Assembly (NCBI GenBank): GCA_033344875.1
Contig: JAWPMO010000001.1
Location: 682,001-746,000, forward strand
Length of the DNA stretch: 64,000 nt
Direction of reading: 5' to 3'
From: Ilumatobacteraceae bacterium
GTDB lineage: Bacteria; Actinomycetota; Acidimicrobiia; Acidimicrobiales; Ilumatobacteraceae
The notes beneath the pieces are model-generated. The model ran no database searches, was not told where the DNA came from, and saw only the letters and a list, made by a program, of their open reading frames with translations. A program made the position numbers and the translations under genes. Numbering within the stretch: position 1 is the first letter of the stretch; every line of letters starts with the position of its first letter. Below, one piece after another: positions 1 to 64,000 of the stretch.

Positions 1-1
1 G

Positions 2-1141
2 CAGAACCCCGACCTGGCGGTCATCCCGGCGAGCAACCAGAAGATCCTGGTGGCAGCGGTCGCCGAGCAGGTGCTCGGCAACGACTTCGTCTACACGACC
101 AGGGTCGTCGGGCCGCAGCCGTCCGGCGGCGTCATCACCGGCGACGTATACCTGGTGGGTGGCGGCGATCCGCTGCTGTCCGGTGAGTGGTACGAGCAGG
201 CCGAACTCGACCGCTTCCCACCGTTCAACACGACGCCGCTCGACGAGCTGGGACGTCAGCTCGCCGCGGCCGGCGTCACCCAGATCGCCGGTGTCGTGCG
301 AGGTGACGGCAGCCGATACGACGACGAGTTCTACGCCCCCGGATGGGGCGCCGGCGTCGCCGGGCTCGAAGCAGGGCCCTACGACGCGCTCCTCGTCAAC
401 GACGCGCGGGTCCTCGGCGACGACCAGCGTGGCAGTGACCCCAACGAGGCCGGCGCCCGCGAGTTCGTCAGGATCCTGGCCGAACAGGGCATCGTCGTGA
501 CCGGCGGAGCGTCGTCCGGTGCCGCTCCCGAGGGCTCGACCGAACTGGCCGCGATCGATTCCCAACCGTTGCCTGCGATCATCGCGGAAATGCTCACCAA
601 CAGCGACAACAACACCGCCGAACTGATGGTGAAGGAGATCGGCTACGAGGCCACCGGCGCCGGGACCCGGATCGCCGGCCTCGAGACCATCGGGGCCACG
701 ATCGCGTCGTGGGGCGTCGATGTCGCCGGGCTCGAACTGGGCGACGGCAGCGGCCTGAGCCTCGACAATCGCACGACCTGCACGACGATGCTCGGCGTGC
801 TGCAGCACGTCGGCGCCGAGAGTGCGACCGGCCAGGGCCTCGCCGTGGCCGGCACCTCCGGAACCCTGATCGACATCTTCGGCGACACGCGACTCGCCGG
901 CCGGCTGCGCGGCAAGACCGGCACGCTCAACAACTTCCCGATCGACGAGGACCCGCCGGCCGTCAAAGCGCTCTCCGGCTTCCTGCCGTTCGACGGCGGG
1001 GGAGCGATCGAGTTCGCACTGCTCCTCAACGGTCCGACGATCTCGGATCAGAGCGAGTATCGACCCGTGTGGGCCGAGCTGGTGACCGCGCTCGATTCGT
1101 TCCCCGCCGTGGCGAGTCCGACCACCCTCGGGCCGCGATGA
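2..1141 (+). CDS. dacB: D-alanyl-D-alanine carboxypeptidase (PBP4 type, S13), 5'-truncated by window edge
   Basis: C-terminal part of a PBP4-type serine DD-peptidase (family S13), an extracytoplasmic enzyme that trims or opens peptidoglycan peptides. The frame is open to the left edge, so the start and the export signal lie outside. All three active-site motifs are present: SNQK (nucleophile Ser) at 32-43, SDN at 602-610 and KTG at 914-922. The gene ends in an ATGA overlap with the start of a second copy of the same family, so the two are probably translationally coupled. The family call is secure; the substrate preference (carboxypeptidase or endopeptidase) cannot be read from the sequence. 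Confidence 0.93.
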   Translation, partial: QNPDLAVIPASNQKILVAAVAEQVLGNDFVYTTRVVGPQPSGGVITGDVYLVGGGDPLLSGEWYEQAELDRFPPFNTTPLDELGRQLAAAGVTQIAGVVRGDGSRYDDEFYAPGWGAGVAGLEAGPYDALLVNDARVLGDDQRGSDPNEAGAREFVRILAEQGIVVTGGASSGAAPEGSTELAAIDSQPLPAIIAEMLTNSDNNTAELMVKEIGYEATGAGTRIAGLETIGATIASWGVDVAGLELGDGSGLSLDNRTTCTTMLGVLQHVGAESATGQGLAVAGTSGTLIDIFGDTRLAGRLRGKTGTLNNFPIDEDPPAVKALSGFLPFDGGGAIEFALLLNGPTISDQSEYRPVWAELVTALDSFPAVASPTTLGPR

Positions 1142-2610
1142 ACCGCGAACGTCGCCGAGCGGTGCCGCTCGCGGGTCTGGCTGCGTTCGCGTTGGTACCC
1201 GCCGTCGTCCTCGCCGGGGTGTGGCAGTACGCGGACGCCAATGTGCCCCCGCCGACCACGACGACGACCACGACGATCCCGGCCGAGCCGGCTCCCGAAC
1301 TGGCGACCGACCTGCTGTCGCTGCGCCGGCACCCGACACCGCTCGCCGAACGGGTCGCAGCCGCTGCCTCCGACGCGGCGTTCGCCGAGCGGATCGGCCG
1401 CGTCACCGACGACGTCGACGACCGTTCGTGCCTCCGGATCGTCGACCGTGACGGGGTCGTGCTCGAACTCGGCGCCGACGGAGCGTTGATCCCGGCCAGC
1501 AACCAGAAACTGTTCGTCGCCGCCGTCGCGCTCGACGTCCTCGGGGCCGACCACCGGTACCGGACCGAGCTGCAGTCACCGCGGCCGTTCGACGGCACCG
1601 TTGCCGGCGACGTGTACCTCGTCGGTGGCGGCGACCCCGTCCTGCGGACCGAGGGGGTACCCGACCCGCTTCGATACCCGGCGTTCAACACGACGTCGCT
1701 CGACCTGCTCGCCGACCGACTGCTCACCCTTGGCATCACGACGATCGATGGCGACATCGTGGGCGACGGCAGCCGCTACGACGACGAGTTCCGCGCACCG
1801 TCGTGGGGCGACGACATCACCAACATCGACGGAGGGCCCTACGACGCGCTGCTCGTCAACGACGGGCTCGTCGAGAACGGCAACTACGGGCTCGATCCGA
1901 GCCGTAGCGCCGCCAGGGTGTTCACCGACCTCCTGATCGCCCGGGGGATCACGATCACCGGTGCTGCCGCCAACGCCGCACGACCGGCCGACGCTGATCT
2001 CACGACGCTCGCGTTCGTCGAGTCTGAACCCCTCACCGAGATCCTGGTCGAGATGCTGCACACGAGCGACAACAACACCGCCGAGATGATGGTCAAGGAG
2101 ATCGGCTTCGTCGCGACCGGCGTCGGCACACGACAGGCCGGACTCGACGTGATGCGCTCCACCATCGAGGGATGGGGCATCCCGCTCGACGGTGTCGAGT
2201 TCCACGACGGTTCGGGTCTCAGCCGATCGAACCGCACCAGCTGCACCGCACTGACCTCGCTGCTCGCCGATGCGCCCGTCGGCGACCGGTTGCGATCGCT
2301 GCTGCCCGTCGCCGGACGCGACGGCACGCTCTCGCCCCAACTGCTCGGCACCGAGGCCGAGGGCCGCCTGCGGGCGAAGACCGGCACGTTGACCGACGTC
2401 AAGGCCCTCACCGGCACCCAACCCGGCGCCGATCGTCGCGAGGTCGACTTCTCGCTGGTCCTCAACGGACCGGATGTCGACGCGCCGGCCGTCTACGACC
2501 CGATCTGGAGGCGGCTGGTCGCGCTGATCGACGAGCACCCGATCGTCGTCGAACCCGAGCCCGACCGGTTTGCCCCGACGACCGCCGAGGAGGCTGCGCC
2601 CGTATCGTGA
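1138..2610 (+). CDS. dacB: D-alanyl-D-alanine carboxypeptidase (PBP4 type, S13), second tandem copy
   Basis: Full-length 490-aa paralogue of the preceding gene. It begins with arginines and one hydrophobic segment (residues about 9-27) that acts as signal peptide or membrane anchor, followed by a short threonine-rich spacer (about 38-46). The S13 motifs are SNQK with Ser121, SDN from residue 310 and KTG from residue 414. The start is ATG at 1138, inside the stop of the upstream copy (ATGA), so both are read from one message. It is expected to work outside the membrane on peptidoglycan stem peptides. Tandem S13 genes are less usual than single ones and may divide the work between growth and septation; that is inference. 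Confidence 0.93.
   Translation: MNRERRRAVPLAGLAAFALVPAVVLAGVWQYADANVPPPTTTTTTTIPAEPAPELATDLLSLRRHPTPLAERVAAAASDAAFAERIGRVTDDVDDRSCLRIVDRDGVVLELGADGALIPASNQKLFVAAVALDVLGADHRYRTELQSPRPFDGTVAGDVYLVGGGDPVLRTEGVPDPLRYPAFNTTSLDLLADRLLTLGITTIDGDIVGDGSRYDDEFRAPSWGDDITNIDGGPYDALLVNDGLVENGNYGLDPSRSAARVFTDLLIARGITITGAAANAARPADADLTTLAFVESEPLTEILVEMLHTSDNNTAEMMVKEIGFVATGVGTRQAGLDVMRSTIEGWGIPLDGVEFHDGSGLSRSNRTSCTALTSLLADAPVGDRLRSLLPVAGRDGTLSPQLLGTEAEGRLRAKTGTLTDVKALTGTQPGADRREVDFSLVLNGPDVDAPAVYDPIWRRLVALIDEHPIVVEPEPDRFAPTTAEEAAPVS
2603..2608 (+). promoter_or_regulatory. Putative -10 hexamer TATCGT, leaderless start at 2615
   Basis: TATCGT fits the actinobacterial -10 pattern TANNNT and ends 6 nt before the ATG at 2615, so transcription would begin at or next to the start codon. 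It lies inside the last codons of the upstream dacB gene. Confidence 0.5.
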
Positions 2611-2614
2611 TCAC

Positions 2615-3265
2615 ATGCCCGTGATGCCGATGTTCCCGCTGGGCATGGTCCTGCTGCCCGGCGGCGTCCTGCCGTTGCACGTGTTCGAAGACCGGTACCT
2701 CCGGATGTTCCGCGACATCCTGGCCGACGACGAACGTCCGCCCGAGTTCGGAGTGGCGCTCATCACCAAGGGTCGTGAGGCCGGGGGAGGCGACGAGCGA
2801 GCCCTGGTGGCCACGAGCGCACGGATCCTCGACATGCAGGCGACGCCCGACGGTCGGTACGTGCTTGCGGCCGTCGGGACCGATCGGCTCCGTGTCAACG
2901 CCTGGCTGCCCGACGACCCGTATCCGGTGGCAGACGTCGACGTGTGGGCCGACGCCGACGTCGGACACGACGCGTCGGCGGCGTCGACGACCGACGACGA
3001 GGCACGCCGTGCCCGCCTCGCACGGGCGCGGGCGCGGATCCTGGACCTCAACGCGCTCGCCGCCGAACTCGGCGACGAGACCGCACCGCCGTCCGACATC
3101 AGCGACGATCCGCTCCTCGCCGTCTACCACCTCGGATCGCTCGCACCGCTCGGGCCGTCCGATCGCTACCGGATGCTGGCCGCGCCGGGTCTCGACGAGC
3201 GTCTCGACGTGCTCGACGACGCACTCGACGATGTGGCAGCCGTGTTGGAATTCCGTCGTTCGTGA
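2615..3265 (+). CDS. Lon substrate-binding (LonN/PUA-like) domain protein
   Basis: A 216-aa protein made only of the Lon N-terminal substrate-binding fold, with no ATPase or protease part. The typical opening is visible: a short strand with FPLGMVLLPGG, then PLHVFEDRY, the family signature at residues about 4-25. Such stand-alone LonN proteins are common in actinobacteria; their role (substrate recognition or a regulatory partner) is not established. I chose ATG 2615 because the family opening MFPLG follows within a few residues; an in-frame ATG at 2624 is also possible. A TANNNT hexamer 6 nt upstream suggests its own leaderless promoter. Confidence 0.85.
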   Translation: MPVMPMFPLGMVLLPGGVLPLHVFEDRYLRMFRDILADDERPPEFGVALITKGREAGGGDERALVATSARILDMQATPDGRYVLAAVGTDRLRVNAWLPDDPYPVADVDVWADADVGHDASAASTTDDEARRARLARARARILDLNALAAELGDETAPPSDISDDPLLAVYHLGSLAPLGPSDRYRMLAAPGLDERLDVLDDALDDVAAVLEFRRS

Positions 3266-3279
3266 TAGAACAGGCTCCC

Positions 3280-3624
3280 ATGTCGAACGACGTCCCCAGT
3301 CCCCGACCCAAGAACGAACAGGCCTCGATCGGCGAGGTCGTCGAGTTCGTCAAGACCTACGCCAAGCAGGAGACCGTCGGCCCGCTCCGGGGCGCCGGGC
3401 GCTGGATCGCGTACGGTGCGGCCGGTGCCATCTGCCTCGGCATCGGCCTGTCGCTCCTGCTCCTCGGGCTGCTCCGGCTCGTGCAGTCGGAGATGAGCGA
3501 CATCGCCGACGGGCGGCTCTCCTGGCTGCCGTACCTGATCGTCCTGGCGGTCTGCGTACTCGTCATCGCCTTGGCGATGGCCCAGGTCAACAAGACGTTC
3601 CTCGAGAAGGAAGACAAGCAATGA
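3280..3624 (+). CDS. Small two-helix membrane protein (phage-holin-like family)
   Basis: A 114-aa protein with a charged N-terminal half and two hydrophobic segments (residues about 46-67 and 84-104), the second followed by a charged tail. Proteins of this shape in actinobacteria are often labelled putative holin-superfamily members, but nothing here is phage-like and a lysis function is not supported. The next gene starts inside its stop (ATGA at 3621), and two further small genes follow closely, so it heads a compact operon that runs into the tRNA-modification genes. Upstream is a near-match -10 (TAGAAC, 8 nt before ATG). Confidence 0.72.
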   Translation: MSNDVPSPRPKNEQASIGEVVEFVKTYAKQETVGPLRGAGRWIAYGAAGAICLGIGLSLLLLGLLRLVQSEMSDIADGRLSWLPYLIVLAVCVLVIALAMAQVNKTFLEKEDKQ

Positions 3625-3839
3625 GCAAGCAGCAGACGAACACCAAGATCTCCCCGGACGACCTCCAGAACAAGTTGCAGGCGTTCCAAGACGGCATCCA
3701 GGGCAAGGTCGACGACAAGAAGAGCACCCTGGCAGCGGCCGGTGGCGCAGCGCTCCTCGTGCTCATCATCATCTTCTTCCTGCTCGGCAAGCGCAGCGGC
3801 AAGAAGAAGACCACGCTCGTCGAGATCAAGCGCATCTGA
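3621..3839 (+). CDS. Small single-pass membrane protein, unknown function
   Basis: A 72-aa protein: a hydrophilic N-terminal region of about 38 residues rich in Gln, Lys and Asp, one strongly hydrophobic segment (about 40-58) and a Lys/Arg-rich C-terminal end. By the positive-inside rule the basic tail should be cytoplasmic. ATG 3621 overlaps the stop of the preceding membrane-protein gene, and the next gene starts 1 nt after its stop, so the three are almost certainly co-translated. I do not recognise the family. Confidence 0.7.
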   Translation: MSKQQTNTKISPDDLQNKLQAFQDGIQGKVDDKKSTLAAAGGAALLVLIIIFFLLGKRSGKKKTTLVEIKRI

Positions 3840-3840
3840 G

Positions 3841-4209
3841 ATGGCACTGCTCCCACGAGCGCTCCGTCCGGCGGTCCTGATCCGACGCAAGGCGCTCTAC
3901 TCCGGTGTGTTCGGACAGAGCACGCTCTGGAAGGCGGTCGCCGTCTGGGTGTTCGGCAAGGCGTCGATCAAGAAGTTCTTCGGCAAGAACGTCGAGGTCA
4001 TCGACACCGCCAAGCTCGGCAAGGGTCGCTACATGCAGCTCGCGACCGCCCAGCCGGTCACCAAGCGCGAACTCAAGAAGCTGCGCAAGGCCGGCATGGA
4101 ACCGCCGACGCTCAAGGAGCACAAGGCGCTCGGGAAGCTGTGGGCGACGTCACGGGCCGGGAATCGCCGGGCTCGGGCCCGACAGGCGCGGCTGCGCGAC
4201 GTCTCTTGA
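3841..4209 (+). CDS. Basic hypothetical protein, unknown function
   Basis: A 122-aa, strongly basic protein. It has a moderately hydrophobic, aromatic stretch near residues 20-45 and an Arg-rich C-terminal end. I see no catalytic motif and do not recognise the family. It starts 1 nt after the preceding small membrane-protein gene, and its stop overlaps the TTG start of the ThiS/MoaD-like gene. Position alone suggests co-expression with the membrane proteins and with tRNA thiolation. Confidence 0.65.
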   Translation: MALLPRALRPAVLIRRKALYSGVFGQSTLWKAVAVWVFGKASIKKFFGKNVEVIDTAKLGKGRYMQLATAQPVTKRELKKLRKAGMEPPTLKEHKALGKLWATSRAGNRRARARQARLRDVS

Positions 4210-4400
4210 TCGTCAAACTGCGCCAACCGAAGCGCGAGGTCACCGTCGACGGCAATCGGACCGTCAATCAGCTCCTGGACGAGCTCGACATGAATCGCGA
4301 GTCGTTCCTGGTGATCCGCAACGGCACACTGGTACCCGGCGACGGACGGCTCGACGACGACGACACGATCGAGATCCGCCCCGTCATCTCCGGTGGCTGA
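4206..4400 (+). CDS. ThiS/MoaD-family ubiquitin-like sulfur carrier, TtuB-like
   Basis: A 64-aa beta-grasp sulfur carrier ending in Gly-Gly (VISGG), the feature needed for C-terminal adenylation and thiocarboxylation by an E1-like enzyme. I chose the TTG at 4206, which overlaps the previous stop (TTGA); a GTG at 4140 would add an Arg-rich extension lying over the upstream gene and not expected in this family. The next gene is a TtuA-type thiolase, so this is probably the sulfur donor for 2-thiolation of a tRNA U (TtuB role). TtuB of Thermus also becomes attached to proteins, which is notable beside a Pup locus. No E1 or JAMM gene is visible in the window. Confidence 0.75.
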   Translation: MIVKLRQPKREVTVDGNRTVNQLLDELDMNRESFLVIRNGTLVPGDGRLDDDDTIEIRPVISGG

Positions 4401-4431
4401 ATCACGAGTTGTGCCTGGCACAACTCGTGAT
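4401..4431. repeat. Perfect 31-bp palindrome (15-bp arms, 1-nt centre)
   Basis: ATCACGAGTTGTGCC, a single T, then GGCACAACTCGTGAT: a perfect palindrome starting directly after the TGA of the sulfur-carrier gene and ending 14 nt before the ATG of the thiolase gene. The same 15-bp ends border the 148-bp element at 56573-56720. It could fold as an RNA hairpin, but no T-run follows, so a classical terminator is not clear. It may be an internally deleted copy of the longer repeat. Confidence 0.9.
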
Positions 4432-4445
4432 CGAAAGGACGTGCG

Positions 4446-5453
4446 ATGAACTACAGCAAGTGTCGTGTGTGCGGCGAACGGGCGATCATCGACCTGCCAC
4501 GCCACAACGCGAACTTCTGCGGTGAACATCTGCTCCAGCTCTGTCGGCGCCAGGTCGAGAAGGCGATCCACGACCACGACATGCTGTCGAAGGACGACAA
4601 GATCCTCGTCGCCGTCAGTGGCGGCAAGGACTCGCTCGCCGTGTGGGACATCCTCCTGGAGCTGGGCTATCGAGCCGACGGGCTGTACATCGGACTCGGC
4701 ATCGGTGAGTACAGCGACGTCAGCGGCGACTACACCCGCGAGTTCGCGGAGGAGCGCGGCCTCACGCTGACGACGATCGACCTGCGTGACGAGTACGACT
4801 ACGACGTCCCGACCGCGGCGAAGGTCACGAAGCGGGTGCCGTGTTCGGCCTGCGGCCTCTCGAAACGGCACCTCTTCGACAAGGCGGCGCTCGACGGCGG
4901 TTACGACGTCGTGGTCACCGGTCACAACCTCGACGACGAGGCGGCGGTGCTGTTCGGCAACGCCCTGCGGTGGGACGTCGAGTACCTCGCACGGCAGTAT
5001 CCGGTGCTGCCGGCACGCGACGGCTTCCCGAAGAAGGTGAAGCCGCTGATGCGTCTCACCGAGCGCGAGATGGCGGCGTGGTGCATCGTGCGCGGTATCG
5101 ACTACCAGGTCGAGGAGTGCCCGATGGCGCTCGGCAACAAGCACCTGGCGTACAAGGACGCACTCAACTCGATCGAGCGCGAATCGCCCGGGTCCAAGTC
5201 GGCGTTCTACCTCGAGTTCGTCGACAAGATGTCGCCGATCCTGGCCGAACACCGGCGCACGACCGGTCGCGAACTGGTCGCGTGCACGTCGTGCGGTGCG
5301 CCAACGACCGAGCCCGACTCGGGCGACGCTCCCGTGTGTGCGTTCTGTCGGCTGCACGACCGGGTGAGCGGGGTCGAGGCGGTGCCCGTCGAGATGGTGT
5401 TGAACAAGAAGGCCCGCAAGGCATATCTGGCGGCGCAAGCCGCAGGGGAGTGA
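4446..5453 (+). CDS. ttuA: TtuA-type tRNA 2-thiolation enzyme (PP-loop, TtcA/TtuA family)
   Basis: A 335-aa PP-loop ATPase that adenylates and thiolates a tRNA base using an Fe-S cluster. The full TtuA cysteine layout is visible: N-terminal zinc site C6, C9, C25, H28; PP-loop SGGKDS at 58-63; catalytic/cluster cysteines C133, C136 and C225; C-terminal zinc site C280, C283, C298, C301. Both zinc sites separate TtuA from E. coli-type TtcA. The upstream gene encodes a Gly-Gly sulfur carrier, and TrmI, whose m1A58 neighbours the thiolated U54 in Thermus, starts 10 nt downstream, so the context fits T-loop modification. RBS AAAGGA precedes ATG 4446. Confidence 0.88.
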   Translation: MNYSKCRVCGERAIIDLPRHNANFCGEHLLQLCRRQVEKAIHDHDMLSKDDKILVAVSGGKDSLAVWDILLELGYRADGLYIGLGIGEYSDVSGDYTREFAEERGLTLTTIDLRDEYDYDVPTAAKVTKRVPCSACGLSKRHLFDKAALDGGYDVVVTGHNLDDEAAVLFGNALRWDVEYLARQYPVLPARDGFPKKVKPLMRLTEREMAAWCIVRGIDYQVEECPMALGNKHLAYKDALNSIERESPGSKSAFYLEFVDKMSPILAEHRRTTGRELVACTSCGAPTTEPDSGDAPVCAFCRLHDRVSGVEAVPVEMVLNKKARKAYLAAQAAGE

Positions 5454-5463
5454 CGGAACGACC

Positions 5464-6282
5464 ATGAACGCCTTGGCCGCGGGTGACCGCGTGATGCTGC
5501 TCGATGCGAAGAAGCGGCGCTATCTGCTCACCCTCCAAGACGGCGGTGAGTTCCACACGCACGCCGGGTTCGTGCCGCACGACGAGATCATCGGCAACAA
5601 CGACGGCGTCATCGTCAACAGCACGAAGGGTGCCGAGTACACGGTGCTGCGCCCGACCCTCGAGGACTATGTCCTCGAGATGCCGCGGGGCGCCCAGGTG
5701 ATCTACCCGAAAGACCTGGCGCCGATCTGCATGCTCGCCGACATCGGACCCGGCATGAAGGTGTTCGAGACCGGCGTCGGCTCGGGTGCGCTGTCGATGA
5801 CGATGCTGCGGTGGGGTGCCGACATCGTCGGGTACGAGGTGCGCGAGGACTTCGCGAACCGTGCCAAGGCGAACGTCCGCGAGTTCCTGGGCGAATCGGC
5901 CATGGAACGGTTCGACGTCCACATCGCCGACAGCTACGAGGGCATCGACGAATCCCACGGACCGTTCGACCGGGCCGTGCTCGACCTGCCGGAGCCCTGG
6001 CAGGTCATCCCGCATCTCGAGTCGGTGCTCGCGCCCGGCGGGGTCTGTCTCGCCTACACGCCGTCGATCACACAGGCGATGCAGGTCAGCGAGCAGTTCA
6101 AGGGCCGCTGGATCGATGTGCGCACCGTCGAGGTGCTGCACCGTGGCTGGAAGGTCGACGGTCAGGCGGTTCGGCCCGATCACCGAATGGTCGCCCACAC
6201 GGCGTTCCTGACGGTGGCACGGTTCCTCGGCCAGGGCAACCGGGCGATGCGTACCGACCGCAAGATCGAACGCGTCCGTTGA
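5464..6282 (+). CDS. trmI: tRNA (adenine-N1-)-methyltransferase TrmI (m1A58)
   Basis: A 272-aa SAM-dependent methyltransferase that makes m1A58 in the tRNA T-loop. Visible are the N-terminal beta-domain (residues 1-70), the SAM motif VFETGVGSGALS (about 100-111), the acidic residue after the second strand (YEVRE) and the DLPEPW active-site motif (about 175-180) typical of the TrmI/Gcd14 family. It begins 10 nt after the thiolase gene and is probably in the same operon. In mycobacteria trmI also lies near the proteasome ATPase gene, as here. The downstream neighbour is convergent. Confidence 0.93.
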   Translation: MNALAAGDRVMLLDAKKRRYLLTLQDGGEFHTHAGFVPHDEIIGNNDGVIVNSTKGAEYTVLRPTLEDYVLEMPRGAQVIYPKDLAPICMLADIGPGMKVFETGVGSGALSMTMLRWGADIVGYEVREDFANRAKANVREFLGESAMERFDVHIADSYEGIDESHGPFDRAVLDLPEPWQVIPHLESVLAPGGVCLAYTPSITQAMQVSEQFKGRWIDVRTVEVLHRGWKVDGQAVRPDHRMVAHTAFLTVARFLGQGNRAMRTDRKIERVR

Positions 6283-6303
6283 CCGGGCGCGCCAGGCGCG
6301 AAG

Positions 6304-6723
6304 TCAGCTCGGTGTGCGTCGGCGATAGGTGAGCGCGTGCTCGACGCACAGCCGGAGGCGGTCGAGTTGGAGGTCGTCGCCCGGCCGGAACAGGATGCCG
6401 CGGTTGCCGTCGTAGTCGAAGTCGTCGGGGAACGCCGCCCGGAAGTCGGGCACGACCGACGACTGGCAGTGGCAGAACAACCCGAACCGTTCGTCGTCAT
6501 TGACCATCGCCAGTCGGACCGGCGTGCTCTCGTGCCGGTGCGCAGCGGTGTAGCTCGGTTGGCCCCACTTCAGTTCTTCGCGAACCGGTGCAGCACCCAC
6601 CTCGTCGGCGACGTCGAAGACCAGCTGTCGCAGCCGGCGGAGCGCTGTGCGCTGGGGCTCTGGAGCAGCGTCGAAGGCCGCCTGGACCTCGGGAGCCGGC
6701 GAGTGTGCGGCTCCGGCACTCAT
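6304..6723 (-). CDS. DUF1801 (YdhG-like) protein
   Basis: A 139-aa protein of the DUF1801 family, recognisable by the central EELKWGQPSY segment (residues about 46-55) and the later strand with GLFCHCQSS. Members have an SCP2/YdhG-like alpha-beta fold; some homologues are linked to iron handling, but no reaction is established. Its ATG (6723) overlaps the stop of the SelO gene (ATGA), so the two are translationally coupled. It ends 21 nt from the convergent trmI gene, with no clear hairpin between them. Confidence 0.82.
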   Translation of the reverse strand: MSAGAAHSPAPEVQAAFDAAPEPQRTALRRLRQLVFDVADEVGAAPVREELKWGQPSYTAAHRHESTPVRLAMVNDDERFGLFCHCQSSVVPDFRAAFPDDFDYDGNRGILFRPGDDLQLDRLRLCVEHALTYRRRTPS

Positions 6724-8210
6724 GTGCCGCAGAACGTTCGGTAGCCGCGGTTGAAACCGTCGGGGGCCGGCTGCTCGTACTCGTCGCTGTCGGGCTGCGG
6801 TGTGTACGGGTCGGACACCACGTCGAGCAGTCGCTCGAACGGGGCGAGGTCACCGTCGGACACCGCCGCTTCGAGCGCGCGTTCGACCAGGTGGTTCCGC
6901 GGCACGTAGATCGGGTTGGCGCTGCGCATCGTGGTGGCGGCGTCGGGGGTGAGCCGGGCGCTCCAGCGATCGAGCCAGTCGGTGATCGAGCCGTCGAACA
7001 GGGCGGTGACGCCGACGCGGTGTTCCAGCGTGCCGTCGGCGGCCTCGGCCAGTCGGCGGAACGCCGTCGTGTGGTCGACGTGGTCGGCCTCCAGGAGTGC
7101 GAGCCACTCGGTGGCCAGGCGATGGTCGCCGTCGTGGGCTCCGGCGAGGCCGAGCTTCCGGCGCATGCCCGCGAGCCAGGCGTCGTCGTATCGGCCCTGG
7201 TAACGATCGAGCGCCTCGGTCGCGAGTCCGACCGCCCGGTCCTGATCGGCGTCGATCAGGGGGAGCAGGGCCTCGGCGAGACGGGCCATGTTCCACAGTC
7301 CGATCGTCGGCTGGTTGCCGTATGCGTATCGGCCGGCGTGGTCGATCGAGCTGAACACCGTGCGCGGATCGTGCGCATCCATGAACGCGCACGGTCCGTA
7401 GTCGATCGTCTCGCCGGAGATCGTGACGTTGTCGGTGTTCATCACGCCGTGGATGAACCCGAGATGCATCCACTGTGCGATCAGTGCCGCCTGTCGCCCG
7501 ATGACCGCGTCGAGCAGCGCCAGCGGCGGGTTGGGAGCGTCGGAGAGATCGGGGTCGTGCCGGGCGATCGTGTAGTCGACGAGCCGACGCAGGCGATCGA
7601 CGTCGCCGCGGGAGGAGAAGAACTGGAACGTGCCGACCCGGAGATGGCTGGATGCCACCCGTGCGAGGACCGAACCCGGCAGCATGCCGTCGCGTCGTAC
7701 GAGATCGCCGGTGGTGGTGGCGGCGAGCGCTCGTGTGGTCGGCACCCCGAGTGCATGCATGGCCTCGCCCATCAGATACTCGCGGAGGATCGGGCCGAGC
7801 GCCGCCTTGCCGTCGCCGCCCCGCGAAAACGGCGTGCGGCCCGAACCCTTCAGGCTCAGGTCGTAGCGGTGGCCGGCCGGATCGACGATCTCGCCCAGCA
7901 GCACGGCGCGGCCGTCGCCGAGCTGCGGATTGAAGTTGCCGAACTGGTGCCCGGCGTACACCTGGGCGATCGGCTGCGCGTCGGTCGGTGCCGCTGCGCC
8001 GGCGAGCACCCGGACGGCATCGTCGGACCGGAGCCGTTCGGGGTCGAGGCCGAGTTCGGTCGCCAGCGCGGTGTTGAGCTGCACGAGTTCCGGCGCAGGA
8101 GCCTTGGTGGGTTCCCACGGCGCGCCGAATCCGACGAGTTCGTCGGCGTACGTGTGCTCCAACGGCAACCAGGCCATCTCGACCTCGGGCCGTGTCCGCT
8201 CGCTCGTCAT
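6720..8210 (-). CDS. selO: SelO-family protein AMPylase (YdiU/UPF0061)
   Basis: A 496-aa pseudokinase-fold enzyme; characterised SelO proteins transfer AMP to Ser/Thr/Tyr of redox proteins and bind ATP in inverted orientation. Family landmarks in order: GHQFGNFNPQLGDGRA (about residue 75), the Gly-rich KGSGRTPFSRGGDGKAA, EYLMGEAMHALGVPTTRAL, the catalytic region GVMNTDNV and the metal-binding DYGPCAFMD. The C-terminus FCGT keeps the conserved Cys found where eukaryotic SelO has selenocysteine. I chose ATG 8210; a longer frame upstream is low-complexity and unlike the family. It is coupled to the DUF1801 gene; the upstream ferredoxin gene has its own terminator-like hairpin. Confidence 0.93.
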   Translation of the reverse strand: MTSERTRPEVEMAWLPLEHTYADELVGFGAPWEPTKAPAPELVQLNTALATELGLDPERLRSDDAVRVLAGAAAPTDAQPIAQVYAGHQFGNFNPQLGDGRAVLLGEIVDPAGHRYDLSLKGSGRTPFSRGGDGKAALGPILREYLMGEAMHALGVPTTRALAATTTGDLVRRDGMLPGSVLARVASSHLRVGTFQFFSSRGDVDRLRRLVDYTIARHDPDLSDAPNPPLALLDAVIGRQAALIAQWMHLGFIHGVMNTDNVTISGETIDYGPCAFMDAHDPRTVFSSIDHAGRYAYGNQPTIGLWNMARLAEALLPLIDADQDRAVGLATEALDRYQGRYDDAWLAGMRRKLGLAGAHDGDHRLATEWLALLEADHVDHTTAFRRLAEAADGTLEHRVGVTALFDGSITDWLDRWSARLTPDAATTMRSANPIYVPRNHLVERALEAAVSDGDLAPFERLLDVVSDPYTPQPDSDEYEQPAPDGFNRGYRTFCGT

Positions 8211-8272
8211 GGCGTCACCCGCTCGGCCGCCGCCGTCCGTGTCGCTGAGAAGTGCGTGGTGAGCCCGAATTC

Positions 8273-8292
8273 GCGACACGGAGCCGTGTCGC
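8273..8292. promoter_or_regulatory. 9-bp inverted repeat upstream of selO
   Basis: GCGACACGG, AG, CCGTGTCGC: perfect arms centred about 72 bp upstream of the selO start. It could be a dimeric repressor site or a second hairpin of the ferredoxin 3' end. No further support is visible. Confidence 0.45.
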
Positions 8293-8317
8293 ATCGGCGA
8301 GCGTCGGCGGGCGCGCA

Positions 8318-8347
8318 ACGGCCCGACGTCGCGGGACGTCGGGCCGT
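8318..8347 (-). terminator. 13-bp stem hairpin behind the ferredoxin gene
   Basis: ACGGCCCGACGTC, GCGG, GACGTCGGGCCGT: perfect 13-bp arms with a 4-nt loop, about 25 bp past the stop of the minus-strand ferredoxin gene. The stem is very GC-rich but has no clear T-run, as is common for terminators in GC-rich actinobacteria. It separates ferredoxin from selO. Confidence 0.7.
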
Positions 8348-8372
8348 CGACATGAGATGGTTCAGCGAGCGC

Positions 8373-8618
8373 TCAGGGCTCGATGAAGATGCACTCGCCG
8401 GGGCACTCCTCGGCGGACTCGATGACGGCATCGAGCTGGCTGTCGGGGAACTCGGCGAGCCCCTCGGCGCCCTCGGGGTTGCCCTTCGCCTTGGCGAAGA
8501 TCTTGTCGCCCTCGACCACATAGGCGAGGCCGTCGTCGAGCAGGGTGAACACGTCGGGGGCGATTTCTTCGCACAGACCGTCGCCGGTGCAGAGATCCTG
8601 GTCGATCCAGACCTTCAT
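8373..8618 (-). CDS. Small single-cluster ferredoxin
   Basis: An 81-aa acidic ferredoxin, probably an electron donor to a cytochrome P450 or other oxygenase. It shows the single-cluster pattern CTGDGLC near residues 10-16 and ECPGEC near 71-76, separated by an acidic Ala-rich middle. Three to four cysteines are positioned for a [3Fe-4S] or [4Fe-4S] cluster; the non-Cys residue at the second position of the first motif favours [3Fe-4S]. An AAGGAG RBS precedes ATG 8618, and a strong hairpin follows the stop, so it is probably monocistronic. No partner P450 is nearby. Confidence 0.9.
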   Translation of the reverse strand: MKVWIDQDLCTGDGLCEEIAPDVFTLLDDGLAYVVEGDKIFAKAKGNPEGAEGLAEFPDSQLDAVIESAEECPGECIFIEP

Positions 8619-8760
8619 GTGATTTCGTGTCTCCTTGTGAGGGGATCGTGATACCCGGGCAGTTTACCCGGTGTCGTTCGTGGAAACATAGATGCTGGGA
8701 ACGAGCCGAAGTCTCCGTGTAAGTTCCCGGACAACGGCACGACCACCCCGGGGAGGGCCT

Positions 8761-10509
8761 GTGGCAGATCCGACTCCAGACGACAGCGGCGACACCGGCG
8801 AGGCGCCGATCGGCGCGGACGTGGCAGCGCTCGAGGCGCAGGTCGCCGTGATGGTCGAAGAGGTCTCGCACCTCCGGTCACGGCTGGCCGACACACCCAA
8901 TCGTGTGCGCTCGCTCGAGGAACGACTCCTCGAGACCAAGGGGCAGCTCGCCCAGGCGACCGCCCAGAACGAGAAGCTCAGCTACACGCTTCGCGAAGCG
9001 CGTGAGCACATCGCGTCACTCCGCGACGAGGTCGACAAGCTCACCCAGCCACCGAACGCCTACGGCGTCGTCGTCGGCAAGAACGACGACGGCACGGTCG
9101 ACGTGCTCGCGAGCGGCCGCAAGATGAAGGTGCAGCTGCACCCCGACGTCGACCACGAGATGCTGGAGCTGGGCGCCGAGGTAGCGTTGAACGAGAGCTT
9201 CGCGGTGATCGAGGCTCGGCGACCCGAGTCGATCGGCGAGGTCGTCACCCTGAAGGAGGTGATGGACGACGGCATCCGCGCCATCGTCGTCGGCCGCGCC
9301 GACGAGGAGCGCGTGTGCGAGCTCGCCACCGTCCTGCGTGGTCACCGGCTCCGCAACGGCGACATGATGCGGCTCGACCCGCGCTCGAACATGCTGCTCG
9401 AGAAGCTGCCGCGGCCCGAGGTCGAAGATCTCCTGCTCGAGGAGGTGCCCGACATCTCCTACGAGGACATCGGAGGTCTCGACACCCAGATCGAGGCGAT
9501 CGCCGACGCGGTCGAGCTGCCGTTCCTGCACCAGGAACTCTTCGCCGAACACCGGCTGCCGGCACCGAAGGGCATCTTGCTGTACGGGCCGCCCGGGTGC
9601 GGTAAGACCCTGATCGCGAAGGCCGTCGCGAACAGCCTGGCCAAGAAGGTCGCCGAGACGATGGGCGAAGGCAAAGGGCGCTCGTACTTCATCAACATCA
9701 AGGGCCCTGAGCTGCTCAACAAGTACGTCGGCGAGACCGAGCGCCAGATCCGGCTGGTCTTTCAGCGGGCGCGCGAGAAGAGCGAGGAGGGCTGGCCGGT
9801 CATCGTCTTCTTCGACGAGATGGACTCGATGTTCCGGACCCGCGGCTCGGGCATCAGTTCCGACATGGAGTCGACCATCGTGCCGCAGTTGCTGGCCGAG
9901 ATCGACGGGGTCGAGGGCCTCCGCAACGTGATCGTGATCGGTGCGACCAACCGCGAAGATCTGATCGACCCCGCCATCCTGCGGCCCGGTCGACTCGACG
10001 TCAAGATCAAGATCGAGCGTCCGAATGCGGTGGCCGCACGGCAGATCTTCGCGAGGTATCTCACCGACGAGATCCCGATCGCCGCCGCGGAGTCGGTGCC
10101 CGAGATGATCGATGCGACGGTCGACGAGATGTATCGCGACGACGACGCGAACCGGTTCCTCGAAGTGACCTACCAGAACGGCGACAAGGAGGTCCTGTAT
10201 TACAAGGACTTCTCGTCGGGGGCCATGATCGAGAACATCGTGCGCCGTGCCAAGAAGCTGGCGATCAAGCGGGTCATCGGCGGCGGCGATCGAGGCGTGT
10301 GCACCGCCGACCTGGTCGCGTCGATCAAGCAGGAGTACAAGGAGCACGAGGACCTGCCGAACACGACGAACCCCGACGACTGGGCCAAGATCTCCGGCAA
10401 GAAGGGCGAGCGGATCGTGTTCATCCGCACGCTCGTCTCCGAAGAGACCGATTCGGGTCCGATGGGCGGTCGCACGATCGAGCGCACCCAGACCGGCCAG
10501 TACCTCTGA
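8761..10509 (+). CDS. arc: Proteasome-associated ATPase Mpa/ARC
   Basis: A 582-aa AAA+ unfoldase that binds pupylated proteins and feeds them to the 20S proteasome. In order: N-terminal coiled coil (residues about 20-97) that captures Pup, OB domains (about 100-240), Walker A GPPGCGKT from residue 276, Walker B with FFDEMDS, sensor region [13 protein letters not shown], and the C-terminal GQYL motif that opens the proteasome gate. I chose GTG 8761, which has GGGGAGGG just upstream; an in-frame ATG at 8692 would add a basic extension. The gene is separated from dop-pup-prcBA by three unrelated genes. Confidence 0.97.
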
Positions 10510-10515
10510 TCAGCG

Positions 10516-10911
10516 GTGCCGCCGATCACCCTGAGGTTGTCCTGGCGGAGTTGGGTGAAGGCCGCCGTCGCGTCCGTCGCGACGTTCGCCGCCGGGGCGA
10601 CGAGCCTGACCGCCGGCGTCGCGTGGGCGGTTCGGCTCCCCGCGACCGTCCTGTTCGTGGTCGGCCTCTACTGGTTGCTCGACCTGATCATCTTCACCTC
10701 GTCCTGGCGGGTCACCGCCGATGCGGTCAAGATCCCCACGCTCGCACAGCGTCGGCGACAGGTGTCCGGGGCCGACCTCACCGTCGAGTTCGTCGCTCGG
10801 AGGTTCTCGGCGGTCCGGATCAGCGGCTCGAACGGTGAGCGCGACCTGATGACGAACCCGATCGTCAGCGACCGCGACGTCCGCCGGTGGTTCGAACGAA
10901 TGGCCGACTGA
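10516..10911 (+). CDS. Small membrane protein with two hydrophobic segments, unknown function
   Basis: A 131-aa protein. Two hydrophobic segments occupy residues about 14-35 and 38-61, followed by a soluble beta-rich C-terminal region that resembles the PH-like domain of small actinobacterial membrane proteins (strand SSWRVTADAVKIPT and so on). GTG 10516 lies 6 nt after the mpa stop, so it is probably co-transcribed with the proteasome ATPase. The stop nearly abuts the convergent LLM oxidoreductase gene. The function is unknown. Confidence 0.7.
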   Translation: MPPITLRLSWRSWVKAAVASVATFAAGATSLTAGVAWAVRLPATVLFVVGLYWLLDLIIFTSSWRVTADAVKIPTLAQRRRQVSGADLTVEFVARRFSAVRISGSNGERDLMTNPIVSDRDVRRWFERMAD

Positions 10912-11895
10912 TCAGCGCAGCGCCGCGTCGATGAGTTCGAGGCTGCGCACACGATCGGCGACGTCGTAGGTCGCTGCGGTGAGCATGAACTCGTCGGCCT
11001 TGGTGCGGGTCCGGAGTGCACGGAGACCCTCGGCGACCCGCTCGGCCGACCCGATCAGCTGGTCGGTCGGCATTCGACGCGCCGCATCGGCGTCGGGATG
11101 CTCGGCGGCGGCCTCCGGCGTGACGAGGGGGTGCCGGCGGTTGGTCCGAATCCCCAGGCGGAGGATCCGTCCGGGCAACCCGATCCGCTCGGCCTCGACG
11201 TCGGTGTCGGCGGCCAGGGCCCCGACGCCCACGATCAGGTACGGCTCGTCGAGGACGGGCGACGGTGTGAAGTGGTCGCGATACAGCTGCGTGGCGACGT
11301 CGGTCGCTCCCGTGTCGAAGTGATGGGCGTACGCGAACGGCAGGCCGAGCATGCCGGCGAGCTGGGCGCTGAACCCCGACGAACCGAGCAGCGCGATCAT
11401 CGGCGACGACGTCAGCACCGGTGTGGCCCGGAACCGGGTCCACATCCCGTCCTCACGGCGACGGTCGCCGAGCATGCCCATCACCTCGATCAGATCTTGC
11501 GGGAACTGCTCGACGCTCTGGTGCGGCGGCCGCCCGAAGGCCGAGGCGGTCATCGGGTCGGTCCCCGGAGCGCGTCCGATGCCGAGGTCGATGCGGTCGG
11601 GATGGAGCGCCTCGAGCAGCCCGAACTGTTCGGCGATCGCCAGGGGAGCGTGGTTGGGCAGCATGACGCCACCCGAGCCCACCCGGATCTGCTGGGTGGA
11701 GGCGGCGAGGTGGGCGATCAGCACGCTCGGTGACGTGCTCGCGACCGTGGCCATGTTGTGGTGTTCGGCCACCCAGAACCGGACGAAGCCGAGCCGGTCG
11801 GCCGCACGGGCGAGTTCGGTCGTGTCGTGCAGTGCCTCGCCGGACGTACCACCTTCGCGGACGACGGAGAGATCGAGGACGGACAGGGGGATCAC
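10912..11895 (-). CDS. LLM-class flavin-dependent oxidoreductase
   Basis: A 327-aa luciferase-like TIM-barrel oxidoreductase using FMN or F420. Family marks are the opening IPLSVLDLS, the FRFWVAEHH-type strand (FVRFWVAEHHNM, about residue 38) and the GVMLPNHAPLAIAEQF and DLGIGRAPGT segments. The substrate cannot be told. I chose GTG 11895: it gives the family opening MIPLSVLD and has TAACGT 7 nt upstream, matching the leaderless pattern seen across this window; GTG 11904 is a poorer alternative. It is divergent from nothing and converges with the upstream small membrane-protein gene. Confidence 0.88.
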   Translation of the reverse strand: MIPLSVLDLSVVREGGTSGEALHDTTELARAADRLGFVRFWVAEHHNMATVASTSPSVLIAHLAASTQQIRVGSGGVMLPNHAPLAIAEQFGLLEALHPDRIDLGIGRAPGTDPMTASAFGRPPHQSVEQFPQDLIEVMGMLGDRRREDGMWTRFRATPVLTSSPMIALLGSSGFSAQLAGMLGLPFAYAHHFDTGATDVATQLYRDHFTPSPVLDEPYLIVGVGALAADTDVEAERIGLPGRILRLGIRTNRRHPLVTPEAAAEHPDADAARRMPTDQLIGSAERVAEGLRALRTRTKADEFMLTAATYDVADRVRSLELIDAALR

Positions 11896-11902
11896 GGGAT
11901 CC

Positions 11903-11908
11903 ACGTTA
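11903..11908 (-). promoter_or_regulatory. Putative -10 hexamer TAACGT, leaderless start at 11895
   Basis: TAACGT on the minus strand lies 7 nt upstream of GTG 11895. It supports that start over GTG 11904, which would overlap the expected transcription start. Confidence 0.5.
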
Positions 11909-11920
11909 CGGCGACGCCGT

Positions 11921-12901
11921 TCAGAACTCGCCGGTGGGCACCATGTCGGTCGGCACACCGGGGGCGCCCTCGCTGAGGATCCAATCGCCGCCGTCGGAGG
12001 CGAGCAGGTATTGCGAGTAGCGCGACGGGCAGCAATTCGGCTCGTCGGGATCGGACACCGCGGTGTAGATCCACACGCCGAGGTTCGCTTCGGTGGAGGC
12101 GATGCCCCGGTCGGCCCCGGGCACGTGGGCGACGACCGACGGGTTGCCACCGATCGCGTCGATGACGTCGATGTCGAGGTAGCCGCCGGTTCCCTCGGAG
12201 CGGATGCCCGAGATCAGTTCTTCGTTCGGACCGCCGTCGATGTCGGCGGCCCGCAGGACGACCGACGACCAGGTGCCGGCGGACGGTTCGAGCAGGCGGA
12301 GACGGGGGACCCACTGGGACGAGCCGGTCTCCTGCCACACCACGGCGAAGAAGCGGTCGGTGGCGCCCTTGGTGACGGTCCAGATGCGGCGACCGCCGAG
12401 GGCGTTCCACTCTCCGCACGCCGAGTAGCCGGTGGCGCCCATCGCCTCGTAGAAACCCAGGCAGTTCACGCCGTCGCTGGTGACCTCGGGGTCACCTTCC
12501 TCGACACCCTCGATCCACGCCGAGGCGCTCGGATCGGTCGCCGACGCAGGTGCCGCGGTCGTGGTCGTCGTCGTGGCGGGTGGTGCCACGGTGGTCGCGG
12601 CCGTGGTGGTGGTCGTGGTGGTGGTCGTGGTGGCGGTCGTGGTGGCGGTCGTGGTGGTGGATTCCGGGGCGGCGGTCGTGGTCGGGACGATGGTGGTCGT
12701 GGGCGGGGGAACGGTGGTCGCCTCCGACGTCGTCGGATCGGCTGCGGCCGTCGTGGGGGTCGCGACGATCGTCGTCGTGGTCGCCTCGGGCACCGTCGGG
12801 AGCGCGGCCGGTTCGGACGCTCGGGCGCACGCCGAGAGTGTCACGGCGGCGGCGAGGCCGACGAGCGTGGTGCGGCGTGTGAACGAGAACGGTGATGGCA
12901 T
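11921..12901 (-). CDS. Secreted lipoprotein with threonine-rich linker
   Basis: A 326-aa exported protein. Residues 1-25 form a lipoprotein signal with lipobox LSAC, so the Cys would be lipidated and the protein anchored outside the membrane. Residues about 35-120 are a low-complexity Thr/Ala/Pro spacer, probably extended and possibly O-glycosylated. The C-terminal domain (about 130-326) is beta-rich with many Trp and Gly and an acidic DIDGG motif reminiscent of integrin-like/FG-GAP repeats, and has four cysteines. I do not recognise a specific function. GAGGAG precedes ATG 12901, and the gene is divergent from dop. Confidence 0.8.
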   Translation of the reverse strand: MPSPFSFTRRTTLVGLAAAVTLSACARASEPAALPTVPEATTTTIVATPTTAAADPTTSEATTVPPPTTTIVPTTTAAPESTTTTATTTATTTTTTTTTTAATTVAPPATTTTTTAAPASATDPSASAWIEGVEEGDPEVTSDGVNCLGFYEAMGATGYSACGEWNALGGRRIWTVTKGATDRFFAVVWQETGSSQWVPRLRLLEPSAGTWSSVVLRAADIDGGPNEELISGIRSEGTGGYLDIDVIDAIGGNPSVVAHVPGADRGIASTEANLGVWIYTAVSDPDEPNCCPSRYSQYLLASDGGDWILSEGAPGVPTDMVPTGEF

Positions 12902-13027
12902 GTCGATGGCTCCTCGGTGTGTGTCGATGCCGGTCCAGAGCACGATGCGACGACCTTCTCACAGTTTTTTGCGGATCGCCTCGGTTTTCGGGACGCCGGC
13001 GCACCACGCTGCCGGGCCGGGCGGCAG

Positions 13028-13033
13028 TAGGGT
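13028..13033 (+). promoter_or_regulatory. Putative -10 hexamer TAGGGT, leaderless dop start
   Basis: TAGGGT ends 6 nt before the dop ATG at 13040. No Shine-Dalgarno sequence is present between them, so a leaderless transcript of the dop-pup-prcBA operon is likely. Confidence 0.55.
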
Positions 13034-13039
13034 CGCGTC

Positions 13040-14524
13040 ATGGCGATCCGGAAGGTTTGCGGCATCGAGACCGAGTACGGCATCGTCGTGCGCGGCGCCG
13101 ACAACAACCCGGTCACCGCCTCGTCGCTCCTCATTAACGCCTACGTGAGCGCCACGTCGAAGAAGGTCGGGTGGGACTTCGAGGACGAGTCACCCGCCAA
13201 CGACGCCCGGGGATTCAACCTCGACGACGTGTTCCCGCCCGAGATCGAATCGTCGCTGGTCAACGCGGTGTTGCCCAACGGTGCCCGCTACTACGTCGAT
13301 CACGCCCACCCCGAGATCTCGTTGCCCGAGGTCACCACGGCGCTCGACGTCGTGCGGTGGGATCGGGCCGCCGACGAGATCATCCGCTCGTCGATGACCC
13401 ACGCGAACGAGATCCTCGGCCCCGGTGCCGAGATGGTGATCTACAAGAACAATTCCGACGGCAAGGGCAACAGCTACGGATGCCACGAGAACTACCTGAT
13501 GAACCGCGAGACCCCGTTCGGGCGGATCGCGAGCCAGATCACCTCCCACTTCGTCACACGGCAGGTCTTCTGCGGTGCCGGCAAGGTGGGCTGCGAGGAG
13601 CCGAACCGCACCGCCGGTGAGGTGCCGTACCAGCTGAGCCAGCGCGCCGACTTCTTCGAGGAGGAGATCGGTCTCGAGACCACGCTCAAACGACCGATCG
13701 TCAACACCCGTGACGAGCCGCATTGCGACCCGCAGAAGTATCGCCGGCTGCACGTGATCGTCGGCGACGCGAACATGAGCGAGGTCGCCACCTATCTCAA
13801 GGTGGGCACAACCCTGATCGTCCTGGCCATGATCGAGGACGACCAACTGGGCGACGACCTGCTCATCGCCAACCCGGTGTCGTCGATCCGTCGCATCAGC
13901 CACGATCCGACGCTCACCCGGACGGTCACGATGCGTGACGGACGCCGGGCCACGGCGCTCGAGATCCAGTGGGGGCTCCTCGAGCGGGCCCGCAAGTACG
14001 AGCAGACGCACGGCCTCGAGTCGGTCGATGCCGAGACCGGCGCCGACGTGCTCGAACGGTGGGAGACGGTGTTGACCGGCCTCGAGTCCGACCCGTCGTC
14101 GGTCGGCCACTGGGTCGACTGGGTCGCCAAGCGACGCCTGGTCGACGGGTTCCGCGAACGCCACGGGCTCGACGCCGACTCGCCGAGACTCAAGGCGATC
14201 GACATCCAGTACCACGACCTGCGCGCCGACCGCTGTCTGGCCAACCGGGTCGGTCTCGACACCCTGGTGTCGGCCGCCGACGTCGAGTCGGCGATGACGC
14301 AGCCGCCCACGACCACGCGCGCCTACTTCCGAGGGCGATGCCTCCAGAAGTTCCCCGACGACGTGGTCGCCGCCAACTGGGACTCGCTCGTGTTCGACGT
14401 CGGCCGCGACCCGCTCAGGCGGGTGCCGATGATGGAGCCGTTGCGTGGCACCGCCCATCACGTGGGTAACTTGATCGACGAGTGCGATACTGCTGCAGAA
14501 CTGCTCGATCGACTCGGGCAGTGA
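13040..14524 (+). CDS. dop: Pup deamidase/depupylase Dop
   Basis: A 494-aa carboxylate-amine-ligase-fold enzyme. It deamidates the C-terminal Gln of Pup to Glu and removes Pup from substrates. The nucleotide-binding start GIETEYG (residues 8-14) and the catalytic Asp87 in YYVDHAHPE (equivalent to Asp95 of the actinobacterial reference) are present. Residues about 41-70 form the extra Dop loop that separates it from PafA. The later [16 protein letters not shown] segment matches the ATP/metal site shared with PafA. It lies directly upstream of pup, prcB and prcA in one operon. Confidence 0.97.
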   Translation: MAIRKVCGIETEYGIVVRGADNNPVTASSLLINAYVSATSKKVGWDFEDESPANDARGFNLDDVFPPEIESSLVNAVLPNGARYYVDHAHPEISLPEVTTALDVVRWDRAADEIIRSSMTHANEILGPGAEMVIYKNNSDGKGNSYGCHENYLMNRETPFGRIASQITSHFVTRQVFCGAGKVGCEEPNRTAGEVPYQLSQRADFFEEEIGLETTLKRPIVNTRDEPHCDPQKYRRLHVIVGDANMSEVATYLKVGTTLIVLAMIEDDQLGDDLLIANPVSSIRRISHDPTLTRTVTMRDGRRATALEIQWGLLERARKYEQTHGLESVDAETGADVLERWETVLTGLESDPSSVGHWVDWVAKRRLVDGFRERHGLDADSPRLKAIDIQYHDLRADRCLANRVGLDTLVSAADVESAMTQPPTTTRAYFRGRCLQKFPDDVVAANWDSLVFDVGRDPLRRVPMMEPLRGTAHHVGNLIDECDTAAELLDRLGQ

Positions 14525-14549
14525 TGCCCGACCAAGGGGAGGATTCGAC

Positions 14550-14747
14550 ATGGCTGAACGAACACATCGACAGAAACCGACCGGCGATCGTGATGCCGAG
14601 GTGGTCGACGAAGCCGCCCCGGCCACCAGCGAGTCGGGCGAGAAGCTCAAGGCCGAACTCGACGATCTACTCGACGAGATCGACGAGGTGTTGGAGACCA
14701 ACGCCGAAGACTTCGTGAAGTCCTACGTGCAGAAGGGCGGTCAGTGA
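14550..14747 (+). CDS. pup: Prokaryotic ubiquitin-like protein Pup
   Basis: A 65-aa intrinsically disordered modifier. The C-terminal half has the helical Mpa-binding segment (about residues 30-55) rich in Glu, Asp and Leu, and the end is GGQ. Because it ends in Gln, Dop must deamidate it to Glu before PafA can ligate it to target lysines. RBS GGGGAGG precedes ATG 14550, and the prcB start overlaps the pup stop (GTGA). The length and the GGQ end are typical for actinobacterial Pup. Confidence 0.97.
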   Translation: MAERTHRQKPTGDRDAEVVDEAAPATSESGEKLKAELDDLLDEIDEVLETNAEDFVKSYVQKGGQ

Positions 14748-15571
14748 CGGTGGCGATGCCGTTCTTCGACCCGACCACCGACCCCGGCTCGAACTTCCCG
14801 GAGCTCCTCCGGCGCAGCGGCTTCGGCGCCGCCGCCGACGTGCATGGCCCGATCGACGTCCCCCACGCCACCACCTGCGTCGCGCTGCGCTACGCCGACG
14901 GCGTGGTCATGGCGGGCGATCGTCGAGCCACGTCGGGCAACCTGATCTCGCACCGCACGATGGAGAAGGTCGTCCAGGCCGACCGGTACAGCGGCGTCGC
15001 GATCGCCGGAGCCGCCGGCCCGGCGATGGAGATGATCCGGCTGTTCCAGCTGCAACTCGAGCACTACGAGAAGGTCGAGGGCACCACCCTCAGCCTCGAG
15101 GGCAAGGCCAACCAACTCTCCGGCATGGTCCGCGGCAACCTGCCGGCGGCGATGCAGGGCATGGTCGTCGTGCCGATCTTCGCCGGCTACGACCTCCGAC
15201 GTCGGATCGGGCGCCTGTTCGCCTACGACGTGACCGGTGGTCGCTACGAGGAGCGTGAGTACGTCGCCACCGGATCCGGCAGCCTGCACGCCAGCACCGT
15301 GATCAAGGTCGGTTTCAGCTCGTCGATGACCCGTGATCAGGCGATTTCCCTGGTCGCTCGGAGCCTCTGGGAGGCCGCCGACGCCGACTCCGCCACCGGT
15401 GGGCCCGACGCGCTGCGCGGGATCTACCCGGTGGTGGCCACGGTCACCGCCGAGGGCTGGACCCGCGTCGACGACACCGAGTTGACGACCACGTTCGAGG
15501 ACATCGCCTCCGAGGTGCTGGCCCGATCCGAACCGATCGCCCCGGTGATCGCCGACGGAGACGAATCATGA
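14744..15571 (+). CDS. prcB: 20S proteasome beta subunit PrcB
   Basis: A 275-aa catalytic subunit of the proteasome core. A propeptide of 42 residues precedes the nucleophile Thr43 (cleavage within HATT), after which the mature protein starts with TTCVALRYADGVVMAGDRRAT, keeping the conserved Asp and Lys region of the N-terminal-nucleophile fold (KVV in MEKVVQ). GTG 14744 overlaps the pup stop by 4 nt, and prcA overlaps its own stop by 4 nt, so the three are translationally coupled. It assembles as two inner heptameric rings. Confidence 0.96.
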   Translation: MTVAMPFFDPTTDPGSNFPELLRRSGFGAAADVHGPIDVPHATTCVALRYADGVVMAGDRRATSGNLISHRTMEKVVQADRYSGVAIAGAAGPAMEMIRLFQLQLEHYEKVEGTTLSLEGKANQLSGMVRGNLPAAMQGMVVVPIFAGYDLRRRIGRLFAYDVTGGRYEEREYVATGSGSLHASTVIKVGFSSSMTRDQAISLVARSLWEAADADSATGGPDALRGIYPVVATVTAEGWTRVDDTELTTTFEDIASEVLARSEPIAPVIADGDES

Positions 15572-16248
15572 GTACCCCGTTCTACGTCGCCCCCGAACAG
15601 GTGATGAAGGATCGCGCCGACTACGCGCGCAAGGGCATCGCCCGGGGCCGTGCGCTCGTCGCGATCCGGTACGTCGACGGCATCGTGGTCATCGGGGAGA
15701 ACCCGTCCGAGACCTTGCGCAAGATCAGCGAGATCTACGACCGGATCGCATTCGCCGGAGTCGGGAAGTACAACGAGTACGACCAACTCAGGGTGGCCGG
15801 CATCCGCGCGGCCGATCTCAAGGGGTTCCAGTACTCGCGCGACGACGTCGATGCGCGCACGCTGGCCAACCAGTACGCCCAGATCCTCGGCAACATCTTC
15901 ACGCACGAGATGAAGCCGATGGAGGTCGAGATCCTGGTGGCCGAAGTGGGACACGAGGCGCCCGGCGACCAGATGTTCCACATCCTCTACGACGGGACGG
16001 TGGTCGACCAGCGCGACACCGCGGTGCTCGGTGGCGACACCGACGTGATCGGTGAACGTCTGACCGAGGGTTTCGCCGACGGCATGTCGCTCGACGCGGC
16101 CGTGCAACTCGGCGTCGCCGCGCTCGCCACACCCGATCGTGAGATCCCCGCCGGTGACCTCGAGGTCGGGGTGCTCGCCCGGGGCAACGGGCGTCGCTGC
16201 TTCCAGCGCTTGTCCGACGGCGAGATCGCCGACCGACTGGCCACCTGA
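15568..16248 (+). CDS. prcA: 20S proteasome alpha subunit PrcA
   Basis: A 226-aa non-catalytic outer-ring subunit that forms the entry gate docked by the GQYL tail of Mpa. It begins with the alpha-type N-terminal segment (YVAPEQVMKDRADYARKGIARGR), followed by the Ntn-hydrolase fold without a catalytic Thr. The C-terminal end lacks the long acidic tail found in some actinobacteria. The start overlaps the prcB stop (ATGA at 15568). It is the last gene of the dop-pup-prcB-prcA block; the next gene begins 12 nt later but is not a known proteasome partner. Confidence 0.95.
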   Translation: MSTPFYVAPEQVMKDRADYARKGIARGRALVAIRYVDGIVVIGENPSETLRKISEIYDRIAFAGVGKYNEYDQLRVAGIRAADLKGFQYSRDDVDARTLANQYAQILGNIFTHEMKPMEVEILVAEVGHEAPGDQMFHILYDGTVVDQRDTAVLGGDTDVIGERLTEGFADGMSLDAAVQLGVAALATPDREIPAGDLEVGVLARGNGRRCFQRLSDGEIADRLAT

Positions 16249-16260
16249 CCGCACCAGATC

Positions 16261-17805
16261 GTGGCGGACGACCAGACCTTCCACGATGACATCGAGGGGT
16301 ACTGCACGCCACTGAGCACCGCCGGCGAGCCGGTCGGGCTGCGCGTGTCGACGCGAGCCGAGCGGTACGACGTCGTCGTCGAACGGTGGGGAGGCCGACG
16401 CGAGACGGTGTGGCGCCACGCCGACCTGCCGGGGTCGTACACCGCTCCGCCGCCCGACGCCGACGCCGCCGGTTGTCGCTGGTCCGTCTCGGTGGAGATC
16501 CCCGTCGACGCGTCGTGGCGCTCCGGCTTCTACCTCGTCACCCTGACCGCCGCCGATGCCCCCGCCGGTCGTGACGTCGCGCACGCCTGCTTCGTCGTGC
16601 GGGGCGGCGCCACGGCCCGGTCGCGAGCGTTGTACGTGCTCGACACCAACACCTGGAACGCGTACAACACGTGGGGTGGCCGGAGCCTCTACACGGGCGG
16701 GTCGACGGTGTCGTTCGACCGGCCGTTCGCGCGCGGGATGCTGTGCCGCAGGGAGGTCGAACGCGACGATCGGAAGTCACGACCGGTCCGGCGCGGCGAA
16801 ACCCCCGACGCCGACGGGCTGATCTTCCAGGAGTACCGAACGACCAATGCGTTCCCGTCGGCGATCGGCTCGGCCGGTTGGTTCACCCACGGCCGCCGGT
16901 TCGTCGAATGGGCCGAGCTCGCCGGCTACCAGTTCGACTACGCCGTCTCGGCCGACCTCGACGACGATCCGAGCCTGCTCGACGACCGAGACGTGGTCAT
17001 CAGCATCGGCCACGACGAGTACTGGTCCGCCGGCCAGCGAAACGCCGTCGAGACGCACCTTGCCGCCGGCGGCGGCTTCGTCAGCTGCTCCGGCAACACG
17101 ATGTTCTGGCAGGTCCGTCTCGAGCGCGCGGGCGGCGCCACGAACATGGTCTGCCACAAGTACCGGGCGCACCGCGACGATCCGGTGATCGCCGACGGTC
17201 GCCCCGATCTGACGTCGGGTATGTGGGCCGACCCGGTGGTCGGCCGACCCGAGTGGAGCGTGCTCGGCGCCGGCTCGGCCTTCGGGTTGTACCACCGGTT
17301 CGGCAACGCCACGGCTCGCGGCGTCGGCGGCTTCATCGTGTACCGGCCCGATCACTGGCTGGTCGAGGGCACGGGGCTCGGTTACGGCGACGTGCTCGGT
17401 GCGGACCACGGCGTCGTCGGGTACGAGACCGTCGGATGCCCGATCCAGCTGGACGAGTTCCAGCGGCCGATCGTAGCGCCGGGGCACGACCTGCCGACCG
17501 ACATCGAGATCGTCGGTCACGTCCCGTCGAGCAACCTCGGCGTCGGCGACTACCCGACCTCGATCGCGGCGCTGAGCGACCAGGGCGACCTGGAGTTCAT
17601 CGCCGAGCGGATCCACGGGCGCAACGACGAACCGAACCGGCGCAAGGTCCGACACGGCAACGCCGTCATGCTCACGTGTCGACCGTTCGGTCCCGACGGT
17701 GGAGAGGTCGTCACGATCGGGACCACCGACTGGGTGTTCGGGCTGGCCGACGACGCTTCGGTCGCACGGGTGACCGCGAACGCCCTCGACCGCTTCGTCC
17801 GCTGA
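16261..17805 (+). CDS. N,N-dimethylformamidase beta-subunit-like protein
   Basis: A 514-aa protein matching the large-subunit-like family of N,N-dimethylformamidase. An N-terminal beta-sandwich (residues about 1-120) is followed by an alpha/beta domain with VLDTNTWNAYNTWGGRSLY near residue 125, FDYAVSADLDDDPSLLDDRDVVISIGHDEYWS near 225-255 and a Cys/His-containing SCSGNTMFWQVR segment. Most such proteins in actinobacteria are not proven DMFases, so the amide substrate is unknown. GTG 16261 is 12 nt past prcA, so co-transcription with the proteasome is possible. The small DMFase subunit gene is absent. Confidence 0.75.
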   Translation: MADDQTFHDDIEGYCTPLSTAGEPVGLRVSTRAERYDVVVERWGGRRETVWRHADLPGSYTAPPPDADAAGCRWSVSVEIPVDASWRSGFYLVTLTAADAPAGRDVAHACFVVRGGATARSRALYVLDTNTWNAYNTWGGRSLYTGGSTVSFDRPFARGMLCRREVERDDRKSRPVRRGETPDADGLIFQEYRTTNAFPSAIGSAGWFTHGRRFVEWAELAGYQFDYAVSADLDDDPSLLDDRDVVISIGHDEYWSAGQRNAVETHLAAGGGFVSCSGNTMFWQVRLERAGGATNMVCHKYRAHRDDPVIADGRPDLTSGMWADPVVGRPEWSVLGAGSAFGLYHRFGNATARGVGGFIVYRPDHWLVEGTGLGYGDVLGADHGVVGYETVGCPIQLDEFQRPIVAPGHDLPTDIEIVGHVPSSNLGVGDYPTSIAALSDQGDLEFIAERIHGRNDEPNRRKVRHGNAVMLTCRPFGPDGGEVVTIGTTDWVFGLADDASVARVTANALDRFVR

Positions 17806-17895
17806 TCGTGGGACGCGACGGACGTCGCACCCGTTTGTCGGATCGTGGTCCTGGGTAGGCCCTTGGGTGACGAACCAACACGAAAGGGAAGTTCG

Positions 17896-18951
17896 ATGCG
17901 ACACCGACACCCGCAGCCCCGACACTCAGCCGACGATCAGCGCGATGCCACGGAGCCGGCGCTGGACGAACTCCGCGATCAGGTCGCCGCCCTACGCGAG
18001 GAGCTCGCGTCGATGCGGAGCGGGAGCTCGGTGCCCGACCGCCCGGACGACGAACCCGCAGCCGTGATGGGTTCTCGACGCCAGTTGTTGCGGGTCGCTG
18101 CAGGAACCGCCGCCGGACTCGTCGCCGGGACGGCCGTCGGCGGCGGGCAACGCGTCGCCGCCGCGGATCCCGACGACGTCGTCAAGAATCTCTCCAACGC
18201 CGTGACCGACACCACCACCCTCGACGGCTCGTTCCCCGGCCCCACGTTCAGCCTGTTCAACGACGGCACCTCCGGCAACTCGTCGGCGCTCTACGGGTCG
18301 AGCCGCACCGGGACGCCGACGGTCCGGGCCGACAACGACGCGACCGACGGTCTCGGCGGCGTCGGCGTCGCCGGAAACGCCCCGGGCGGACGTGACCTCC
18401 TGGCGCTCGGCTCGGGTCGTATCGCCATGAACGACCATACGTTCGGCAACGCCGAGGCCTACTCGTCCGGTGAGATCCACCAGACGGGCGGCACCGTCTA
18501 CGCCATGGTCAGCCCGACCGATCGCCGGGAGATCGCCGGTCCGGCATCGGCCGGAGCGCTCCACCCCGTCACGCCGACGCGCGTGTACGACAGCCGTGTC
18601 CCCGTGGCGCCGTTCGGCCGACTCGACCCCGGCCAGGCGCGAGCGATCTCGGTCGCCGACGGTCGAGACGTCGTCACCGGTGCGGTCACGGTGCCCGGGC
18701 TCGTGCCCGAGGGAGCGACCGCGATCCTGTACAACCTCACCGTCGACCAGACGGTCGGACCCGGCTACCTCCAGGTGACGCCGGGTGCGGAAACCGGCAT
18801 CACGGCCTCGACGATCAACTGGACCGAGACCGGCACGACCTTGGCCAACTCATCGATGGTGGGGATCGGTGCCGATCGCCTCATCCGCGTCTACTGCGCC
18901 CCTTCGGCTTCGACCCACTTCATCGTCGACGTGCTCGGGTACTACGCCTGA
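17896..18951 (+). CDS. Tat-exported surface protein with C-terminal RVYDSR-type domain
   Basis: A 351-aa protein. A hydrophilic N-terminal region containing a short coiled-coil-like stretch (about 22-42) precedes a twin-arginine motif SRRQLL near residue 58, a hydrophobic segment and an Ala cleavage region (AAA near 90), so it is likely Tat-exported although the signal lies unusually deep in the chain. The C-terminal half (about 210-351) is a beta-rich domain starting TPTRVYDSR and ending DVLGYYA, seen in many secreted actinobacterial proteins of unknown function. ATG 17896 has an AAAGGGA RBS. Confidence 0.75.
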   Translation: MRHRHPQPRHSADDQRDATEPALDELRDQVAALREELASMRSGSSVPDRPDDEPAAVMGSRRQLLRVAAGTAAGLVAGTAVGGGQRVAAADPDDVVKNLSNAVTDTTTLDGSFPGPTFSLFNDGTSGNSSALYGSSRTGTPTVRADNDATDGLGGVGVAGNAPGGRDLLALGSGRIAMNDHTFGNAEAYSSGEIHQTGGTVYAMVSPTDRREIAGPASAGALHPVTPTRVYDSRVPVAPFGRLDPGQARAISVADGRDVVTGAVTVPGLVPEGATAILYNLTVDQTVGPGYLQVTPGAETGITASTINWTETGTTLANSSMVGIGADRLIRVYCAPSASTHFIVDVLGYYA

Positions 18952-18961
18952 GTCACGGCCG

Positions 18962-19411
18962 TCAGGGGAGCGGCCGCGAATCGTACACCCGGCCCGACCG
19001 TTGGTTGATGAGCCAGAACCCGACGAAGAACGGACGGAATCGGCGCGGTCGCACCGCGAGCGCGTCGCCGGCTGCGGCCAAGGTGGACCGGACCGAGGGT
19101 CCGGTCAGGGCGATCGCGGCCCGATGGGGGAGTTCGACGATTGCGGTCATGGTGCCGACCGGGCGGATCAGCGAGATCTGTTCGAACGACAGGACCAGAT
19201 CCTCGACGCCCAGGCGACGGGCGTACGCCGACACCTCCACCACTGCCGGCGTGCAGATCCGCAGGTGGGTTCGGTGCACCTCGAGCGACGCTCGCACCGT
19301 CCGGACCGCGCTGGCCAGGAACGCCGCCCGACATCCGGCCAGGAGGTCGCCCGGCAGCGGTGAGGGAGGCAGGGGAGGGAGCGCCGCCGGTGGTTCGGAC
19401 ACGTTCGCCAT
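18962..19411 (-). CDS. Hypothetical protein, unknown function
   Basis: A 149-aa protein with a Pro-rich N-terminal 20 residues and a mixed alpha/beta core, including two long amphipathic segments (about 24-50 and 95-120). No catalytic motif or membrane segment is evident and I do not recognise the family. ATG 19411 begins a frame with normal codon use; longer upstream extension would run under the divergent pxpA gene. It converges with the Tat-exported protein gene, leaving 10 bp between stops. Confidence 0.6.
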   Translation of the reverse strand: MANVSEPPAALPPLPPSPLPGDLLAGCRAAFLASAVRTVRASLEVHRTHLRICTPAVVEVSAYARRLGVEDLVLSFEQISLIRPVGTMTAIVELPHRAAIALTGPSVRSTLAAAGDALAVRPRRFRPFFVGFWLINQRSGRVYDSRPLP

Positions 19412-19467
19412 CTTGGCACCCGGCCGTCGACCGGTCCGAGCGACCGTCGCCGTCGATGCACCTCGTC

Positions 19468-19473
19468 TACGCT
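19468..19473 (+). promoter_or_regulatory. Putative -10 hexamer TACGCT, leaderless pxpA start
   Basis: TACGCT lies 7 nt before GTG 19481 with no Shine-Dalgarno sequence between. Confidence 0.5.
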
Positions 19474-19480
19474 CGGCTGC

Positions 19481-20242
19481 GTGCCAGCGATCGACCTCAA
19501 CTCGGACCTCGGTGAATCGTTCGGTACCTGGAAACTCGGCGATGACGAGGCGATGCTCGACCTCGTGACGAGCGCCAACGTGGCATGCGGCTTCCACGCC
19601 GGCGACCCGTCGACACTCCGACGTGTGTGCCAGGCGGCCGCCGATCGCAACGTGACGATCGGCGCTCAGGTCTCGTATCCGGACCTGGTCGGCTTCGGGC
19701 GCCGATTCATCGACATGGACCCGGCCGAACTGCGCGACGCCGTGCTCTACCAGCTCGGTGCACTCGACGGGTTCGCCCAGGTCGCCGGTACCGGCGTCGG
19801 CTACGTGAAGCCGCACGGCGCGCTCTACCACGCCTGTATCACCCACCCCGAGCAGGCCGAGGCCGTCGTCGCTGCAGCGCACGAATACGACCCGTCGATG
19901 GCCGTGCTCGGTGCTCCGGGTTCGCCGCTCCTCGCCGTCGCCGACGCGATGGGCATGGAGCCGGTTGCCGAGGCGTTCGCCGACCGTGGGTACCTCGCCG
20001 ACGGTCGCCTCGTGCCGCGCTCGGCGGACGGCGCCGTCCTGACCGATCCGGCCACCGTCGCAGCCCGTGCCGTCTCGATCGCGGTCGACCATCGCGTCGA
20101 GGCGATCGACGGCACCGCGGTCGAGGTCCATGCTCGTTCGATCTGTATCCACGGCGACACGCCCGGAGCCGTCGAGATGGCCCGGGCCGTCCGCGCCGGT
20201 CTCGAGGTCGCCTCGGTCGGTCTCCATTCGTTCGTGATCTGA
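19481..20242 (+). CDS. pxpA: 5-oxoprolinase subunit A (LamB/YcsF family)
   Basis: A 253-aa TIM-barrel-like protein of the LamB/YcsF family. With PxpB and PxpC it forms the ATP-dependent prokaryotic 5-oxoprolinase that opens the pyroglutamate ring to glutamate. Marks are the opening DLNSDLGESFG, the SANVACGFHAGDP segment (about residues 31-43), VKPHGALYH (about 108-116) and SICIHGDTPGAV near the end. It heads the pxpABC operon, whose next genes follow by 14 nt and by an ATGA overlap. Confidence 0.95.
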   Translation: MPAIDLNSDLGESFGTWKLGDDEAMLDLVTSANVACGFHAGDPSTLRRVCQAAADRNVTIGAQVSYPDLVGFGRRFIDMDPAELRDAVLYQLGALDGFAQVAGTGVGYVKPHGALYHACITHPEQAEAVVAAAHEYDPSMAVLGAPGSPLLAVADAMGMEPVAEAFADRGYLADGRLVPRSADGAVLTDPATVAARAVSIAVDHRVEAIDGTAVEVHARSICIHGDTPGAVEMARAVRAGLEVASVGLHSFVI

Positions 20243-20256
20243 CGGGGGCGAACGTA

Positions 20257-20859
20257 ATGCGGATCCTGCCGATGGGGCTCGCCGCCGTCATCGTCGAGGA
20301 CCTGCCGGCGCCGCCGGCTGCGTGGGCACTCGGTCTGCGAGCGCTCGACGTGCCGGGAGTCGTCGACGTCGTCCCGGCGGCGACGACCGTGCTGATCGAA
20401 TGCGCCGACCCCGTCGCGTTGGACGCCGCCGTCGCCCGGCTCGACGAGGTCGTTCCCCTGTCGACGGTGGCCGACGCAGCGACGGTCACGATCGACGTGG
20501 TGTACGACGGTGCCGACCTCGCCGAGGTCGCGACGGCGTCGGGCCTGACCATCGACGAGGTCGTCGAACTGCACGCCGCCGGCGAGTACCGCGTGGCGTT
20601 CTGTGGGTTCGCTCCCGGGTTCGGCTACCTCGAGGGTCTCCCGGCGGCGCTGCACCTGCCGCGTCGGGCATCTCCCCGCGCCCGGGTGCCGTCCGGCGCG
20701 GTGGCGATCGCCGCCGAGTACACCGCGGTGTACCCGCGCCCGTCGCCCGGCGGCTGGCACCTCATCGGCACGACCGATCGGCCGATGTTCGATGTCGACC
20801 GCGACCCTCCGGCCGTGCTGCAACCCGGCGTCGTCGTGCGATTCCGGCGGGCGACATGA
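20257..20859 (+). CDS. pxpB: 5-oxoprolinase subunit B (KipI/carboxyltransferase domain 1)
   Basis: A 200-aa cyclophilin-like-fold subunit of 5-oxoprolinase, related to KipI and to one half of the allophanate hydrolase/urea carboxylase domains. The conserved block AFCGFAPGFGYLEGLP (about residues 115-130), then the RASPRARVPSGAVAIA loop and PGGWHLIG segment identify it. It begins 14 nt after pxpA with a GGGGG-type RBS and ends in an ATGA overlap with pxpC. Confidence 0.94.
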   Translation: MRILPMGLAAVIVEDLPAPPAAWALGLRALDVPGVVDVVPAATTVLIECADPVALDAAVARLDEVVPLSTVADAATVTIDVVYDGADLAEVATASGLTIDEVVELHAAGEYRVAFCGFAPGFGYLEGLPAALHLPRRASPRARVPSGAVAIAAEYTAVYPRPSPGGWHLIGTTDRPMFDVDRDPPAVLQPGVVVRFRRAT

Positions 20860-21671
20860 GCGCGCCCGCGTTCGAGGTCGTACGACCCGGGATCGCCACC
20901 ACGTTCCAGGACCGGGGCCGACCCGGTCTCGCCCACCTCGGGGTGGGGGCCGCGGGCGCCGTCGACCGCGGCCTGGCGGCACTGGTCAACCGCCTGGTCG
21001 GCAACGATCCCGCATCGGTCGTGATCGAGACCTGTGGTGGTCTCGAACTCGAGGCCACGGCAGCCGTCGTCGTGGCGACCAGCGCCGACCTCGCACCGAC
21101 GACGCTGGCAGCGGGGGAGCGGATCGTCGTGCGCCCGGGGGCACGCGGCCGGCTGTGGCACTACGTCGCGGTGAGCGGAGGATTCGACGTCGAGACCGTG
21201 CTGGGTTCCGCCTCTCGCGACACGCTGGCCGGGCTCGGGCCTGCACCGCTGACCGAAGGGCAGGGCCTCGAGCGGCGGCTGGCGTCCCGTGCGTACACCG
21301 CGGTCGACCACGTGCCACTCCGCGAGCTCGACCTCGTCGTCCGCGTGGCACCGGGCCCGCGGCGGGACTGGTTCTCCGATCGCTCGTGGGACCATCTGGT
21401 CTCGACCGAGTGGACGGTGACGACCACGAGCCGGATCGGCGTCCGGCTGGCCGGTGACGGAATCGAGCGCATCGTGGAGCGCGAGCTGCCGAGCGAAGGG
21501 CTGGTCAGCGGAGCGATCCAGGTCCCGCCCGGCGGTGAGCCGGTCGTGATGCTCGCCGATCACCCCACGACCGGTGGGTACCCCGTGATCGCGGTCGTGC
21601 ACCCCGACGACGTGTCGACGGTCGGGCAGCACTCCGCTGGGAGTCGGATCAGGTTGCATCGCTACGGTTGA
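20856..21671 (+). CDS. pxpC: 5-oxoprolinase subunit C (KipA/carboxyltransferase domain 2)
   Basis: A 271-aa partner of PxpB, related to KipA. The opening VVRPGIATTFQDRGRPG (about residues 7-23), the GAVDRGLAALVNRLVGN segment and the C-terminal QVPPGGEPVVMLADHPTTGGYP block are diagnostic. The start lies inside the pxpB stop, giving translational coupling. Co-location with a proteasome is notable: pyroglutamate can arise from the N-termini of degraded proteins, so recycling of breakdown products is a possible but unproven link. Confidence 0.94.
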   Translation: MSAPAFEVVRPGIATTFQDRGRPGLAHLGVGAAGAVDRGLAALVNRLVGNDPASVVIETCGGLELEATAAVVVATSADLAPTTLAAGERIVVRPGARGRLWHYVAVSGGFDVETVLGSASRDTLAGLGPAPLTEGQGLERRLASRAYTAVDHVPLRELDLVVRVAPGPRRDWFSDRSWDHLVSTEWTVTTTSRIGVRLAGDGIERIVERELPSEGLVSGAIQVPPGGEPVVMLADHPTTGGYPVIAVVHPDDVSTVGQHSAGSRIRLHRYG

Positions 21672-21701
21672 GATGTCCGTCGAATCACTGGGGGTGTTCG
21701 T

Positions 21702-22877
21702 ATGTCAGACCGTCTGCGCTTCGGAATATTCATGGCGCCGTTCCATCAGGCCGGCGAGAACCCGACCTTGGCGATCGAGCGTGATCTCGAACTGGTCGCG
21801 CACCTCGACAAACTCGGTTGGGACGAGGCGTGGATCGGCGAGCACCACTCGGCCGGCACCGAGATCATCGCCTCGCCGGAGATCTTCATCGCTGCCGCTG
21901 CCGAGCGGACCAAGCACATCAGGCTCGGAACCGGTGTCGTGTCGCTGGCGTACCACAACCCCTTCATGATCGCCGAGCGAGCGGTCCAGCTCGACCACAT
22001 GACCCGTGGGCGATTCATGCTCGGGCTCGGCCCCGGCTCGTTGCCGACCGATGCGATCATGCTCGGTCTCGACCCGACCGAGACGCGTCCCCTGCTCGAA
22101 GAGGGACTCGACGTGATCATGCAGTTGCTCACGACCGACGAACCGGTGACGAGCCAGACGAAGACCTGGAACCTCGTCGATGCCCGTCTGCACCTGCGGC
22201 CCTACTCGGATCCGCTGTTCGACATGGCGGTGCCGGCGGTGGCGTCGCCGACGGGTCCCCGACTCGCCGGCAAGCACGGCATCGGGCTGTTGAGCATCGG
22301 GGCGACGATGGAGGCCGGTTTCGACGTCCTCGCGTTGCACTGGGACGTGATGGAGGAACGAGCGGCGACGTTCGGCACGGTCGCCGATCGTGCCAAGTGG
22401 CGTCTCGTCGGCATGATGCACATCGCCGAGAGTCGCGAGCAGGCCTATCGCGATGTCGAGCACGGCATCGTCCCGTGGTTCGACTACTTCCAGCACACCG
22501 CCGCGTTCCCGCAGATGGACGTGGGCGACGCCGGAGCGGTCCGGGAGGCGATCGACTTCGTCAACAACTCGGGGCTCGGCTCGATCGGGACGGCTGACGA
22601 TGCGGTGGCACAGATCGAGCGGCTGCAGAAGCAGTCGGGTGGCTTCGGGTGCTACATGACGTTGGCCCACGAATGGGCGAACCCGGAGGCGACCAAGCGC
22701 AGTTACGAACTGATCGCGCAGCGTGTGTTCCCGCACTTCCAGGGGCAGGCCTCCAGCACGCTCGACGCCAAGGCCCGGGCGCGTGAGGGCCGGACCCATC
22801 TCGCCGAGCGCAACATGCAGGCGGTCACCGACATGACCGAGAAGCACGCCGCCGAACTGGCCGCCAAGGAATCCTGA
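21702..22877 (+). CDS. LLM-class flavin-dependent monooxygenase (LimB-like)
   Basis: A 391-aa luciferase-like monooxygenase. Landmarks are the opening [32 protein letters not shown] (about residues 45-62), [20 protein letters not shown] and the C-terminal LAHEWAN segment, a layout close to limonene monooxygenase and alkane monooxygenase-like LLM enzymes. FMNH2 from a separate reductase would be needed. A GGGG-type RBS precedes ATG 21702. It lies 30 nt behind pxpC and 40 nt before pafA; a functional link to either is not evident. Confidence 0.88.
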
Positions 22878-22905
22878 CCGGAGGGGGACCGACCGCTCCG
22901 GCTGT

Positions 22906-22911
22906 TACGGT
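22906..22911 (+). promoter_or_regulatory. Putative -10 hexamer TACGGT, leaderless pafA start
   Basis: TACGGT ends 6 nt before the pafA ATG at 22918, with no Shine-Dalgarno sequence between, so pafA probably has its own leaderless promoter. Confidence 0.55.
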
Positions 22912-22917
22912 TCGCGC

Positions 22918-24276
22918 ATGGACCGCCGGATCTTCGGCATCGAGAGCGAATACGGCGTCACCTGCACTCTCCGTGGGCAGCGCCGCCTGAGTCCTGACGA
23001 GGTCGCGCGATACCTGTTCCGCCGGGTGGTTTCGTGGGGGCGCTCGTCCAACGTCTTCCTGCAGAACGGCGCTCGGCTGTACCTCGACGTCGGGTCGCAT
23101 CCCGAGTACGCGACGCCCGAGTGCGACTCGCTCTACGACCTCGTCGTCCACGACAAGGCGGGGGAGCGGATCCTCGAGTCGCTCGTCGAGTCGGCCGAGC
23201 AGCGGCTCGAGGAAGAATCGATCCGCGGCACGATCTACCTGTTCAAGAACAACACCGATTCGGCCGGCAACAGTTACGGCTGTCATGAGAACTACCTCAC
23301 GCGGCGTGACGACGACATGGCGCACTACGCCGAGGTGTTGATCCCGTTCTTCGTCAGCCGGCAGATCTACGCCGGTGCCGGCAAGGTGCTGCAGACCGCT
23401 CGGGGTGCGACGTTCTCGATCGCGCAGCGGGCCGAGCACATCTGGGAGGGGGTCAGCTCCGCCACGACCCGGAGCCGGCCGATCATCAACACCCGCGACG
23501 AGCCGCATGCCGACGCCGAGAAGTATCGGCGACTCCACGTGATCGTCGGCGACTCCAACATGAGCGAGTACGCCACGTTCCTCAAGGTCGGCGCCGCGGC
23601 GTGCATGCTGCGCATGCTGGAGGACAGCAACGTCGTGCTGCGCGACATGACCCTGGAGAACCCGATCAGGGCGATCCGCGAGATCAGCCACGACATCACG
23701 TGCCGCCGAACGGTCCGCCTGATGAACGGGCGGGAGGTCAGCGCGCTCGACATCCAGCGGGAGTATCTCGATCGGGCACTCCGGTACGCCGACAGCCACG
23801 GATTCCCGCCGCTCGAACAGCGGGCGCTCGAGATGTGGGAACACTGCATGACCCAGCTGGAGAACGATCCGCTCAAGCTCGACCGGGAGGTCGACTGGGT
23901 GATCAAGTACAAGCTGCTCGAAGCGTTCCGCGAACGTCATGGCCTGTCGCTCGGGCACGCCAGGGTGCAGCTGCTCGACCTGCAGTACCACGACGTGTCG
24001 CGGGTGCGCAGCCCCTTCTACAAGCTGCAGCAACGAGGTCTGGTCGAACGTGTCTGTGTCGACGCCGACATCGACACGGCGATCGACCTGCCGCCGCAGA
24101 CGACGCGGGCGAGGTTGCGCGGCGAGTTCGTCAAGCGGGCCAAGGAGCGCCGACGCGACTACACCGTCGACTGGGTGCACCTGAAGCTCAACGATCAGGC
24201 GCAACGGACGGTCTTGTGCAAGGACCCGTTCAAGAGTCGTGACGAGCGGGTCGAAAAGCTCATCGAATCCCTGTAG
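22918..24276 (+). CDS. pafA: Pup-protein ligase PafA
   Basis: A 452-aa ligase that activates the C-terminal Glu of Pup with ATP and joins it to lysine side chains. GIESEYG (residues 7-13) opens the nucleotide site; catalytic Asp57 is in [14 protein letters not shown] (equivalent to Asp64 of the reference). The [17 protein letters not shown] block matches Dop, but the Dop-specific loop is absent, so ligase and deamidase can be told apart with confidence. In mycobacteria pafB and pafC follow pafA; here signal peptidase I comes instead. Confidence 0.97.
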
Positions 24277-24309
24277 CGGTGATGACGCCGAACCGGCGTT
24301 CGCCTCGGG

Positions 24310-24315
24310 TACCGT
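24310..24315 (+). promoter_or_regulatory. Putative -10 hexamer TACCGT upstream of lepB
   Basis: TACCGT lies 9 nt before GTG 24325, the longest spacing in the set, so the leader would be absent or 1-2 nt long. Confidence 0.42.
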
Positions 24316-24324
24316 GACGGCTCC

Positions 24325-24972
24325 GTGACCGAACTCTCCGACGCCCCCTCCGACCGTCCGGTCGCCACGGCGAGGGATACCGACGTTCCCGTGAACGAGC
24401 CCCGGAGCACCGGCCTCCCGCCCGGCGCTCGGGCATTCTTCGACTGGGTCGTCGTCGTCGGCGTGGCGCTGCTCGTGGCGGTGCTGGTCCGTACGTTCCT
24501 GCTCGCACACTTCGTCGTCGAGGGCACGTCGATGTACTCGACGCTCGACACCGGCGACCGTGTGTTCGTGAACAAGATGTCGTATCGCCTCCGCGACCCC
24601 AACCGCGGCGACGTCGTCGTGCTCCACGAACTGACGGGGACCACCGAACGCGACCTGATCAAGCGTGTGATCGCCCTGCCGGGCGAAGAGATCCGGATGG
24701 AGAACTGCGAGGTCTTCATCGACGAGGACCCCAGCGACTCGGTGCCGGCGCAACGGCTCAACGAGCCCTACCTCGACCCGACGGTCGTGACCCCGGGCAA
24801 CTGCGGCTTGTCGGTCCAGCCGCTGATCGTCGAAGAGGGGCACGTCTTCGTCATGGGCGACAACCGACCCGGATCGCAAGACAGTCGGGCGCTCGGCACG
24901 ATCTCCTACGACGACCTCGTCGGGCGGGCGTTCGTCGTGTTCTGGCCGCGTTCGTCGTGGCAGTGGCTCTGA
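24325..24972 (+). CDS. lepB: Signal peptidase I
   Basis: A 215-aa type I signal peptidase that removes Sec and Tat signal peptides at the outer face of the membrane. One N-terminal transmembrane segment (residues about 41-61) precedes the catalytic Ser69 in EGTSM and the general base Lys113 in DLIKRVIALPGE; the box E motif GDNRPGSQDSR is near residue 180. It starts with GTG 24325. It is followed closely by a convergent gene and then by the Tat translocase genes, so export functions cluster here. Confidence 0.95.
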   Translation: MTELSDAPSDRPVATARDTDVPVNEPRSTGLPPGARAFFDWVVVVGVALLVAVLVRTFLLAHFVVEGTSMYSTLDTGDRVFVNKMSYRLRDPNRGDVVVLHELTGTTERDLIKRVIALPGEEIRMENCEVFIDEDPSDSVPAQRLNEPYLDPTVVTPGNCGLSVQPLIVEEGHVFVMGDNRPGSQDSRALGTISYDDLVGRAFVVFWPRSSWQWL

Positions 24973-24976
24973 GCCG

Positions 24977-25714
24977 TCAGCCGACGTCGCCCGAGCCGAT
25001 CTCCGCGTCGAACGCGTCGACCATGCGGTCGACGTAGTCGCTGTACACCGCATCGATCCCCATACGGAACGCCGGGCGCAACACGTGCTCGTGCTGGAGG
25101 TCCCACGAGAACGCCGTGCGACCGAAGCGGTGGAACAGGGCGACGAGACCGCCGTTCCAATCGGCCTTGCGGAGGTTGATGCCGTCGATGCCGATCTCGG
25201 CCAGGCGGGCGGCCCGGCGCTCGGGGCCCTCGTCGATCCGGTGCAGGCGGGTCGAGTCGACGAGCTTGACGTCGTCGTCGAGCCCGCGCAGCTCGGCCAG
25301 GGCATCGAGTTCGTGGTGACACAGCCACACTCGGGGGAGCAGCTCGGGAGCGTGCTCCCGGACGGTCCGGATGACCTCGTGACCCGTGCCGGGCCCCTTC
25401 AGATCGAGTGAGAGGTGGTAGTCGGTGCCGCAGGCCTCGAACAGCTCGGTCAGCGTGGGAATGTGCTCGGGGAGTTCGGCGCGGCGGAGCTCGCCGATCG
25501 GCCGCTTCTTGAAACGACCGACGCGGATTTCACCGTCGTGGTCGAGCACCGCGATGCCGTCGGCGGTGATCCAGACGTCGCTCTCCAGACCGGTCGCTCC
25601 GAGCTTGAGCGCGAGCGCGAACGACTCGATCGTGTTCTCCGGCGCGTACGCCTTCGCGCCCCGGTGGGCGAAGGTGATCGGCGGGTCGAGGAGGGAGGGG
25701 AGTCGCTGCTGCAC
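24977..25714 (-). CDS. Glycerophosphodiester phosphodiesterase
   Basis: A 245-aa TIM-barrel GDPD that splits glycerophosphodiesters to glycerol 3-phosphate and an alcohol. The signature AHRGAKAYAPENTIESF (about residues 16-32), the metal-binding GLESDVW and the catalytic HDGEI are intact. No signal peptide is seen, so it should be cytoplasmic (UgpQ type). GTG 25714 is the start; the gene is divergent from tatB with 36 bp between start codons, and it converges on lepB with 4 bp between stops. Confidence 0.93.
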   Translation of the reverse strand: MQQRLPSLLDPPITFAHRGAKAYAPENTIESFALALKLGATGLESDVWITADGIAVLDHDGEIRVGRFKKRPIGELRRAELPEHIPTLTELFEACGTDYHLSLDLKGPGTGHEVIRTVREHAPELLPRVWLCHHELDALAELRGLDDDVKLVDSTRLHRIDEGPERRAARLAEIGIDGINLRKADWNGGLVALFHRFGRTAFSWDLQHEHVLRPAFRMGIDAVYSDYVDRMVDAFDAEIGSGDVG

Positions 25715-25737
25715 GCGTTCCTATCCTGCCAGCCTCA

Positions 25738-25743
25738 TAGACT
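25738..25743 (+). promoter_or_regulatory. Putative -10 hexamer TAGACT, leaderless tatB start
   Basis: TAGACT lies 7 nt before GTG 25751 in the short divergent region between the phosphodiesterase and tatB genes. Confidence 0.5.
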
Positions 25744-25750
25744 GCGCTCC

Positions 25751-26404
25751 GTGTTCAACCTCCAGGGCAGCGAAATCATCATCGTGCTGCTGCTCGCACT
25801 CGTGGTGCTGGGCCCGGAGAAGTTGCCCGACGCGATGCGCAAGATGGGGCAGGCGTACGCCGAACTGAAGAAGATGTCGTCGGGGTTCCAGAGCGAGTTC
25901 CGGGCGGCGGTCGACGAGCCGATGCGCGAGATCCGAGACACGGCGAACGTGCTGCGCGACTCGGCCGACTTCACGAAGCTGCAGGACGGCGAACGCCCCG
26001 AGAAGCCCAAGTCCGGTGAGATGGCAGACCTCGCACCCGCCGACGCCGACCAGGTACCGACCGACGACACGCCGACGTTCGACACGCCGAGGGCCGAGGC
26101 GGCCAACGGGCCGGGCCCAGCGACCGATTCGAAGCCGTCGCCGTTCGCCGACACGGAGCAGGACGAGGCGCCGAGCGCCGAGCGGCCACCGACCGGACGG
26201 ACACCGATCCCGGCGCCGCCGCCGCCCTTCAGCGGCATGCGTGCGCCCGTCGACCCGGATGCGGCACCGGCCGAGCCGGATGAGGCCGCGGTCGACCCGA
26301 CCACGACCACGGCAGCGGAGCCGGCCGCACCGGAGGCGGCCGGCGACGTGGCCGACCCCGACGGAGCCTCGACCCTCGACGACGAGGCCGACACGACTCG
26401 ATGA
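25751..26404 (+). CDS. tatB: TatA/TatB-family translocase subunit with long acidic Pro-rich tail
   Basis: A 217-aa Tat component. The N-terminal transmembrane helix (residues about 6-20), the LGPEKLPDAMRKMG hinge and the amphipathic helix that follows (to about 60) define the TatA/B family; Glu in the membrane segment and the long amphipathic helix favour TatB. The remaining 140 residues are a disordered acidic/Pro/Ala-rich tail, much longer than in mycobacterial TatA/B. Its stop overlaps the tatC start (ATGA), giving a tatB-tatC operon. No separate short TatA gene is in the window. Confidence 0.9.
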   Translation: MFNLQGSEIIIVLLLALVVLGPEKLPDAMRKMGQAYAELKKMSSGFQSEFRAAVDEPMREIRDTANVLRDSADFTKLQDGERPEKPKSGEMADLAPADADQVPTDDTPTFDTPRAEAANGPGPATDSKPSPFADTEQDEAPSAERPPTGRTPIPAPPPPFSGMRAPVDPDAAPAEPDEAAVDPTTTTAAEPAAPEAAGDVADPDGASTLDDEADTTR

Positions 26405-27213
26405 GCAGATTTCGTCGGTCGGCCAAGCCCGACCCCACGGCGCCCATGAGCTTGTTCGAGCACCTTGCCGAACTGCGTATGCGCATCATCCGCTCCGGTC
26501 TCGCCGTGCTGATCGGCGCCGTGATCGTCGTCGCGTTCTACGACACCGTGCTCGGATGGCTCATCAAGCCGTACCTCGACCTCTGCCGACGCCGCGAGCC
26601 CGGCTACTGCGGCGATTCGTACGACCCGGCGGCCGACCAGGTCGACCTGTTCATCCTCGACCCGGTGGAGGGCCTGACCACCCGGCTCCGGGTGGCGTTC
26701 TACGGCGGCATCATCCTCGCGCTGCCGGTGCTGCTCTGGCAGCTGTGGAAGTTCGTCGTCCCGGCCTTGCACAAGTCGGAGCGGCGGTACGCAGTCGGAT
26801 TCGTCGCCTCGTCCGTCCTGCTGTTCCTCACCGGTGGAGCGATCGCGTTCAGCACGTTGGGTCGTGCGCTCGAATTCCTGATCGACTGGGCCGGGAGCGA
26901 CGTCGACCAGGTGTTCCAGGTGACGGCCTACATCCGACTGGTCACGTTGATGGTCGTGGCGTTCGGCGTCGGTTTCACGATCCCGGTCATGCTGGTGTTC
27001 CTGCAGCTCCTCGGCGTCCTCACGCCGCAGGTGCTGCTGGGAGCTTGGCGGTACGCAATCGTCGGCACGTTCCTCGTCGCAGCCGCGATCACCCCGTCGG
27101 GCGACCCGATCTCGCTGCTCGCCCTGTCGGTGCCCATGGTGGTGCTGTACTTCGTCGCCATCCTGATCGGCCGCATCGTGCAGCGTCGCCGAGCACGCAA
27201 CGAAGCCACCTGA
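26401..27213 (+). CDS. tatC: Sec-independent protein translocase TatC
   Basis: A 270-aa polytopic membrane protein, the twin-arginine signal receptor of the Tat pathway. The conserved N-terminal MSLFEHLAELRMRI motif (residues about 16-29) with its Glu and Arg contacts the RR signal. Six hydrophobic segments follow, with the FTI PVMLVF and AAAITPSGDPISLL blocks of TatC. It is coupled to tatB by an ATGA overlap and followed 25 nt later by the helY-type helicase, the same order known in other actinobacteria. Confidence 0.95.
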   Translation: MSRFRRSAKPDPTAPMSLFEHLAELRMRIIRSGLAVLIGAVIVVAFYDTVLGWLIKPYLDLCRRREPGYCGDSYDPAADQVDLFILDPVEGLTTRLRVAFYGGIILALPVLLWQLWKFVVPALHKSERRYAVGFVASSVLLFLTGGAIAFSTLGRALEFLIDWAGSDVDQVFQVTAYIRLVTLMVVAFGVGFTIPVMLVFLQLLGVLTPQVLLGAWRYAIVGTFLVAAAITPSGDPISLLALSVPMVVLYFVAILIGRIVQRRRARNEAT

Positions 27214-27238
27214 GCGATGGCAGGCCTGGCACACTGAC

Positions 27239-29860
27239 GTGGTGCGGCCCGACCGGGACGACATCCTCGCCCGCTACTCCTTCGATCTCGACCAGTTCCA
27301 GCTCGACGCGCTCGACGCGCTCGACGACGGGGAACACGTCATCGTCGCGGCGCCGACCGGCAGCGGCAAGACGGTCGTCGCCGAGTACGGCGTCGAGGTG
27401 GCGCTGCGAACGGGTCGCCGTGCGTTCTACACCGCGCCGATCAAGGCGCTGTCGAACCAGAAGTTCCGGGACCTGACCGAGATCCACGGTGAGGATCGTG
27501 TCGGTCTGCTGACGGGCGACAACTCGATCAATGGCGATGCCGCCGCGGTCGTGATGACGACCGAGGTGCTGCGGAACATGATCTACGGAGGCCGCGACCT
27601 CGACGACCTCGCCGTCGTCGTGCTCGACGAGGTCCACTTCCTCCAGGACACCTACCGCGGCCCGGTGTGGGAAGAGGTGATCATCCATCTGCCCCAGCAC
27701 GTGCAGCTCGTCTGTCTGTCGGCGACGGTGAGCAACGCCGACGAACTCTCCGAGTGGATCAGCACCGTCCGTGGACCGACGACCGCGGTCGTCGAGACCA
27801 AGCGGCCGGTGCAACTCGACAACATGTACTTCGTGGCCGATCGCACCAACGACCGGCTCCGACTGCTCCCGACGATCGTCGACGGGCGTCCGAACAACGA
27901 CGCCCTGCGGCTCGACGCCAGCGGCGTCCGGCACGGCCGCAGTCGGCGTCACGAGCGCAACGTCAAGGGGAGCGGCACGCGCAAGCTGTCGACACCGACG
28001 CGGATCGAGACCGTCGAGACCCTGCACGAGCACGACCTGCTGCCGGCGATCTTCTTCATCTTCAGCCGTGCACAGTGTGACGAGGCGGCTCGATCTTGTG
28101 TCGATGCCGGCTTGCGGTTGACCGACGACACCGCTCGCTCCCGGGTGCGGGAGATCGCGGCCGAGCGGCTCGGGAGCCTGCTGACGGCGGATCTCGACGT
28201 GCTGGGCTACGACCAGTTCATGACCCAGCTCGAAGCCGGGGTGGCCGCCCACCACGCCGGCATGGTGCCGCCGTTCAAAGAGGTCGTCGAGCGCTGTTTC
28301 ATCGAGGGGCTGATCCGCGTGGTCTTCGCCACCGAGACGCTCGCCGTCGGCGTCAACATGCCGGCCCGCAGCGTCGTGATCGAGAAGCTGACGAAGTTCA
28401 CCGGCGACCATCATGAGTCGCTCTCGCCGGCGCAGTACACGCAGTTGACCGGTCGCGCCGGGCGGCGCGGCATCGACGAACTCGGGAGCGCCGTCGTGCT
28501 GTGGAGCCCCTTCGTGCGCTTCGACCAGGCGGCCGACCTGGCGATGAGCCGGAGCTTCCACCTCCGGTCGGCGTTCCGGCCCACCTACAACATGGCCGCC
28601 AACCTCGTGCGTACGTACGACGCCCAGACCGCTCGCCAGTTGCTGACGCTGTCGTTCGCTCAGTTCCAGGCCGATCGTGAGGTCGTACGGACCGAGCGTC
28701 GGCTCCAGCGTCAGCGAGACCGACTCGAGTCGCTCCGGGCGACCGCGGCGAGCCCGTTCGGTGACATCGACGAGTACCGCAGCCTCATGAACGCCGCCGA
28801 GGCGCCGCGTCGGCTCGACGACCCGATCGAGGTCGCGATGGCGGCGTTGCGGCCGGGAGCCGTGATCCACGCGTCGAAGGGAAAGGCCCACGGACCGGTT
28901 GCAGTGGTCGCCACCGCGCACCGTTCGAGCGGCCTCCGGCTCACGGCGATCACCCCGTCGGGTCGGTCGATCCACCTGGTCGCCGGCGATTTCGACCAAC
29001 CGCCGCAGCAGCTCGGCACCGTGGTCCTGCCCGGCACCTACTCACCCAACCGCAAGGACTACCTCGCCGAGGTCGGGCTCCGGGTGAAACGCGCCAAGCT
29101 GCGGCCGAGAGCACCGCAGCGCCCGGCCGAGCTGCACCGCGACGGTTCGACGGAACATCCGATCGAGCGCGACCCCGATCTGCGCGAGCGACTCAAGGCA
29201 GCGAGCCAGGCCGATCGTGTCGCCCGCGAGGTCGCCGAGCTCGAGCGGAGGATGGATCACCAGAACGCGACCCTCGCCAGGGAGTTCGACGGAGTGCTCG
29301 CCGTCCTGGCCGAACGCGGCCTCCTCGACATCGACGCCTGGACACTGACCGACGGCGGCGAGATGCTCGCCCGGGTCTTCCACGAGAGCGACCTGCTCGT
29401 GACCGAGACGATCCGGACCGGGTTGCTCGACGGCGTCGATGCCGCCACCCTGGCCGGTCTGGTCTCCACGTTCGTGTACGAACATCGCTCGCCCGACGAC
29501 CCGCCGATGCCGTGGTTCCCCGACAGCGCCATCCGCCGCCGCTGGCGGTCGATCCAGCGGCTGAGCGAGGAGTTGTCCCACCTCGAACTGGTGCAGGGCA
29601 TCTCGCAGCATCGCCCGCCCGACCCGACCTTCTTCGCCGTGGCGTACGCCTGGGTGGCGGGGGAGGGGTTCGCCGAGGTGGTCGCCGAGGAGGAGCTGAC
29701 CGGCGGCGATTTCGTCCGGACGATCAAGCAACTCATCGACGTGCTCCGTCAGGTCGCGATCGTCGCGCCCGACCCGAAGACGCGAGCCGCGGCCCGGACG
29801 GCTTCGGAGTCGGCATTCCGCGGGGTGGTCGAGGACGCATCAGCGGTGGAACCCGGGTGA
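27239..29860 (+). CDS. helY: Ski2-like DEAD/DEAH-box helicase HelY
   Basis: An 873-aa superfamily 2 helicase of the Ski2/Mtr4 class. Visible are Walker A APTGSGKT near residue 38, the DEVH box (LDEVHFLQD near 128), SAT motif (CLSATVSNAD), and motif VI QLTGRAGRRGID near 400, followed by a winged-helix/ratchet region and the C-terminal DSHCT domain (about 690-860). Such proteins unwind structured RNA, probably in RNA decay. GTG 27239 is chosen; GTG 27242 directly after is equivalent. The stop overlaps the next gene (GTGA). Confidence 0.93.
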   Translation: MVRPDRDDILARYSFDLDQFQLDALDALDDGEHVIVAAPTGSGKTVVAEYGVEVALRTGRRAFYTAPIKALSNQKFRDLTEIHGEDRVGLLTGDNSINGDAAAVVMTTEVLRNMIYGGRDLDDLAVVVLDEVHFLQDTYRGPVWEEVIIHLPQHVQLVCLSATVSNADELSEWISTVRGPTTAVVETKRPVQLDNMYFVADRTNDRLRLLPTIVDGRPNNDALRLDASGVRHGRSRRHERNVKGSGTRKLSTPTRIETVETLHEHDLLPAIFFIFSRAQCDEAARSCVDAGLRLTDDTARSRVREIAAERLGSLLTADLDVLGYDQFMTQLEAGVAAHHAGMVPPFKEVVERCFIEGLIRVVFATETLAVGVNMPARSVVIEKLTKFTGDHHESLSPAQYTQLTGRAGRRGIDELGSAVVLWSPFVRFDQAADLAMSRSFHLRSAFRPTYNMAANLVRTYDAQTARQLLTLSFAQFQADREVVRTERRLQRQRDRLESLRATAASPFGDIDEYRSLMNAAEAPRRLDDPIEVAMAALRPGAVIHASKGKAHGPVAVVATAHRSSGLRLTAITPSGRSIHLVAGDFDQPPQQLGTVVLPGTYSPNRKDYLAEVGLRVKRAKLRPRAPQRPAELHRDGSTEHPIERDPDLRERLKAASQADRVAREVAELERRMDHQNATLAREFDGVLAVLAERGLLDIDAWTLTDGGEMLARVFHESDLLVTETIRTGLLDGVDAATLAGLVSTFVYEHRSPDDPPMPWFPDSAIRRRWRSIQRLSEELSHLELVQGISQHRPPDPTFFAVAYAWVAGEGFAEVVAEEELTGGDFVRTIKQLIDVLRQVAIVAPDPKTRAAARTASESAFRGVVEDASAVEPG

Positions 29861-30444
29861 CGATCGAGAAGGGACAGCCGTGGGGCGAGCCGGTCGACCG
29901 TCCCGACGACCTGCTCGTGGTCGATTCCGACGCGGCCGTCGCGTCGGCGATCATCGACGACCCTGCGCACCCGATCGGTGTCTCGGGCGGTGATCTCCAC
30001 CGATCGCTCGGCAGTCCGGCGCCACGGCGGGAGATGCAGCGCCTGCCGATCGACCTGCTCTCCTGCAGGTTCGACGGCCGGTCCACCGTTGCGGTCGCCC
30101 ACGTCGTCATCAGGGGGAGCTGGTGGCGCGGGCCGATCGTCGCGGTGATGAACGTCGACCATGTCGGCGACTGGAATGTCGCCCCGCGAGCCCACCCCAA
30201 CGACGGTCGCTGTGACGTGGTCGAGGTGGCCGCGACGATGACCGTGCGCGAGCGTTGGCAGGCCGCTCGCCGGCTCGCCGGGGGGACGCACGTGCCACAC
30301 CCGGCGATCACGACGGCAGCGGTCCGCGAGCGCTCGTGGGAGTTCGAGCGGCCGATGACCGTGTGGGTCGACGGGGTGCGAGCAGGAACCGCACGAACCG
30401 CGTCGATCGAGGTCGTGTCGGACGCCGGAGCGGTCTACGTCTGA
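29857..30444 (+). CDS. Diacylglycerol-kinase-like C-terminal-half protein
   Basis: A 195-aa protein resembling the C-terminal beta-domain of YegS/diacylglycerol kinase-type lipid kinases: GDWNVAPRAHPNDGRCDVVEV, then RRLAGGTHVPHP, then VWVDGVRAGTA follow the usual order. The N-terminal catalytic half with the GGDGT motif is missing, so it is not expected to be an active kinase on its own. A diacylglycerol-kinase gene next to tatC and a helY helicase is known in other actinobacteria, which supports the relationship. GTG 29857 overlaps the helY stop. Confidence 0.65.
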   Translation: MTIEKGQPWGEPVDRPDDLLVVDSDAAVASAIIDDPAHPIGVSGGDLHRSLGSPAPRREMQRLPIDLLSCRFDGRSTVAVAHVVIRGSWWRGPIVAVMNVDHVGDWNVAPRAHPNDGRCDVVEVAATMTVRERWQAARRLAGGTHVPHPAITTAAVRERSWEFERPMTVWVDGVRAGTARTASIEVVSDAGAVYV

Positions 30445-30485
30445 GCGCTCACCGGGTGGTCCCCGACTGATCGCCGTCCGCCTCC

Positions 30486-30491
30486 TACGAT
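30486..30491 (+). promoter_or_regulatory. Putative -10 hexamer TACGAT upstream of the ThyX-like gene
   Basis: TACGAT lies 8 nt before GTG 30500 with no Shine-Dalgarno sequence between. Confidence 0.45.
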
Positions 30492-30499
30492 GACGGCTC

Positions 30500-32098
30500 G
30501 TGAGCGTGTACGTGCCCGAGGAATTCACTTCCAGCGAGGAAGATGTCCTTCGTCGGTATTTCACCAACCTCGACGGCCCGGTGTTCGCACTGGTCAACCT
30601 GCCCGAGGTCGTGAAGGGTGCGCTGTTCGCCCGCTACAGCCGTAGCGCCAAGAGCCTCCGGCGCCTGTTCCTCGACGAGTTCGTGAACGACCTCGACATC
30701 GAAGGCGACGAATCGATCGACGCCACGATCGGTCTGGAGCGGGCCGAGGACCTCTACGAGAAGGTGTTCCTCGAGTACGGCGACGACTCGGTCGCCCAGC
30801 TCGGTGGAGTACACCTCGCCTGCGAACAGGCGTCCAACCTGCTGACCAAGATCCTGGAGTGGGGTCGCCTGATGAGCTATCTCGAGCAGAGCACGAGGTA
30901 CATCTCGTACGACGCCCGGCTCGGTGGCCGTTACCGCTTCTTCCGTGACCCGGCCGTGCTGGCGAGTTCGCTCGGCACCCGCTACGTGGGCGACATGGAC
31001 CGAATGTTCGACGCGTACTCGACCGCGGTCAACGCGGTGACCAACCACGTGCGCGACACGATCCCGCGCGACCCCGACGACAGCGAGTTCATCTACCGTC
31101 AGGCCACCCGGGCCAAGGCGCTCGATGCGACGCGCGGCATGCTCCCGGCGGCGTCGCTGTCGAACCTCGGCATGTACGGCACCGGACAGGCGTACGAGGC
31201 GCTGCTGCTGCGCATGCGGGCGCACCCGCTGCCCGAGGCACAGCACTACTCGACGCTGATGCTGCACGAGCTCCGTAAGGTGATCCCGAGTTTCCTGCGC
31301 CGCGTCGACCTCCCCGATCGCGGCGGGCGGTGGATCGACTACCTCTCGACCACGCGCACCGAGACCAGCGAACTCGTCGAGCAGCTGTTCGGTGGCGTGC
31401 CGGTCGAGACGGTGCCCGAGGTGCAACTCGTCGACTTCGACCCCGACGGTGAAGACAAGCTCCTCGCAGCGATCTGTTACAGCCGTTCGACACTGCCCGA
31501 GTCGATGCTGATCGAGCGGGTCCGGCAGCTCGGCGTCGACGAGCGGGTGGCGCTGCTGCGGGCGTACGTGGGGGAGCGCGAGAATCGCCGTCATCGCCCC
31601 GGACGCGCCTTCGAGCGGGTCGACTACCGATTCGACGTCCTGTCCGACTACGGGGCGTTCAGGGACCTCCAGCGGCATCGCCTCCTGACGATCGAGTGGC
31701 AGTCGCTCACGCCGAACCACGGTTTCACCCGCCCGGAACTCGTCGAGGAGGCCGGCATCGGCCCGTTGTTCGACGAGACGATGGACCGGTCGGCGCGATT
31801 GTTCGACGCGATGCGCGAGCCGTTTCCCGAGCAGGCGTCGTACGCGGTGTCGATGGCGTATCGATTGCGGTACGTCATGCAGTTCAACGCCCGCGAAGCG
31901 ATGCACATGCTCGAGTTGCGATCTGCACCGCAGGGGCACCCGTCGTACCGGCGGGTCGCGCTGGAGATGCATCGTTTGATCGGTGAGCAGGCCGGGCACC
32001 ATGCCATCGCCGGAGCGATGAGCCACATGACGACCGAGGCGCCCGAACTCGAGCGCCTCGCGTCCGAGCGGCAGGCGGAGTCGAGACGTCACACCTGA
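30500..32098 (+). CDS. Double-length ThyX-like (FAD-dependent thymidylate synthase family) protein
   Basis: A 532-aa protein, more than twice the length of a normal ThyX subunit (about 220-250 aa). The C-terminal half carries the ThyX signature RHRX7S (Arg392-His393-Arg394 to Ser402). The N-terminal half has the ThyX-like helix EQSTRYISY (from Glu129) but no RHR motif. ThyX normally works as a tetramer with active sites at subunit interfaces, so one chain may supply both halves. Whether it methylates dUMP or has another flavin role is unknown. GTG 30500 is the start. Confidence 0.78.
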   Translation: MSVYVPEEFTSSEEDVLRRYFTNLDGPVFALVNLPEVVKGALFARYSRSAKSLRRLFLDEFVNDLDIEGDESIDATIGLERAEDLYEKVFLEYGDDSVAQLGGVHLACEQASNLLTKILEWGRLMSYLEQSTRYISYDARLGGRYRFFRDPAVLASSLGTRYVGDMDRMFDAYSTAVNAVTNHVRDTIPRDPDDSEFIYRQATRAKALDATRGMLPAASLSNLGMYGTGQAYEALLLRMRAHPLPEAQHYSTLMLHELRKVIPSFLRRVDLPDRGGRWIDYLSTTRTETSELVEQLFGGVPVETVPEVQLVDFDPDGEDKLLAAICYSRSTLPESMLIERVRQLGVDERVALLRAYVGERENRRHRPGRAFERVDYRFDVLSDYGAFRDLQRHRLLTIEWQSLTPNHGFTRPELVEEAGIGPLFDETMDRSARLFDAMREPFPEQASYAVSMAYRLRYVMQFNAREAMHMLELRSAPQGHPSYRRVALEMHRLIGEQAGHHAIAGAMSHMTTEAPELERLASERQAESRRHT

Positions 32099-32114
32099 CC
32101 ATCTCGAGCTGTAG

Positions 32115-32130
32115 TGTGACGGTTGTCACA
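32115..32130. promoter_or_regulatory. CRP-type operator TGTGA-N6-TCACA
   Basis: TGTGACGGTTGTCACA is a perfect match to the TGTGA-N6-TCACA consensus recognised by Crp proteins, including mycobacterial CRP. It lies between the ThyX-like gene and the Asp-rich gene. With CACAAT at 32153-32158 as -10, the site centre would be near -42, the class II activator position. The match is seen; the regulation is inferred. Confidence 0.7.
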
Positions 32131-32152
32131 CATGCGGCCCAAGGCGGCATGG

Positions 32153-32158
32153 CACAAT
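32153..32158 (+). promoter_or_regulatory. Candidate -10 element CACAAT (alternative TAGTAT at 32164)
   Basis: CACAAT or TAGTAT upstream of ATG 32201 could be the -10 of the Asp-rich gene. The first places the CRP-type site at about -42; the second at about -53. A weak GGA near 32190 could serve as RBS. Confidence 0.35.
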
Positions 32159-32200
32159 CCCCCTAGTATCCGGCGCGACCAGCGCATCGAGGATGGACAC

Positions 32201-32695
<495 letters not shown>

Positions 32696-32696
32696 C

Positions 32697-33119
32697 ATGG
32701 CTGGGCGACGAGCACCGATCGATCGGCTCGTCGACCTTGCCGTCGCGGTTCCGACCTGCACCCTCGTCGCCGCGCGGCGCGCCGTGCCACTCGCAGCACG
32801 CCTCGGCACACTCGGTACGGCCCGGCTCATCGGCCGCGTCAGCGAGGCGGTGCACGAACGCCGCAGCGAACACGAGGTCGATGCGATGCTGTCGGCCGTG
32901 GTCGACGAGGCCGACACCGGCGTCGATGACGCCCGTCCCCCGGAGACCGTCTCACTCGACGAGCTGCCGATCGACGGCTACGACGACCTCGCGGCCCGGC
33001 AGGTGGTCGATCGGCTCGACGACCTCGATCTCGCCGATCTCGGTCGGATCGAGACCTACGAGCGCGAGCACCGGAACCGCAGCACCGTGCTCGGCAAGAT
33101 CGCCATCCTGACCGCATGA
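32697..33119 (+). CDS. Hypothetical helical protein
   Basis: A 140-aa protein. The N-terminal 55 residues are basic with an Ala/Leu-rich amphipathic helix, the middle is acidic, and the C-terminal end has DELPIDGYDDLAARQVVDRL and a final helix with YEREHRNRSTVL, a motif common to many uncharacterised actinobacterial proteins that are thought to bind lipid or membrane surfaces. ATG 32697 lies 1 nt after the Asp-rich gene, and the stop overlaps the GNAT gene (ATGA), so the three form an operon behind the CRP-type site. Confidence 0.68.
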   Translation: MAGRRAPIDRLVDLAVAVPTCTLVAARRAVPLAARLGTLGTARLIGRVSEAVHERRSEHEVDAMLSAVVDEADTGVDDARPPETVSLDELPIDGYDDLAARQVVDRLDDLDLADLGRIETYEREHRNRSTVLGKIAILTA

Positions 33120-33556
33120 TCGACCCCGACGTCCGGCCGGCCGGCCCGCACGACGTCTCACAACTCGCCTGGCTGGAGGCCGAGGCGCGGTCGGTCCTGA
33201 TCGAGCAGCGGGGCGGCCCTCGCTGGCTCGACACACATCCGGCACGGGGCGACGCCTGGTCGGCAGCCATCGGTGCCGACGCCGTCTTCGTGGCGCACAT
33301 CGGCGACGTGGTCGTCGGTTACCTGGTGTTGGTCACGACCGGGCCGATCGCCGTCGTCGACGATGTGTACGTCACACTGCAGGCTCGTGAACTCGGCTTC
33401 GGCGACGCGATGCTGGCGGCCGCGATCGATCGCGCTCGGGCGGCCGGTTGCGAACTCCTCGAGGGGTCGTCGCTGCCCGGTGACCGCGACACGAAGAACC
33501 TCTACGAGCGTGCGGGGATCAAGGCTCGCCTGATCACGGTGTCAACGCCGCTCTGA
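33116..33556 (+). CDS. GNAT-family N-acetyltransferase
   Basis: A 146-aa acetyl-CoA-dependent transferase. The central strand VVGYLVLV, the LQARELGFGDAMLAAAIDRAR block at the pyrophosphate-binding position (Q/R-x-x-G-x-G/A, here RELGFGDA) and the late YERAGIKAR segment are those of the GNAT fold. The acceptor is unknown. The start overlaps the preceding stop, making it third in the operon that begins with the Asp-rich gene. It converges with a broken enoyl-CoA hydratase gene 3 bp away. Confidence 0.85.
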   Translation: MIDPDVRPAGPHDVSQLAWLEAEARSVLIEQRGGPRWLDTHPARGDAWSAAIGADAVFVAHIGDVVVGYLVLVTTGPIAVVDDVYVTLQARELGFGDAMLAAAIDRARAAGCELLEGSSLPGDRDTKNLYERAGIKARLITVSTPL

Positions 33557-33559
33557 AGC

Positions 33560-34346
33560 TCAGCGGCCCTGCCAGTCGGGCGTCCGCTTCTCGATGAAGG
33601 CTGCGAGGCCCTCCTTGGTGTCGTCCGATCGCATGATCCGTCCGAACGCCTCGTTGGTCATCCGGATGAGCGTCTCGTCGTCTTCCGTGGCGGCAGCCCG
33701 CACGATCGCTCGTGATTCCCACACCGCCAGGGGAGCGCAGGCGGTGATCTGTTCGGCGAGGCGGAGCGCTTCGTCGACGGCCGCTCCCGGCTCGACCAGA
33801 CGGGAGAGCAGGCCCAGCGCATGCGCTCGCTCGGCCGGGATCGGTTCGCCCGTGAGGATCGCCTCCATGGCCGCCGCCTGGCCGATGGCGCGTGGGAGTC
33901 GGAAGAGGCCGCCGGCACCGGCGGTCAGGTTGCGTTTGGCCTCGGCGAGGCCGAAGGCGGAGCGCGTCGTCGCCACGACCAAGTCGGCCGCGAGCACGAT
34001 CTCACAGCCTCCTGCGGTCGCCAGGCCGTCGACCGCGGCGATGATCGGTTTGGTGCGCTCGCGATAGACGAAGCCGGCGAACCCGCCGCGTTCGGTCGCG
34101 AGCGATGCCGCGTCGCCGCTGTTGATCGCCTTGAGATCGGCACCTGCGCAGAACACCGGTCGTTCCTGGCCTTCGGTGTTCGCTGCGAGGACACCGACCC
34201 ACACGTCGTCGAACGGCCTCGAGCCGGTCGATCGCCGCCTCGAGGCCGTTCGCGACGTCACCGTTGACGGCGTTGCGGGCCTCGGGGCGATTCAGGGTGA
34301 TGACGGCGACGCGGCCGACCGCGTCGTAGGTGACGATCTCGGACAT
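33560..34346 (-). pseudogene. Enoyl-CoA hydratase/isomerase, single-base frameshift
   Basis: A crotonase-family gene split over two frames. The N-terminal part (MSEIVTYDAVGRVAVITLNRPEA) starts at ATG 34346, while from about 34211 downstream the frame continues as FDDVWVGVL, then FCAGADLK, GLATAGGCEI, and runs to 33560. Removing one base near 34211-34213 restores LEAVDDVWVGVL, the usual family sequence, and gives a normal length of about 261 aa. The oxyanion-hole segments CAGADLK and GGCEI are intact. It is either a recent pseudogene or a sequencing error. TACGAT lies 7 nt upstream of the ATG. Confidence 0.82.
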
Positions 34347-34353
34347 GTCCGTG

Positions 34354-34359
34354 ATCGTA
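34354..34359 (-). promoter_or_regulatory. Putative -10 hexamer TACGAT upstream of the hydratase gene
   Basis: On the minus strand TACGAT lies 7 nt before ATG 34346, in the 39-bp gap behind the disordered-protein gene. Confidence 0.45.
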
Positions 34360-34385
34360 GGAGTGGGCCCCTCGGCCCGACGAAG

Positions 34386-36149
34386 TCAGGTGTTCTGCTG
34401 CTCGTCGGTCGGCGTGTCGCCGTCGTCGCCGGTCGCCTCGGGAGCCGGTGCTTCGGCTGCGGGCGACTCGGTGGTGGCCTCGGGTGCCGGTGCTTCGGCT
34501 GCGGGCGTCTCGGCAGCCGTTGCCTCGGTCGGCGTGACGTCGTCGGTTGGGGAGTCGTCGATCGGCGCTGCCTCCGGCGCAGGAGCCTCGACGGCCACGT
34601 CGGCCGCGGGAGCATCGGCCACATCGGGAGCCGGTGTCGTCTCGGCGTCGGCGACAGGAGCCTCGGTGGCCTCGGCCGGCGTCGGAGCCGCCTCGGTCGG
34701 TGCGTCGGCCTTGGTGCCCGGCGATCGATCCTGGTCGGACGCCTCACGCTTCGGGCCGCCCTTGCCCTTGCCGTCACCCTTGCCGTCTCCCTTGCCGTCT
34801 CCCTGGCGCTGACGGCTCGGACGTTGGCTCTGATCGCCGTCGCGGCCGCCCTTCTTGCCTCGGGGGCCCGGCCGGAGTGGCTTGGGCATCGGTGCCTTGG
34901 GGTCGACCTCGATCTCGAACAGCGCTGCAACCTGCGGGAGTGCCGGCGCGAGCCGCTTGACCGTGGCCAGCAGTTCGTCGTTGACCACATCGGGCTTGCG
35001 GGCCGGGACGATCGCGCTCCGGACGGGCGAGAAGGCCGCCGCTTCGAGCATCGCGATCCAACGCTCGGGACTGTCCATCGGCGCCAGCGACGCGTTGGCG
35101 CTGTCGACGAGCCGCTGAGCGATGTCGGCGGGGAACGGCACGCCGGCCTTCGGCGGCTGGGACGACAGACGCAGCGCGCGGATCACCCGCCCGACGGCAA
35201 GGGCGGCATCGACGTCGCCGAACCAGAGGAGAAGCTCCTGCTCCTGTTTGGCGACGAGCGCGGCGCTCAACTCGCCGGCGAGTGCCGAGGTGGTCTCGTC
35301 ACGAGCCACGGCGGGATCGCCGGCGGCGGCCACGACGCTGCGCAGGTCGCGCAGGTCCAGATGCTCCATCTGGCGCTGGGCGGCTTCGGCGCGGTCGCGC
35401 CACTCGGCGACCCGGAGCTTCGGGATCAGGTCTTCGGCCAGCTTGAGCACCGATGCCTCGGGCATCGGTGAACGGCCTTCCTTGGCGGCCTTCTCGTTCT
35501 CTTCGCGGAGACGTTGCCGAACGGCACCCATTCCCTGGAGCGCGAGCTCGGCGATCGGACGCTGCTCCTCGGGCAGCTCGGCGAGCACCGCGTTGCGATT
35601 GCCCTTGCCCGGCTTGAGCCGCTTCGGCTTCGGGCGCTGCGGGATCTCGGGCGGGGGAGTGAACGACGGGCCGCCTCGACGTCCGCGCCCGCGACCGTCG
35701 CCGCGACCGCCTTCGCCCCGTCCGCCTCGGTCGTCGCGCCCACCGCGGTCGTCGCGTCCACCGCGGTCGCTTCGGCCACCCCGGTCGTCGCGATCGCGCC
35801 GGGGCCGGCGATCGCGGTCGCCGCGTCCACCGCGGTCGCCGCGGCCACCGCGGTCGTTGCGGTCGCGCTTCGCCTTGGTCTCGATGACCGGCTTGAACTC
35901 CTTCTCCGACGGCAGCAACTCGAGGAGGTCGTTGCGTTCCTCCTTGGCGCGGCCACCGACGACGGACAGCACCGTGATGCTGTCGATCCCCTGCTCGACC
36001 TCGACCTTGATGACGTCGCCGACACCGGCGCCCGGCGACAGGATCGATCCGTCGAGGGTTCCCTTCGGTTGCTTCGCGCCAGCGGCGCGCCACGTCCAAG
36101 AGTTGTCAGCGAGCGCGCTGGTGAGTTCGATGTCGATCCGGCGAGACAT
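34386..36149 (-). CDS. Large disordered RGG-type protein with conserved N-terminal domain
   Basis: A 587-aa protein. Residues 1-80 are a small globular, beta-rich domain. About 82-145 is an Arg/Gly/Asp-rich repeat region (units such as DRGGRGDRGG), like RGG RNA-binding segments. A helical middle (about 170-400) resembles DUF349-like alpha-helical proteins only loosely. The C-terminal 160 residues are basic GKGDGKGDG repeats followed by acidic PAEATEAP-type repeats, all low-complexity. An RNA-binding or condensate-forming role is possible but inferred. ATG 36149 has TACGGT 8 nt upstream. Confidence 0.72.
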   Translation of the reverse strand: MSRRIDIELTSALADNSWTWRAAGAKQPKGTLDGSILSPGAGVGDVIKVEVEQGIDSITVLSVVGGRAKEERNDLLELLPSEKEFKPVIETKAKRDRNDRGGRGDRGGRGDRDRRPRRDRDDRGGRSDRGGRDDRGGRDDRGGRGEGGRGDGRGRGRRGGPSFTPPPEIPQRPKPKRLKPGKGNRNAVLAELPEEQRPIAELALQGMGAVRQRLREENEKAAKEGRSPMPEASVLKLAEDLIPKLRVAEWRDRAEAAQRQMEHLDLRDLRSVVAAAGDPAVARDETTSALAGELSAALVAKQEQELLLWFGDVDAALAVGRVIRALRLSSQPPKAGVPFPADIAQRLVDSANASLAPMDSPERWIAMLEAAAFSPVRSAIVPARKPDVVNDELLATVKRLAPALPQVAALFEIEVDPKAPMPKPLRPGPRGKKGGRDGDQSQRPSRQRQGDGKGDGKGDGKGKGGPKREASDQDRSPGTKADAPTEAAPTPAEATEAPVADAETTPAPDVADAPAADVAVEAPAPEAAPIDDSPTDDVTPTEATAAETPAAEAPAPEATTESPAAEAPAPEATGDDGDTPTDEQQNT

Positions 36150-36157
36150 GGGACGAA

Positions 36158-36163
36158 ACCGTA
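36158..36163 (-). promoter_or_regulatory. Putative -10 hexamer TACGGT upstream of the RGG-type gene
   Basis: On the minus strand TACGGT lies 8 nt before ATG 36149, in the divergent region shared with the gamma-carbonic-anhydrase-like gene. Confidence 0.45.
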
Positions 36164-36233
36164 CCGTCTCCGAAGCCCGGCGCACCATTGTGTTGTGGTG
36201 AGCTCGTGTTCCCCGCCGGGCCCGTGCAACGGC

Positions 36234-36239
36234 TACCGT
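36234..36239 (+). promoter_or_regulatory. Putative -10 hexamer TACCGT upstream of the carbonic-anhydrase-like gene
   Basis: TACCGT lies 8 nt before GTG 36248 and supports this start over an upstream in-frame TTG/GTG region. Confidence 0.45.
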
Positions 36240-36247
36240 CGCTCGAC

Positions 36248-36766
36248 GTGCCCATCTACGCCCTCGGTCAACAGGAACCCGACATCGCCGGCGATGCCTT
36301 CATCCACCCGGACGCGGTCATCATCGGATCGGTCATCATCGGATCGGAGAGTTCGGTCTGGCCGTGCGCGGTGCTGCGCGGCGACGAGGGGGAGATCCGG
36401 ATCGGCGACCGGACGAGCGTGCAGGACGGGTCGGTCCTGCACACCACACCCGAGGTTCCGACGATCGTCGGCAGCCGCTGCGTGATCGGCCACATCGTGC
36501 ATCTCGAAGCGTGCACGATCGAGGACGACGTGCTCGTCGGCAACGGATCGATCGTCTTGCACCGAGCGATCGCCCGGTCGTGGTCGATCATCGCGGCCAA
36601 CTCGGTCGTGCTCGACGGCACCGAGATCCCGTCGGGCGCGATCGCTGCCGGGTCGCCGGCGGTGATCAAACCCGACCGCGCCAAGCCCGCTCTCGTCCAG
36701 ATGGGGGCGCAGGCGTACATCGACCGCGCCAAACGTTTCCGGACCGACCTGCGGCGGCTCGACTGA
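36248..36766 (+). CDS. Gamma-carbonic-anhydrase-like hexapeptide-repeat protein
   Basis: A 172-aa left-handed beta-helix protein of the gamma carbonic anhydrase/YrdA family. Hexapeptide turns run through residues about 15-135 (for example VIIGSV, VIIGSE, EIRIGDRTSVQDGSVLH). Candidate metal ligands are the His in SVLHTT and the His residues in VIGHIVHLE, so zinc or iron binding as a trimer is plausible, although many family members lack proven anhydrase activity. GTG 36248 gives the usual PIYALG opening. The prmA start follows directly after the stop. Confidence 0.86.
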   Translation: MPIYALGQQEPDIAGDAFIHPDAVIIGSVIIGSESSVWPCAVLRGDEGEIRIGDRTSVQDGSVLHTTPEVPTIVGSRCVIGHIVHLEACTIEDDVLVGNGSIVLHRAIARSWSIIAANSVVLDGTEIPSGAIAAGSPAVIKPDRAKPALVQMGAQAYIDRAKRFRTDLRRLD

Positions 36767-37594
36767 ATGCGGATCATCGCACTGACCGTTCCCGTCGCCG
36801 CGGCCGAGCTCGCGGCCGACCGGCTGTGGACGGCCGGTGGGCAGGCCGTCGAGCAACGTGATCTGCCCGATGGGCGCGTCGAACTCCGCACGTCGCTCGG
36901 GAGCGACGACGACGTGGCCGCAGCTCGCCTCGGTGAGGTGCCGCCTGGCTGGTCCGTCGGCTTCGTCGAGCTCGATGCCCGGCCGGCGGAGACCTGGCGG
37001 GAGTTCGCGCGTCCGATCGTCGTCAGTGACCGGTTGGTCATCCGGCCCGCCTGGCAGCCGGGTGGGGAGGTACCGGGGGTGTTGGATGTCGCGATCGAGC
37101 CCGGCGGATCGTTCGGGCTCGGTGACCACCCGACCACACGTTCGACCGCGGCGGTGCTCGACGAGTTGATCGTCCCCGGTCAGCGTGTGCTCGACGTGGG
37201 CTGCGGATCAGGGGTGCTCGCGATCATCGCAGCGCTCCGTGGTGCCGCTCGGGTGGTCGCGATCGACATCGCCGAGCCGGCGCGCGAGGCGACCGACGAC
37301 AACGCCCGGCGCAACGGTGTCGCCGAGGTCGTCGAGGCGTCGACGACGCCGCTCGACTCGGTCGAGGGACGGTTCGACCTCGTCGTGGCGAACATCCTGG
37401 CGCCCACCTTGGTGGCCTTGGCACCCGATCTCCGTCGGGTGACGGCGATCGGAGGTCGCCTCGTGATCTCCGGGGTGCTGACCGACGGGTACGACCACGT
37501 CGTGGCGGCCTTGGCTCCGATGCGCGTGGTCGCGGCCGAGCAGGTCGACGGGTGGTCAGCGGTGACGCTGGCTCACCCGGAGGCGAGCGACTGA
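36767..37594 (+). CDS. prmA: Ribosomal protein L11 methyltransferase-like PrmA
   Basis: A 275-aa methyltransferase. The central GGSFGLGDHPTTR segment (about residues 111-123) corresponds to the PrmA motif GxAFGTGxHxTT, and DVGCGSGVLAI is the SAM-binding motif I; VVANILAPTL is the NxLA-like active-site loop (motif IV). The N-terminal 90 residues form a short, divergent substrate domain. ATG 36767 directly follows the preceding stop, so the two genes are co-transcribed. In the family the substrate is ribosomal protein L11. Confidence 0.88.
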   Translation: MRIIALTVPVAAAELAADRLWTAGGQAVEQRDLPDGRVELRTSLGSDDDVAAARLGEVPPGWSVGFVELDARPAETWREFARPIVVSDRLVIRPAWQPGGEVPGVLDVAIEPGGSFGLGDHPTTRSTAAVLDELIVPGQRVLDVGCGSGVLAIIAALRGAARVVAIDIAEPAREATDDNARRNGVAEVVEASTTPLDSVEGRFDLVVANILAPTLVALAPDLRRVTAIGGRLVISGVLTDGYDHVVAALAPMRVVAAEQVDGWSAVTLAHPEASD

Positions 37595-37610
37595 GTTCGG
37601 ACCGACGAGG

Positions 37611-37919
37611 TCAGCCGGCCGACCGGGCGCGGACGCCGATCGGGGCGATCAGGCGGAACCCGGCGGCGTGACGCTCGTCTTCGCTCTCGCCACCCCAGAA
37701 CCCGTACTCGTGCTCGCCGCGCGCGAAGTCACGACACATCGTTCGCACGGAGCAGCTGCCGCACACCTCGCGGGCGGTGGCCTCACGTCGTTCTCGAGCC
37801 TGCGGCCGCTCGGCTGGGCTGGGGAAGAACAGGTGGGTGAGGCCCTTGCACGCCGCTCGGCGCATCCAGTCCTCCTCATCTGCCGGTGCTGCTGACGTGA
37901 TGATGTCGACGTTCGCCAC
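37611..37919 (-). CDS. WhiB-family iron-sulfur transcription factor
   Basis: A 102-aa actinobacteria-specific [4Fe-4S] regulator. Four cluster cysteines are seen at C24, C53, C56 and C62 (C..CxxCx5C), followed by the turn GFWGGESEDER and a basic C-terminal tail for DNA contact. I chose GTG 37919, which has AGGGG 7 nt upstream; GTG 37934 would add five residues. The subfamily cannot be fixed safely. It is divergent from the RpiR-type regulator across a 190-bp region containing a small palindrome. Confidence 0.93.
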   Translation of the reverse strand: MANVDIITSAAPADEEDWMRRAACKGLTHLFFPSPAERPQARERREATAREVCGSCSVRTMCRDFARGEHEYGFWGGESEDERHAAGFRLIAPIGVRARSAG

Positions 37920-38031
37920 GAATGATCCCCTCACACTGGTTGGCTCGGCCCGAGGTGTCCTCGGCGCTGAGGGTCGCCCCTACACGACCTTCGGCAGCAG
38001 GCAGCGTACGGCCACCTGATCGGCCAGTCAA

Positions 38032-38044
38032 TTGCATCCTGCAA
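38032..38044. promoter_or_regulatory. 13-bp palindrome TTGCA-TCC-TGCAA in the whiB/rpiR intergenic region
   Basis: Perfect 5-bp arms around a 3-bp centre, 66 bp upstream of the RpiR-type start and 113 bp upstream of the WhiB start. It could be an operator for autoregulation by the RpiR-type protein. The motif is short, so chance cannot be excluded. Confidence 0.4.
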
Positions 38045-38096
38045 GTAGTGTGGGCGGGTTGCTCGATCCTGTTCGATGGCGGCGCGTGGCGACGGG

Positions 38097-38102
38097 TACG
38101 CT
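38097..38102 (+). promoter_or_regulatory. Putative -10 hexamer TACGCT, leaderless rpiR-type start
   Basis: TACGCT lies 7 nt before GTG 38110, which supports this start. Confidence 0.5.
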
Positions 38103-38109
38103 GGGCGGC

Positions 38110-38952
38110 GTGGACGTCGCCGAGCGGATCAGGGAGCGCGGGGCCGACCTGACGGCGGCCGAGCGACGCATTGCGGAGGTGGTCCTCGACGCTCCGCAAT
38201 CGATCGGATTCGGCACGGTCGCCGATTTGGCGAAGGCCGCCCAGGTCGGGGCAGCATCGGTCGTCCGCCTGGCCACCAAGCTCGGGTTCGACGGCTACTC
38301 CGAGCTCCAGCAGGCGGTGCAGGCCGAGCTGATGCAGCAGCTGCGACCGGCCGTCGAGCGGATCCAGACCGCCGACCTCGGTTCGCGTTCGGGTCACGTG
38401 GCGGCCGAGTTGGGCAATGTCGAGACCACCCTCACCGCCGCCGATGACGCGACGCTGGCGGCGCTGGTCGACCGGCTCACCGATCTCGACCGCCCCGTGA
38501 TGGTGCTGTCGAGCGACGCGTCGGCCGGTGTCGCCCAACAGTTCGTGACACAGCTCCACCAGCTCCGCCCCCACGTCGCGATCCTCGGCGGAAGCGACGT
38601 CGAGGTCCGTCGCGAGCTCGCCGTCGCCGACCAGCGGGCGACGCTCGTCGTGATCGACCTGCGGCGCTACGAGCAATGGGTGCTCGACGCACACCAGATG
38701 GCCGTCGAACGCGGCATCTGGTCGGCTGGGCTCACCGACAGCATGCTGTCGCCGATCGCCTCGGCGGCCGACGTGACGTTCGTCGTCGGTGCGGCGTCGA
38801 CCGGACCGTTCGACAGCTACGTGGGCATGCTCGCGCTGCTCAATCTGGTGGCGATCGACGTCGCCGCGCAACTCAAGGACTCGGCGACCGAACGCCTGGC
38901 GGCGATCGAGGCGTCGTGGACGGAGCGGGCGAGTCTCACCACCGGCCGCTGA
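38110..38952 (+). CDS. MurR/RpiR-family transcriptional regulator
   Basis: A 280-aa regulator with an N-terminal RpiR helix-turn-helix (about residues 20-65: TVADLAKAAQVGAASVVRLATKLGFDGYSEL) and a C-terminal SIS sugar-phosphate-binding domain (about 120-245). Members usually sense phosphosugars or N-acetylmuramate derivatives. GTG 38110 is supported by TACGCT 7 nt upstream. No sugar-catabolic gene adjoins it: the downstream gene is prfC with its own promoter, so the target regulon is not evident. A palindrome at 38032 is a candidate operator. Confidence 0.9.
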   Translation: MDVAERIRERGADLTAAERRIAEVVLDAPQSIGFGTVADLAKAAQVGAASVVRLATKLGFDGYSELQQAVQAELMQQLRPAVERIQTADLGSRSGHVAAELGNVETTLTAADDATLAALVDRLTDLDRPVMVLSSDASAGVAQQFVTQLHQLRPHVAILGGSDVEVRRELAVADQRATLVVIDLRRYEQWVLDAHQMAVERGIWSAGLTDSMLSPIASAADVTFVVGAASTGPFDSYVGMLALLNLVAIDVAAQLKDSATERLAAIEASWTERASLTTGR

Positions 38953-39000
38953 GCGGGCTCACCGTCGAGCAGGGGGGCGTTCGTTCGGCGTCGCCATCGG

Positions 39001-39006
39001 TAGCCT
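39001..39006 (+). promoter_or_regulatory. Putative -10 hexamer TAGCCT, leaderless prfC start
   Basis: TAGCCT ends 6 nt before the prfC ATG at 39013. Confidence 0.55.
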
Positions 39007-39012
39007 GCCGCT

Positions 39013-40581
39013 ATGTCCGTCACCTCAGAAGCTGCTCGTCGACGGACGTTCGCGATCATCAGCCATCCCGACGCCGGCAAGACGACCCTCACCGAGAAGT
39101 TCCTGCTCTATGCGGGCGTGCTCGCCGACGCCGGCTCGGTCAAGGCCCGTTCGGGTCGCCGATCGGCCACGAGCGACTGGATGGAGATGGAGCAGAAGCG
39201 CGGTATCTCGATCAGTTCGACCGCGCTGTCGTTCGAATACCGCGATCATCAGCTGAATCTGCTCGACACGCCCGGCCACCGTGACTTCTCCGAAGACACC
39301 TACCGCGTGCTGTCCGCCGTCGATGCCGTCGTGATGGTGCTCGACAGCGCCAAGGGCATCGAGCCGCAGACCCTCAAGCTCTTCGAGGTCTGCCGGTCGC
39401 GCAACCTGCCGGTGATCACGTTCCTCAACAAGTACGACCGTCCCGGTCGTGACCCGCTCGAACTCCTCGACGAGATCGAGGACCAGATCGGTCTCCGCCC
39501 GACGCCGGCCACGTGGCCGGTCGGCATCTCCGGCGACTTCCGCGGCGTGGTGGACCGGAGCACGGGCGAGTTCACGCGGTTCACACGGACGACCCGGGGG
39601 AGCGCGATCGCTCCTGAGGAGATCGTCGATGCCGATCGCGCGGCAGTCGAGGAAGGGAACGCGTGGACGCACGCGCTCGACGAGAGCGGCCTCCTCGATG
39701 CGGTCGAGGCCAACGTCGATCTGCCGTCGTTCCTGGCGGGGGAGTCGACGCCGCTGTTCGTCGGGTCGGCGCTCACCAACTTCGGCGTGCGGCATGTGCT
39801 CGACGCGATCGTCGACCTCGCGCCGGCACCGAGTCCGCGCCTCGACGCAGAAGACGTCGCACGACCACTCGACGCGGACTGTTCGGCGTTCGTGTTCAAG
39901 GTGCAGGCCAACATGGATCGGTCCCACCGCGACCGGATCGCGTTCGTCCGGGTCTGCTCCGGTCGGTTCGAGCGCGGGATGGTGCTGACGAACGCCCGGA
40001 CCGAGAAGCCGTTCGCGACGAAGTACGCATCGACGGTGTTCGGCGCGGAGCGTACGACCGTCGACGAGGCATATCCCGGCGACGTCGTCGGCCTCGTCAA
40101 CGCGACCGGCCTCAACATCGGCGACTCGCTCTACGAATCGACGCCGGTGACCTTCCCGCCGATCCCACGCTTCTCGCCCGAGGTGTTCGCCAGCGCACGC
40201 CCGCTCGACTCGGGCAAGTCGAAACAGTTCCGCAAGGGACTCGCCCAACTCGACGAAGAGGGCGTCGTCCAGGTGCTGCGCGACCCCGACATGGGTGACA
40301 GCGCGCCGATCCTGGCGGCGGTCGGCCAACTCCAGTTCGACGTGTTCGCGGATCGGCTCGACGTCGAGTTCAACTCGCCGATCGAGATCCTCTCCAGCCC
40401 CTACGAGTCGATCCGTCTGACCGACGAGCAGTCGGCGAAGCGGCTGCGTGAAATCGGTGGCATCCGTGTGATGGAGCGTGGCGACGGCCACCTCGTGGCG
40501 CTGTTCGAGAGTCGCTACCGGCTGCAGCGGATCGAGAGCGACGAACCCGATCTGATGCTCGCCCACATCGTCGCCGGCTGA
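39013..40581 (+). CDS. prfC: Peptide chain release factor 3
   Basis: A 522-aa translational GTPase that removes RF1/RF2 from the ribosome after termination. G1 SHPDAGKTT (residues about 17-25), G2/switch with ISISSTAL, G3 LDTPGHRDF (about 84-92), G4 FLNKYDR and the RF3-specific SATSDWMEMEQKRGIS loop are present, followed by the beta-barrel and RF3 C-terminal domain. It stands alone between the RpiR-type regulator and a small zinc-finger gene. RF3 occurs patchily among actinobacteria, so its presence is a useful marker. Confidence 0.95.
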   Translation: MSVTSEAARRRTFAIISHPDAGKTTLTEKFLLYAGVLADAGSVKARSGRRSATSDWMEMEQKRGISISSTALSFEYRDHQLNLLDTPGHRDFSEDTYRVLSAVDAVVMVLDSAKGIEPQTLKLFEVCRSRNLPVITFLNKYDRPGRDPLELLDEIEDQIGLRPTPATWPVGISGDFRGVVDRSTGEFTRFTRTTRGSAIAPEEIVDADRAAVEEGNAWTHALDESGLLDAVEANVDLPSFLAGESTPLFVGSALTNFGVRHVLDAIVDLAPAPSPRLDAEDVARPLDADCSAFVFKVQANMDRSHRDRIAFVRVCSGRFERGMVLTNARTEKPFATKYASTVFGAERTTVDEAYPGDVVGLVNATGLNIGDSLYESTPVTFPPIPRFSPEVFASARPLDSGKSKQFRKGLAQLDEEGVVQVLRDPDMGDSAPILAAVGQLQFDVFADRLDVEFNSPIEILSSPYESIRLTDEQSAKRLREIGGIRVMERGDGHLVALFESRYRLQRIESDEPDLMLAHIVAG

Positions 40582-40596
40582 TCGCTCGCGATGTCG

Positions 40597-40602
40597 TAGT
40601 GT
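40597..40602 (+). promoter_or_regulatory. Putative -10 hexamer TAGTGT, leaderless start at 40609
   Basis: TAGTGT ends 6 nt before ATG 40609; the start codon lies inside a 10-bp palindrome. Confidence 0.5.
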
Positions 40603-40604
40603 TT

Positions 40605-40622
40605 CGTCATGACGGAAATGCG
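40605..40622 (+). repeat. 18-bp direct repeat, copy 1 (contains start codon)
   Basis: CGTCATGACGGAAATGCG. It matches 40970-40987 at 17 of 18 positions; CGTCATGACG inside it is a perfect palindrome. This copy holds the ATG of the zinc-finger gene. Confidence 0.8.
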
Positions 40623-40977
40623 GCGGTGCCGATGGTGTAGGAGAGTGTTGCCCGAGCGGGCGGGGCCGGGCCGCCCTCGCGAGTTCTGTTCGCAGCGGTG
40701 CCGGCAGTGGGACTGGGTGTCGCGTCAACGTGCGGCCGAACTCGAGTTGAGTGAGAACGAGTTGGTGATCGCTCGCGACGAGCTCGACGCGCTGCACGAC
40801 GATCTGTACGTGTTGGCCTGCGCGGTCGGCGATGCGGAGGCCGATGTCGATTCGGCCGGAGCCCGCCCGAGCGTCCGCGAACTGCAACTCGTCATCGATC
40901 ACCTGCTCGCGGCCGCGAAACCGCTCCGTGACCGCGAACTCTCCGCACCCGTCGTACCACCCGACAAAACGTCATGA
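40609..40977 (+). CDS. Small protein with N-terminal Cys4 zinc-finger-like motif
   Basis: A 122-aa protein. CRWCRRVLP at residues 7-15 and FCSQRCRQW near 26-34 form a C-x2-C...C-x3-C zinc-ribbon-like module of the kind seen in small actinobacterial proteins of unknown function. A long charged helix (about 45-75, rich in Glu/Leu) may be coiled coil. TAGTGT lies 6 nt before the ATG. Its start and stop codons each lie in a copy of an 18-bp direct repeat. No target is known. Confidence 0.75.
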   Translation: MTEMRRCRWCRRVLPERAGPGRPREFCSQRCRQWDWVSRQRAAELELSENELVIARDELDALHDDLYVLACAVGDAEADVDSAGARPSVRELQLVIDHLLAAAKPLRDRELSAPVVPPDKTS

Positions 40978-40987
40978 CGGAATTGCG
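40970..40987 (+). repeat. 18-bp direct repeat, copy 2 (contains stop codon)
   Basis: CGTCATGACGGAATTGCG. The TGA of the zinc-finger gene lies in it. A short frame beginning at this ATG (MTELRLGG...) resembles the start of the preceding gene for only a few codons. Confidence 0.8.
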
Positions 40988-41415
40988 CCTGGGCGGGCGG
41001 GGACCCGGAGTCGGGCGCGGCGTGCGGTGGTGCGTGGCGACGATCGAGTCGTAGCCGGATGCCCTGATCTCCAGAGCGCCGAGCCGACGCAGCGCAGCGC
41101 CGGGCGAAGGTGGAAGCAAGTCGTGGGGCGAGCTCGGGGCCGAGTGACGCGAGGGCGTTCATCGCAGCGCCGGCGGGAGCGGACGCGTGCCGCGGTCGAG
41201 GCGGCCCAGCCACGCTCGGGCGCAACGCCCATAATGTCGGTTATGTCAACCCGAAGTCACCCGACTGTCATGGTCTCTGGAAATCGTCAAGACTGCGGAA
41301 GCCGGAACCATACGGTTCTGACGTCGAGTGCTCCCGTTCGCCGTCATCGGCGATTCGAGGGGCGCTGCGGGCGGGCCGATAGCCAACTGTCCCTGTTGGA
41401 GGAGGAACCGCAGTC
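40978..41415. other. 438-bp intergenic region
   Basis: No convincing gene. It begins with part of the 18-bp repeat copy. An AT-richer stretch near 41230-41250 (CATAAT at 41230) could hold a promoter for the downstream M23 gene, which would leave a leader of about 170 nt. GGAACC-ATAC-GGTTCT-like short arms occur near 41308. Open frames here on both strands look like GC-driven shadows. No known riboswitch class was recognised. Confidence 0.6.
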
Positions 41416-43440
41416 ATGCACAACACGTCACGCTCACGCCGCCATGTGATCGCTTCGATCTCGATCGGAGCGCTGTTGGCGTTGGGGCCCATGTTGCCGT
41501 CGTCCGCGCCGGTGAGCGCCGATGCGCCGGCCGTGTCGGTCACCGGTCTGTCGCGTGGCTCGCGTGGTGATGCGGTCAAGTCGGTTCAGCAGGCGCTCGT
41601 GGGTCAGGGCCTCGAGGTGACGGGTGGTGTCGATGGCATCTTCGGCCCCGGGACCGAGTCGGCGTTGAAGTCGTTCCAGCAGCAGCAGGGTCTGAGTGCC
41701 TCGGGTGTCGTCGACGACGCCACCGCGCTCGCGCTCGGGCTCACCTCCAGTTCGCTCCTCGGCCTCACACAGGGCAACCGTGGCAAGGCCGTCACGAAAC
41801 TCCAGCAGCGGCTCGTCAATGCGGGGATCGACGTCGCCGGCGGCGTCGACGGCATCTTCGGCCAGGGCACACAACGTGCGGTGAAGTCGTTCCAGAGCAA
41901 GCAGGGCTTCTCCCCCACGGGTGTCGTCGATGCGGCGACCGCTGCGGCGCTCGAAGCGGTCAGCGGGTCGACCCCGGAACTCGAGGCGCCCGAGGTCACC
42001 GACGAACCGGCAGCGCAGGACGACACGTCCTCGTCGCTGGTCGGCCTCAAGATCGGTTCGCGGAACGACCGCGTGAAGGAGCTCCAGCGCACGCTGATGG
42101 CGGCGGGCTTCACCGTGGTCGGCGGTGCCGACGGCATCTTCGGCGCCCTGACCGCGAATGCGCTCAAGTCGTTCCAGAACGCCAACGGTCTCGGTACGAC
42201 CGGCGTGGTCGACGACGCGACCGCCAAGGTGCTCTCGACGATCGGTAGCGACGGTTCCGAGCACGATCCGGAAGCCACGAACCCGTTCGTCGGCCTGCAA
42301 TACGGTTCGATCGGTGCCGACGTCAAGGCGCTGCAGTCGGCCCTGATCGACGCCGGGATCCACGTCCGCGGCGGAGCCGACGGTGTGTTCGGCACGGCCA
42401 CCCAGGCCGCGGTCAAGGCGTTCCAGGTGAGTCAGGGCCTCGACCAGAGCGGCAAGGTCGACGAGAAGACCGCATCTGCGATCTCGTCGGGGGCCACGTC
42501 CTCGGGCGGGTCGGCGTTGACCGGACTGAAGACCGGCGCACTCGGCAACACGGTCAAGAGCCTCCAGCAGGCGTTGATCGACGCGGGCATCAACGTCCGC
42601 GGCGGCGCCGACGGCATCTTCGGCCCGGCGACCGCCAACGCGGTCAAGGAATTCCAGACCTCGCAGGGTCTCGAGGCGACCGGTGTCGTGAACGCCAAGA
42701 CCGCCGAGGCGCTCGCCGATCCCCAGAAGCCGACCCCCTCGACGCCGGCAGCCGCCGGCGGCTTCGCGGCCTACGGTGAGAAGGGTGCACGCGTGATCGC
42801 GCTGCAGTCGGCACTGGTGCGGGCCGGAGTCACGCTGCGCGGTGGCGTCGACGGCGACTTCGGTGGCGGTACGAGCGCCGCAGTGATGGACTTCCAGCGG
42901 GCGAACGGTCTGGGCGTCACCGGCAAGGTGAGCGACGCGACCGCCGAGAAGCTCGGCCTCGAACGCATGCCGGAGCCGTCGGCTCCGGACCCCTCGACCG
43001 TCGAGCTCGAGGTCTTCCCGGTCCAGGGCAAGTGCTACTACGGCGACAGCTGGGGCTACCCCCGCGGCGGCGGGCGCGTGCACCTCGGCGTCGACATCAT
43101 CGCTCCCGAGGGCAAGCTGCTCTACGCCGTGGCCGACGGCACGATCACCAAGGTCTACGCCGACTACCCCGGTTCGCTCTCGGGGAACGGTGTGCGGTTG
43201 ACGATGGCCGACGGGACCTACTTCTTCTACGCCCACATGGTCGGCGTCGCCGACGGCATCGACGTCGGGACCAAGGTCAAGGCCGGACAGATCGTCGGAG
43301 CGGTCGGCAACACGGGCAACAGCGGTACCGCGCATCTCCACTTCGAGGTCCACCCACAGGGTGGTGCGGCGGTCAACCCGTACCCGATGGTCAAGGCGAT
43401 CGACGCCTGCGGCAACGAGACGCCGCTCCCCCAGCCCTGA
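41416..43440 (+). CDS. Secreted peptidoglycan-binding (six repeats) M23 metallopeptidase
   Basis: A 674-aa exported protein. A signal peptide (residues 1-36) is followed by six peptidoglycan-binding domain 1 repeats (about 43-520), each with a GVDGIFG or GADGIFG turn, and a C-terminal M23 endopeptidase/LytM domain (about 540-660). M23 motifs are VHLGVD (zinc ligands His and Asp), YAHM and HLHFE (second His pair). It should cut peptide cross-links of the wall or act as an M23 regulator if the site is degenerate, but all ligands look intact. RBS GGAGGAGG precedes ATG 41416. Confidence 0.92.
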   Translation: MHNTSRSRRHVIASISIGALLALGPMLPSSAPVSADAPAVSVTGLSRGSRGDAVKSVQQALVGQGLEVTGGVDGIFGPGTESALKSFQQQQGLSASGVVDDATALALGLTSSSLLGLTQGNRGKAVTKLQQRLVNAGIDVAGGVDGIFGQGTQRAVKSFQSKQGFSPTGVVDAATAAALEAVSGSTPELEAPEVTDEPAAQDDTSSSLVGLKIGSRNDRVKELQRTLMAAGFTVVGGADGIFGALTANALKSFQNANGLGTTGVVDDATAKVLSTIGSDGSEHDPEATNPFVGLQYGSIGADVKALQSALIDAGIHVRGGADGVFGTATQAAVKAFQVSQGLDQSGKVDEKTASAISSGATSSGGSALTGLKTGALGNTVKSLQQALIDAGINVRGGADGIFGPATANAVKEFQTSQGLEATGVVNAKTAEALADPQKPTPSTPAAAGGFAAYGEKGARVIALQSALVRAGVTLRGGVDGDFGGGTSAAVMDFQRANGLGVTGKVSDATAEKLGLERMPEPSAPDPSTVELEVFPVQGKCYYGDSWGYPRGGGRVHLGVDIIAPEGKLLYAVADGTITKVYADYPGSLSGNGVRLTMADGTYFFYAHMVGVADGIDVGTKVKAGQIVGAVGNTGNSGTAHLHFEVHPQGGAAVNPYPMVKAIDACGNETPLPQP

Positions 43441-43458
43441 TCCGGCCGGGTCATCGCC

Positions 43459-43464
43459 TACCCT
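43459..43464 (+). promoter_or_regulatory. Putative -10 hexamer TACCCT, leaderless start at 43472
   Basis: TACCCT lies 7 nt before GTG 43472. Confidence 0.5.
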
Positions 43465-43471
43465 CCTCCGG

Positions 43472-44242
43472 GTGATCGTCGACCTCCAAGTCAGCCCTGC
43501 CGTCCTCGACTGGTCGGAGATCCGGGACATCGCGCTCGCGGCCGAATCGGCAGGTTTCGGGGCGTTCCACGTCTTCGATCACCTCGCCGGGCTCCCGCTG
43601 GGCGGCACCTCGATGATCGAGTGCTTCTCACTTCTCGGTGCGCTCGCCGAGGCGACCGAGACGATCGAGTTGGGCACGATGGTCGTCAACGTGTGGAACC
43701 GTCAGGCCGGCACGCTGGTCTCCGGTGCGGCCTCCGTGACGGCGCTCTCCGGCAGGCAGTTCCATCTCGGCATCGGCGCCGGAGCCTCCCCCACCAGCCC
43801 GTGGGCGGCCGAGCAGCATGCCGTCGGGGCCTACGTCGAAGCCGATGTCGCCGCTCGGCACGAGCGCGTGCTCCGGGTGCTCGATCTCGCCGGTGCCACG
43901 TGGCGGTCCGACCGCGTGGAGACCCTGGCGACGTTCCCGCTCCCCTCCCCTGCCCCGTCGATCATCATCGGGGTCAACAGCACCGTGCTGGCCCGCATGG
44001 CCGGTGAGCGCGCCGATGGCATCAATCTCCAATGGAACCGCCCGCGCCGCGACGACTACCTCGCCGCGGCGAACGAGGCAGCCGGCGACCGTCCGTTCGC
44101 TCGCACGGCGTATCACACGTACGACCGAGCCCTGCTCGACCCCGATCACCCGACACGCCGGGAGATGGCAGACCGCCGCATCGACCGTCTCATCCTCGCC
44201 GACTTCGACGGGTCCCCCGATCTGCCGATGCGCGTCTCGTGA
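43472..44242 (+). CDS. LLM-class (F420-type) oxidoreductase, short form
   Basis: A 256-aa luciferase-like protein, shorter than usual for the class (about 290-350 aa). It keeps the opening strand, the VFDHL segment near residue 30, the ELGTMVVNVWNRQAGTLVSGAASV block and GRQFHLGIGAGASP, marks of F420-dependent LLM enzymes; the C-terminal helices are reduced. The start GTG 43472 is supported by TACCCT 7 nt upstream. No neighbour suggests a substrate. Confidence 0.78.
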   Translation: MIVDLQVSPAVLDWSEIRDIALAAESAGFGAFHVFDHLAGLPLGGTSMIECFSLLGALAEATETIELGTMVVNVWNRQAGTLVSGAASVTALSGRQFHLGIGAGASPTSPWAAEQHAVGAYVEADVAARHERVLRVLDLAGATWRSDRVETLATFPLPSPAPSIIIGVNSTVLARMAGERADGINLQWNRPRRDDYLAAANEAAGDRPFARTAYHTYDRALLDPDHPTRREMADRRIDRLILADFDGSPDLPMRVS

Positions 44243-44284
44243 CCGAAGCGATGCGCCCGCGCTTCGACGCGTCGCCCCTCGCGA

Positions 44285-44467
44285 TCAGTCGGTGTACCAG
44301 ACGGCGAGCGTGAGGTGCGACCACTGCATGTTCGGCTGTGACAACTCGTGCGTGTTCTCGATCGTGATGGACGGGCGTTCGGCGAGCCACGCGTTCACAT
44401 CGGCCTCGAGCGCTTCGAGGTTCGGCTTCCTGTTTCCGGGTTTGGTCGAGAAGATCTTCAGTTTCAT
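44285..44467 (-). CDS. Small hypothetical protein (60 aa)
   Basis: A 60-aa protein starting MKLKIFSTKPGNRKPNLEALE and ending with a Trp-rich strand (MQWSHLTLAVWYTD). Composition and codon use are gene-like and it is not a shadow of another gene. It resembles small conserved proteins of unknown function in which a short strand-helix-strand unit is followed by ITIENTHELSQ. It is divergent from the glycine-riboswitch/gcvP unit. A weak Shine-Dalgarno-like GGAG lies upstream of ATG 44467. Confidence 0.6.
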   Translation of the reverse strand: MKLKIFSTKPGNRKPNLEALEADVNAWLAERPSITIENTHELSQPNMQWSHLTLAVWYTD

Positions 44468-44574
44468 CGCTGGGCTCCTGGCGGTGTCACGGTTGGGTTC
44501 GGAGCGACGGTACCGGGGCCCGAGGATCTCGTGGTGGTCGTGCCCGAGCGTGTAGCGTTCGAGATGTCGCAGAA

Positions 44575-44759
44575 CCCGCTCGGGAGAGTCGGCATCACCG
44601 CCAGTGATGACGACGCCGAAGGAGCAACCACCCCGGAATCTCTCAGGCAACCGGACCGGACGGGCGAGGCAACGCTGGAAAGCAGTCGGCAGAGCCGGCT
44701 CGCCGAAGGGGAAAGCCCTGGTCACGGGTGAAGCTCTCAGGCATCGATGACAGCGGGGG
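44575..44759 (+). promoter_or_regulatory. Tandem glycine riboswitch upstream of gcvP
   Basis: Two consecutive glycine aptamers. Aptamer 1 (about 44577-44680) has GGGAGAG, GCCGAAGGAGCAA and CTCTCAGGCAA followed by GGACCGGACGGG; aptamer 2 (about 44685-44757) has GGCAGAGCC, CGCCGAAGGGG and CTCTCAGGCATCGATGACAGCG. These are the conserved cores of the gcvT-type RNA, and a short linker joins them. The 3' end lies 25 nt before the gcvP start, so glycine probably turns gcvP expression on at the level of transcription or translation. The 5' end of the leader is not fixed. Confidence 0.93.
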
Positions 44760-44783
44760 CCGATCCACCAACTGGAGGCCTCC

Positions 44784-47639
<2,856 letters not shown>

Positions 47640-47650
47640 TCGTGGCCGGA

Positions 47651-47656
47651 TAACGT
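47651..47656 (+). promoter_or_regulatory. Putative -10 hexamer TAACGT, leaderless start at 47663
   Basis: TAACGT ends 6 nt before GTG 47663. Confidence 0.52.
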
Positions 47657-47662
47657 CGCGCT

Positions 47663-49435
47663 GTGGCGATGATCGTCGAGCGACTGCGCGCGCTGCCGCG
47701 CCACTGGCTCGTCGCCGGGCTCGTGGCTCTGGCGATGCTGCCGATCATCGCCATCATGGTGGCCGGTGGTGGTTCGGACCGGCTGGCGATCTCCGACTCG
47801 ACCGAGGCCGGCACGACGACCGACGGGGTGACGACCACCGGTGCACCGGCATCGGCGACGACGACCGCACCGCTTCGATCGACCACATCCGTGGTGACAT
47901 CGACGACCGTCGGTCCGCCCGTCACCTATGACGTCGAGGTGGGGTACACGATCACGCTCGACGACGACGTGCCGGCCGTCGAGGGTCGGACGATCCCGAC
48001 CGAGCCGCCCGACGACGAGCCGCCACCGGTCACCGTCGCTCCCCCGCCGTGGGCTGCGAGCACCCGGACGCTCCCGGGTCGGCACCTGGGTGCCGACGTC
48101 GGCTGCGCCACCGACACGTCGGCGGCCTCGCTCGACGTGTTCCTGTCGAAGCGGGTCGGCCCGGTGCTCGGCTGGGACTACCAGCACGTGTACCCGCTCG
48201 GTGGCGACCGGTATCTCTGGCTCTTCCAGGACGTCTTCCTCGATCACAGCGGCACCAAGACCACGCTGGGCTCGTCAAGCTTCATCCACAACGGAGCGAT
48301 GATCCAGGAGGGCTCCTGCTTCACGCTGGTGCACGGCGGCACCGCCGAACGTCCACTGCCGTTCGAGAACGGCGACGGGTCGTACGACGTCCGTTCCAAG
48401 TGGTTGTGGCCGATGGGTGGCGAACTCGTCGGTGACCGCCTGTACGTCTTCTGGGCCGAGATGATCAAAGATCCGTACGATCCCGACCCGCCCGACGGTC
48501 TGGGCTGGCACCCGCAGCAGGTCTTCCTGGCCTCGTACGACGCGGGCACCCTCGAACGGCTCACCTGGGAGTCACCTCGCAACAGCGGCGTGCTGCCGAT
48601 CTACGGCTACGCGGTCGCGTCCGACGAGACCCACACCTACTTCTTCGGGAACACCTTCGAGCAGAACATGCTGCGCGAGGGCGGGTTCTGGAACGGGCCG
48701 CACTCGGCCACGAAGATGTACCTCGCGCGAGTACCGCTCGGCAAGATCACCGAATGGCCCGAGTACCGGACCGCCGACGGTTGGTCGTATGCGCCCGAAC
48801 ACGCCGTGCCGATCGTCGAACGGTTCTACGCCGAGAACCCGATGCAGCCTCGCTACCTCGACGGTCAATGGGTGGCGGCCACAGCCGTCGACGGCTACTG
48901 GGGCGACGCGCTGGCGGTCGATGTGGCCGACGACCCCTGGGGGCCCTGGTCGACCGTGCAGTACGGCCCGCTCGCACCACGCAATGCCGACCCGAAGATG
49001 AACACCTATCACGCCCAGCCGCTCCCCTGGCGCGACTCGTTCGGGTCGGTGCAGATCACGGTGTCGAACAACGCCCGCAACATGCAGCGAGACGCGTGGA
49101 ACAGCCCGCACCGGTACCGGCCGATGGTGATCTTCGCGCCGTTCACCGCGACCCCACCGCCGCCGACCACGACCACCACCGTCGCCACGACGACCACCAC
49201 GACCGTCGCGCCGACGACCACGACCACTGCGGCACCCACGACGAGCACCACCACGACGGCCGCGCCCACGACGACGACCACGTCGACCACGGTCCCGGCC
49301 ACCACCACGGTCCCGGCCACCACCACGACCACCACGACCACCACCACCACCACGACGACGACGACCAGCTCGACCACCACCACGTCGACCACGAACCCCA
49401 CGTCGAGCACGTCGACCACGGTCGCGCCCGGCTAG
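47663..49435 (+). CDS. Exported beta-propeller-like protein (DUF4185-like) with C-terminal Thr tract
   Basis: A 590-aa exported protein. A hydrophobic N-terminal segment (residues about 16-35) is followed by a Thr-rich spacer, then a globular domain (about 130-490) with Trp/Asp/Gly-rich strands such as YLWLFQDVFLD, suggestive of a five-bladed glycosidase-like or DUF4185 propeller. The final 90 residues are almost only Thr, with Ala, Pro, Val and Ser, and end without a recognisable anchor. Glycosylated wall association is a guess. GTG 47663 has TAACGT 6 nt upstream. Confidence 0.75.
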   Translation: MAMIVERLRALPRHWLVAGLVALAMLPIIAIMVAGGGSDRLAISDSTEAGTTTDGVTTTGAPASATTTAPLRSTTSVVTSTTVGPPVTYDVEVGYTITLDDDVPAVEGRTIPTEPPDDEPPPVTVAPPPWAASTRTLPGRHLGADVGCATDTSAASLDVFLSKRVGPVLGWDYQHVYPLGGDRYLWLFQDVFLDHSGTKTTLGSSSFIHNGAMIQEGSCFTLVHGGTAERPLPFENGDGSYDVRSKWLWPMGGELVGDRLYVFWAEMIKDPYDPDPPDGLGWHPQQVFLASYDAGTLERLTWESPRNSGVLPIYGYAVASDETHTYFFGNTFEQNMLREGGFWNGPHSATKMYLARVPLGKITEWPEYRTADGWSYAPEHAVPIVERFYAENPMQPRYLDGQWVAATAVDGYWGDALAVDVADDPWGPWSTVQYGPLAPRNADPKMNTYHAQPLPWRDSFGSVQITVSNNARNMQRDAWNSPHRYRPMVIFAPFTATPPPPTTTTTVATTTTTTVAPTTTTTAAPTTSTTTTAAPTTTTTSTTVPATTTVPATTTTTTTTTTTTTTTTSSTTTTSTTNPTSSTSTTVAPG

Positions 49436-49455
49436 GGCTGCCGCCGACGATGCCG

Positions 49456-49461
49456 TAGCCT
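49456..49461 (+). promoter_or_regulatory. Putative -10 hexamer TAGCCT, leaderless start at 49468
   Basis: TAGCCT ends 6 nt before ATG 49468. Confidence 0.52.
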
Positions 49462-49467
49462 GCGGGC

Positions 49468-50160
49468 ATGAGCGACGACTCCAGGCACGACCCCTTGGCC
49501 GACGTGATCAACGTGCTGGCGGCGCCGATCGCAGGGGGGCTGCGCTCGGTCGAGCAGTTCCAGCGCGGCATCGGCGAACTGTTCCGGGCGGTCGAGAACC
49601 TGAACCGGACCCTCGAGAACCTCAACGAGACCGCGACCAGGGTGAACCGCCTGGTTGGCGACATCGAAGAGCCGATTCGGGCCATGATGCCGCAGGTGAC
49701 GCGCACGATCCAGGCCGCCGACGAGATGACCAAGATGCTCCAAGGCCCGGTTCGGGTCGCCGCTCCGAACATCGAGAGGATCGTCGAGACGCTGAGTTCG
49801 CCGGGCTTTTCGACCCTGCCCAATCAGCTCGGTGAGTTCATGGACTCGATCGGTGAGGTATCCAAGCGCCTCGCCCCGCTCACCCAGTTCGCCGAGAATG
49901 CGGGCGGATTGTTCGGCGGGTTCAAGCTGCCCGGGATGGGCGGCGCACCCAAGCCGCCCGCGGCGACGCCACCACCGCCGGCGACGCAACCGGCCGAGCC
50001 GGCCGCCAAGAAGACGACCGCCAAGAAGACCGCCAAGAAGACGACGGCGAAGAAATCGGCCGCCAAGAAGACGACGGCCAAGAAGTCGACGGCGAAGAAG
50101 TCAGCAGCCAAGAAGTCGACGGCCAAGAAGACCGCCGCCAAGAAGACGGCGTCGAAGTAG
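49468..50160 (+). CDS. Helical protein with histone-H1-like Lys/Ala tail
   Basis: A 230-aa protein. Residues about 10-150 are a run of amphipathic helices resembling a four-helix or apolipoprotein-like fold (NLNRTLENLNETATRVNRLV). A Pro linker (about 153-175) leads to a 55-residue tail of KKTTAKKSAAKK-type repeats, as in histone-H1-like bacterial proteins and AlgP, suited to bind DNA or other polyanions. In actinobacteria related tails occur on nucleoid proteins, but the helical domain is not one I recognise. ATG 49468 has TAGCCT 6 nt upstream. Confidence 0.75.
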   Translation: MSDDSRHDPLADVINVLAAPIAGGLRSVEQFQRGIGELFRAVENLNRTLENLNETATRVNRLVGDIEEPIRAMMPQVTRTIQAADEMTKMLQGPVRVAAPNIERIVETLSSPGFSTLPNQLGEFMDSIGEVSKRLAPLTQFAENAGGLFGGFKLPGMGGAPKPPAATPPPPATQPAEPAAKKTTAKKTAKKTTAKKSAAKKTTAKKSTAKKSAAKKSTAKKTAAKKTASK

Positions 50161-50167
50161 ACCGGGG

Positions 50168-51211
50168 TCAGACGAACGGAAGGTCGGTGACCGTGCCCGG
50201 CAGCGCGGTGCCGCGAACGTCGACGTCGACGGCGGTGCCGACCTCGGTCTCGGGCGGCAGGAATGCCATGGCCACGCCGTGGCCGAGGACCGGCGAGAAG
50301 TTGCCCGACGTGACCTCGCCGACCACGGCGCCGTCGATCGACACGGCGCAACCGGTCCGAGGTGGTCGGCGCCCCTCGGTGGAGATACCGCGCAGTCGTC
50401 GGCGAACACCGGCGTCGCGCTGTGCCGCGAGTGCTCCCCGTCCCCGGAAGATCGGTTTCGACCAGGCGACCACCCAGCCGAGACCGGCTTCGAGCGGCGT
50501 GATGCCCGGCCCGAGTTCGTTGCCGTGGAGTGGCAGGCCGGCCTCGAGGCGGAGCGTGTCACGGGCGCCCAGGCCGGCGGGGCGGACTCCGGCGTCGGTG
50601 AGTGCGTTCCACACGTGTTCGGCCGCAGCGGCCGGAACCGCGATCTCGAGGCCCGGCTCGCCCGTGTAACCGGTACCGGCGGCGGTGACGGCGACGCCGT
50701 CGAGGTCGCAGGCGGCCACCCGGAAGCGGCCGACGTCGGCGAGGGCCGGATACGCCGCTCCGGCAAGCGTGCGCGCCTCAGGGCCCTGCACGGCGATGAC
50801 GGCGCGTTCGGCGGTGATGTCGTCGCCGCCGATCGCCTCGATCACGCGGTCGGTGTTGGACGCGTTGGGCATCACGTCGAAGACGTCGGGTGAACCAGGG
50901 TGCCACCAGACGATGATGTCGTCGAGCACCGACGCGTCGGTCTCGTCGAGCAGGTGGGTGTACTGGGCGCGCCCTGGCTCGATCTTGCCGAGGTCGTTGG
51001 TGAACGCGGCCTGGAGCCGATCGAGTGCACCGTCGCCGGTGACCCGCACCGTGCCCAGGTGGGAGACGTCGAACATCACGGCCGACGACCGGCATGCCAG
51101 GTGTTCGTCGATCGTCCCCACGTATTCCAGCGGCATCTCCCAGCCGCCGAACGGAACCATCTTGGCGCCGAGGGCGCGATGAACAGCGTCGAGAGGCGAA
51201 CGCTTCGTCAC
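50168..51211 (-). CDS. gcvT: Aminomethyltransferase, T protein of glycine cleavage
   Basis: A 347-aa folate-dependent enzyme that releases ammonia from aminomethyl-lipoyl-GcvH and forms methylene-tetrahydrofolate. VPFGGWEMPLEY (about residues 19-30), FDVSHLGTVRVTG (about 47-59), the catalytic Asp in FTNDLGKI and GYTGEPGLEI (about 175-184) are intact. GTG 51211 lies 2 bp behind the stop of the MerR-type gene, so gcvT is co-transcribed with that regulator from the promoter at 51766-51794. It converges with the histone-like gene. Confidence 0.95.
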   Translation of the reverse strand: MTKRSPLDAVHRALGAKMVPFGGWEMPLEYVGTIDEHLACRSSAVMFDVSHLGTVRVTGDGALDRLQAAFTNDLGKIEPGRAQYTHLLDETDASVLDDIIVWWHPGSPDVFDVMPNASNTDRVIEAIGGDDITAERAVIAVQGPEARTLAGAAYPALADVGRFRVAACDLDGVAVTAAGTGYTGEPGLEIAVPAAAAEHVWNALTDAGVRPAGLGARDTLRLEAGLPLHGNELGPGITPLEAGLGWVVAWSKPIFRGRGALAAQRDAGVRRRLRGISTEGRRPPRTGCAVSIDGAVVGEVTSGNFSPVLGHGVAMAFLPPETEVGTAVDVDVRGTALPGTVTDLPFV

Positions 51212-51213
51212 GA

Positions 51214-51672
51214 CTACAGCGCGATGGGGGCGTCGTCGCCGGATGCGGCTGCATCGTCGTCGAGGCCGAGGGGCACGAGTTGAGCGTCGACCTCGTCCTT
51301 GACGCCGGCGAGCGAGAGCACGTTGAGCACACCCTGCCCACGGTTCAACACGTCGATCAGTTCGTCGCCTCGTGCGAGCACGACCGAGTTGCCGTTGATC
51401 ACGAGGTGCGCCGACGCGATATCGGTGCCGACGTGCTCACGGAGGTAGCTGAAGACGTCGCGCACGGACTCGAGCTTGATGCCGGCGTCGAGCAGGGTCT
51501 TGATCACGCGCAGCTCCAGCAGGTCCTTGTAGCTGTACTGGCGGCGGCTGCCGCTGCCGGAGGCGTCGGAGACCGAGGGTCGGATCAGATCGGTCCGTGC
51601 CCAGTAGTCGAGCTGCCGGTACGTGATGCCGACGACCTTCGCTGCCTGTGTCCCGCTGTATCCGACACTCAT
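51214..51672 (-). CDS. MerR-family regulator (Rv1830-like)
   Basis: A 152-aa MerR-type regulator. The N-terminal winged helix (GYSGTQAAKVVGITYRQLDYWART, residues about 3-26) is followed by a dimerising helix and a C-terminal acidic tail. Order relative to the DUF151 and FHA genes corresponds to mycobacterial Rv1830. A good promoter and a leader hairpin lie upstream, and gcvT follows within 2 bp, so it may control gcvT. AAAGAGG is a likely RBS for ATG 51672; longer frames upstream would run across the promoter. Confidence 0.88.
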   Translation of the reverse strand: MSVGYSGTQAAKVVGITYRQLDYWARTDLIRPSVSDASGSGSRRQYSYKDLLELRVIKTLLDAGIKLESVRDVFSYLREHVGTDIASAHLVINGNSVVLARGDELIDVLNRGQGVLNVLSLAGVKDEVDAQLVPLGLDDDAAASGDDAPIAL

Positions 51673-51691
51673 GTCAACCTCTTTCCGTTGT

Positions 51692-51707
51692 GCTGCGAGA
51701 TCGCAGC
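51692..51707 (-). promoter_or_regulatory. Short leader hairpin in the merR 5' region
   Basis: GCTGCGA-GA-TCGCAGC, 7-bp perfect arms, lies between the predicted transcription start and the RBS of the MerR-type gene. It could be an operator or an RNA element. Confidence 0.4.
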
Positions 51708-51765
51708 TGCCTGCCCAACACAGGGTCCGTCGCCCCCCGAACACGGGTGTAACTACGGACGTGTG

Positions 51766-51794
51766 AGCATACGCGCGGGCGCGCGCGGCGTCAA
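51766..51794 (-). promoter_or_regulatory. Sigma70-type promoter for merR-gcvT
   Basis: On the minus strand TTGACG (-35, 51789-51794) and TATGCT (-10, 51766-51771) are separated by exactly 17 bp. Transcription would begin near 51759, leaving a leader of about 87 nt before ATG 51672. It separates the merR-gcvT unit from the upstream DUF151 gene. Confidence 0.72.
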
Positions 51795-51837
51795 CGGTGC
51801 AACAGGAATGCGCGGCTGACCAGGCCCGATGGATGGT

Positions 51838-52326
51838 TCAGGTGGCGAAGTCGTCAGGGCTGACGCTCTCGATGAAGTCCTTGAACTCATCGATGATCTC
51901 CTCGGCCTCTTCTTCCGGCTCCGGTTCGGGGACCTGCCCCACGTCGTCGAGCAGGGCATCGGAGGCGAAGAGCGGGGCTTCGCAACGGACCGCCAGGGCG
52001 ATCGCATCGGAGGGTCGGCTCGAGATGATCTGTTCGTCGCCGCCGACGTCCAGATGGAGTTCGGCGTAGTACGTGTGATCGCGAACCTCGGTCACGACGA
52101 CCTTCGAGAGGCTGGCGCCGAGCTGGCCGATCACCGACACGAACAGATCATGCGTGAGCGGCCGCGGCGGATCGATGCCTTCGAGCGCGTAGTGGATCGA
52201 GGCAGCTTCCGGGCTCCCGATGTAGATCGGCAGGAGTCGATGCTCGCCGTCCTGCTCCTGGAGCAGCACCATCGGAGTGTTCGCCGGGATCTCCACCCGC
52301 ACGCCGACCAGTTCCATCGGGATCAC
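51838..52326 (-). CDS. Bifunctional nuclease domain (DUF151) protein, Rv1829-like
   Basis: A 162-aa protein of the BFN/DUF151 family. The core (about residues 4-120) contains LLPIYIGSPEAASIHYAL and the SRPSDAIALAVR block that mark the family, followed by an acidic C-terminal tail (EPEPEEEAEE). Nuclease activity was reported for a plant relative and is not established here. GTG 52326 is the start, with ATG 52317 in frame shortly after. It lies 45 bp behind the FtsR-type gene, in the same order as mycobacterial Rv1828-Rv1829. Confidence 0.9.
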   Translation of the reverse strand: MIPMELVGVRVEIPANTPMVLLQEQDGEHRLLPIYIGSPEAASIHYALEGIDPPRPLTHDLFVSVIGQLGASLSKVVVTEVRDHTYYAELHLDVGGDEQIISSRPSDAIALAVRCEAPLFASDALLDDVGQVPEPEPEEEAEEIIDEFKDFIESVSPDDFAT

Positions 52327-52371
52327 GTCACCGACCTTACTCCCATCGGCCGCAGACCATGGGGTCGCGTT

Positions 52372-53319
52372 TCAGGATTCGAAGTGACGCCGCAGCGCCT
52401 GCTTCGTCATCGCCGAGCGGAGGGCGCTCCCCAGGGAGTCGAGCCGCTTCAGTTGGGCCAACGCCTCGGCGTGCGACTCCGGGTTGCGCTGCCGGAAACG
52501 CGGTGTCACGAGCTGTTCGTACAGCGAAGCCTCACGCTCGGCGGATGTGCGGAAGTTGCGCAGGTGGCGAGCGTCGACCCCGGCACGCAGGAACTCGCAC
52601 GCCGGCTTGGCCACCGACACCGCGTCGTCGCCGTAGAGCGCCGGCGACGAGCCGTCGCGGGCGACGACGATGCCAAAGCTCTCGAGCTGTTCGAGTTCGG
52701 TGGGAGTCATCCCCACCATCGAACACAGCTCGGAACGATCGAGCAGGACACCGGGCATCAACTGCGCGGTCGCCTCGGTCGGGGACGGGTCGGCGGTCTC
52801 GGCGGGTTCGGGAGCGTCGGCGGGCGCCGCAGAGGTCGACGGCTCGTCGGTCGGCGGTGCGGACGGCGTTGCGGCCGTGCCGGTGCCGTTGTGGTTCGCC
52901 GTGCCCGAGCTGCCCTGACGGGCTGCGGGATGGGAGGCCACGCTGGCCGATGGCACGTCGACCTGTTCGGCGTCGGCGTCGGTGTCGCCGTGATCGTCGT
53001 GGTGATCGTCGTCGTGATCGACCTCTCCGTCGGGCCGGAGGTGTTCACCGGTCGGGTCGATCTCACCGGTCTCGAGACGATCTTTGATGACGCGCAACGG
53101 CAGGTAGTTGCTGCGCTGTTCGGTGAGGATCACGCGCAGCAGTTCGACGTCGGCCTCGTAGAACTTCCGATAGCCCGACGAGGTCCGCTCGGGTGAGATC
53201 AGACCCTGACTCTCGAGAAATCGGATCTTCGAGATCGTGACGTCGGGGAAGTCCTCGAGCAGCAGCCCGAGCACCTCACCGATCGACAGGTATCCGCTCA
53301 CCTGGGTGGTCTCAGCCAT
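52372..53319 (-). CDS. ftsR: MerR-family regulator, FtsR/Rv1828-like, with long linker
   Basis: A 315-aa regulator. The N-terminal MerR winged helix (residues about 8-80, with [14 protein letters not shown] and SSGYRKF) is followed by a His/Asp then Ala/Pro-rich low-complexity linker (about 100-180) and a C-terminal helical domain. Rv1828/FtsR homologues control cell-division genes and have two domains; the linker here is much longer. ATG 53319 overlaps the stop of the FHA gene by 8 bp, showing tight coupling in the gcvH-FHA-merR order. Confidence 0.86.
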
Positions 53320-53806
53320 CGGCTCGCTCGAAGAAGACCAGGCGGAACTTGCCGATCTGCAGCTCGTCGCCGTGTTGCAGCATCGCTCGTTCGACCCGCT
53401 GCTGATTGACATACGTGCCGTTGAGCGAGCCCGAGTCGGCGACGGCGTAGCCCTGCTCGGTGTGCTGGACCTCGGCGTGTCGGCGCGACACCGTGATGTC
53501 GTCGAGGCTGATCTCGCTGTCGGGATGACGCCCGAGGCGGGTGATGTCGGTGTCGAGCACGAAGCGGTCGCCGGCCTGCGAGCCCGCCCGGACGATGAGT
53601 ACGCCGACACCCTGGTCGAGTTCGCCCATCGGCACCTCGAGGTCGTCGGACGGCCCGGGAGCGTCTTGCAGCGGGTCGACCGCGGTCAGCGTGATCGTGC
53701 GGTCGTCGAGCAGATCGAGCGCGGAACCGCAGCTCGAACAGAAGTTGCTGTCGGGCGGGTTGCGGTGCCCGCACTGATTGCAGAATGTGTACGACATCTG
53801 ATTCAC
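53312..53806 (-). CDS. FHA-domain protein with N-terminal zinc ribbon (GarA-position)
   Basis: A 164-aa phosphothreonine-binding protein. A zinc ribbon with C9, C12, C23 and C26 precedes a Thr-containing stretch ([11 protein letters not shown]) and the FHA domain (about residues 72-150) with [15 protein letters not shown] and GSLNGTYVN. Position and FHA match GarA (Rv1827), the phospho-switch that inhibits 2-oxoglutarate enzymes, but the GarA ETT phospho-motif is not visible; the Thr cluster could play that part. GTG 53806 overlaps the gcvH stop (GTGA). ATG 53797 would lose only three residues. Confidence 0.87.
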
Positions 53807-54189
53807 CCCTCGGTCAGTGCGACGTACGCGACGGCGTCCATCATGGCACCGATCGACGCGACGTCCGTCACGGCGATCTCACACAGCCAACCCTCGCCGT
53901 ACGGATCCTCGTTCAACAACTGAGGATTGTCGGCCAGGGCCTCGTTGACCGCGGCGATCGTTCCCGACACCGGGGCGTACATCTCCGAGACCGACTTGGT
54001 CGATTCGACCTCGCCGACCGAGGCGTTGGCCTCCACGGCGTCGCCGACCGTCGGCAGATCGACGTAGACGACGTCGCCCAGTGCGTCCTGTGCGTAGTCG
54101 GTGATACCGACCCGAACCGTGCCGCCGTCGGCGAGCGGGCGCACCCATTCGTGTTCGGCCGTGTACCGCAGATCCTCGGGGACAATCAT
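53803..54189 (-). CDS. gcvH: Glycine cleavage system H protein
   Basis: A 128-aa lipoyl carrier that shuttles the aminomethyl group between GcvP, GcvT and the L protein. The lipoylated Lys65 lies in VESTKSVSE, and the family opening YTAEHEWV and the GEGWL segment are present. It lies 40 bp behind pgsA and overlaps the FHA gene, so its expression is tied to regulators rather than to the gcvP riboswitch. The same order gcvH-garA-merR is conserved in mycobacteria. Confidence 0.96.
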   Translation of the reverse strand: MIVPEDLRYTAEHEWVRPLADGGTVRVGITDYAQDALGDVVYVDLPTVGDAVEANASVGEVESTKSVSEMYAPVSGTIAAVNEALADNPQLLNEDPYGEGWLCEIAVTDVASIGAMMDAVAYVALTEG

Positions 54190-54229
54190 GCCAACACCGT
54201 ACCGTCACCGAGCCCGCGCGAAAGAACGT

Positions 54230-54838
54230 TCACGACGCCGAGCGGCCGGCACGGATGCCGTCGCGGATCAGGGGAATGTAGGCGACCGCGGTGTAGTAGC
54301 TCAGCACCAGTCCGGGGATGCCGAAACACCATGCTGCGACTTCCCAGGCGCCCGGAGCGGGCGCAGCGCTGTTGGCCATCAGGAAGCCCGGCACGGCGAA
54401 CATCAGGAGGAACGTGGCCGTCTTCCCCCACCAGGTCACGTCGAATCGCTCCATCCGGAACGCCAGCGTGGCGACGACCATCGCGGCACCCACGATCAGT
54501 TCGCGTCCGAGCACGAGCACGGCGAACCACACCGGGATCGAGTCGTTGATGATGATGGACACGACCGCGACCACGAACCACAGGCGATCGACCGTCGGGT
54601 CGAACTTCTTGCCGAACTCGCTGGTCTGTCCCAAGCGGCGCGCGAGGTAGCCGTCGATCCAGTCGGTCATCCCGAGGATGCCGAGCATCCACGCCGCGGT
54701 CTGCCGCGACGGCAGACCGAACAGCACCCACACGAACACCGGCAGGAGCAGCAGCCGGATGAGCGTGACCAGGTTCGGAATCGTCCACAGGGTGTCGACG
54801 GTGCCGGTCGGCTCCGACGTTTCGACTGCTTCTCCCAC
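54230..54838 (-). CDS. pgsA: CDP-alcohol phosphatidyltransferase (PgsA-like)
   Basis: A 202-aa membrane enzyme of the CDP-alcohol phosphotransferase family, probably phosphatidylglycerophosphate synthase. The motif DGxxARx8GxxxDxxxD is complete (TDWIDGYLARRLG, then FGKKFDPTVDR, residues about 58-82). About five hydrophobic segments are visible. GTG 54838 is chosen for TAGGCT 7 nt upstream. It heads a minus-strand run pgsA-gcvH-FHA-ftsR-DUF151, matching the mycobacterial order around pgsA2. Confidence 0.9.
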   Translation of the reverse strand: MGEAVETSEPTGTVDTLWTIPNLVTLIRLLLLPVFVWVLFGLPSRQTAAWMLGILGMTDWIDGYLARRLGQTSEFGKKFDPTVDRLWFVVAVVSIIINDSIPVWFAVLVLGRELIVGAAMVVATLAFRMERFDVTWWGKTATFLLMFAVPGFLMANSAAPAPGAWEVAAWCFGIPGLVLSYYTAVAYIPLIRDGIRAGRSAS

Positions 54839-54845
54839 GAGCGTG

Positions 54846-54851
54846 AGCCTA
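54846..54851 (-). promoter_or_regulatory. Putative -10 hexamer TAGGCT, leaderless pgsA start
   Basis: On the minus strand TAGGCT lies 7 nt before GTG 54838, in the divergent region shared with the HIT gene. Confidence 0.48.
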
Positions 54852-54892
54852 CGCCGCCCGTGGCCGACCGGCAGGCCCGAAACCGCACGCTC

Positions 54893-54898
54893 TACATT
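54893..54898 (+). promoter_or_regulatory. Putative -10 hexamer TACATT, leaderless HIT-gene start
   Basis: TACATT lies 7 nt before ATG 54906. Confidence 0.5.
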
Positions 54899-54905
54899 GG
54901 GTCGC

Positions 54906-55340
54906 ATGCCCACGATCTTTTCCCGCATCATCGCCGGCGACATCCCCGGGACGTTCGTCTGGCGCGACGAACGCTGCGTGGTGTTCATGTCGATCAATCC
55001 GATGGCGTACGGCCATGCGCTCGTCGTGCCGATCGAGGAGGTCGACCACTGGGTCGACGCCTCCCCCGAGCTCGCCACGCACCTGTTCGAGGTGACGCGC
55101 CTCATCGCCCGGGCCCAGCACACGGCGTTCCGGCCGGAGCGGGTGGGCGTGATCATCGCCGGCTACGAGGTGCCGCACACGCACATCCACGTCATCCCGA
55201 CCAACGACATGGCCGAACTGTCGTTCGCGAACGCAGCACCATCGGTCGAGCGGACCGACCTGGAGGCATCCGCCGACGCCATCCGCACGGCGCTCGCTGC
55301 GGCCGGACACGGCGAGCACGTCGCCGGGCTGCCAAGCTGA
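54906..55340 (+). CDS. HIT-family nucleotide hydrolase
   Basis: A 144-aa histidine-triad protein, cytoplasmic. The triad HTHIH in PHTHIHVIP (about residues 92-100) is complete and the opening TIFSRIIAGDIPG is typical. Such enzymes hydrolyse adenosine phosphoramidates or related dinucleotides. Start ATG 54906 has TACATT 7 nt upstream. The next gene starts 5 nt after its stop. Confidence 0.93.
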   Translation: MPTIFSRIIAGDIPGTFVWRDERCVVFMSINPMAYGHALVVPIEEVDHWVDASPELATHLFEVTRLIARAQHTAFRPERVGVIIAGYEVPHTHIHVIPTNDMAELSFANAAPSVERTDLEASADAIRTALAAAGHGEHVAGLPS

Positions 55341-55345
55341 CCCGC

Positions 55346-56572
55346 ATGCCGCTCCAGCTGTCCGATCCGACCGAGGTCGGGTTCGATCCCGACCGGCTCG
55401 CCAACATCGATCGCCATTTCCAGCGCTACGTCGACGACGGCAGATTGACCGGGTGGCAGGTGGCCGTCATGCGCCACGGCAGGCTCGTCCACCACTCCAC
55501 CGCAGGTCAACGGCATCGTGAGGACGGTGTCGATTGGGCGGACGACACGATCGTCCGGCTGTACTCGATGACGAAGCCGATCACCTCGGTGGCGGCGATG
55601 ATGCTCTACGAAGAGGGCGCGTTCGAGCTCAAGGACCCGGTGTCGAAGTTCATCCCGTCGTACGCCGACGCCGGGGTCTACCGGGGCGGCTCGGCGTTCA
55701 AGCCCCTCACCGACCCGCTGACCGAACCCGTGCGGATCTGGCATCTGCTCACCCACACCTCCGGGCTGACCTACGGGTTCCACCACCAGCAGGTCACCGA
55801 CGCCCTGTACCGAGCCGCCGGTTTCGAGCGGGGACAACCATCGGGGATGGATCTCGAGAGCGCGTGCGATGCGTGGGCCGCGCTCCCCCTCGCCTTCCAA
55901 CCGGGTTCCGAGTGGAACTACGGCGTCTCGACCGATGTGCTCGGTCGCGTCGTCGAGGTGGTCTCGGGGCAGTCGCTCGCCGAATTCTTCGACGAGCGGA
56001 TCTTCCGGCCCCTCGCGATGAATGAAACCGGGTTCCACGTCCCCGAGGAGCGAGCCGACCGCGTGGCCCGCCTCTACGGACCGAACCCGGCCACCGGCGA
56101 GGCCACGCCCAGTCCGCTCGACTTCGTCGTCACGAAGCCGCCGACGATGCTCTCCGGTGGCGGCGGACTCTGGGGTACCGCCGCCGACTACCTGCGCTTC
56201 ACCCAGATGTTGCTCGGACGCGGGGAGCTCGACGGGAACCGGCTGCTCGGCTCCCGCACCGTCGAGTACATGACGCAGAATCACCTGCCCGGCGGCGCCG
56301 ATCTCGAGGCGTTCGGTCGCCCGCTGTTCGCCGAGACGTCGTTCGACGGCGTCGGGTTCGGACTCGGCTTCTCGGTGCAGATGGACGCCGCGGCCAACAA
56401 GGTGTTGAGTTCGCCGGGCGAATACGCGTGGGGCGGCGCAGCGAGCACGGCGTTCTGGTGCGACCCGAACGAGGACCTCGCCGTGGTGTTCCTGACGCAG
56501 CTGCTCCCCTCGAGCACCCATCCGATCCGGCCACAGCTGAAACAGCTGGTCTACCAGGCACTCGTCGACTGA
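55346..56572 (+). CDS. Serine hydrolase of the beta-lactamase class C/esterase fold
   Basis: A 408-aa protein with the serine-enzyme motif SMTK (residues about 73-76) and a Tyr motif in WNYGVSTD near residue 191, the layout of EstB-type esterases and class C-like hydrolases. No signal peptide is evident, so an intracellular esterase is more likely than an antibiotic-degrading enzyme. It starts 5 nt behind the HIT gene (ATG 55346). The stop is followed directly by a palindrome-ended repeat. Confidence 0.88.
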   Translation: MPLQLSDPTEVGFDPDRLANIDRHFQRYVDDGRLTGWQVAVMRHGRLVHHSTAGQRHREDGVDWADDTIVRLYSMTKPITSVAAMMLYEEGAFELKDPVSKFIPSYADAGVYRGGSAFKPLTDPLTEPVRIWHLLTHTSGLTYGFHHQQVTDALYRAAGFERGQPSGMDLESACDAWAALPLAFQPGSEWNYGVSTDVLGRVVEVVSGQSLAEFFDERIFRPLAMNETGFHVPEERADRVARLYGPNPATGEATPSPLDFVVTKPPTMLSGGGGLWGTAADYLRFTQMLLGRGELDGNRLLGSRTVEYMTQNHLPGGADLEAFGRPLFAETSFDGVGFGLGFSVQMDAAANKVLSSPGEYAWGGAASTAFWCDPNEDLAVVFLTQLLPSSTHPIRPQLKQLVYQALVD

Positions 56573-56720
56573 ATCACGAGTTGTGCCAGGAGGTCGAGCG
56601 GATAGGTGAGGCTCTGCCGAACCTGGCCGCTCGACACTCCCAATGGATACGGGGAGGAATCAGCGGAATGAACAGGAGCGGAGCGACCTATCCGCTGATC
56701 CTCCAGGCACAACTCGTGAT
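56573..56720. repeat. 148-bp palindrome-ended repeat element
   Basis: Ends are ATCACGAGTTGTGCC and GGCACAACTCGTGAT, the same 15-bp arms as the palindrome at 4401-4431. The inverted terminal repeat extends to 35 bp with about four mismatches (left GGAGGTCGAGCGGATAGGT, right arm reverse complement GGAGGATCAGCGGATAGGT), and an inner GGAGGAATCAGCGGA forms a nested hairpin with the right arm. It starts directly after the hydrolase stop and ends 2 bp before the SRAP gene stop on the other strand. No coding capacity is seen; a MITE-like or REP-like element is likely. Confidence 0.82.
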
Positions 56721-56722
56721 GG

Positions 56723-57433
56723 TCAGGTGGGTTCGATGAGGTGTCCGCCCTTGTTGCGGACGTTGTTCACGTCGGTCGACACCTCGTGCATCGTCAGCAG
56801 TTCGTCGGGTGCCGGCACGAGGAGTTTCTGGAGCATCTCGATGTTCTGGTTGGCGGGGTCGAGCCAGATCGGCCACATCGCTTTCGGCAGGATCACCGGC
56901 ATCCGGTCGTGCACCGGGCTCATCGTGTCGTTGGCCGCCGTGGTCACCACCGTCGCGCTGTGCAGCCACGGTGCGTCGGGGCCCTCCGACTTGTCGCGCC
57001 ACGCGGACCACAGGCCAGCGACCGCCAAGGGCTCGTCGTCGGTTCGGTGGATGAAGTGCGGTCGCTTGGCGAGCTTGCCCGCCTTGGTGACCGGGCCCCC
57101 CTCGACGCCGGCGGCCCACTCGTAGAAGCCGTCCATCGGGATGATGCAGCGATGCTTCTTGAACACGCCCTTGAACGCGTTCTTCTCGGCGAGTGTCTCG
57201 GCGCGGGCGTTGATCATCCGCTGCCCGATCTTGCGTTCTTTCGCCCACACGGGGATCAGCCCCCAGTGGAACACCTGCAGCTCGGGCGGGCCGTCGGCCT
57301 GACCGACGACCCCGTAGATGTCGTTGGTGGGCGCGACGTTGAAGTTCTCGCCGAGCGTCTCGACGGTCGACTCGGCGCCGAAGTACTTCGCGATCCGCTC
57401 AGGTGCCGACGACGACACGAAGCGGCCGCACAT
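56723..57433 (-). CDS. SOS-response-associated peptidase (SRAP/HMCES, YedK)
   Basis: A 236-aa SRAP protein that forms a thiazolidine cross-link with abasic sites in single-stranded DNA and protects them. Catalytic Cys2 follows directly after the initiator Met (MCGRF); the NVAPTN segment, RMINARAET (Arg/Asn/Glu site), GFYEW and VHDRMPVIL blocks complete the family. The start at 57433 gives the required Met-Cys. It lies 9 bp downstream of the yegP-type gene on the same strand; a repeat element follows its stop. Confidence 0.95.
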   Translation of the reverse strand: MCGRFVSSSAPERIAKYFGAESTVETLGENFNVAPTNDIYGVVGQADGPPELQVFHWGLIPVWAKERKIGQRMINARAETLAEKNAFKGVFKKHRCIIPMDGFYEWAAGVEGGPVTKAGKLAKRPHFIHRTDDEPLAVAGLWSAWRDKSEGPDAPWLHSATVVTTAANDTMSPVHDRMPVILPKAMWPIWLDPANQNIEMLQKLLVPAPDELLTMHEVSTDVNNVRNKGGHLIEPT

Positions 57434-57442
57434 CGGCCGACC

Positions 57443-57625
57443 TCAGGCCGTCTGGTCGTCGAGCTTGGCGTCGGGCGCGTTCTTGCGGATCGATTCGATG
57501 CCGTTGACACACGCCTTCTTGGTCGTGTATCCCTCGCCGGTGGCGATGGTCTGGCCGTTGCCGGCCTTCAGGCGGAAGCGGTACTCGCCCTTCTTGTCCT
57601 GGTAGACCTCGAATTTTCCTGCCAT
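57443..57625 (-). CDS. DUF1508/YegP-like small protein
   Basis: A 60-aa YegP-like protein with one DUF1508 unit: FEVYQDKKGEYRFRLKAGNGQTIATGEGY, then a helix with ACVNGIESIRKNAPDA. E. coli YegP has two such units. Function is unclear. ATG 57625 precedes the SRAP gene by 9 bp, and the two are probably co-transcribed; a stress-related role is possible from this link alone. Confidence 0.88.
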   Translation of the reverse strand: MAGKFEVYQDKKGEYRFRLKAGNGQTIATGEGYTTKKACVNGIESIRKNAPDAKLDDQTA

Positions 57626-57662
57626 GTGTCGGTACCTCGCGAGTGGCGGTCGGGAACGTCGG

Positions 57663-60600
57663 TCAGCTTAGTCGACCGCGCTCGATACCCGGATCGACCG
57701 GTGCCTCGCCGCTGGGCACGTTCCGACCGACGATCGCCGGCACTGCGATGACGTCGAGTTGCTCGAGCAGCTGTGTCGCCTCGGCGCGCCGGCCGTCCCG
57801 AGGGTCGCCGGTCGGGCGATCGAGTTCGTCCCACACCATCAGGGTGATGGCCGTGGTGTACCGGTCGTTCGCCTCGCGTGCCGAGTCGAGCGCTCGCCGC
57901 AGCGTGTCGGCCGCCGTGACAGCGTCGCCCGACCTGACCTGGGCCAAGCCGAGCATGGGCAGGAGCTGGACGAGGAGCTGATCGTCACCCGCCTCGGAGG
58001 TCAGGCGCCGTTCGATCGCCTCGGCGAGCGACAGCGCCGACGCCGTGTGCCCCCGCAGGAGTTGACACTCGACCCGACGCACCGCCATCTCGTTCACCAG
58101 GGCCGAGGCGCCGAGCTCCGACAACGCGACGGTGGCCTCGTCGAGGAGGGTGATGCCCCGCTCAGGGTCGCCGGAGCGCGCCATCGTCATCGCGAGGTTC
58201 GACCCGGCGTACGGCACGCCGACGGTGAACCCGGCCTGCTGCCACGCCGCCGACGCGTGTTCGAAGAGCTCGACGGCCTCGTCGTGACGGCCCTGGAGGC
58301 TGAGGATCTCTCCGATGTTGTTCGCGACCATCGCCTCACCGACCACGTCACCTGCCTGGCGACGAAGCGTCCTGCTGCGCTCGTACTCCGCGATCGCCGA
58401 CCGCCACTGGCCGTCGAAGTGATGGCGGACCCCGCGGTTGTTCAGGACGTTCGCCTCGCCGACGAGGTCGCCGGACCCGGCGAACATCTCCAAGGCGAGA
58501 TCGGAATACCGGGCGGCATCGGGGCGGCCGAGGGTCCGGTACGCGACCTCGACCATGTTGAACGCCCGTGCCATGGCCAGCTGGTCGCCCGTCCGTTCGG
58601 CGCTCTCCGCAGCGAGTTCGGCCTGCGCGGCGCACAGACGCAGGCGGCCCTGCCGATGGAGTGCTCCTGCTCGCAACCGTGCCGTCTCCGCGGTCTCCAG
58701 GTCCCGAGCCCGGGCATTGTCGATCTGTTCGACAGCGCGCACCGCACGGGTCAGCCAGGACAGCGACTGGCTGAGGCGTCCCTCGTTGAGTCGTACCTCG
58801 CCGATCTTGCGGAGGAGCCGCGCCTGGTGCTCGGAGCCGGCGTCGCGGGCTCGGCTCTCCTGGTAGGCGGCGAACGCCTCCGGGTAGTGACCCATCAGTT
58901 CGTGGACGTCGCCGAGCGACTCGGCGACACGCGCCCGCGCCGCTTCGTCGGCGGCGGTCACGTGCTGTGCGTTCCGAAGCGCTCGTTCGAACAGTGTCAC
59001 GGCCTCGGCGTTGGCGAATGTCCGCCGTGCCGATTCACCGCCGGCCACCGAGTAGATCCATGCACGCTCGTGGTCGCGGGCCCGGTCGAAGTGGTCGGAG
59101 AGCAGCGGCATCACGGTCGTGAGGTTGCTGCCGCGCCGGCGCTCGAGCGTCGTCCCGATCGCCAGGTGCATCTGGCGTCGTCGTCGATAGGCGAGGCCCT
59201 CGTACGCCACGTCCCGGTAGATCGACTGACGGAACCGGTAGATCCCGGGACCTTCGGGAACGAGGAACGACCCGAGCGATGCCCACCGATCGGGCGACTC
59301 GAGTTCTGGCTGGTCGAACGCCGTGGCGAGCAGTGGTGCGTCGACGGTGTTGCCTCCCACCGAGACGTCGCGGAGGAGCACCCGATCTCGGGGCGGGAGC
59401 AGGTCGATCCTCGTCGTGATCAAGGACTCGATCGACTCGGGCAGTGCGTCGCCACTGCCCTCCTCGAGTGCTGCAACGAGTTCGAGGACGAACAGCGGGT
59501 TGCCGGCGGCGCGTTCGACGAGCGCCTCGACGTCGGATGCCGCGGTCGTCGTGTCGCCGACGCCGACCTCGACGCCGGCGGCGGCGAGCAGGTCGACGAC
59601 GTCTTGGACGCCAAGGCTCGTGAGTGACACGGTTTCGAGCGGCACCTCGGACCCGAGCGCGAGTCCTTCCGACCCCGTTCGGCGCGTCATGACGATCATC
59701 GTCGAACGTTGTGCGACGCGACGCGCCAACTCGCACAGCACGTCGACGGAACCGGGATCGAAGAGGTGGACGTCCTCGGCCAGCACGGCCGTCGGTTCCC
59801 GGAGCGCACGGTCGATGGCGTCGGCCGTGACGGACAGCATCCGGTCGCGCCGGAACTCGTCGGCCAGCCGTTCGACCGCCGAGGTCATGCCCACCTCGGC
59901 CCCCACCGGCAGCGCCAGCAGCGGGAGCCACCTCATCAGTTCGGGTGCGTTCGTCGCCGACCATGCGATCAGTTGTTCACCGAGGTCAGCCGGATCCTGC
60001 CCGTGGAGTTGGAGGACGTCGCGCAGCAGGCCCCTGATCATGAAGAAGGGAGTGTTCTTCGCATACTGACCCCCGCGCATCCGATGGACACGGAGTCCGG
60101 GGTGGTGCAACAGCGTCTCGTCGGCGAGGCGAGACTTGCCGATGCCCGGCTCCCCCACGATGTCGACCACCGAGCCTCGACCGGCGAGGGCAGCGTCGGC
60201 GAGCAGGTCCAGACGCGTTCGCTCGTCGGCTCGCCCCACGAAGCCCACGTGGCTCACGTGGTCGGCGTCGTCGACCGACAGTGCATCGCCCAACACCGCT
60301 GCACGGATCGGCTCGGACTTCCCCTTGACGTGGAACGGCGGCAGTTCCGCGATGTCGAACTTGGTGTCGGCCCGGCCCAGCACCTGCCTCGACACGATGA
60401 TCTGTCCCGGCTCGGCGCGCTGCATCAGGCGCGCCGCGAGGTTGACGGCGTCGCCCATCACGGTCAAGGTGCGTCGGGTCGGTCCTCCGAGGTCACCGAC
60501 GAAGACATGCCCGCGGTTGACGCCCGCCCGGATCGGCAGCGTGGTCTCGAGCGAGAACAGTTCCCGCAGCCCCAGGAGCATGTGGTCCTCGTCGGCATCG

Positions 60601-61562
60601 GTCGACGTCGGCGCTCCGGCTGCGAGGATCAACTTCGTACCGTTGACGTAGACGTCGCTCGCGAGCAGGTGGATCGGATGATTGCCGAGCACCTGGCGCA
60701 CGTTCGCCGCGAGTCGCTGGGACGCCTCGTTGACGGCGTCGGCGCCGTCGGCGGCGAACAGATCGTCGGTGCCGGTCATGTTCACGAAGGCCACCACCAC
60801 CTGTCGGTGCTCGCCGGGCACCCCGGCGACGATCTGGTCGGCCAACGCTGCCGGGAGGTACCGACCGAGGCCGGCGAGGCCGCGTCGACCGGACGAGCGC
60901 GCTCCCGAGTCCTCCTGGTGCTGCACTCGGCGGCGGGCGAGTTGCCACGCCCCGCCGTCGGTCTCCTCGCCGAGCCAGGACGCAGGCAGGAGCCTGGCCG
61001 TGGCCTCGCTCACGAGGATCTCGCCGCGAGCGGCATCGCCCTCGCACCGCACCGTCATCGAGACGGTGGGCCCTCCGACGAGCAACTCGAGGTGTCCGGC
61101 GTCGGCGAGCGAGCAGCCGATCGTGCCCGAGTGCGCACCCTGCGAGATGCCCAGCTCGACGCGCTTGACCGACTCCGTCGACCACGATCGGCTCACGATC
61201 GTGTGCATCGCGCTCATCGCCTCGGCGGCGTCCTCGGCGTGTCGTTCTCCGCCGAACAGGACCAGGAGTGCATCTCCCCCGAACTTGACGATGTCGCCGT
61301 CGCGCCGTTCGCACGCGGCGATCATCTCGGTGAAGCAGCGATTCAGCAGATCGGTCAGCTCTTCGGCTCCTTCGTGACCGAACGCAGCCAGGCGCTCCGA
61401 CAGTGCGGTGAAGCCGCTGATGTCGGCAGAGACGAGCGTGCCCGACGCGAACAGCAGCTGCTCGTTCGACCCACTGCGATGGTGATCTTCGACCAGACGG
61501 GGAACGTAGGTCGCGAGGAGCGAATCTCGGTCTGTTGCCGACGTGCGGCGTTCCGTGGTCAC
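57663..61562 (-). CDS. Soluble-adenylyl-cyclase-like protein: two cyclase domains, AAA ATPase, TPR
   Basis: A 1299-aa cytoplasmic protein with the layout of mammalian soluble adenylyl cyclase. Cyclase domain 1 (about 35-190) has metal ligands Asp47 (ADISGF) and Asp97 (KFGGD) and Lys93. Domain 2 (about 245-420) lacks both Asp but has GDAVNLAARL, supplying Asn and Arg, so the two complement each other in one active site. An STAND/AAA ATPase follows (VGEPGIGKSRLA near 455), then about 15 TPR-like helices to the C-terminus. Arg172 corresponds to the bicarbonate-binding Arg of sAC. GTG 61562 overlaps the upstream stop. Confidence 0.9.
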   Translation of the reverse strand: MTTERRTSATDRDSLLATYVPRLVEDHHRSGSNEQLLFASGTLVSADISGFTALSERLAAFGHEGAEELTDLLNRCFTEMIAACERRDGDIVKFGGDALLVLFGGERHAEDAAEAMSAMHTIVSRSWSTESVKRVELGISQGAHSGTIGCSLADAGHLELLVGGPTVSMTVRCEGDAARGEILVSEATARLLPASWLGEETDGGAWQLARRRVQHQEDSGARSSGRRGLAGLGRYLPAALADQIVAGVPGEHRQVVVAFVNMTGTDDLFAADGADAVNEASQRLAANVRQVLGNHPIHLLASDVYVNGTKLILAAGAPTSTDADEDHMLLGLRELFSLETTLPIRAGVNRGHVFVGDLGGPTRRTLTVMGDAVNLAARLMQRAEPGQIIVSRQVLGRADTKFDIAELPPFHVKGKSEPIRAAVLGDALSVDDADHVSHVGFVGRADERTRLDLLADAALAGRGSVVDIVGEPGIGKSRLADETLLHHPGLRVHRMRGGQYAKNTPFFMIRGLLRDVLQLHGQDPADLGEQLIAWSATNAPELMRWLPLLALPVGAEVGMTSAVERLADEFRRDRMLSVTADAIDRALREPTAVLAEDVHLFDPGSVDVLCELARRVAQRSTMIVMTRRTGSEGLALGSEVPLETVSLTSLGVQDVVDLLAAAGVEVGVGDTTTAASDVEALVERAAGNPLFVLELVAALEEGSGDALPESIESLITTRIDLLPPRDRVLLRDVSVGGNTVDAPLLATAFDQPELESPDRWASLGSFLVPEGPGIYRFRQSIYRDVAYEGLAYRRRRQMHLAIGTTLERRRGSNLTTVMPLLSDHFDRARDHERAWIYSVAGGESARRTFANAEAVTLFERALRNAQHVTAADEAARARVAESLGDVHELMGHYPEAFAAYQESRARDAGSEHQARLLRKIGEVRLNEGRLSQSLSWLTRAVRAVEQIDNARARDLETAETARLRAGALHRQGRLRLCAAQAELAAESAERTGDQLAMARAFNMVEVAYRTLGRPDAARYSDLALEMFAGSGDLVGEANVLNNRGVRHHFDGQWRSAIAEYERSRTLRRQAGDVVGEAMVANNIGEILSLQGRHDEAVELFEHASAAWQQAGFTVGVPYAGSNLAMTMARSGDPERGITLLDEATVALSELGASALVNEMAVRRVECQLLRGHTASALSLAEAIERRLTSEAGDDQLLVQLLPMLGLAQVRSGDAVTAADTLRRALDSAREANDRYTTAITLMVWDELDRPTGDPRDGRRAEATQLLEQLDVIAVPAIVGRNVPSGEAPVDPGIERGRLS

Positions 61563-64000
61563 CGTCGCAGCGTGAACCGAGCGCTGCCTTGCGCCGGCGG
61601 CGGGTGCTGGAGGTCGGGCACCGGCGCGGTCGTGAAGTTCAACGTGTAGCTGCCCGGGGCGACATACGGGAACGAGGTGGTGTCGAGGTTGTAGATGTAG
61701 CCCTTCTGCGCGTAGCGGAACTCGTAGCCGTTGTTCGAATTCCCCGAGTCGTTCGGGCCCGGAGGGAAGCTGACGCCGTCGGAACCGGTGACCGACACGG
61801 CGGTGAGCACGATGTTCCTCGACGAGATGTTGCGCCCGGTGGCATCACAGAGTTGGATCTTGATCGTGTAGTTCGATCCGATCTGCTTGGACTGGGTGTG
61901 GTCGTACTGCTCGATCACACACAGGTTCACCGTGTAGCTCGCCGTCGCGGTGGTCGTCGTCCCCGCGCGGTCGGTCGCGGTGACGACCACGTCGTAGGCA
62001 CCGGCCTGGGTCACCGGTACGGGGATCGTTCCCGTCTCGGAGTCGTCGGAGAGCACACTCGATTCGCCGCGCGGACCGGTCAGCTCGACCGTGCACGACT
62101 CGATGCCCGAGCCGTCATCGGTGCAGGCGAACGTCGCGCTGTTCGTCTCACCGATCGTGGCGGACGAGGTCGCCAGGCTGACGACGGCGGTCGGTGCGAT
62201 CGTGTCGACCACGGTGTACGTCGCCTCGACGGAACCGACGTTGCCGCTCATGTCGGTGGCCGTGACGACCACACGGTGGGTGCCCAACACGTCGACGGGG
62301 AGGGAGACGCCGATCGCTCCGCCGGTGTCGGTCTGGGCGACGTCGCCGTCAGGTCCGATCACGGTCATCACGCACGATGCCACACCGGACCCAGCGTCGG
62401 TGCAGGAGTAGTCGGCGGTGTTCGTCGCAGGCATCTCGACCGACGTCCTGGCCAGCGTCAGATTGGCTTCGGGTGCGGTGAGGTCGGTGACCTCGTAGCT
62501 GGTGTCCGTGCTCCGGACGTTGCCGGCCATGTCGGTGGCGGTGACGCGGACGGCGTAGGTGCCCAGTCGGTCACTCGGCAGGGCGACGTCGTCGCCACCA
62601 CCGACGTCGCTGTCGATCAGGACGAGTTCACCGGTGTCGAAGGCAACGAACAGCTCGCACGATCGGATCCCGGAGAGCTCGTCGCCGCAGGAGTAGTCGG
62701 CGGTGATGTCGTTGCCGATCGCGACCGTGGAGGCGACGACCAGCGTGGGTTCGATCGGATCTTCGCGGTCGATCAGGACGGTCACGGCGTCGTCTCCGAT
62801 CGCCGAGCCGAGGTTGCCGGCGAGGTCGGTGGCCCGTGCGGTGAACACCGTGACGCCGTCGACCGCGAAATCGAACGGTTCCGTGTACGGGAGGTACGTC
62901 GCTCCCCCGTCGATCGAGTACTCGACCCCGGCGATGCCCGAACCGGCGTCGGTGGCATCGATCGTGATCGTCACCGGCTGGTTCGTCCACACGGCGGTCG
63001 ATGCAGAGATCGAGACCGTCGGGGCCACCGTGTCGATCCGGATCGTGACGGGATCGGAGACGCTCGGGTTGCCGGCGAGGTCGGACGCTCTCGCCGTGAC
63101 CGTGGTCGTCGACGCGACCGAGAACGGAGCGCCGTACGGGACGTAGGTGGCGCCTCCGTCGGTGGAGTACTCGAACGACGTCGGGTCGACGCCCGATCCG
63201 TCACCGTCGTCGGCCTGGAGCGTCACGAGCACCGGACCAGATGACCACTCGCCGGCCGGCCAGGTCTGAACGGACACGTCCGGGCCGAAGGAATCGAGCC
63301 GCAACTCGAGCGCCGCGAATGCCCCTGTTTCGTCGAACGCCGTCACGACATGGTCGCCGGTGTCGACGATGATCGCGTTCGAGGTCGTATCCGAATCCGA
63401 CAGGGTCAGCGCCATCGTGTACTCGGCGAAGGGGCCCGCGTCGACGCGATACTCGACGCGCTCGCCGCCGCCGGAAGCCGTGACGACGACGTCACCCCGG
63501 TACCAACCGTTCGATTGCGTGCCATCGGCGGTGAGGACCAGGTTCGACACATCGCCGGGGCTCGATGCGAGGAAGTAGCGGGACTTGCTGTTGCTCATCG
63601 CGACGTTGCCGGCATCGTCGACCGCTTGCACGATGTACTCGACCCGCGTCTCGGTGTCGGTGGGCTCGAACGGTCCGACGCCGGTCCATGTCCCGTCACC
63701 CAGGTCGACCAGGTCGACTCCCGACCAGATGTTCGCGCCTGCTGCGCGGTAGAGCACGTACACGCGCTCCGCCGTGGTGTCGACCTCGATGTCGAACCGG
63801 ATCGCGTCGTCGTCGAACCGACCACTGCTCGTCGCGATCGCGGGAGGGGTGAAATCGTTCGACGGGCTGTAGTACACCTCGGCCACCACGCGGGTGTGGA
63901 GTCGCTGGGTGCCGCTGTCGGGTTCGTCGTCGCTCGCCCGGTACTGACCGGCGGCGACCAGGATCTGCTCGTGGCGCTCGCGGCCGAGTTGGTATCGGCG
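61559..64000 (-). CDS. Secreted Ig-like-repeat protein, C-terminal 813 residues (start outside window)
   Basis: C-terminal part of a large exported protein; the frame is open to the right edge, so no start or signal peptide is visible. It consists of repeated beta-sandwich units (about 85-95 aa) with phrases such as TDMAGNV, TATDMSGNVGS, and YSCTDAGSGV, resembling bacterial Ig-like and chitobiase/beta-hexosaminidase C-terminal repeats; two units carry a Cys pair (YSC...SC). The last 120 residues are a separate beta-domain with two Cys. The stop overlaps the start of the cyclase gene (GTGA), so expression is coupled. Probable adhesin or wall protein. Confidence 0.85.
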   Translation of the reverse strand, partial: RRYQLGRERHEQILVAAGQYRASDDEPDSGTQRLHTRVVAEVYYSPSNDFTPPAIATSSGRFDDDAIRFDIEVDTTAERVYVLYRAAGANIWSGVDLVDLGDGTWTGVGPFEPTDTETRVEYIVQAVDDAGNVAMSNSKSRYFLASSPGDVSNLVLTADGTQSNGWYRGDVVVTASGGGERVEYRVDAGPFAEYTMALTLSDSDTTSNAIIVDTGDHVVTAFDETGAFAALELRLDSFGPDVSVQTWPAGEWSSGPVLVTLQADDGDGSGVDPTSFEYSTDGGATYVPYGAPFSVASTTTVTARASDLAGNPSVSDPVTIRIDTVAPTVSISASTAVWTNQPVTITIDATDAGSGIAGVEYSIDGGATYLPYTEPFDFAVDGVTVFTARATDLAGNLGSAIGDDAVTVLIDREDPIEPTLVVASTVAIGNDITADYSCGDELSGIRSCELFVAFDTGELVLIDSDVGGGDDVALPSDRLGTYAVRVTATDMAGNVRSTDTSYEVTDLTAPEANLTLARTSVEMPATNTADYSCTDAGSGVASCVMTVIGPDGDVAQTDTGGAIGVSLPVDVLGTHRVVVTATDMSGNVGSVEATYTVVDTIAPTAVVSLATSSATIGETNSATFACTDDGSGIESCTVELTGPRGESSVLSDDSETGTIPVPVTQAGAYDVVVTATDRAGTTTTATASYTVNLCVIEQYDHTQSKQIGSNYTIKIQLCDATGRNISSRNIVLTAVSVTGSDGVSFPPGPNDSGNSNNGYEFRYAQKGYIYNLDTTSFPYVAPGSYTLNFTTAPVPDLQHPPPAQGSARFTLRR

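Follow-up and report, generated by a model that had tools for sequence, protein, structure and literature searches.

The gap between a beta-lactamase-family hydrolase gene and the SRAP gene facing it raises the question of what the 148-bp non-coding element filling it is (positions 56573-56720 of the window, by which we mean the whole 64,000-nucleotide stretch analysed) and how it came to lie there. A preliminary description had treated it as one element, either of a MITE/REP-like family or serving as a bidirectional terminator. Our analysis confirmed the feature and showed that it consists of two layers, namely a dispersed palindrome and a separate insert that splits this palindrome at its centre. 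It is very probable that these layers are nested non-autonomous mobile repeats, with a REP-like 31-bp palindrome outside and a 112-bp IS5-family MITE at its midpoint. The family proposed earlier would then be right in kind, with two elements in place of a single one.

Layout of the element and its junction in relatives

The terminal inverted repeats pair at 31 of 35 bases (88.6%, four mismatches), as the preliminary description had stated, and the nested hairpins that it mentioned were found at 56593-56635 (GTCGAGCGG/CCGCTCGAC, 56593-56601 and 56627-56635) and 56659-56699 (ATCAGCGGA/TCCGCTGAT, 56659-56667 and 56691-56699). The borders are as sharp as claimed: the hydrolase stop codon TGA (56570-56572) directly abuts the element, and the SRAP stop codon (56723-56725) lies two bases past the other end. 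The predicted fold reached -89.6 kcal/mol against a shuffle mean of -49.1 (sd 3.7, n=200; z = -11), with none of the shuffles as good. The order along 56573-56720 is a 13-bp arm, CCAGG, a 112-bp insert, CCAGG and a 13-bp arm, and without the insert and one CCAGG the sequence reads ATCACGAGTTGTGCCAGGCACAACTCGTGAT, which is perfectly palindromic over its 31 bp around a single central base. A free 31-bp palindrome with these ends lies at 4401-4431, which bears out the earlier remark on shared palindromic ends. The supposed single 148-bp unit keeps its ends as described, and these ends prove to be a separate repeat, the remainder being an insert at its centre. The features are as follows, the insert's terminal repeats, the inner hairpins, the right CCAGG copy and the right arm being given as read from the sequence.

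4401-4431, no strand: free 31-bp palindrome without insert, matching the element's ends
55346-56572, + strand: flanking gene, beta-lactamase-family hydrolase (PF00144, domain match)
56573-56585, no strand: palindrome left arm (ATCACGAGTTGTG), same letters as free palindromes
56586-56590, no strand: left CCAGG, one of the pair of direct repeats bounding the insert; the two sides share their central letter in 30 of 37 insertions
56591-56702, + strand: 112-bp insert without a proposed coding sequence, taken for an IS5-family MITE; 13 near-full copies, ends matching the insertion sequence of genome G038
56591-56607, + strand: insert left terminal inverted repeat (AGGTCGAGCGGATAGGT)
56593-56635, + strand: left inner hairpin (GTCGAGCGG ... 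CCGCTCGAC)
56659-56699, + strand: right inner hairpin (ATCAGCGGA ... TCCGCTGAT)
56686-56702, + strand: insert right terminal inverted repeat (ACCTATCCGCTGATCCT)
56703-56707, no strand: right CCAGG copy
56708-56720, no strand: palindrome right arm (CACAACTCGTGAT)
56723-57433, - strand: flanking convergent gene, SRAP (PF02586, domain match)

Rfam gave no match at E <= 1 for window positions 55000-58500, and the 148 bp had no match at E 1e-5 in the phage and plasmid collections. The genome-wide search with the full element that had been proposed returned 13 near-full copies including that of the window (140 or more of the 148 bases at 95-100% identity), besides one clear partial copy.

The stop-to-stop gap between the hydrolase and SRAP genes, 150 bp in this genome, measures 9 bp in relative G006, 12 in G003 (whose hydrolase gene is recognisable by its end alone), 23 in G002, 85 in G001 and 189 in G004. 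The gap of G001 carries another inverted repeat, GGGTCGGGTG/CACCCGACCC, and that of G004 consists of CCGATTAAATCGG palindromes in an array; the two genes of G007 stand about 3.5 kb apart, with extra DNA between them (locus L202, 4173-7730). Both layers are absent from the junction in all six of these genomes; no hydrolase gene beside SRAP was found in G037, G038 and G039, so that the junction is uninformative there. The preliminary description had been staked on the element not being single-copy and fixed at one place in all relatives; it is multi-copy, and absent at this junction in the relatives examined.

The comparison for empty sites that it proposed found the window junction empty of both layers, and an insert-free palindrome at another site, 4019188. 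At that site, the window's own genome carries palindrome and insert starting 2 bp past the stop codon of the upstream gene, and the orthologue of that gene in G007 (84% identical) stops at TAG, with GTCGCGAGTTGTGTCAGACACAACTCGCGAC beginning 2 bp further on and lacking the insert. Among the four insert-bearing sites readable in G007, this was the one insert-free palindrome; two others had no palindrome and one had a larger palindromic structure. At the insert-bearing site 1576840, none of the five relatives with a readable junction carries the element.

The 112-bp insert and its IS5-family relatives

The insert forms a unit separate from the palindrome. It is 112 bp long, non-coding and bounded by 17-bp imperfect terminal repeats, and it splits the palindrome at the centre so that CCWGG remains on both sides. 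Among the 13 copies the mean divergence is 2.4% in the insert and 9.0% in the palindrome arms. A second insert type of 87-89 bp occupies the same palindrome in two full copies and one deleted copy, and occurs once in another palindrome, ACGGTTGGTG-CCTGG-CACCGACCGT. A third insert type was seen in G007, where two copies were found (L048, L051), within GTGCC-core palindromes.

The letter at the centre of CCNGG was the same on both sides in 30 of 37 insertions, complementary in 5 and otherwise in 2; these insertions, related by descent, comprise 17 from the window's genome, 12 of the 14 matches in G003 (those with loci) and all 8 copies found in G038. Mere lengthening of a palindrome would have yielded complementary letters. 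The direct duplication can be read as 5 or 3 bp, and alignment of the ends on AGCGGATAGG suggests a true target duplication of 3 bp, CNG, inside CCNGG. Read in the orientation of the insert, 8 of 13 copies have A/A as their repeat letters, a pattern that would likewise arise if the 148 bp moved as one.

The ends of the insert led to a full insertion sequence. In G038, a genome of another family of the same order, a sequence matching the right end of the element closes a 943-bp insertion sequence, whose protein (284 aa as searched) matches DUF4096 (PF13340) and DDE_Tnp_1 (PF01609) and scores 130 bits against NCBIfam transpos_IS5_3 (NF033580; cut-off 110). The eight copies found in G038 all occupy the CCNGG centre of a palindrome; these palindromes are in part imperfect and show at least three arm types. 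Over 21 positions, the ends of the insert agree with those of this insertion sequence at 16 (left) and 17 (right); since the crossed comparisons give 15 (left-right) and 13, polarity is clear for the right end and weak for the left. G001 has two IS5-family copies (transposase 55% identical), which have TTA on either side and occupy the middle of another palindrome, GGCGAT-TTA-ATCG. This palindrome is of the CGATTTAATCG/CGATTAAATCG-core type, a family that was also seen to fill intergenic gaps in G004 (L140), G005 (L169) and G001 (L108 and L119); its members are arrayed in G004 and in G005, where a direct duplication of about 18 bp flanks the array.

The insert is best read as a MITE of an IS5-family insertion sequence, with the midpoints of palindromes as its target: it is short, repeated and non-coding, it shares its ends with an insertion sequence, and it stands between direct duplications. 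The preliminary description had expected a helper outside the window. Such a helper exists in kind, as the IS5-family transposase with matching ends in relatives, and none was found in this genome: the IS5-type protein had no match there at E <= 1e-5 (11 of 61 genomes were positive), and PF13340 none (the control search was positive in 5 of 14 named genomes).

The outer palindrome and tyrosine transposases in relatives

The consensus of the outer palindrome is ATCACGAGTTGTG-CCWGG-CACAACTCGTGAT, 31 bp. In the 4.97-Mb genome, a single contig, it occurs free at 22 sites (at most 3 mismatches), and a reversed control pattern had no match; together with the 13 near-full copies, these numbers indicate that the repeat nature of the element is not due to chance. 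According to gene calls by a custom codon-usage script, the free palindromes lie in tandem gaps at 17 of 22 sites, often just 5' of the next start, in convergent gaps at 2 and in divergent gaps at 3. Convergent gaps are commoner for insert-bearing copies (7 of 13 vs 2 of 22; Fisher p 0.006). A facing stop codon lies within 6 bp at 24 of 31 sites, against 12.7 expected for random placement within the same gaps, and 0 of 20,000 random trials reached this number; the count leaves aside four free palindromes, three of them divergent and one overlapping a predicted gene. The last one, at 4206613-4206643 (L069), may reflect a wrong gene call or an intragenic insertion.

Palindromes tend to correct themselves. 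At every one of the 15 arm positions, 16-22 of the 22 palindromes have a Watson-Crick pair, and position 4 is A-T in 10, G-C in 6 and neither in 6; such change on both sides may be due to selection or to self-correction of the palindrome. The unpaired GTAG or CGTC tag was absent from the ends of the free palindromes, which begin with ATCRCGAG and are paired to their ends, and the outer palindrome is not a tagged REP of the GTAG/CGTC superfamily. Close pairs of sites were also observed, 5 within 3 kb vs 1.15 expected (44 sites, p 0.007), in the genome regions 2447540-2448128, 2026840-2028370, 1576840-1580900 and 2806051-2807484; none of the genes read between them looked transposase-like by eye.

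Outside this genome, TTGTGCCNGGCACAA was present in 5 of 298 genomes of an order sample that excluded G003, with 18 copies in the window's own genome and one in each of the other four; G003 itself has 19. The palindrome pattern, scanned in named genomes that may omit the window's own, was found in four contigs of one Acidimicrobiales MAG (JAAYBP01) and in one Leucobacter contig. At the free palindrome site 1578215, G001 has a 1-bp gap and G007 a palindrome with a switched core, and at site 1580870, G003 has another palindrome with a GTGCCAGGCAC core.

The link of this palindrome with tyrosine transposases comes from relatives. A Y1_Tnp search gave 11 matches in 8 of 21 genomes, 10 of them with loci (two incomplete in sequence). 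Four of the ten loci, namely two of G003 and single ones of G009 and G007, have the core GTG[C/T]CNG[A/G]CAC on both sides of the gene with nearly equal spacing, at 991-1028 and 1900-1919 of the locus. From sampled densities, a two-sided core is expected by chance at about 0.2-0.6% per locus. Among the remaining six, the G001, G002 and G005 loci have palindromes of other kinds. The four proteins scanned matched PF01797 above its cut-off and the REP-associated tyrosine transposase model NF047646 at 45-55 bits, below its cut-off of 80. Since the 31-bp palindrome has other arms than the palindromes beside the transposase genes, the link rests on core and layout, by which the outer palindromes resemble the repeats of REP-associated-type tyrosine transposases. 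Very long GGTCAGACC-core palindromes adjoin tyrosine transposase genes in G002 (L098, 1003-1082) and G005 (L104, 2281-2346), and one such gene in G001 (L103) lies between CGCCTCGCCC/GGGCGAGGCG palindromes at 1362-1394 and 2283-2307.

The window's own genome had no Y1_Tnp match. Tyrosine transposases of six relatives and the IS protein, searched by tblastn against 325 kb of own loci (overlapping, window included), gave only matches of E 0.24-0.65, and the genome held no pair of exact GTGCCWGGCAC cores about 900 bp apart, the spacing seen around the relatives' transposases.

Proposed origin of the nested repeats and their meaning

Under the nested reading, the outer layer would be a dispersed REP-like palindrome, usually near a stop codon, with the core that surrounds the tyrosine transposase genes of relatives; it may once have been moved by a tyrosine transposase, which, like the helper of the MITE, would have been present earlier in this lineage. 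An IS5-type transposase, not found in the genome today, would have bound the terminal repeats of the MITE and inserted it after a staggered cut of the palindrome around its dyad, duplicating CCWGG or its central CWG. Most of the MITE can pair with itself, so that a palindrome interrupted by it can still fold into a single, longer hairpin, and this may make the insertion site nearly harmless. Several observations count against this reading, namely that only one of the four readable G007 junctions is insert-free, that the repeat letters are A/A in most copies, that the left end is weakly matched in polarity, that the arms beside Y1 genes differ and that the genome has no Y1 transposase of its own.

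These A/A letters, and the presence of the arms in 13 of 13 near-full copies, would also be explained if the whole 148 bp were the mobile unit, with terminal repeats of about 35 bp, and the free palindromes were remnants that lost the interior by recombination between CCWGG copies. We consider this very unlikely, since one palindrome hosts different inserts and one insert type occupies two palindromes, the related insertion sequence of G038 occupies palindromes of several arm types, and the arms are more diverged than the insert; moreover, the insert-free palindrome at the orthologous G007 junction would be a scar only if an insert had been there earlier. It is quite unlikely, too, that only the insert is mobile and the outer palindrome is a binding site of a host protein, homogenised within the genome by selection. 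The core does vary between genomes as a set, as that explanation would have it (16 GTGTCNGACAC and 1 GTGCCNGGCAC in G007, 0 and 9 in G009), but its position on both sides of tyrosine transposase genes at similar spacing (twice in G003, in G009 and in G007) is a transposon-like layout, and the presence of the palindrome differs among relatives at the junctions read.

A bidirectional terminator kept for its function, with the copies arising by convergent selection or gene conversion, is extremely improbable as the main identity of the element, even though the preliminary description had offered it. The very stable hairpin, the excess of sites near a facing stop codon (24 of 31 at 6 bp or less vs 12.7 expected) and the 7 of 13 insert-bearing copies between convergent genes speak for it. 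The window copy has no T run directly after it; its hairpin and position at gene ends fit an intrinsic terminator, and it may have a side role of that kind. Against a terminator as its origin stand the free palindromes, 17 of 22 in tandem gaps and often just 5' of the next start, with 2 of 22 in convergent gaps, the 95-100% identity over 148 bp at 13 sites and the empty window junction in relatives.

The nested mobile repeats that we favour are a variant of a known theme, given that insertion sequences targeting REPs are already known. Tobes and Pareja (2006, PMC1525189) name ISPsy8, ISPa11, ISPpu9, ISPpu10, ISRm22 and ISRm19 as using REPs as targets and report a preference for REPs in ISNm1106 of the IS5 family. 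As in our case, DDE-type elements there are directed specifically at dispersed extragenic palindromes, and the IS5 family is represented; the case here differs in that a MITE was inserted, at the exact dyad, in another bacterial group and in a genome where no helper was found. As bacterial MITEs are characterised in two reports (PMC3733652, PMC2817692), they are 70-300 bp, non-coding, multi-copy and strongly folded, with terminal inverted repeats and ends matching a full insertion sequence, as here, whereas the target here is the midpoint of another dispersed repeat. The outer palindrome resembles the REPs/RAYTs of Nunvar (2010, PMC2817692) and the TIRtrons/TIRYTs of Di Nocera (2013, PMC3733652) in being a short multi-copy extragenic palindrome 3' of genes with related palindromes flanking Y1 transposase genes, here in relatives; some TIRtrons have self-complementary terminal repeats. 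Unlike them, it has no unpaired GTAG/CGTC tag, the transposase genes are surrounded by other arms, and no Y1 transposase was found in its own genome. Among the open-licence papers searched, none was found that treats RAYT, REPIN and Actinobacteria together.

The core of the palindrome differs among relatives, being GTGCC/GGCAC or GTGTC/GACAC. In 322 kb of G007 we counted 16 GTGTCNGACAC and 1 GTGCCNGGCAC, and in 266 kb of G009 0 and 9 (Fisher p 3e-6), with some contigs chosen for earlier matches and copies beside transposase genes included. The commonest palindrome of G007 is that of the window's genome with the core altered in both halves. In G003, G007 and G009, the palindromes beside transposase genes share their core with the dispersed ones (in G003 judged by TTGTGCCNGGCACAA, GTGTC being uncounted). 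The free palindromes of G007 have the GTGTC core, and two that bear a related insert retain GTGCC on both sides (L051) or on the left only (L048); as these two were found with a query that itself had GTGCC ends, insert-bearing palindromes with a switched core could be missed. Five own sites read in G007 showed a simple switched-core palindrome at two, a larger switched structure at one and none at two, and of the two simple ones compared, that at 4019188 has kept its arms and that at 1578215 has not. From the G007 and G009 counts, site 4019188 and the two GTGCC insert-bearing palindromes, one could propose that a tyrosine transposase rewrites dispersed palindromes genome by genome, keeping the arms and flipping both core halves, while copies plugged by a MITE stay frozen in the old core; we regard this as rather unlikely.

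The present locus is a clean two-layer example of a mobile repeat harbouring in another mobile repeat, a case that rests on insertion at the exact midpoint, a full insertion-sequence relative at 8 sites and an insert-free orthologous palindrome. It also points to pairs of palindromes and tyrosine transposases in this bacterial group. The genome-specific core makes the likeness of palindromes within a genome, which is a standing question, directly testable. If the rewriting of cores were true, it would amount to transposase-driven concerted evolution of fixed sites, in which nested MITEs would serve as time stamps.
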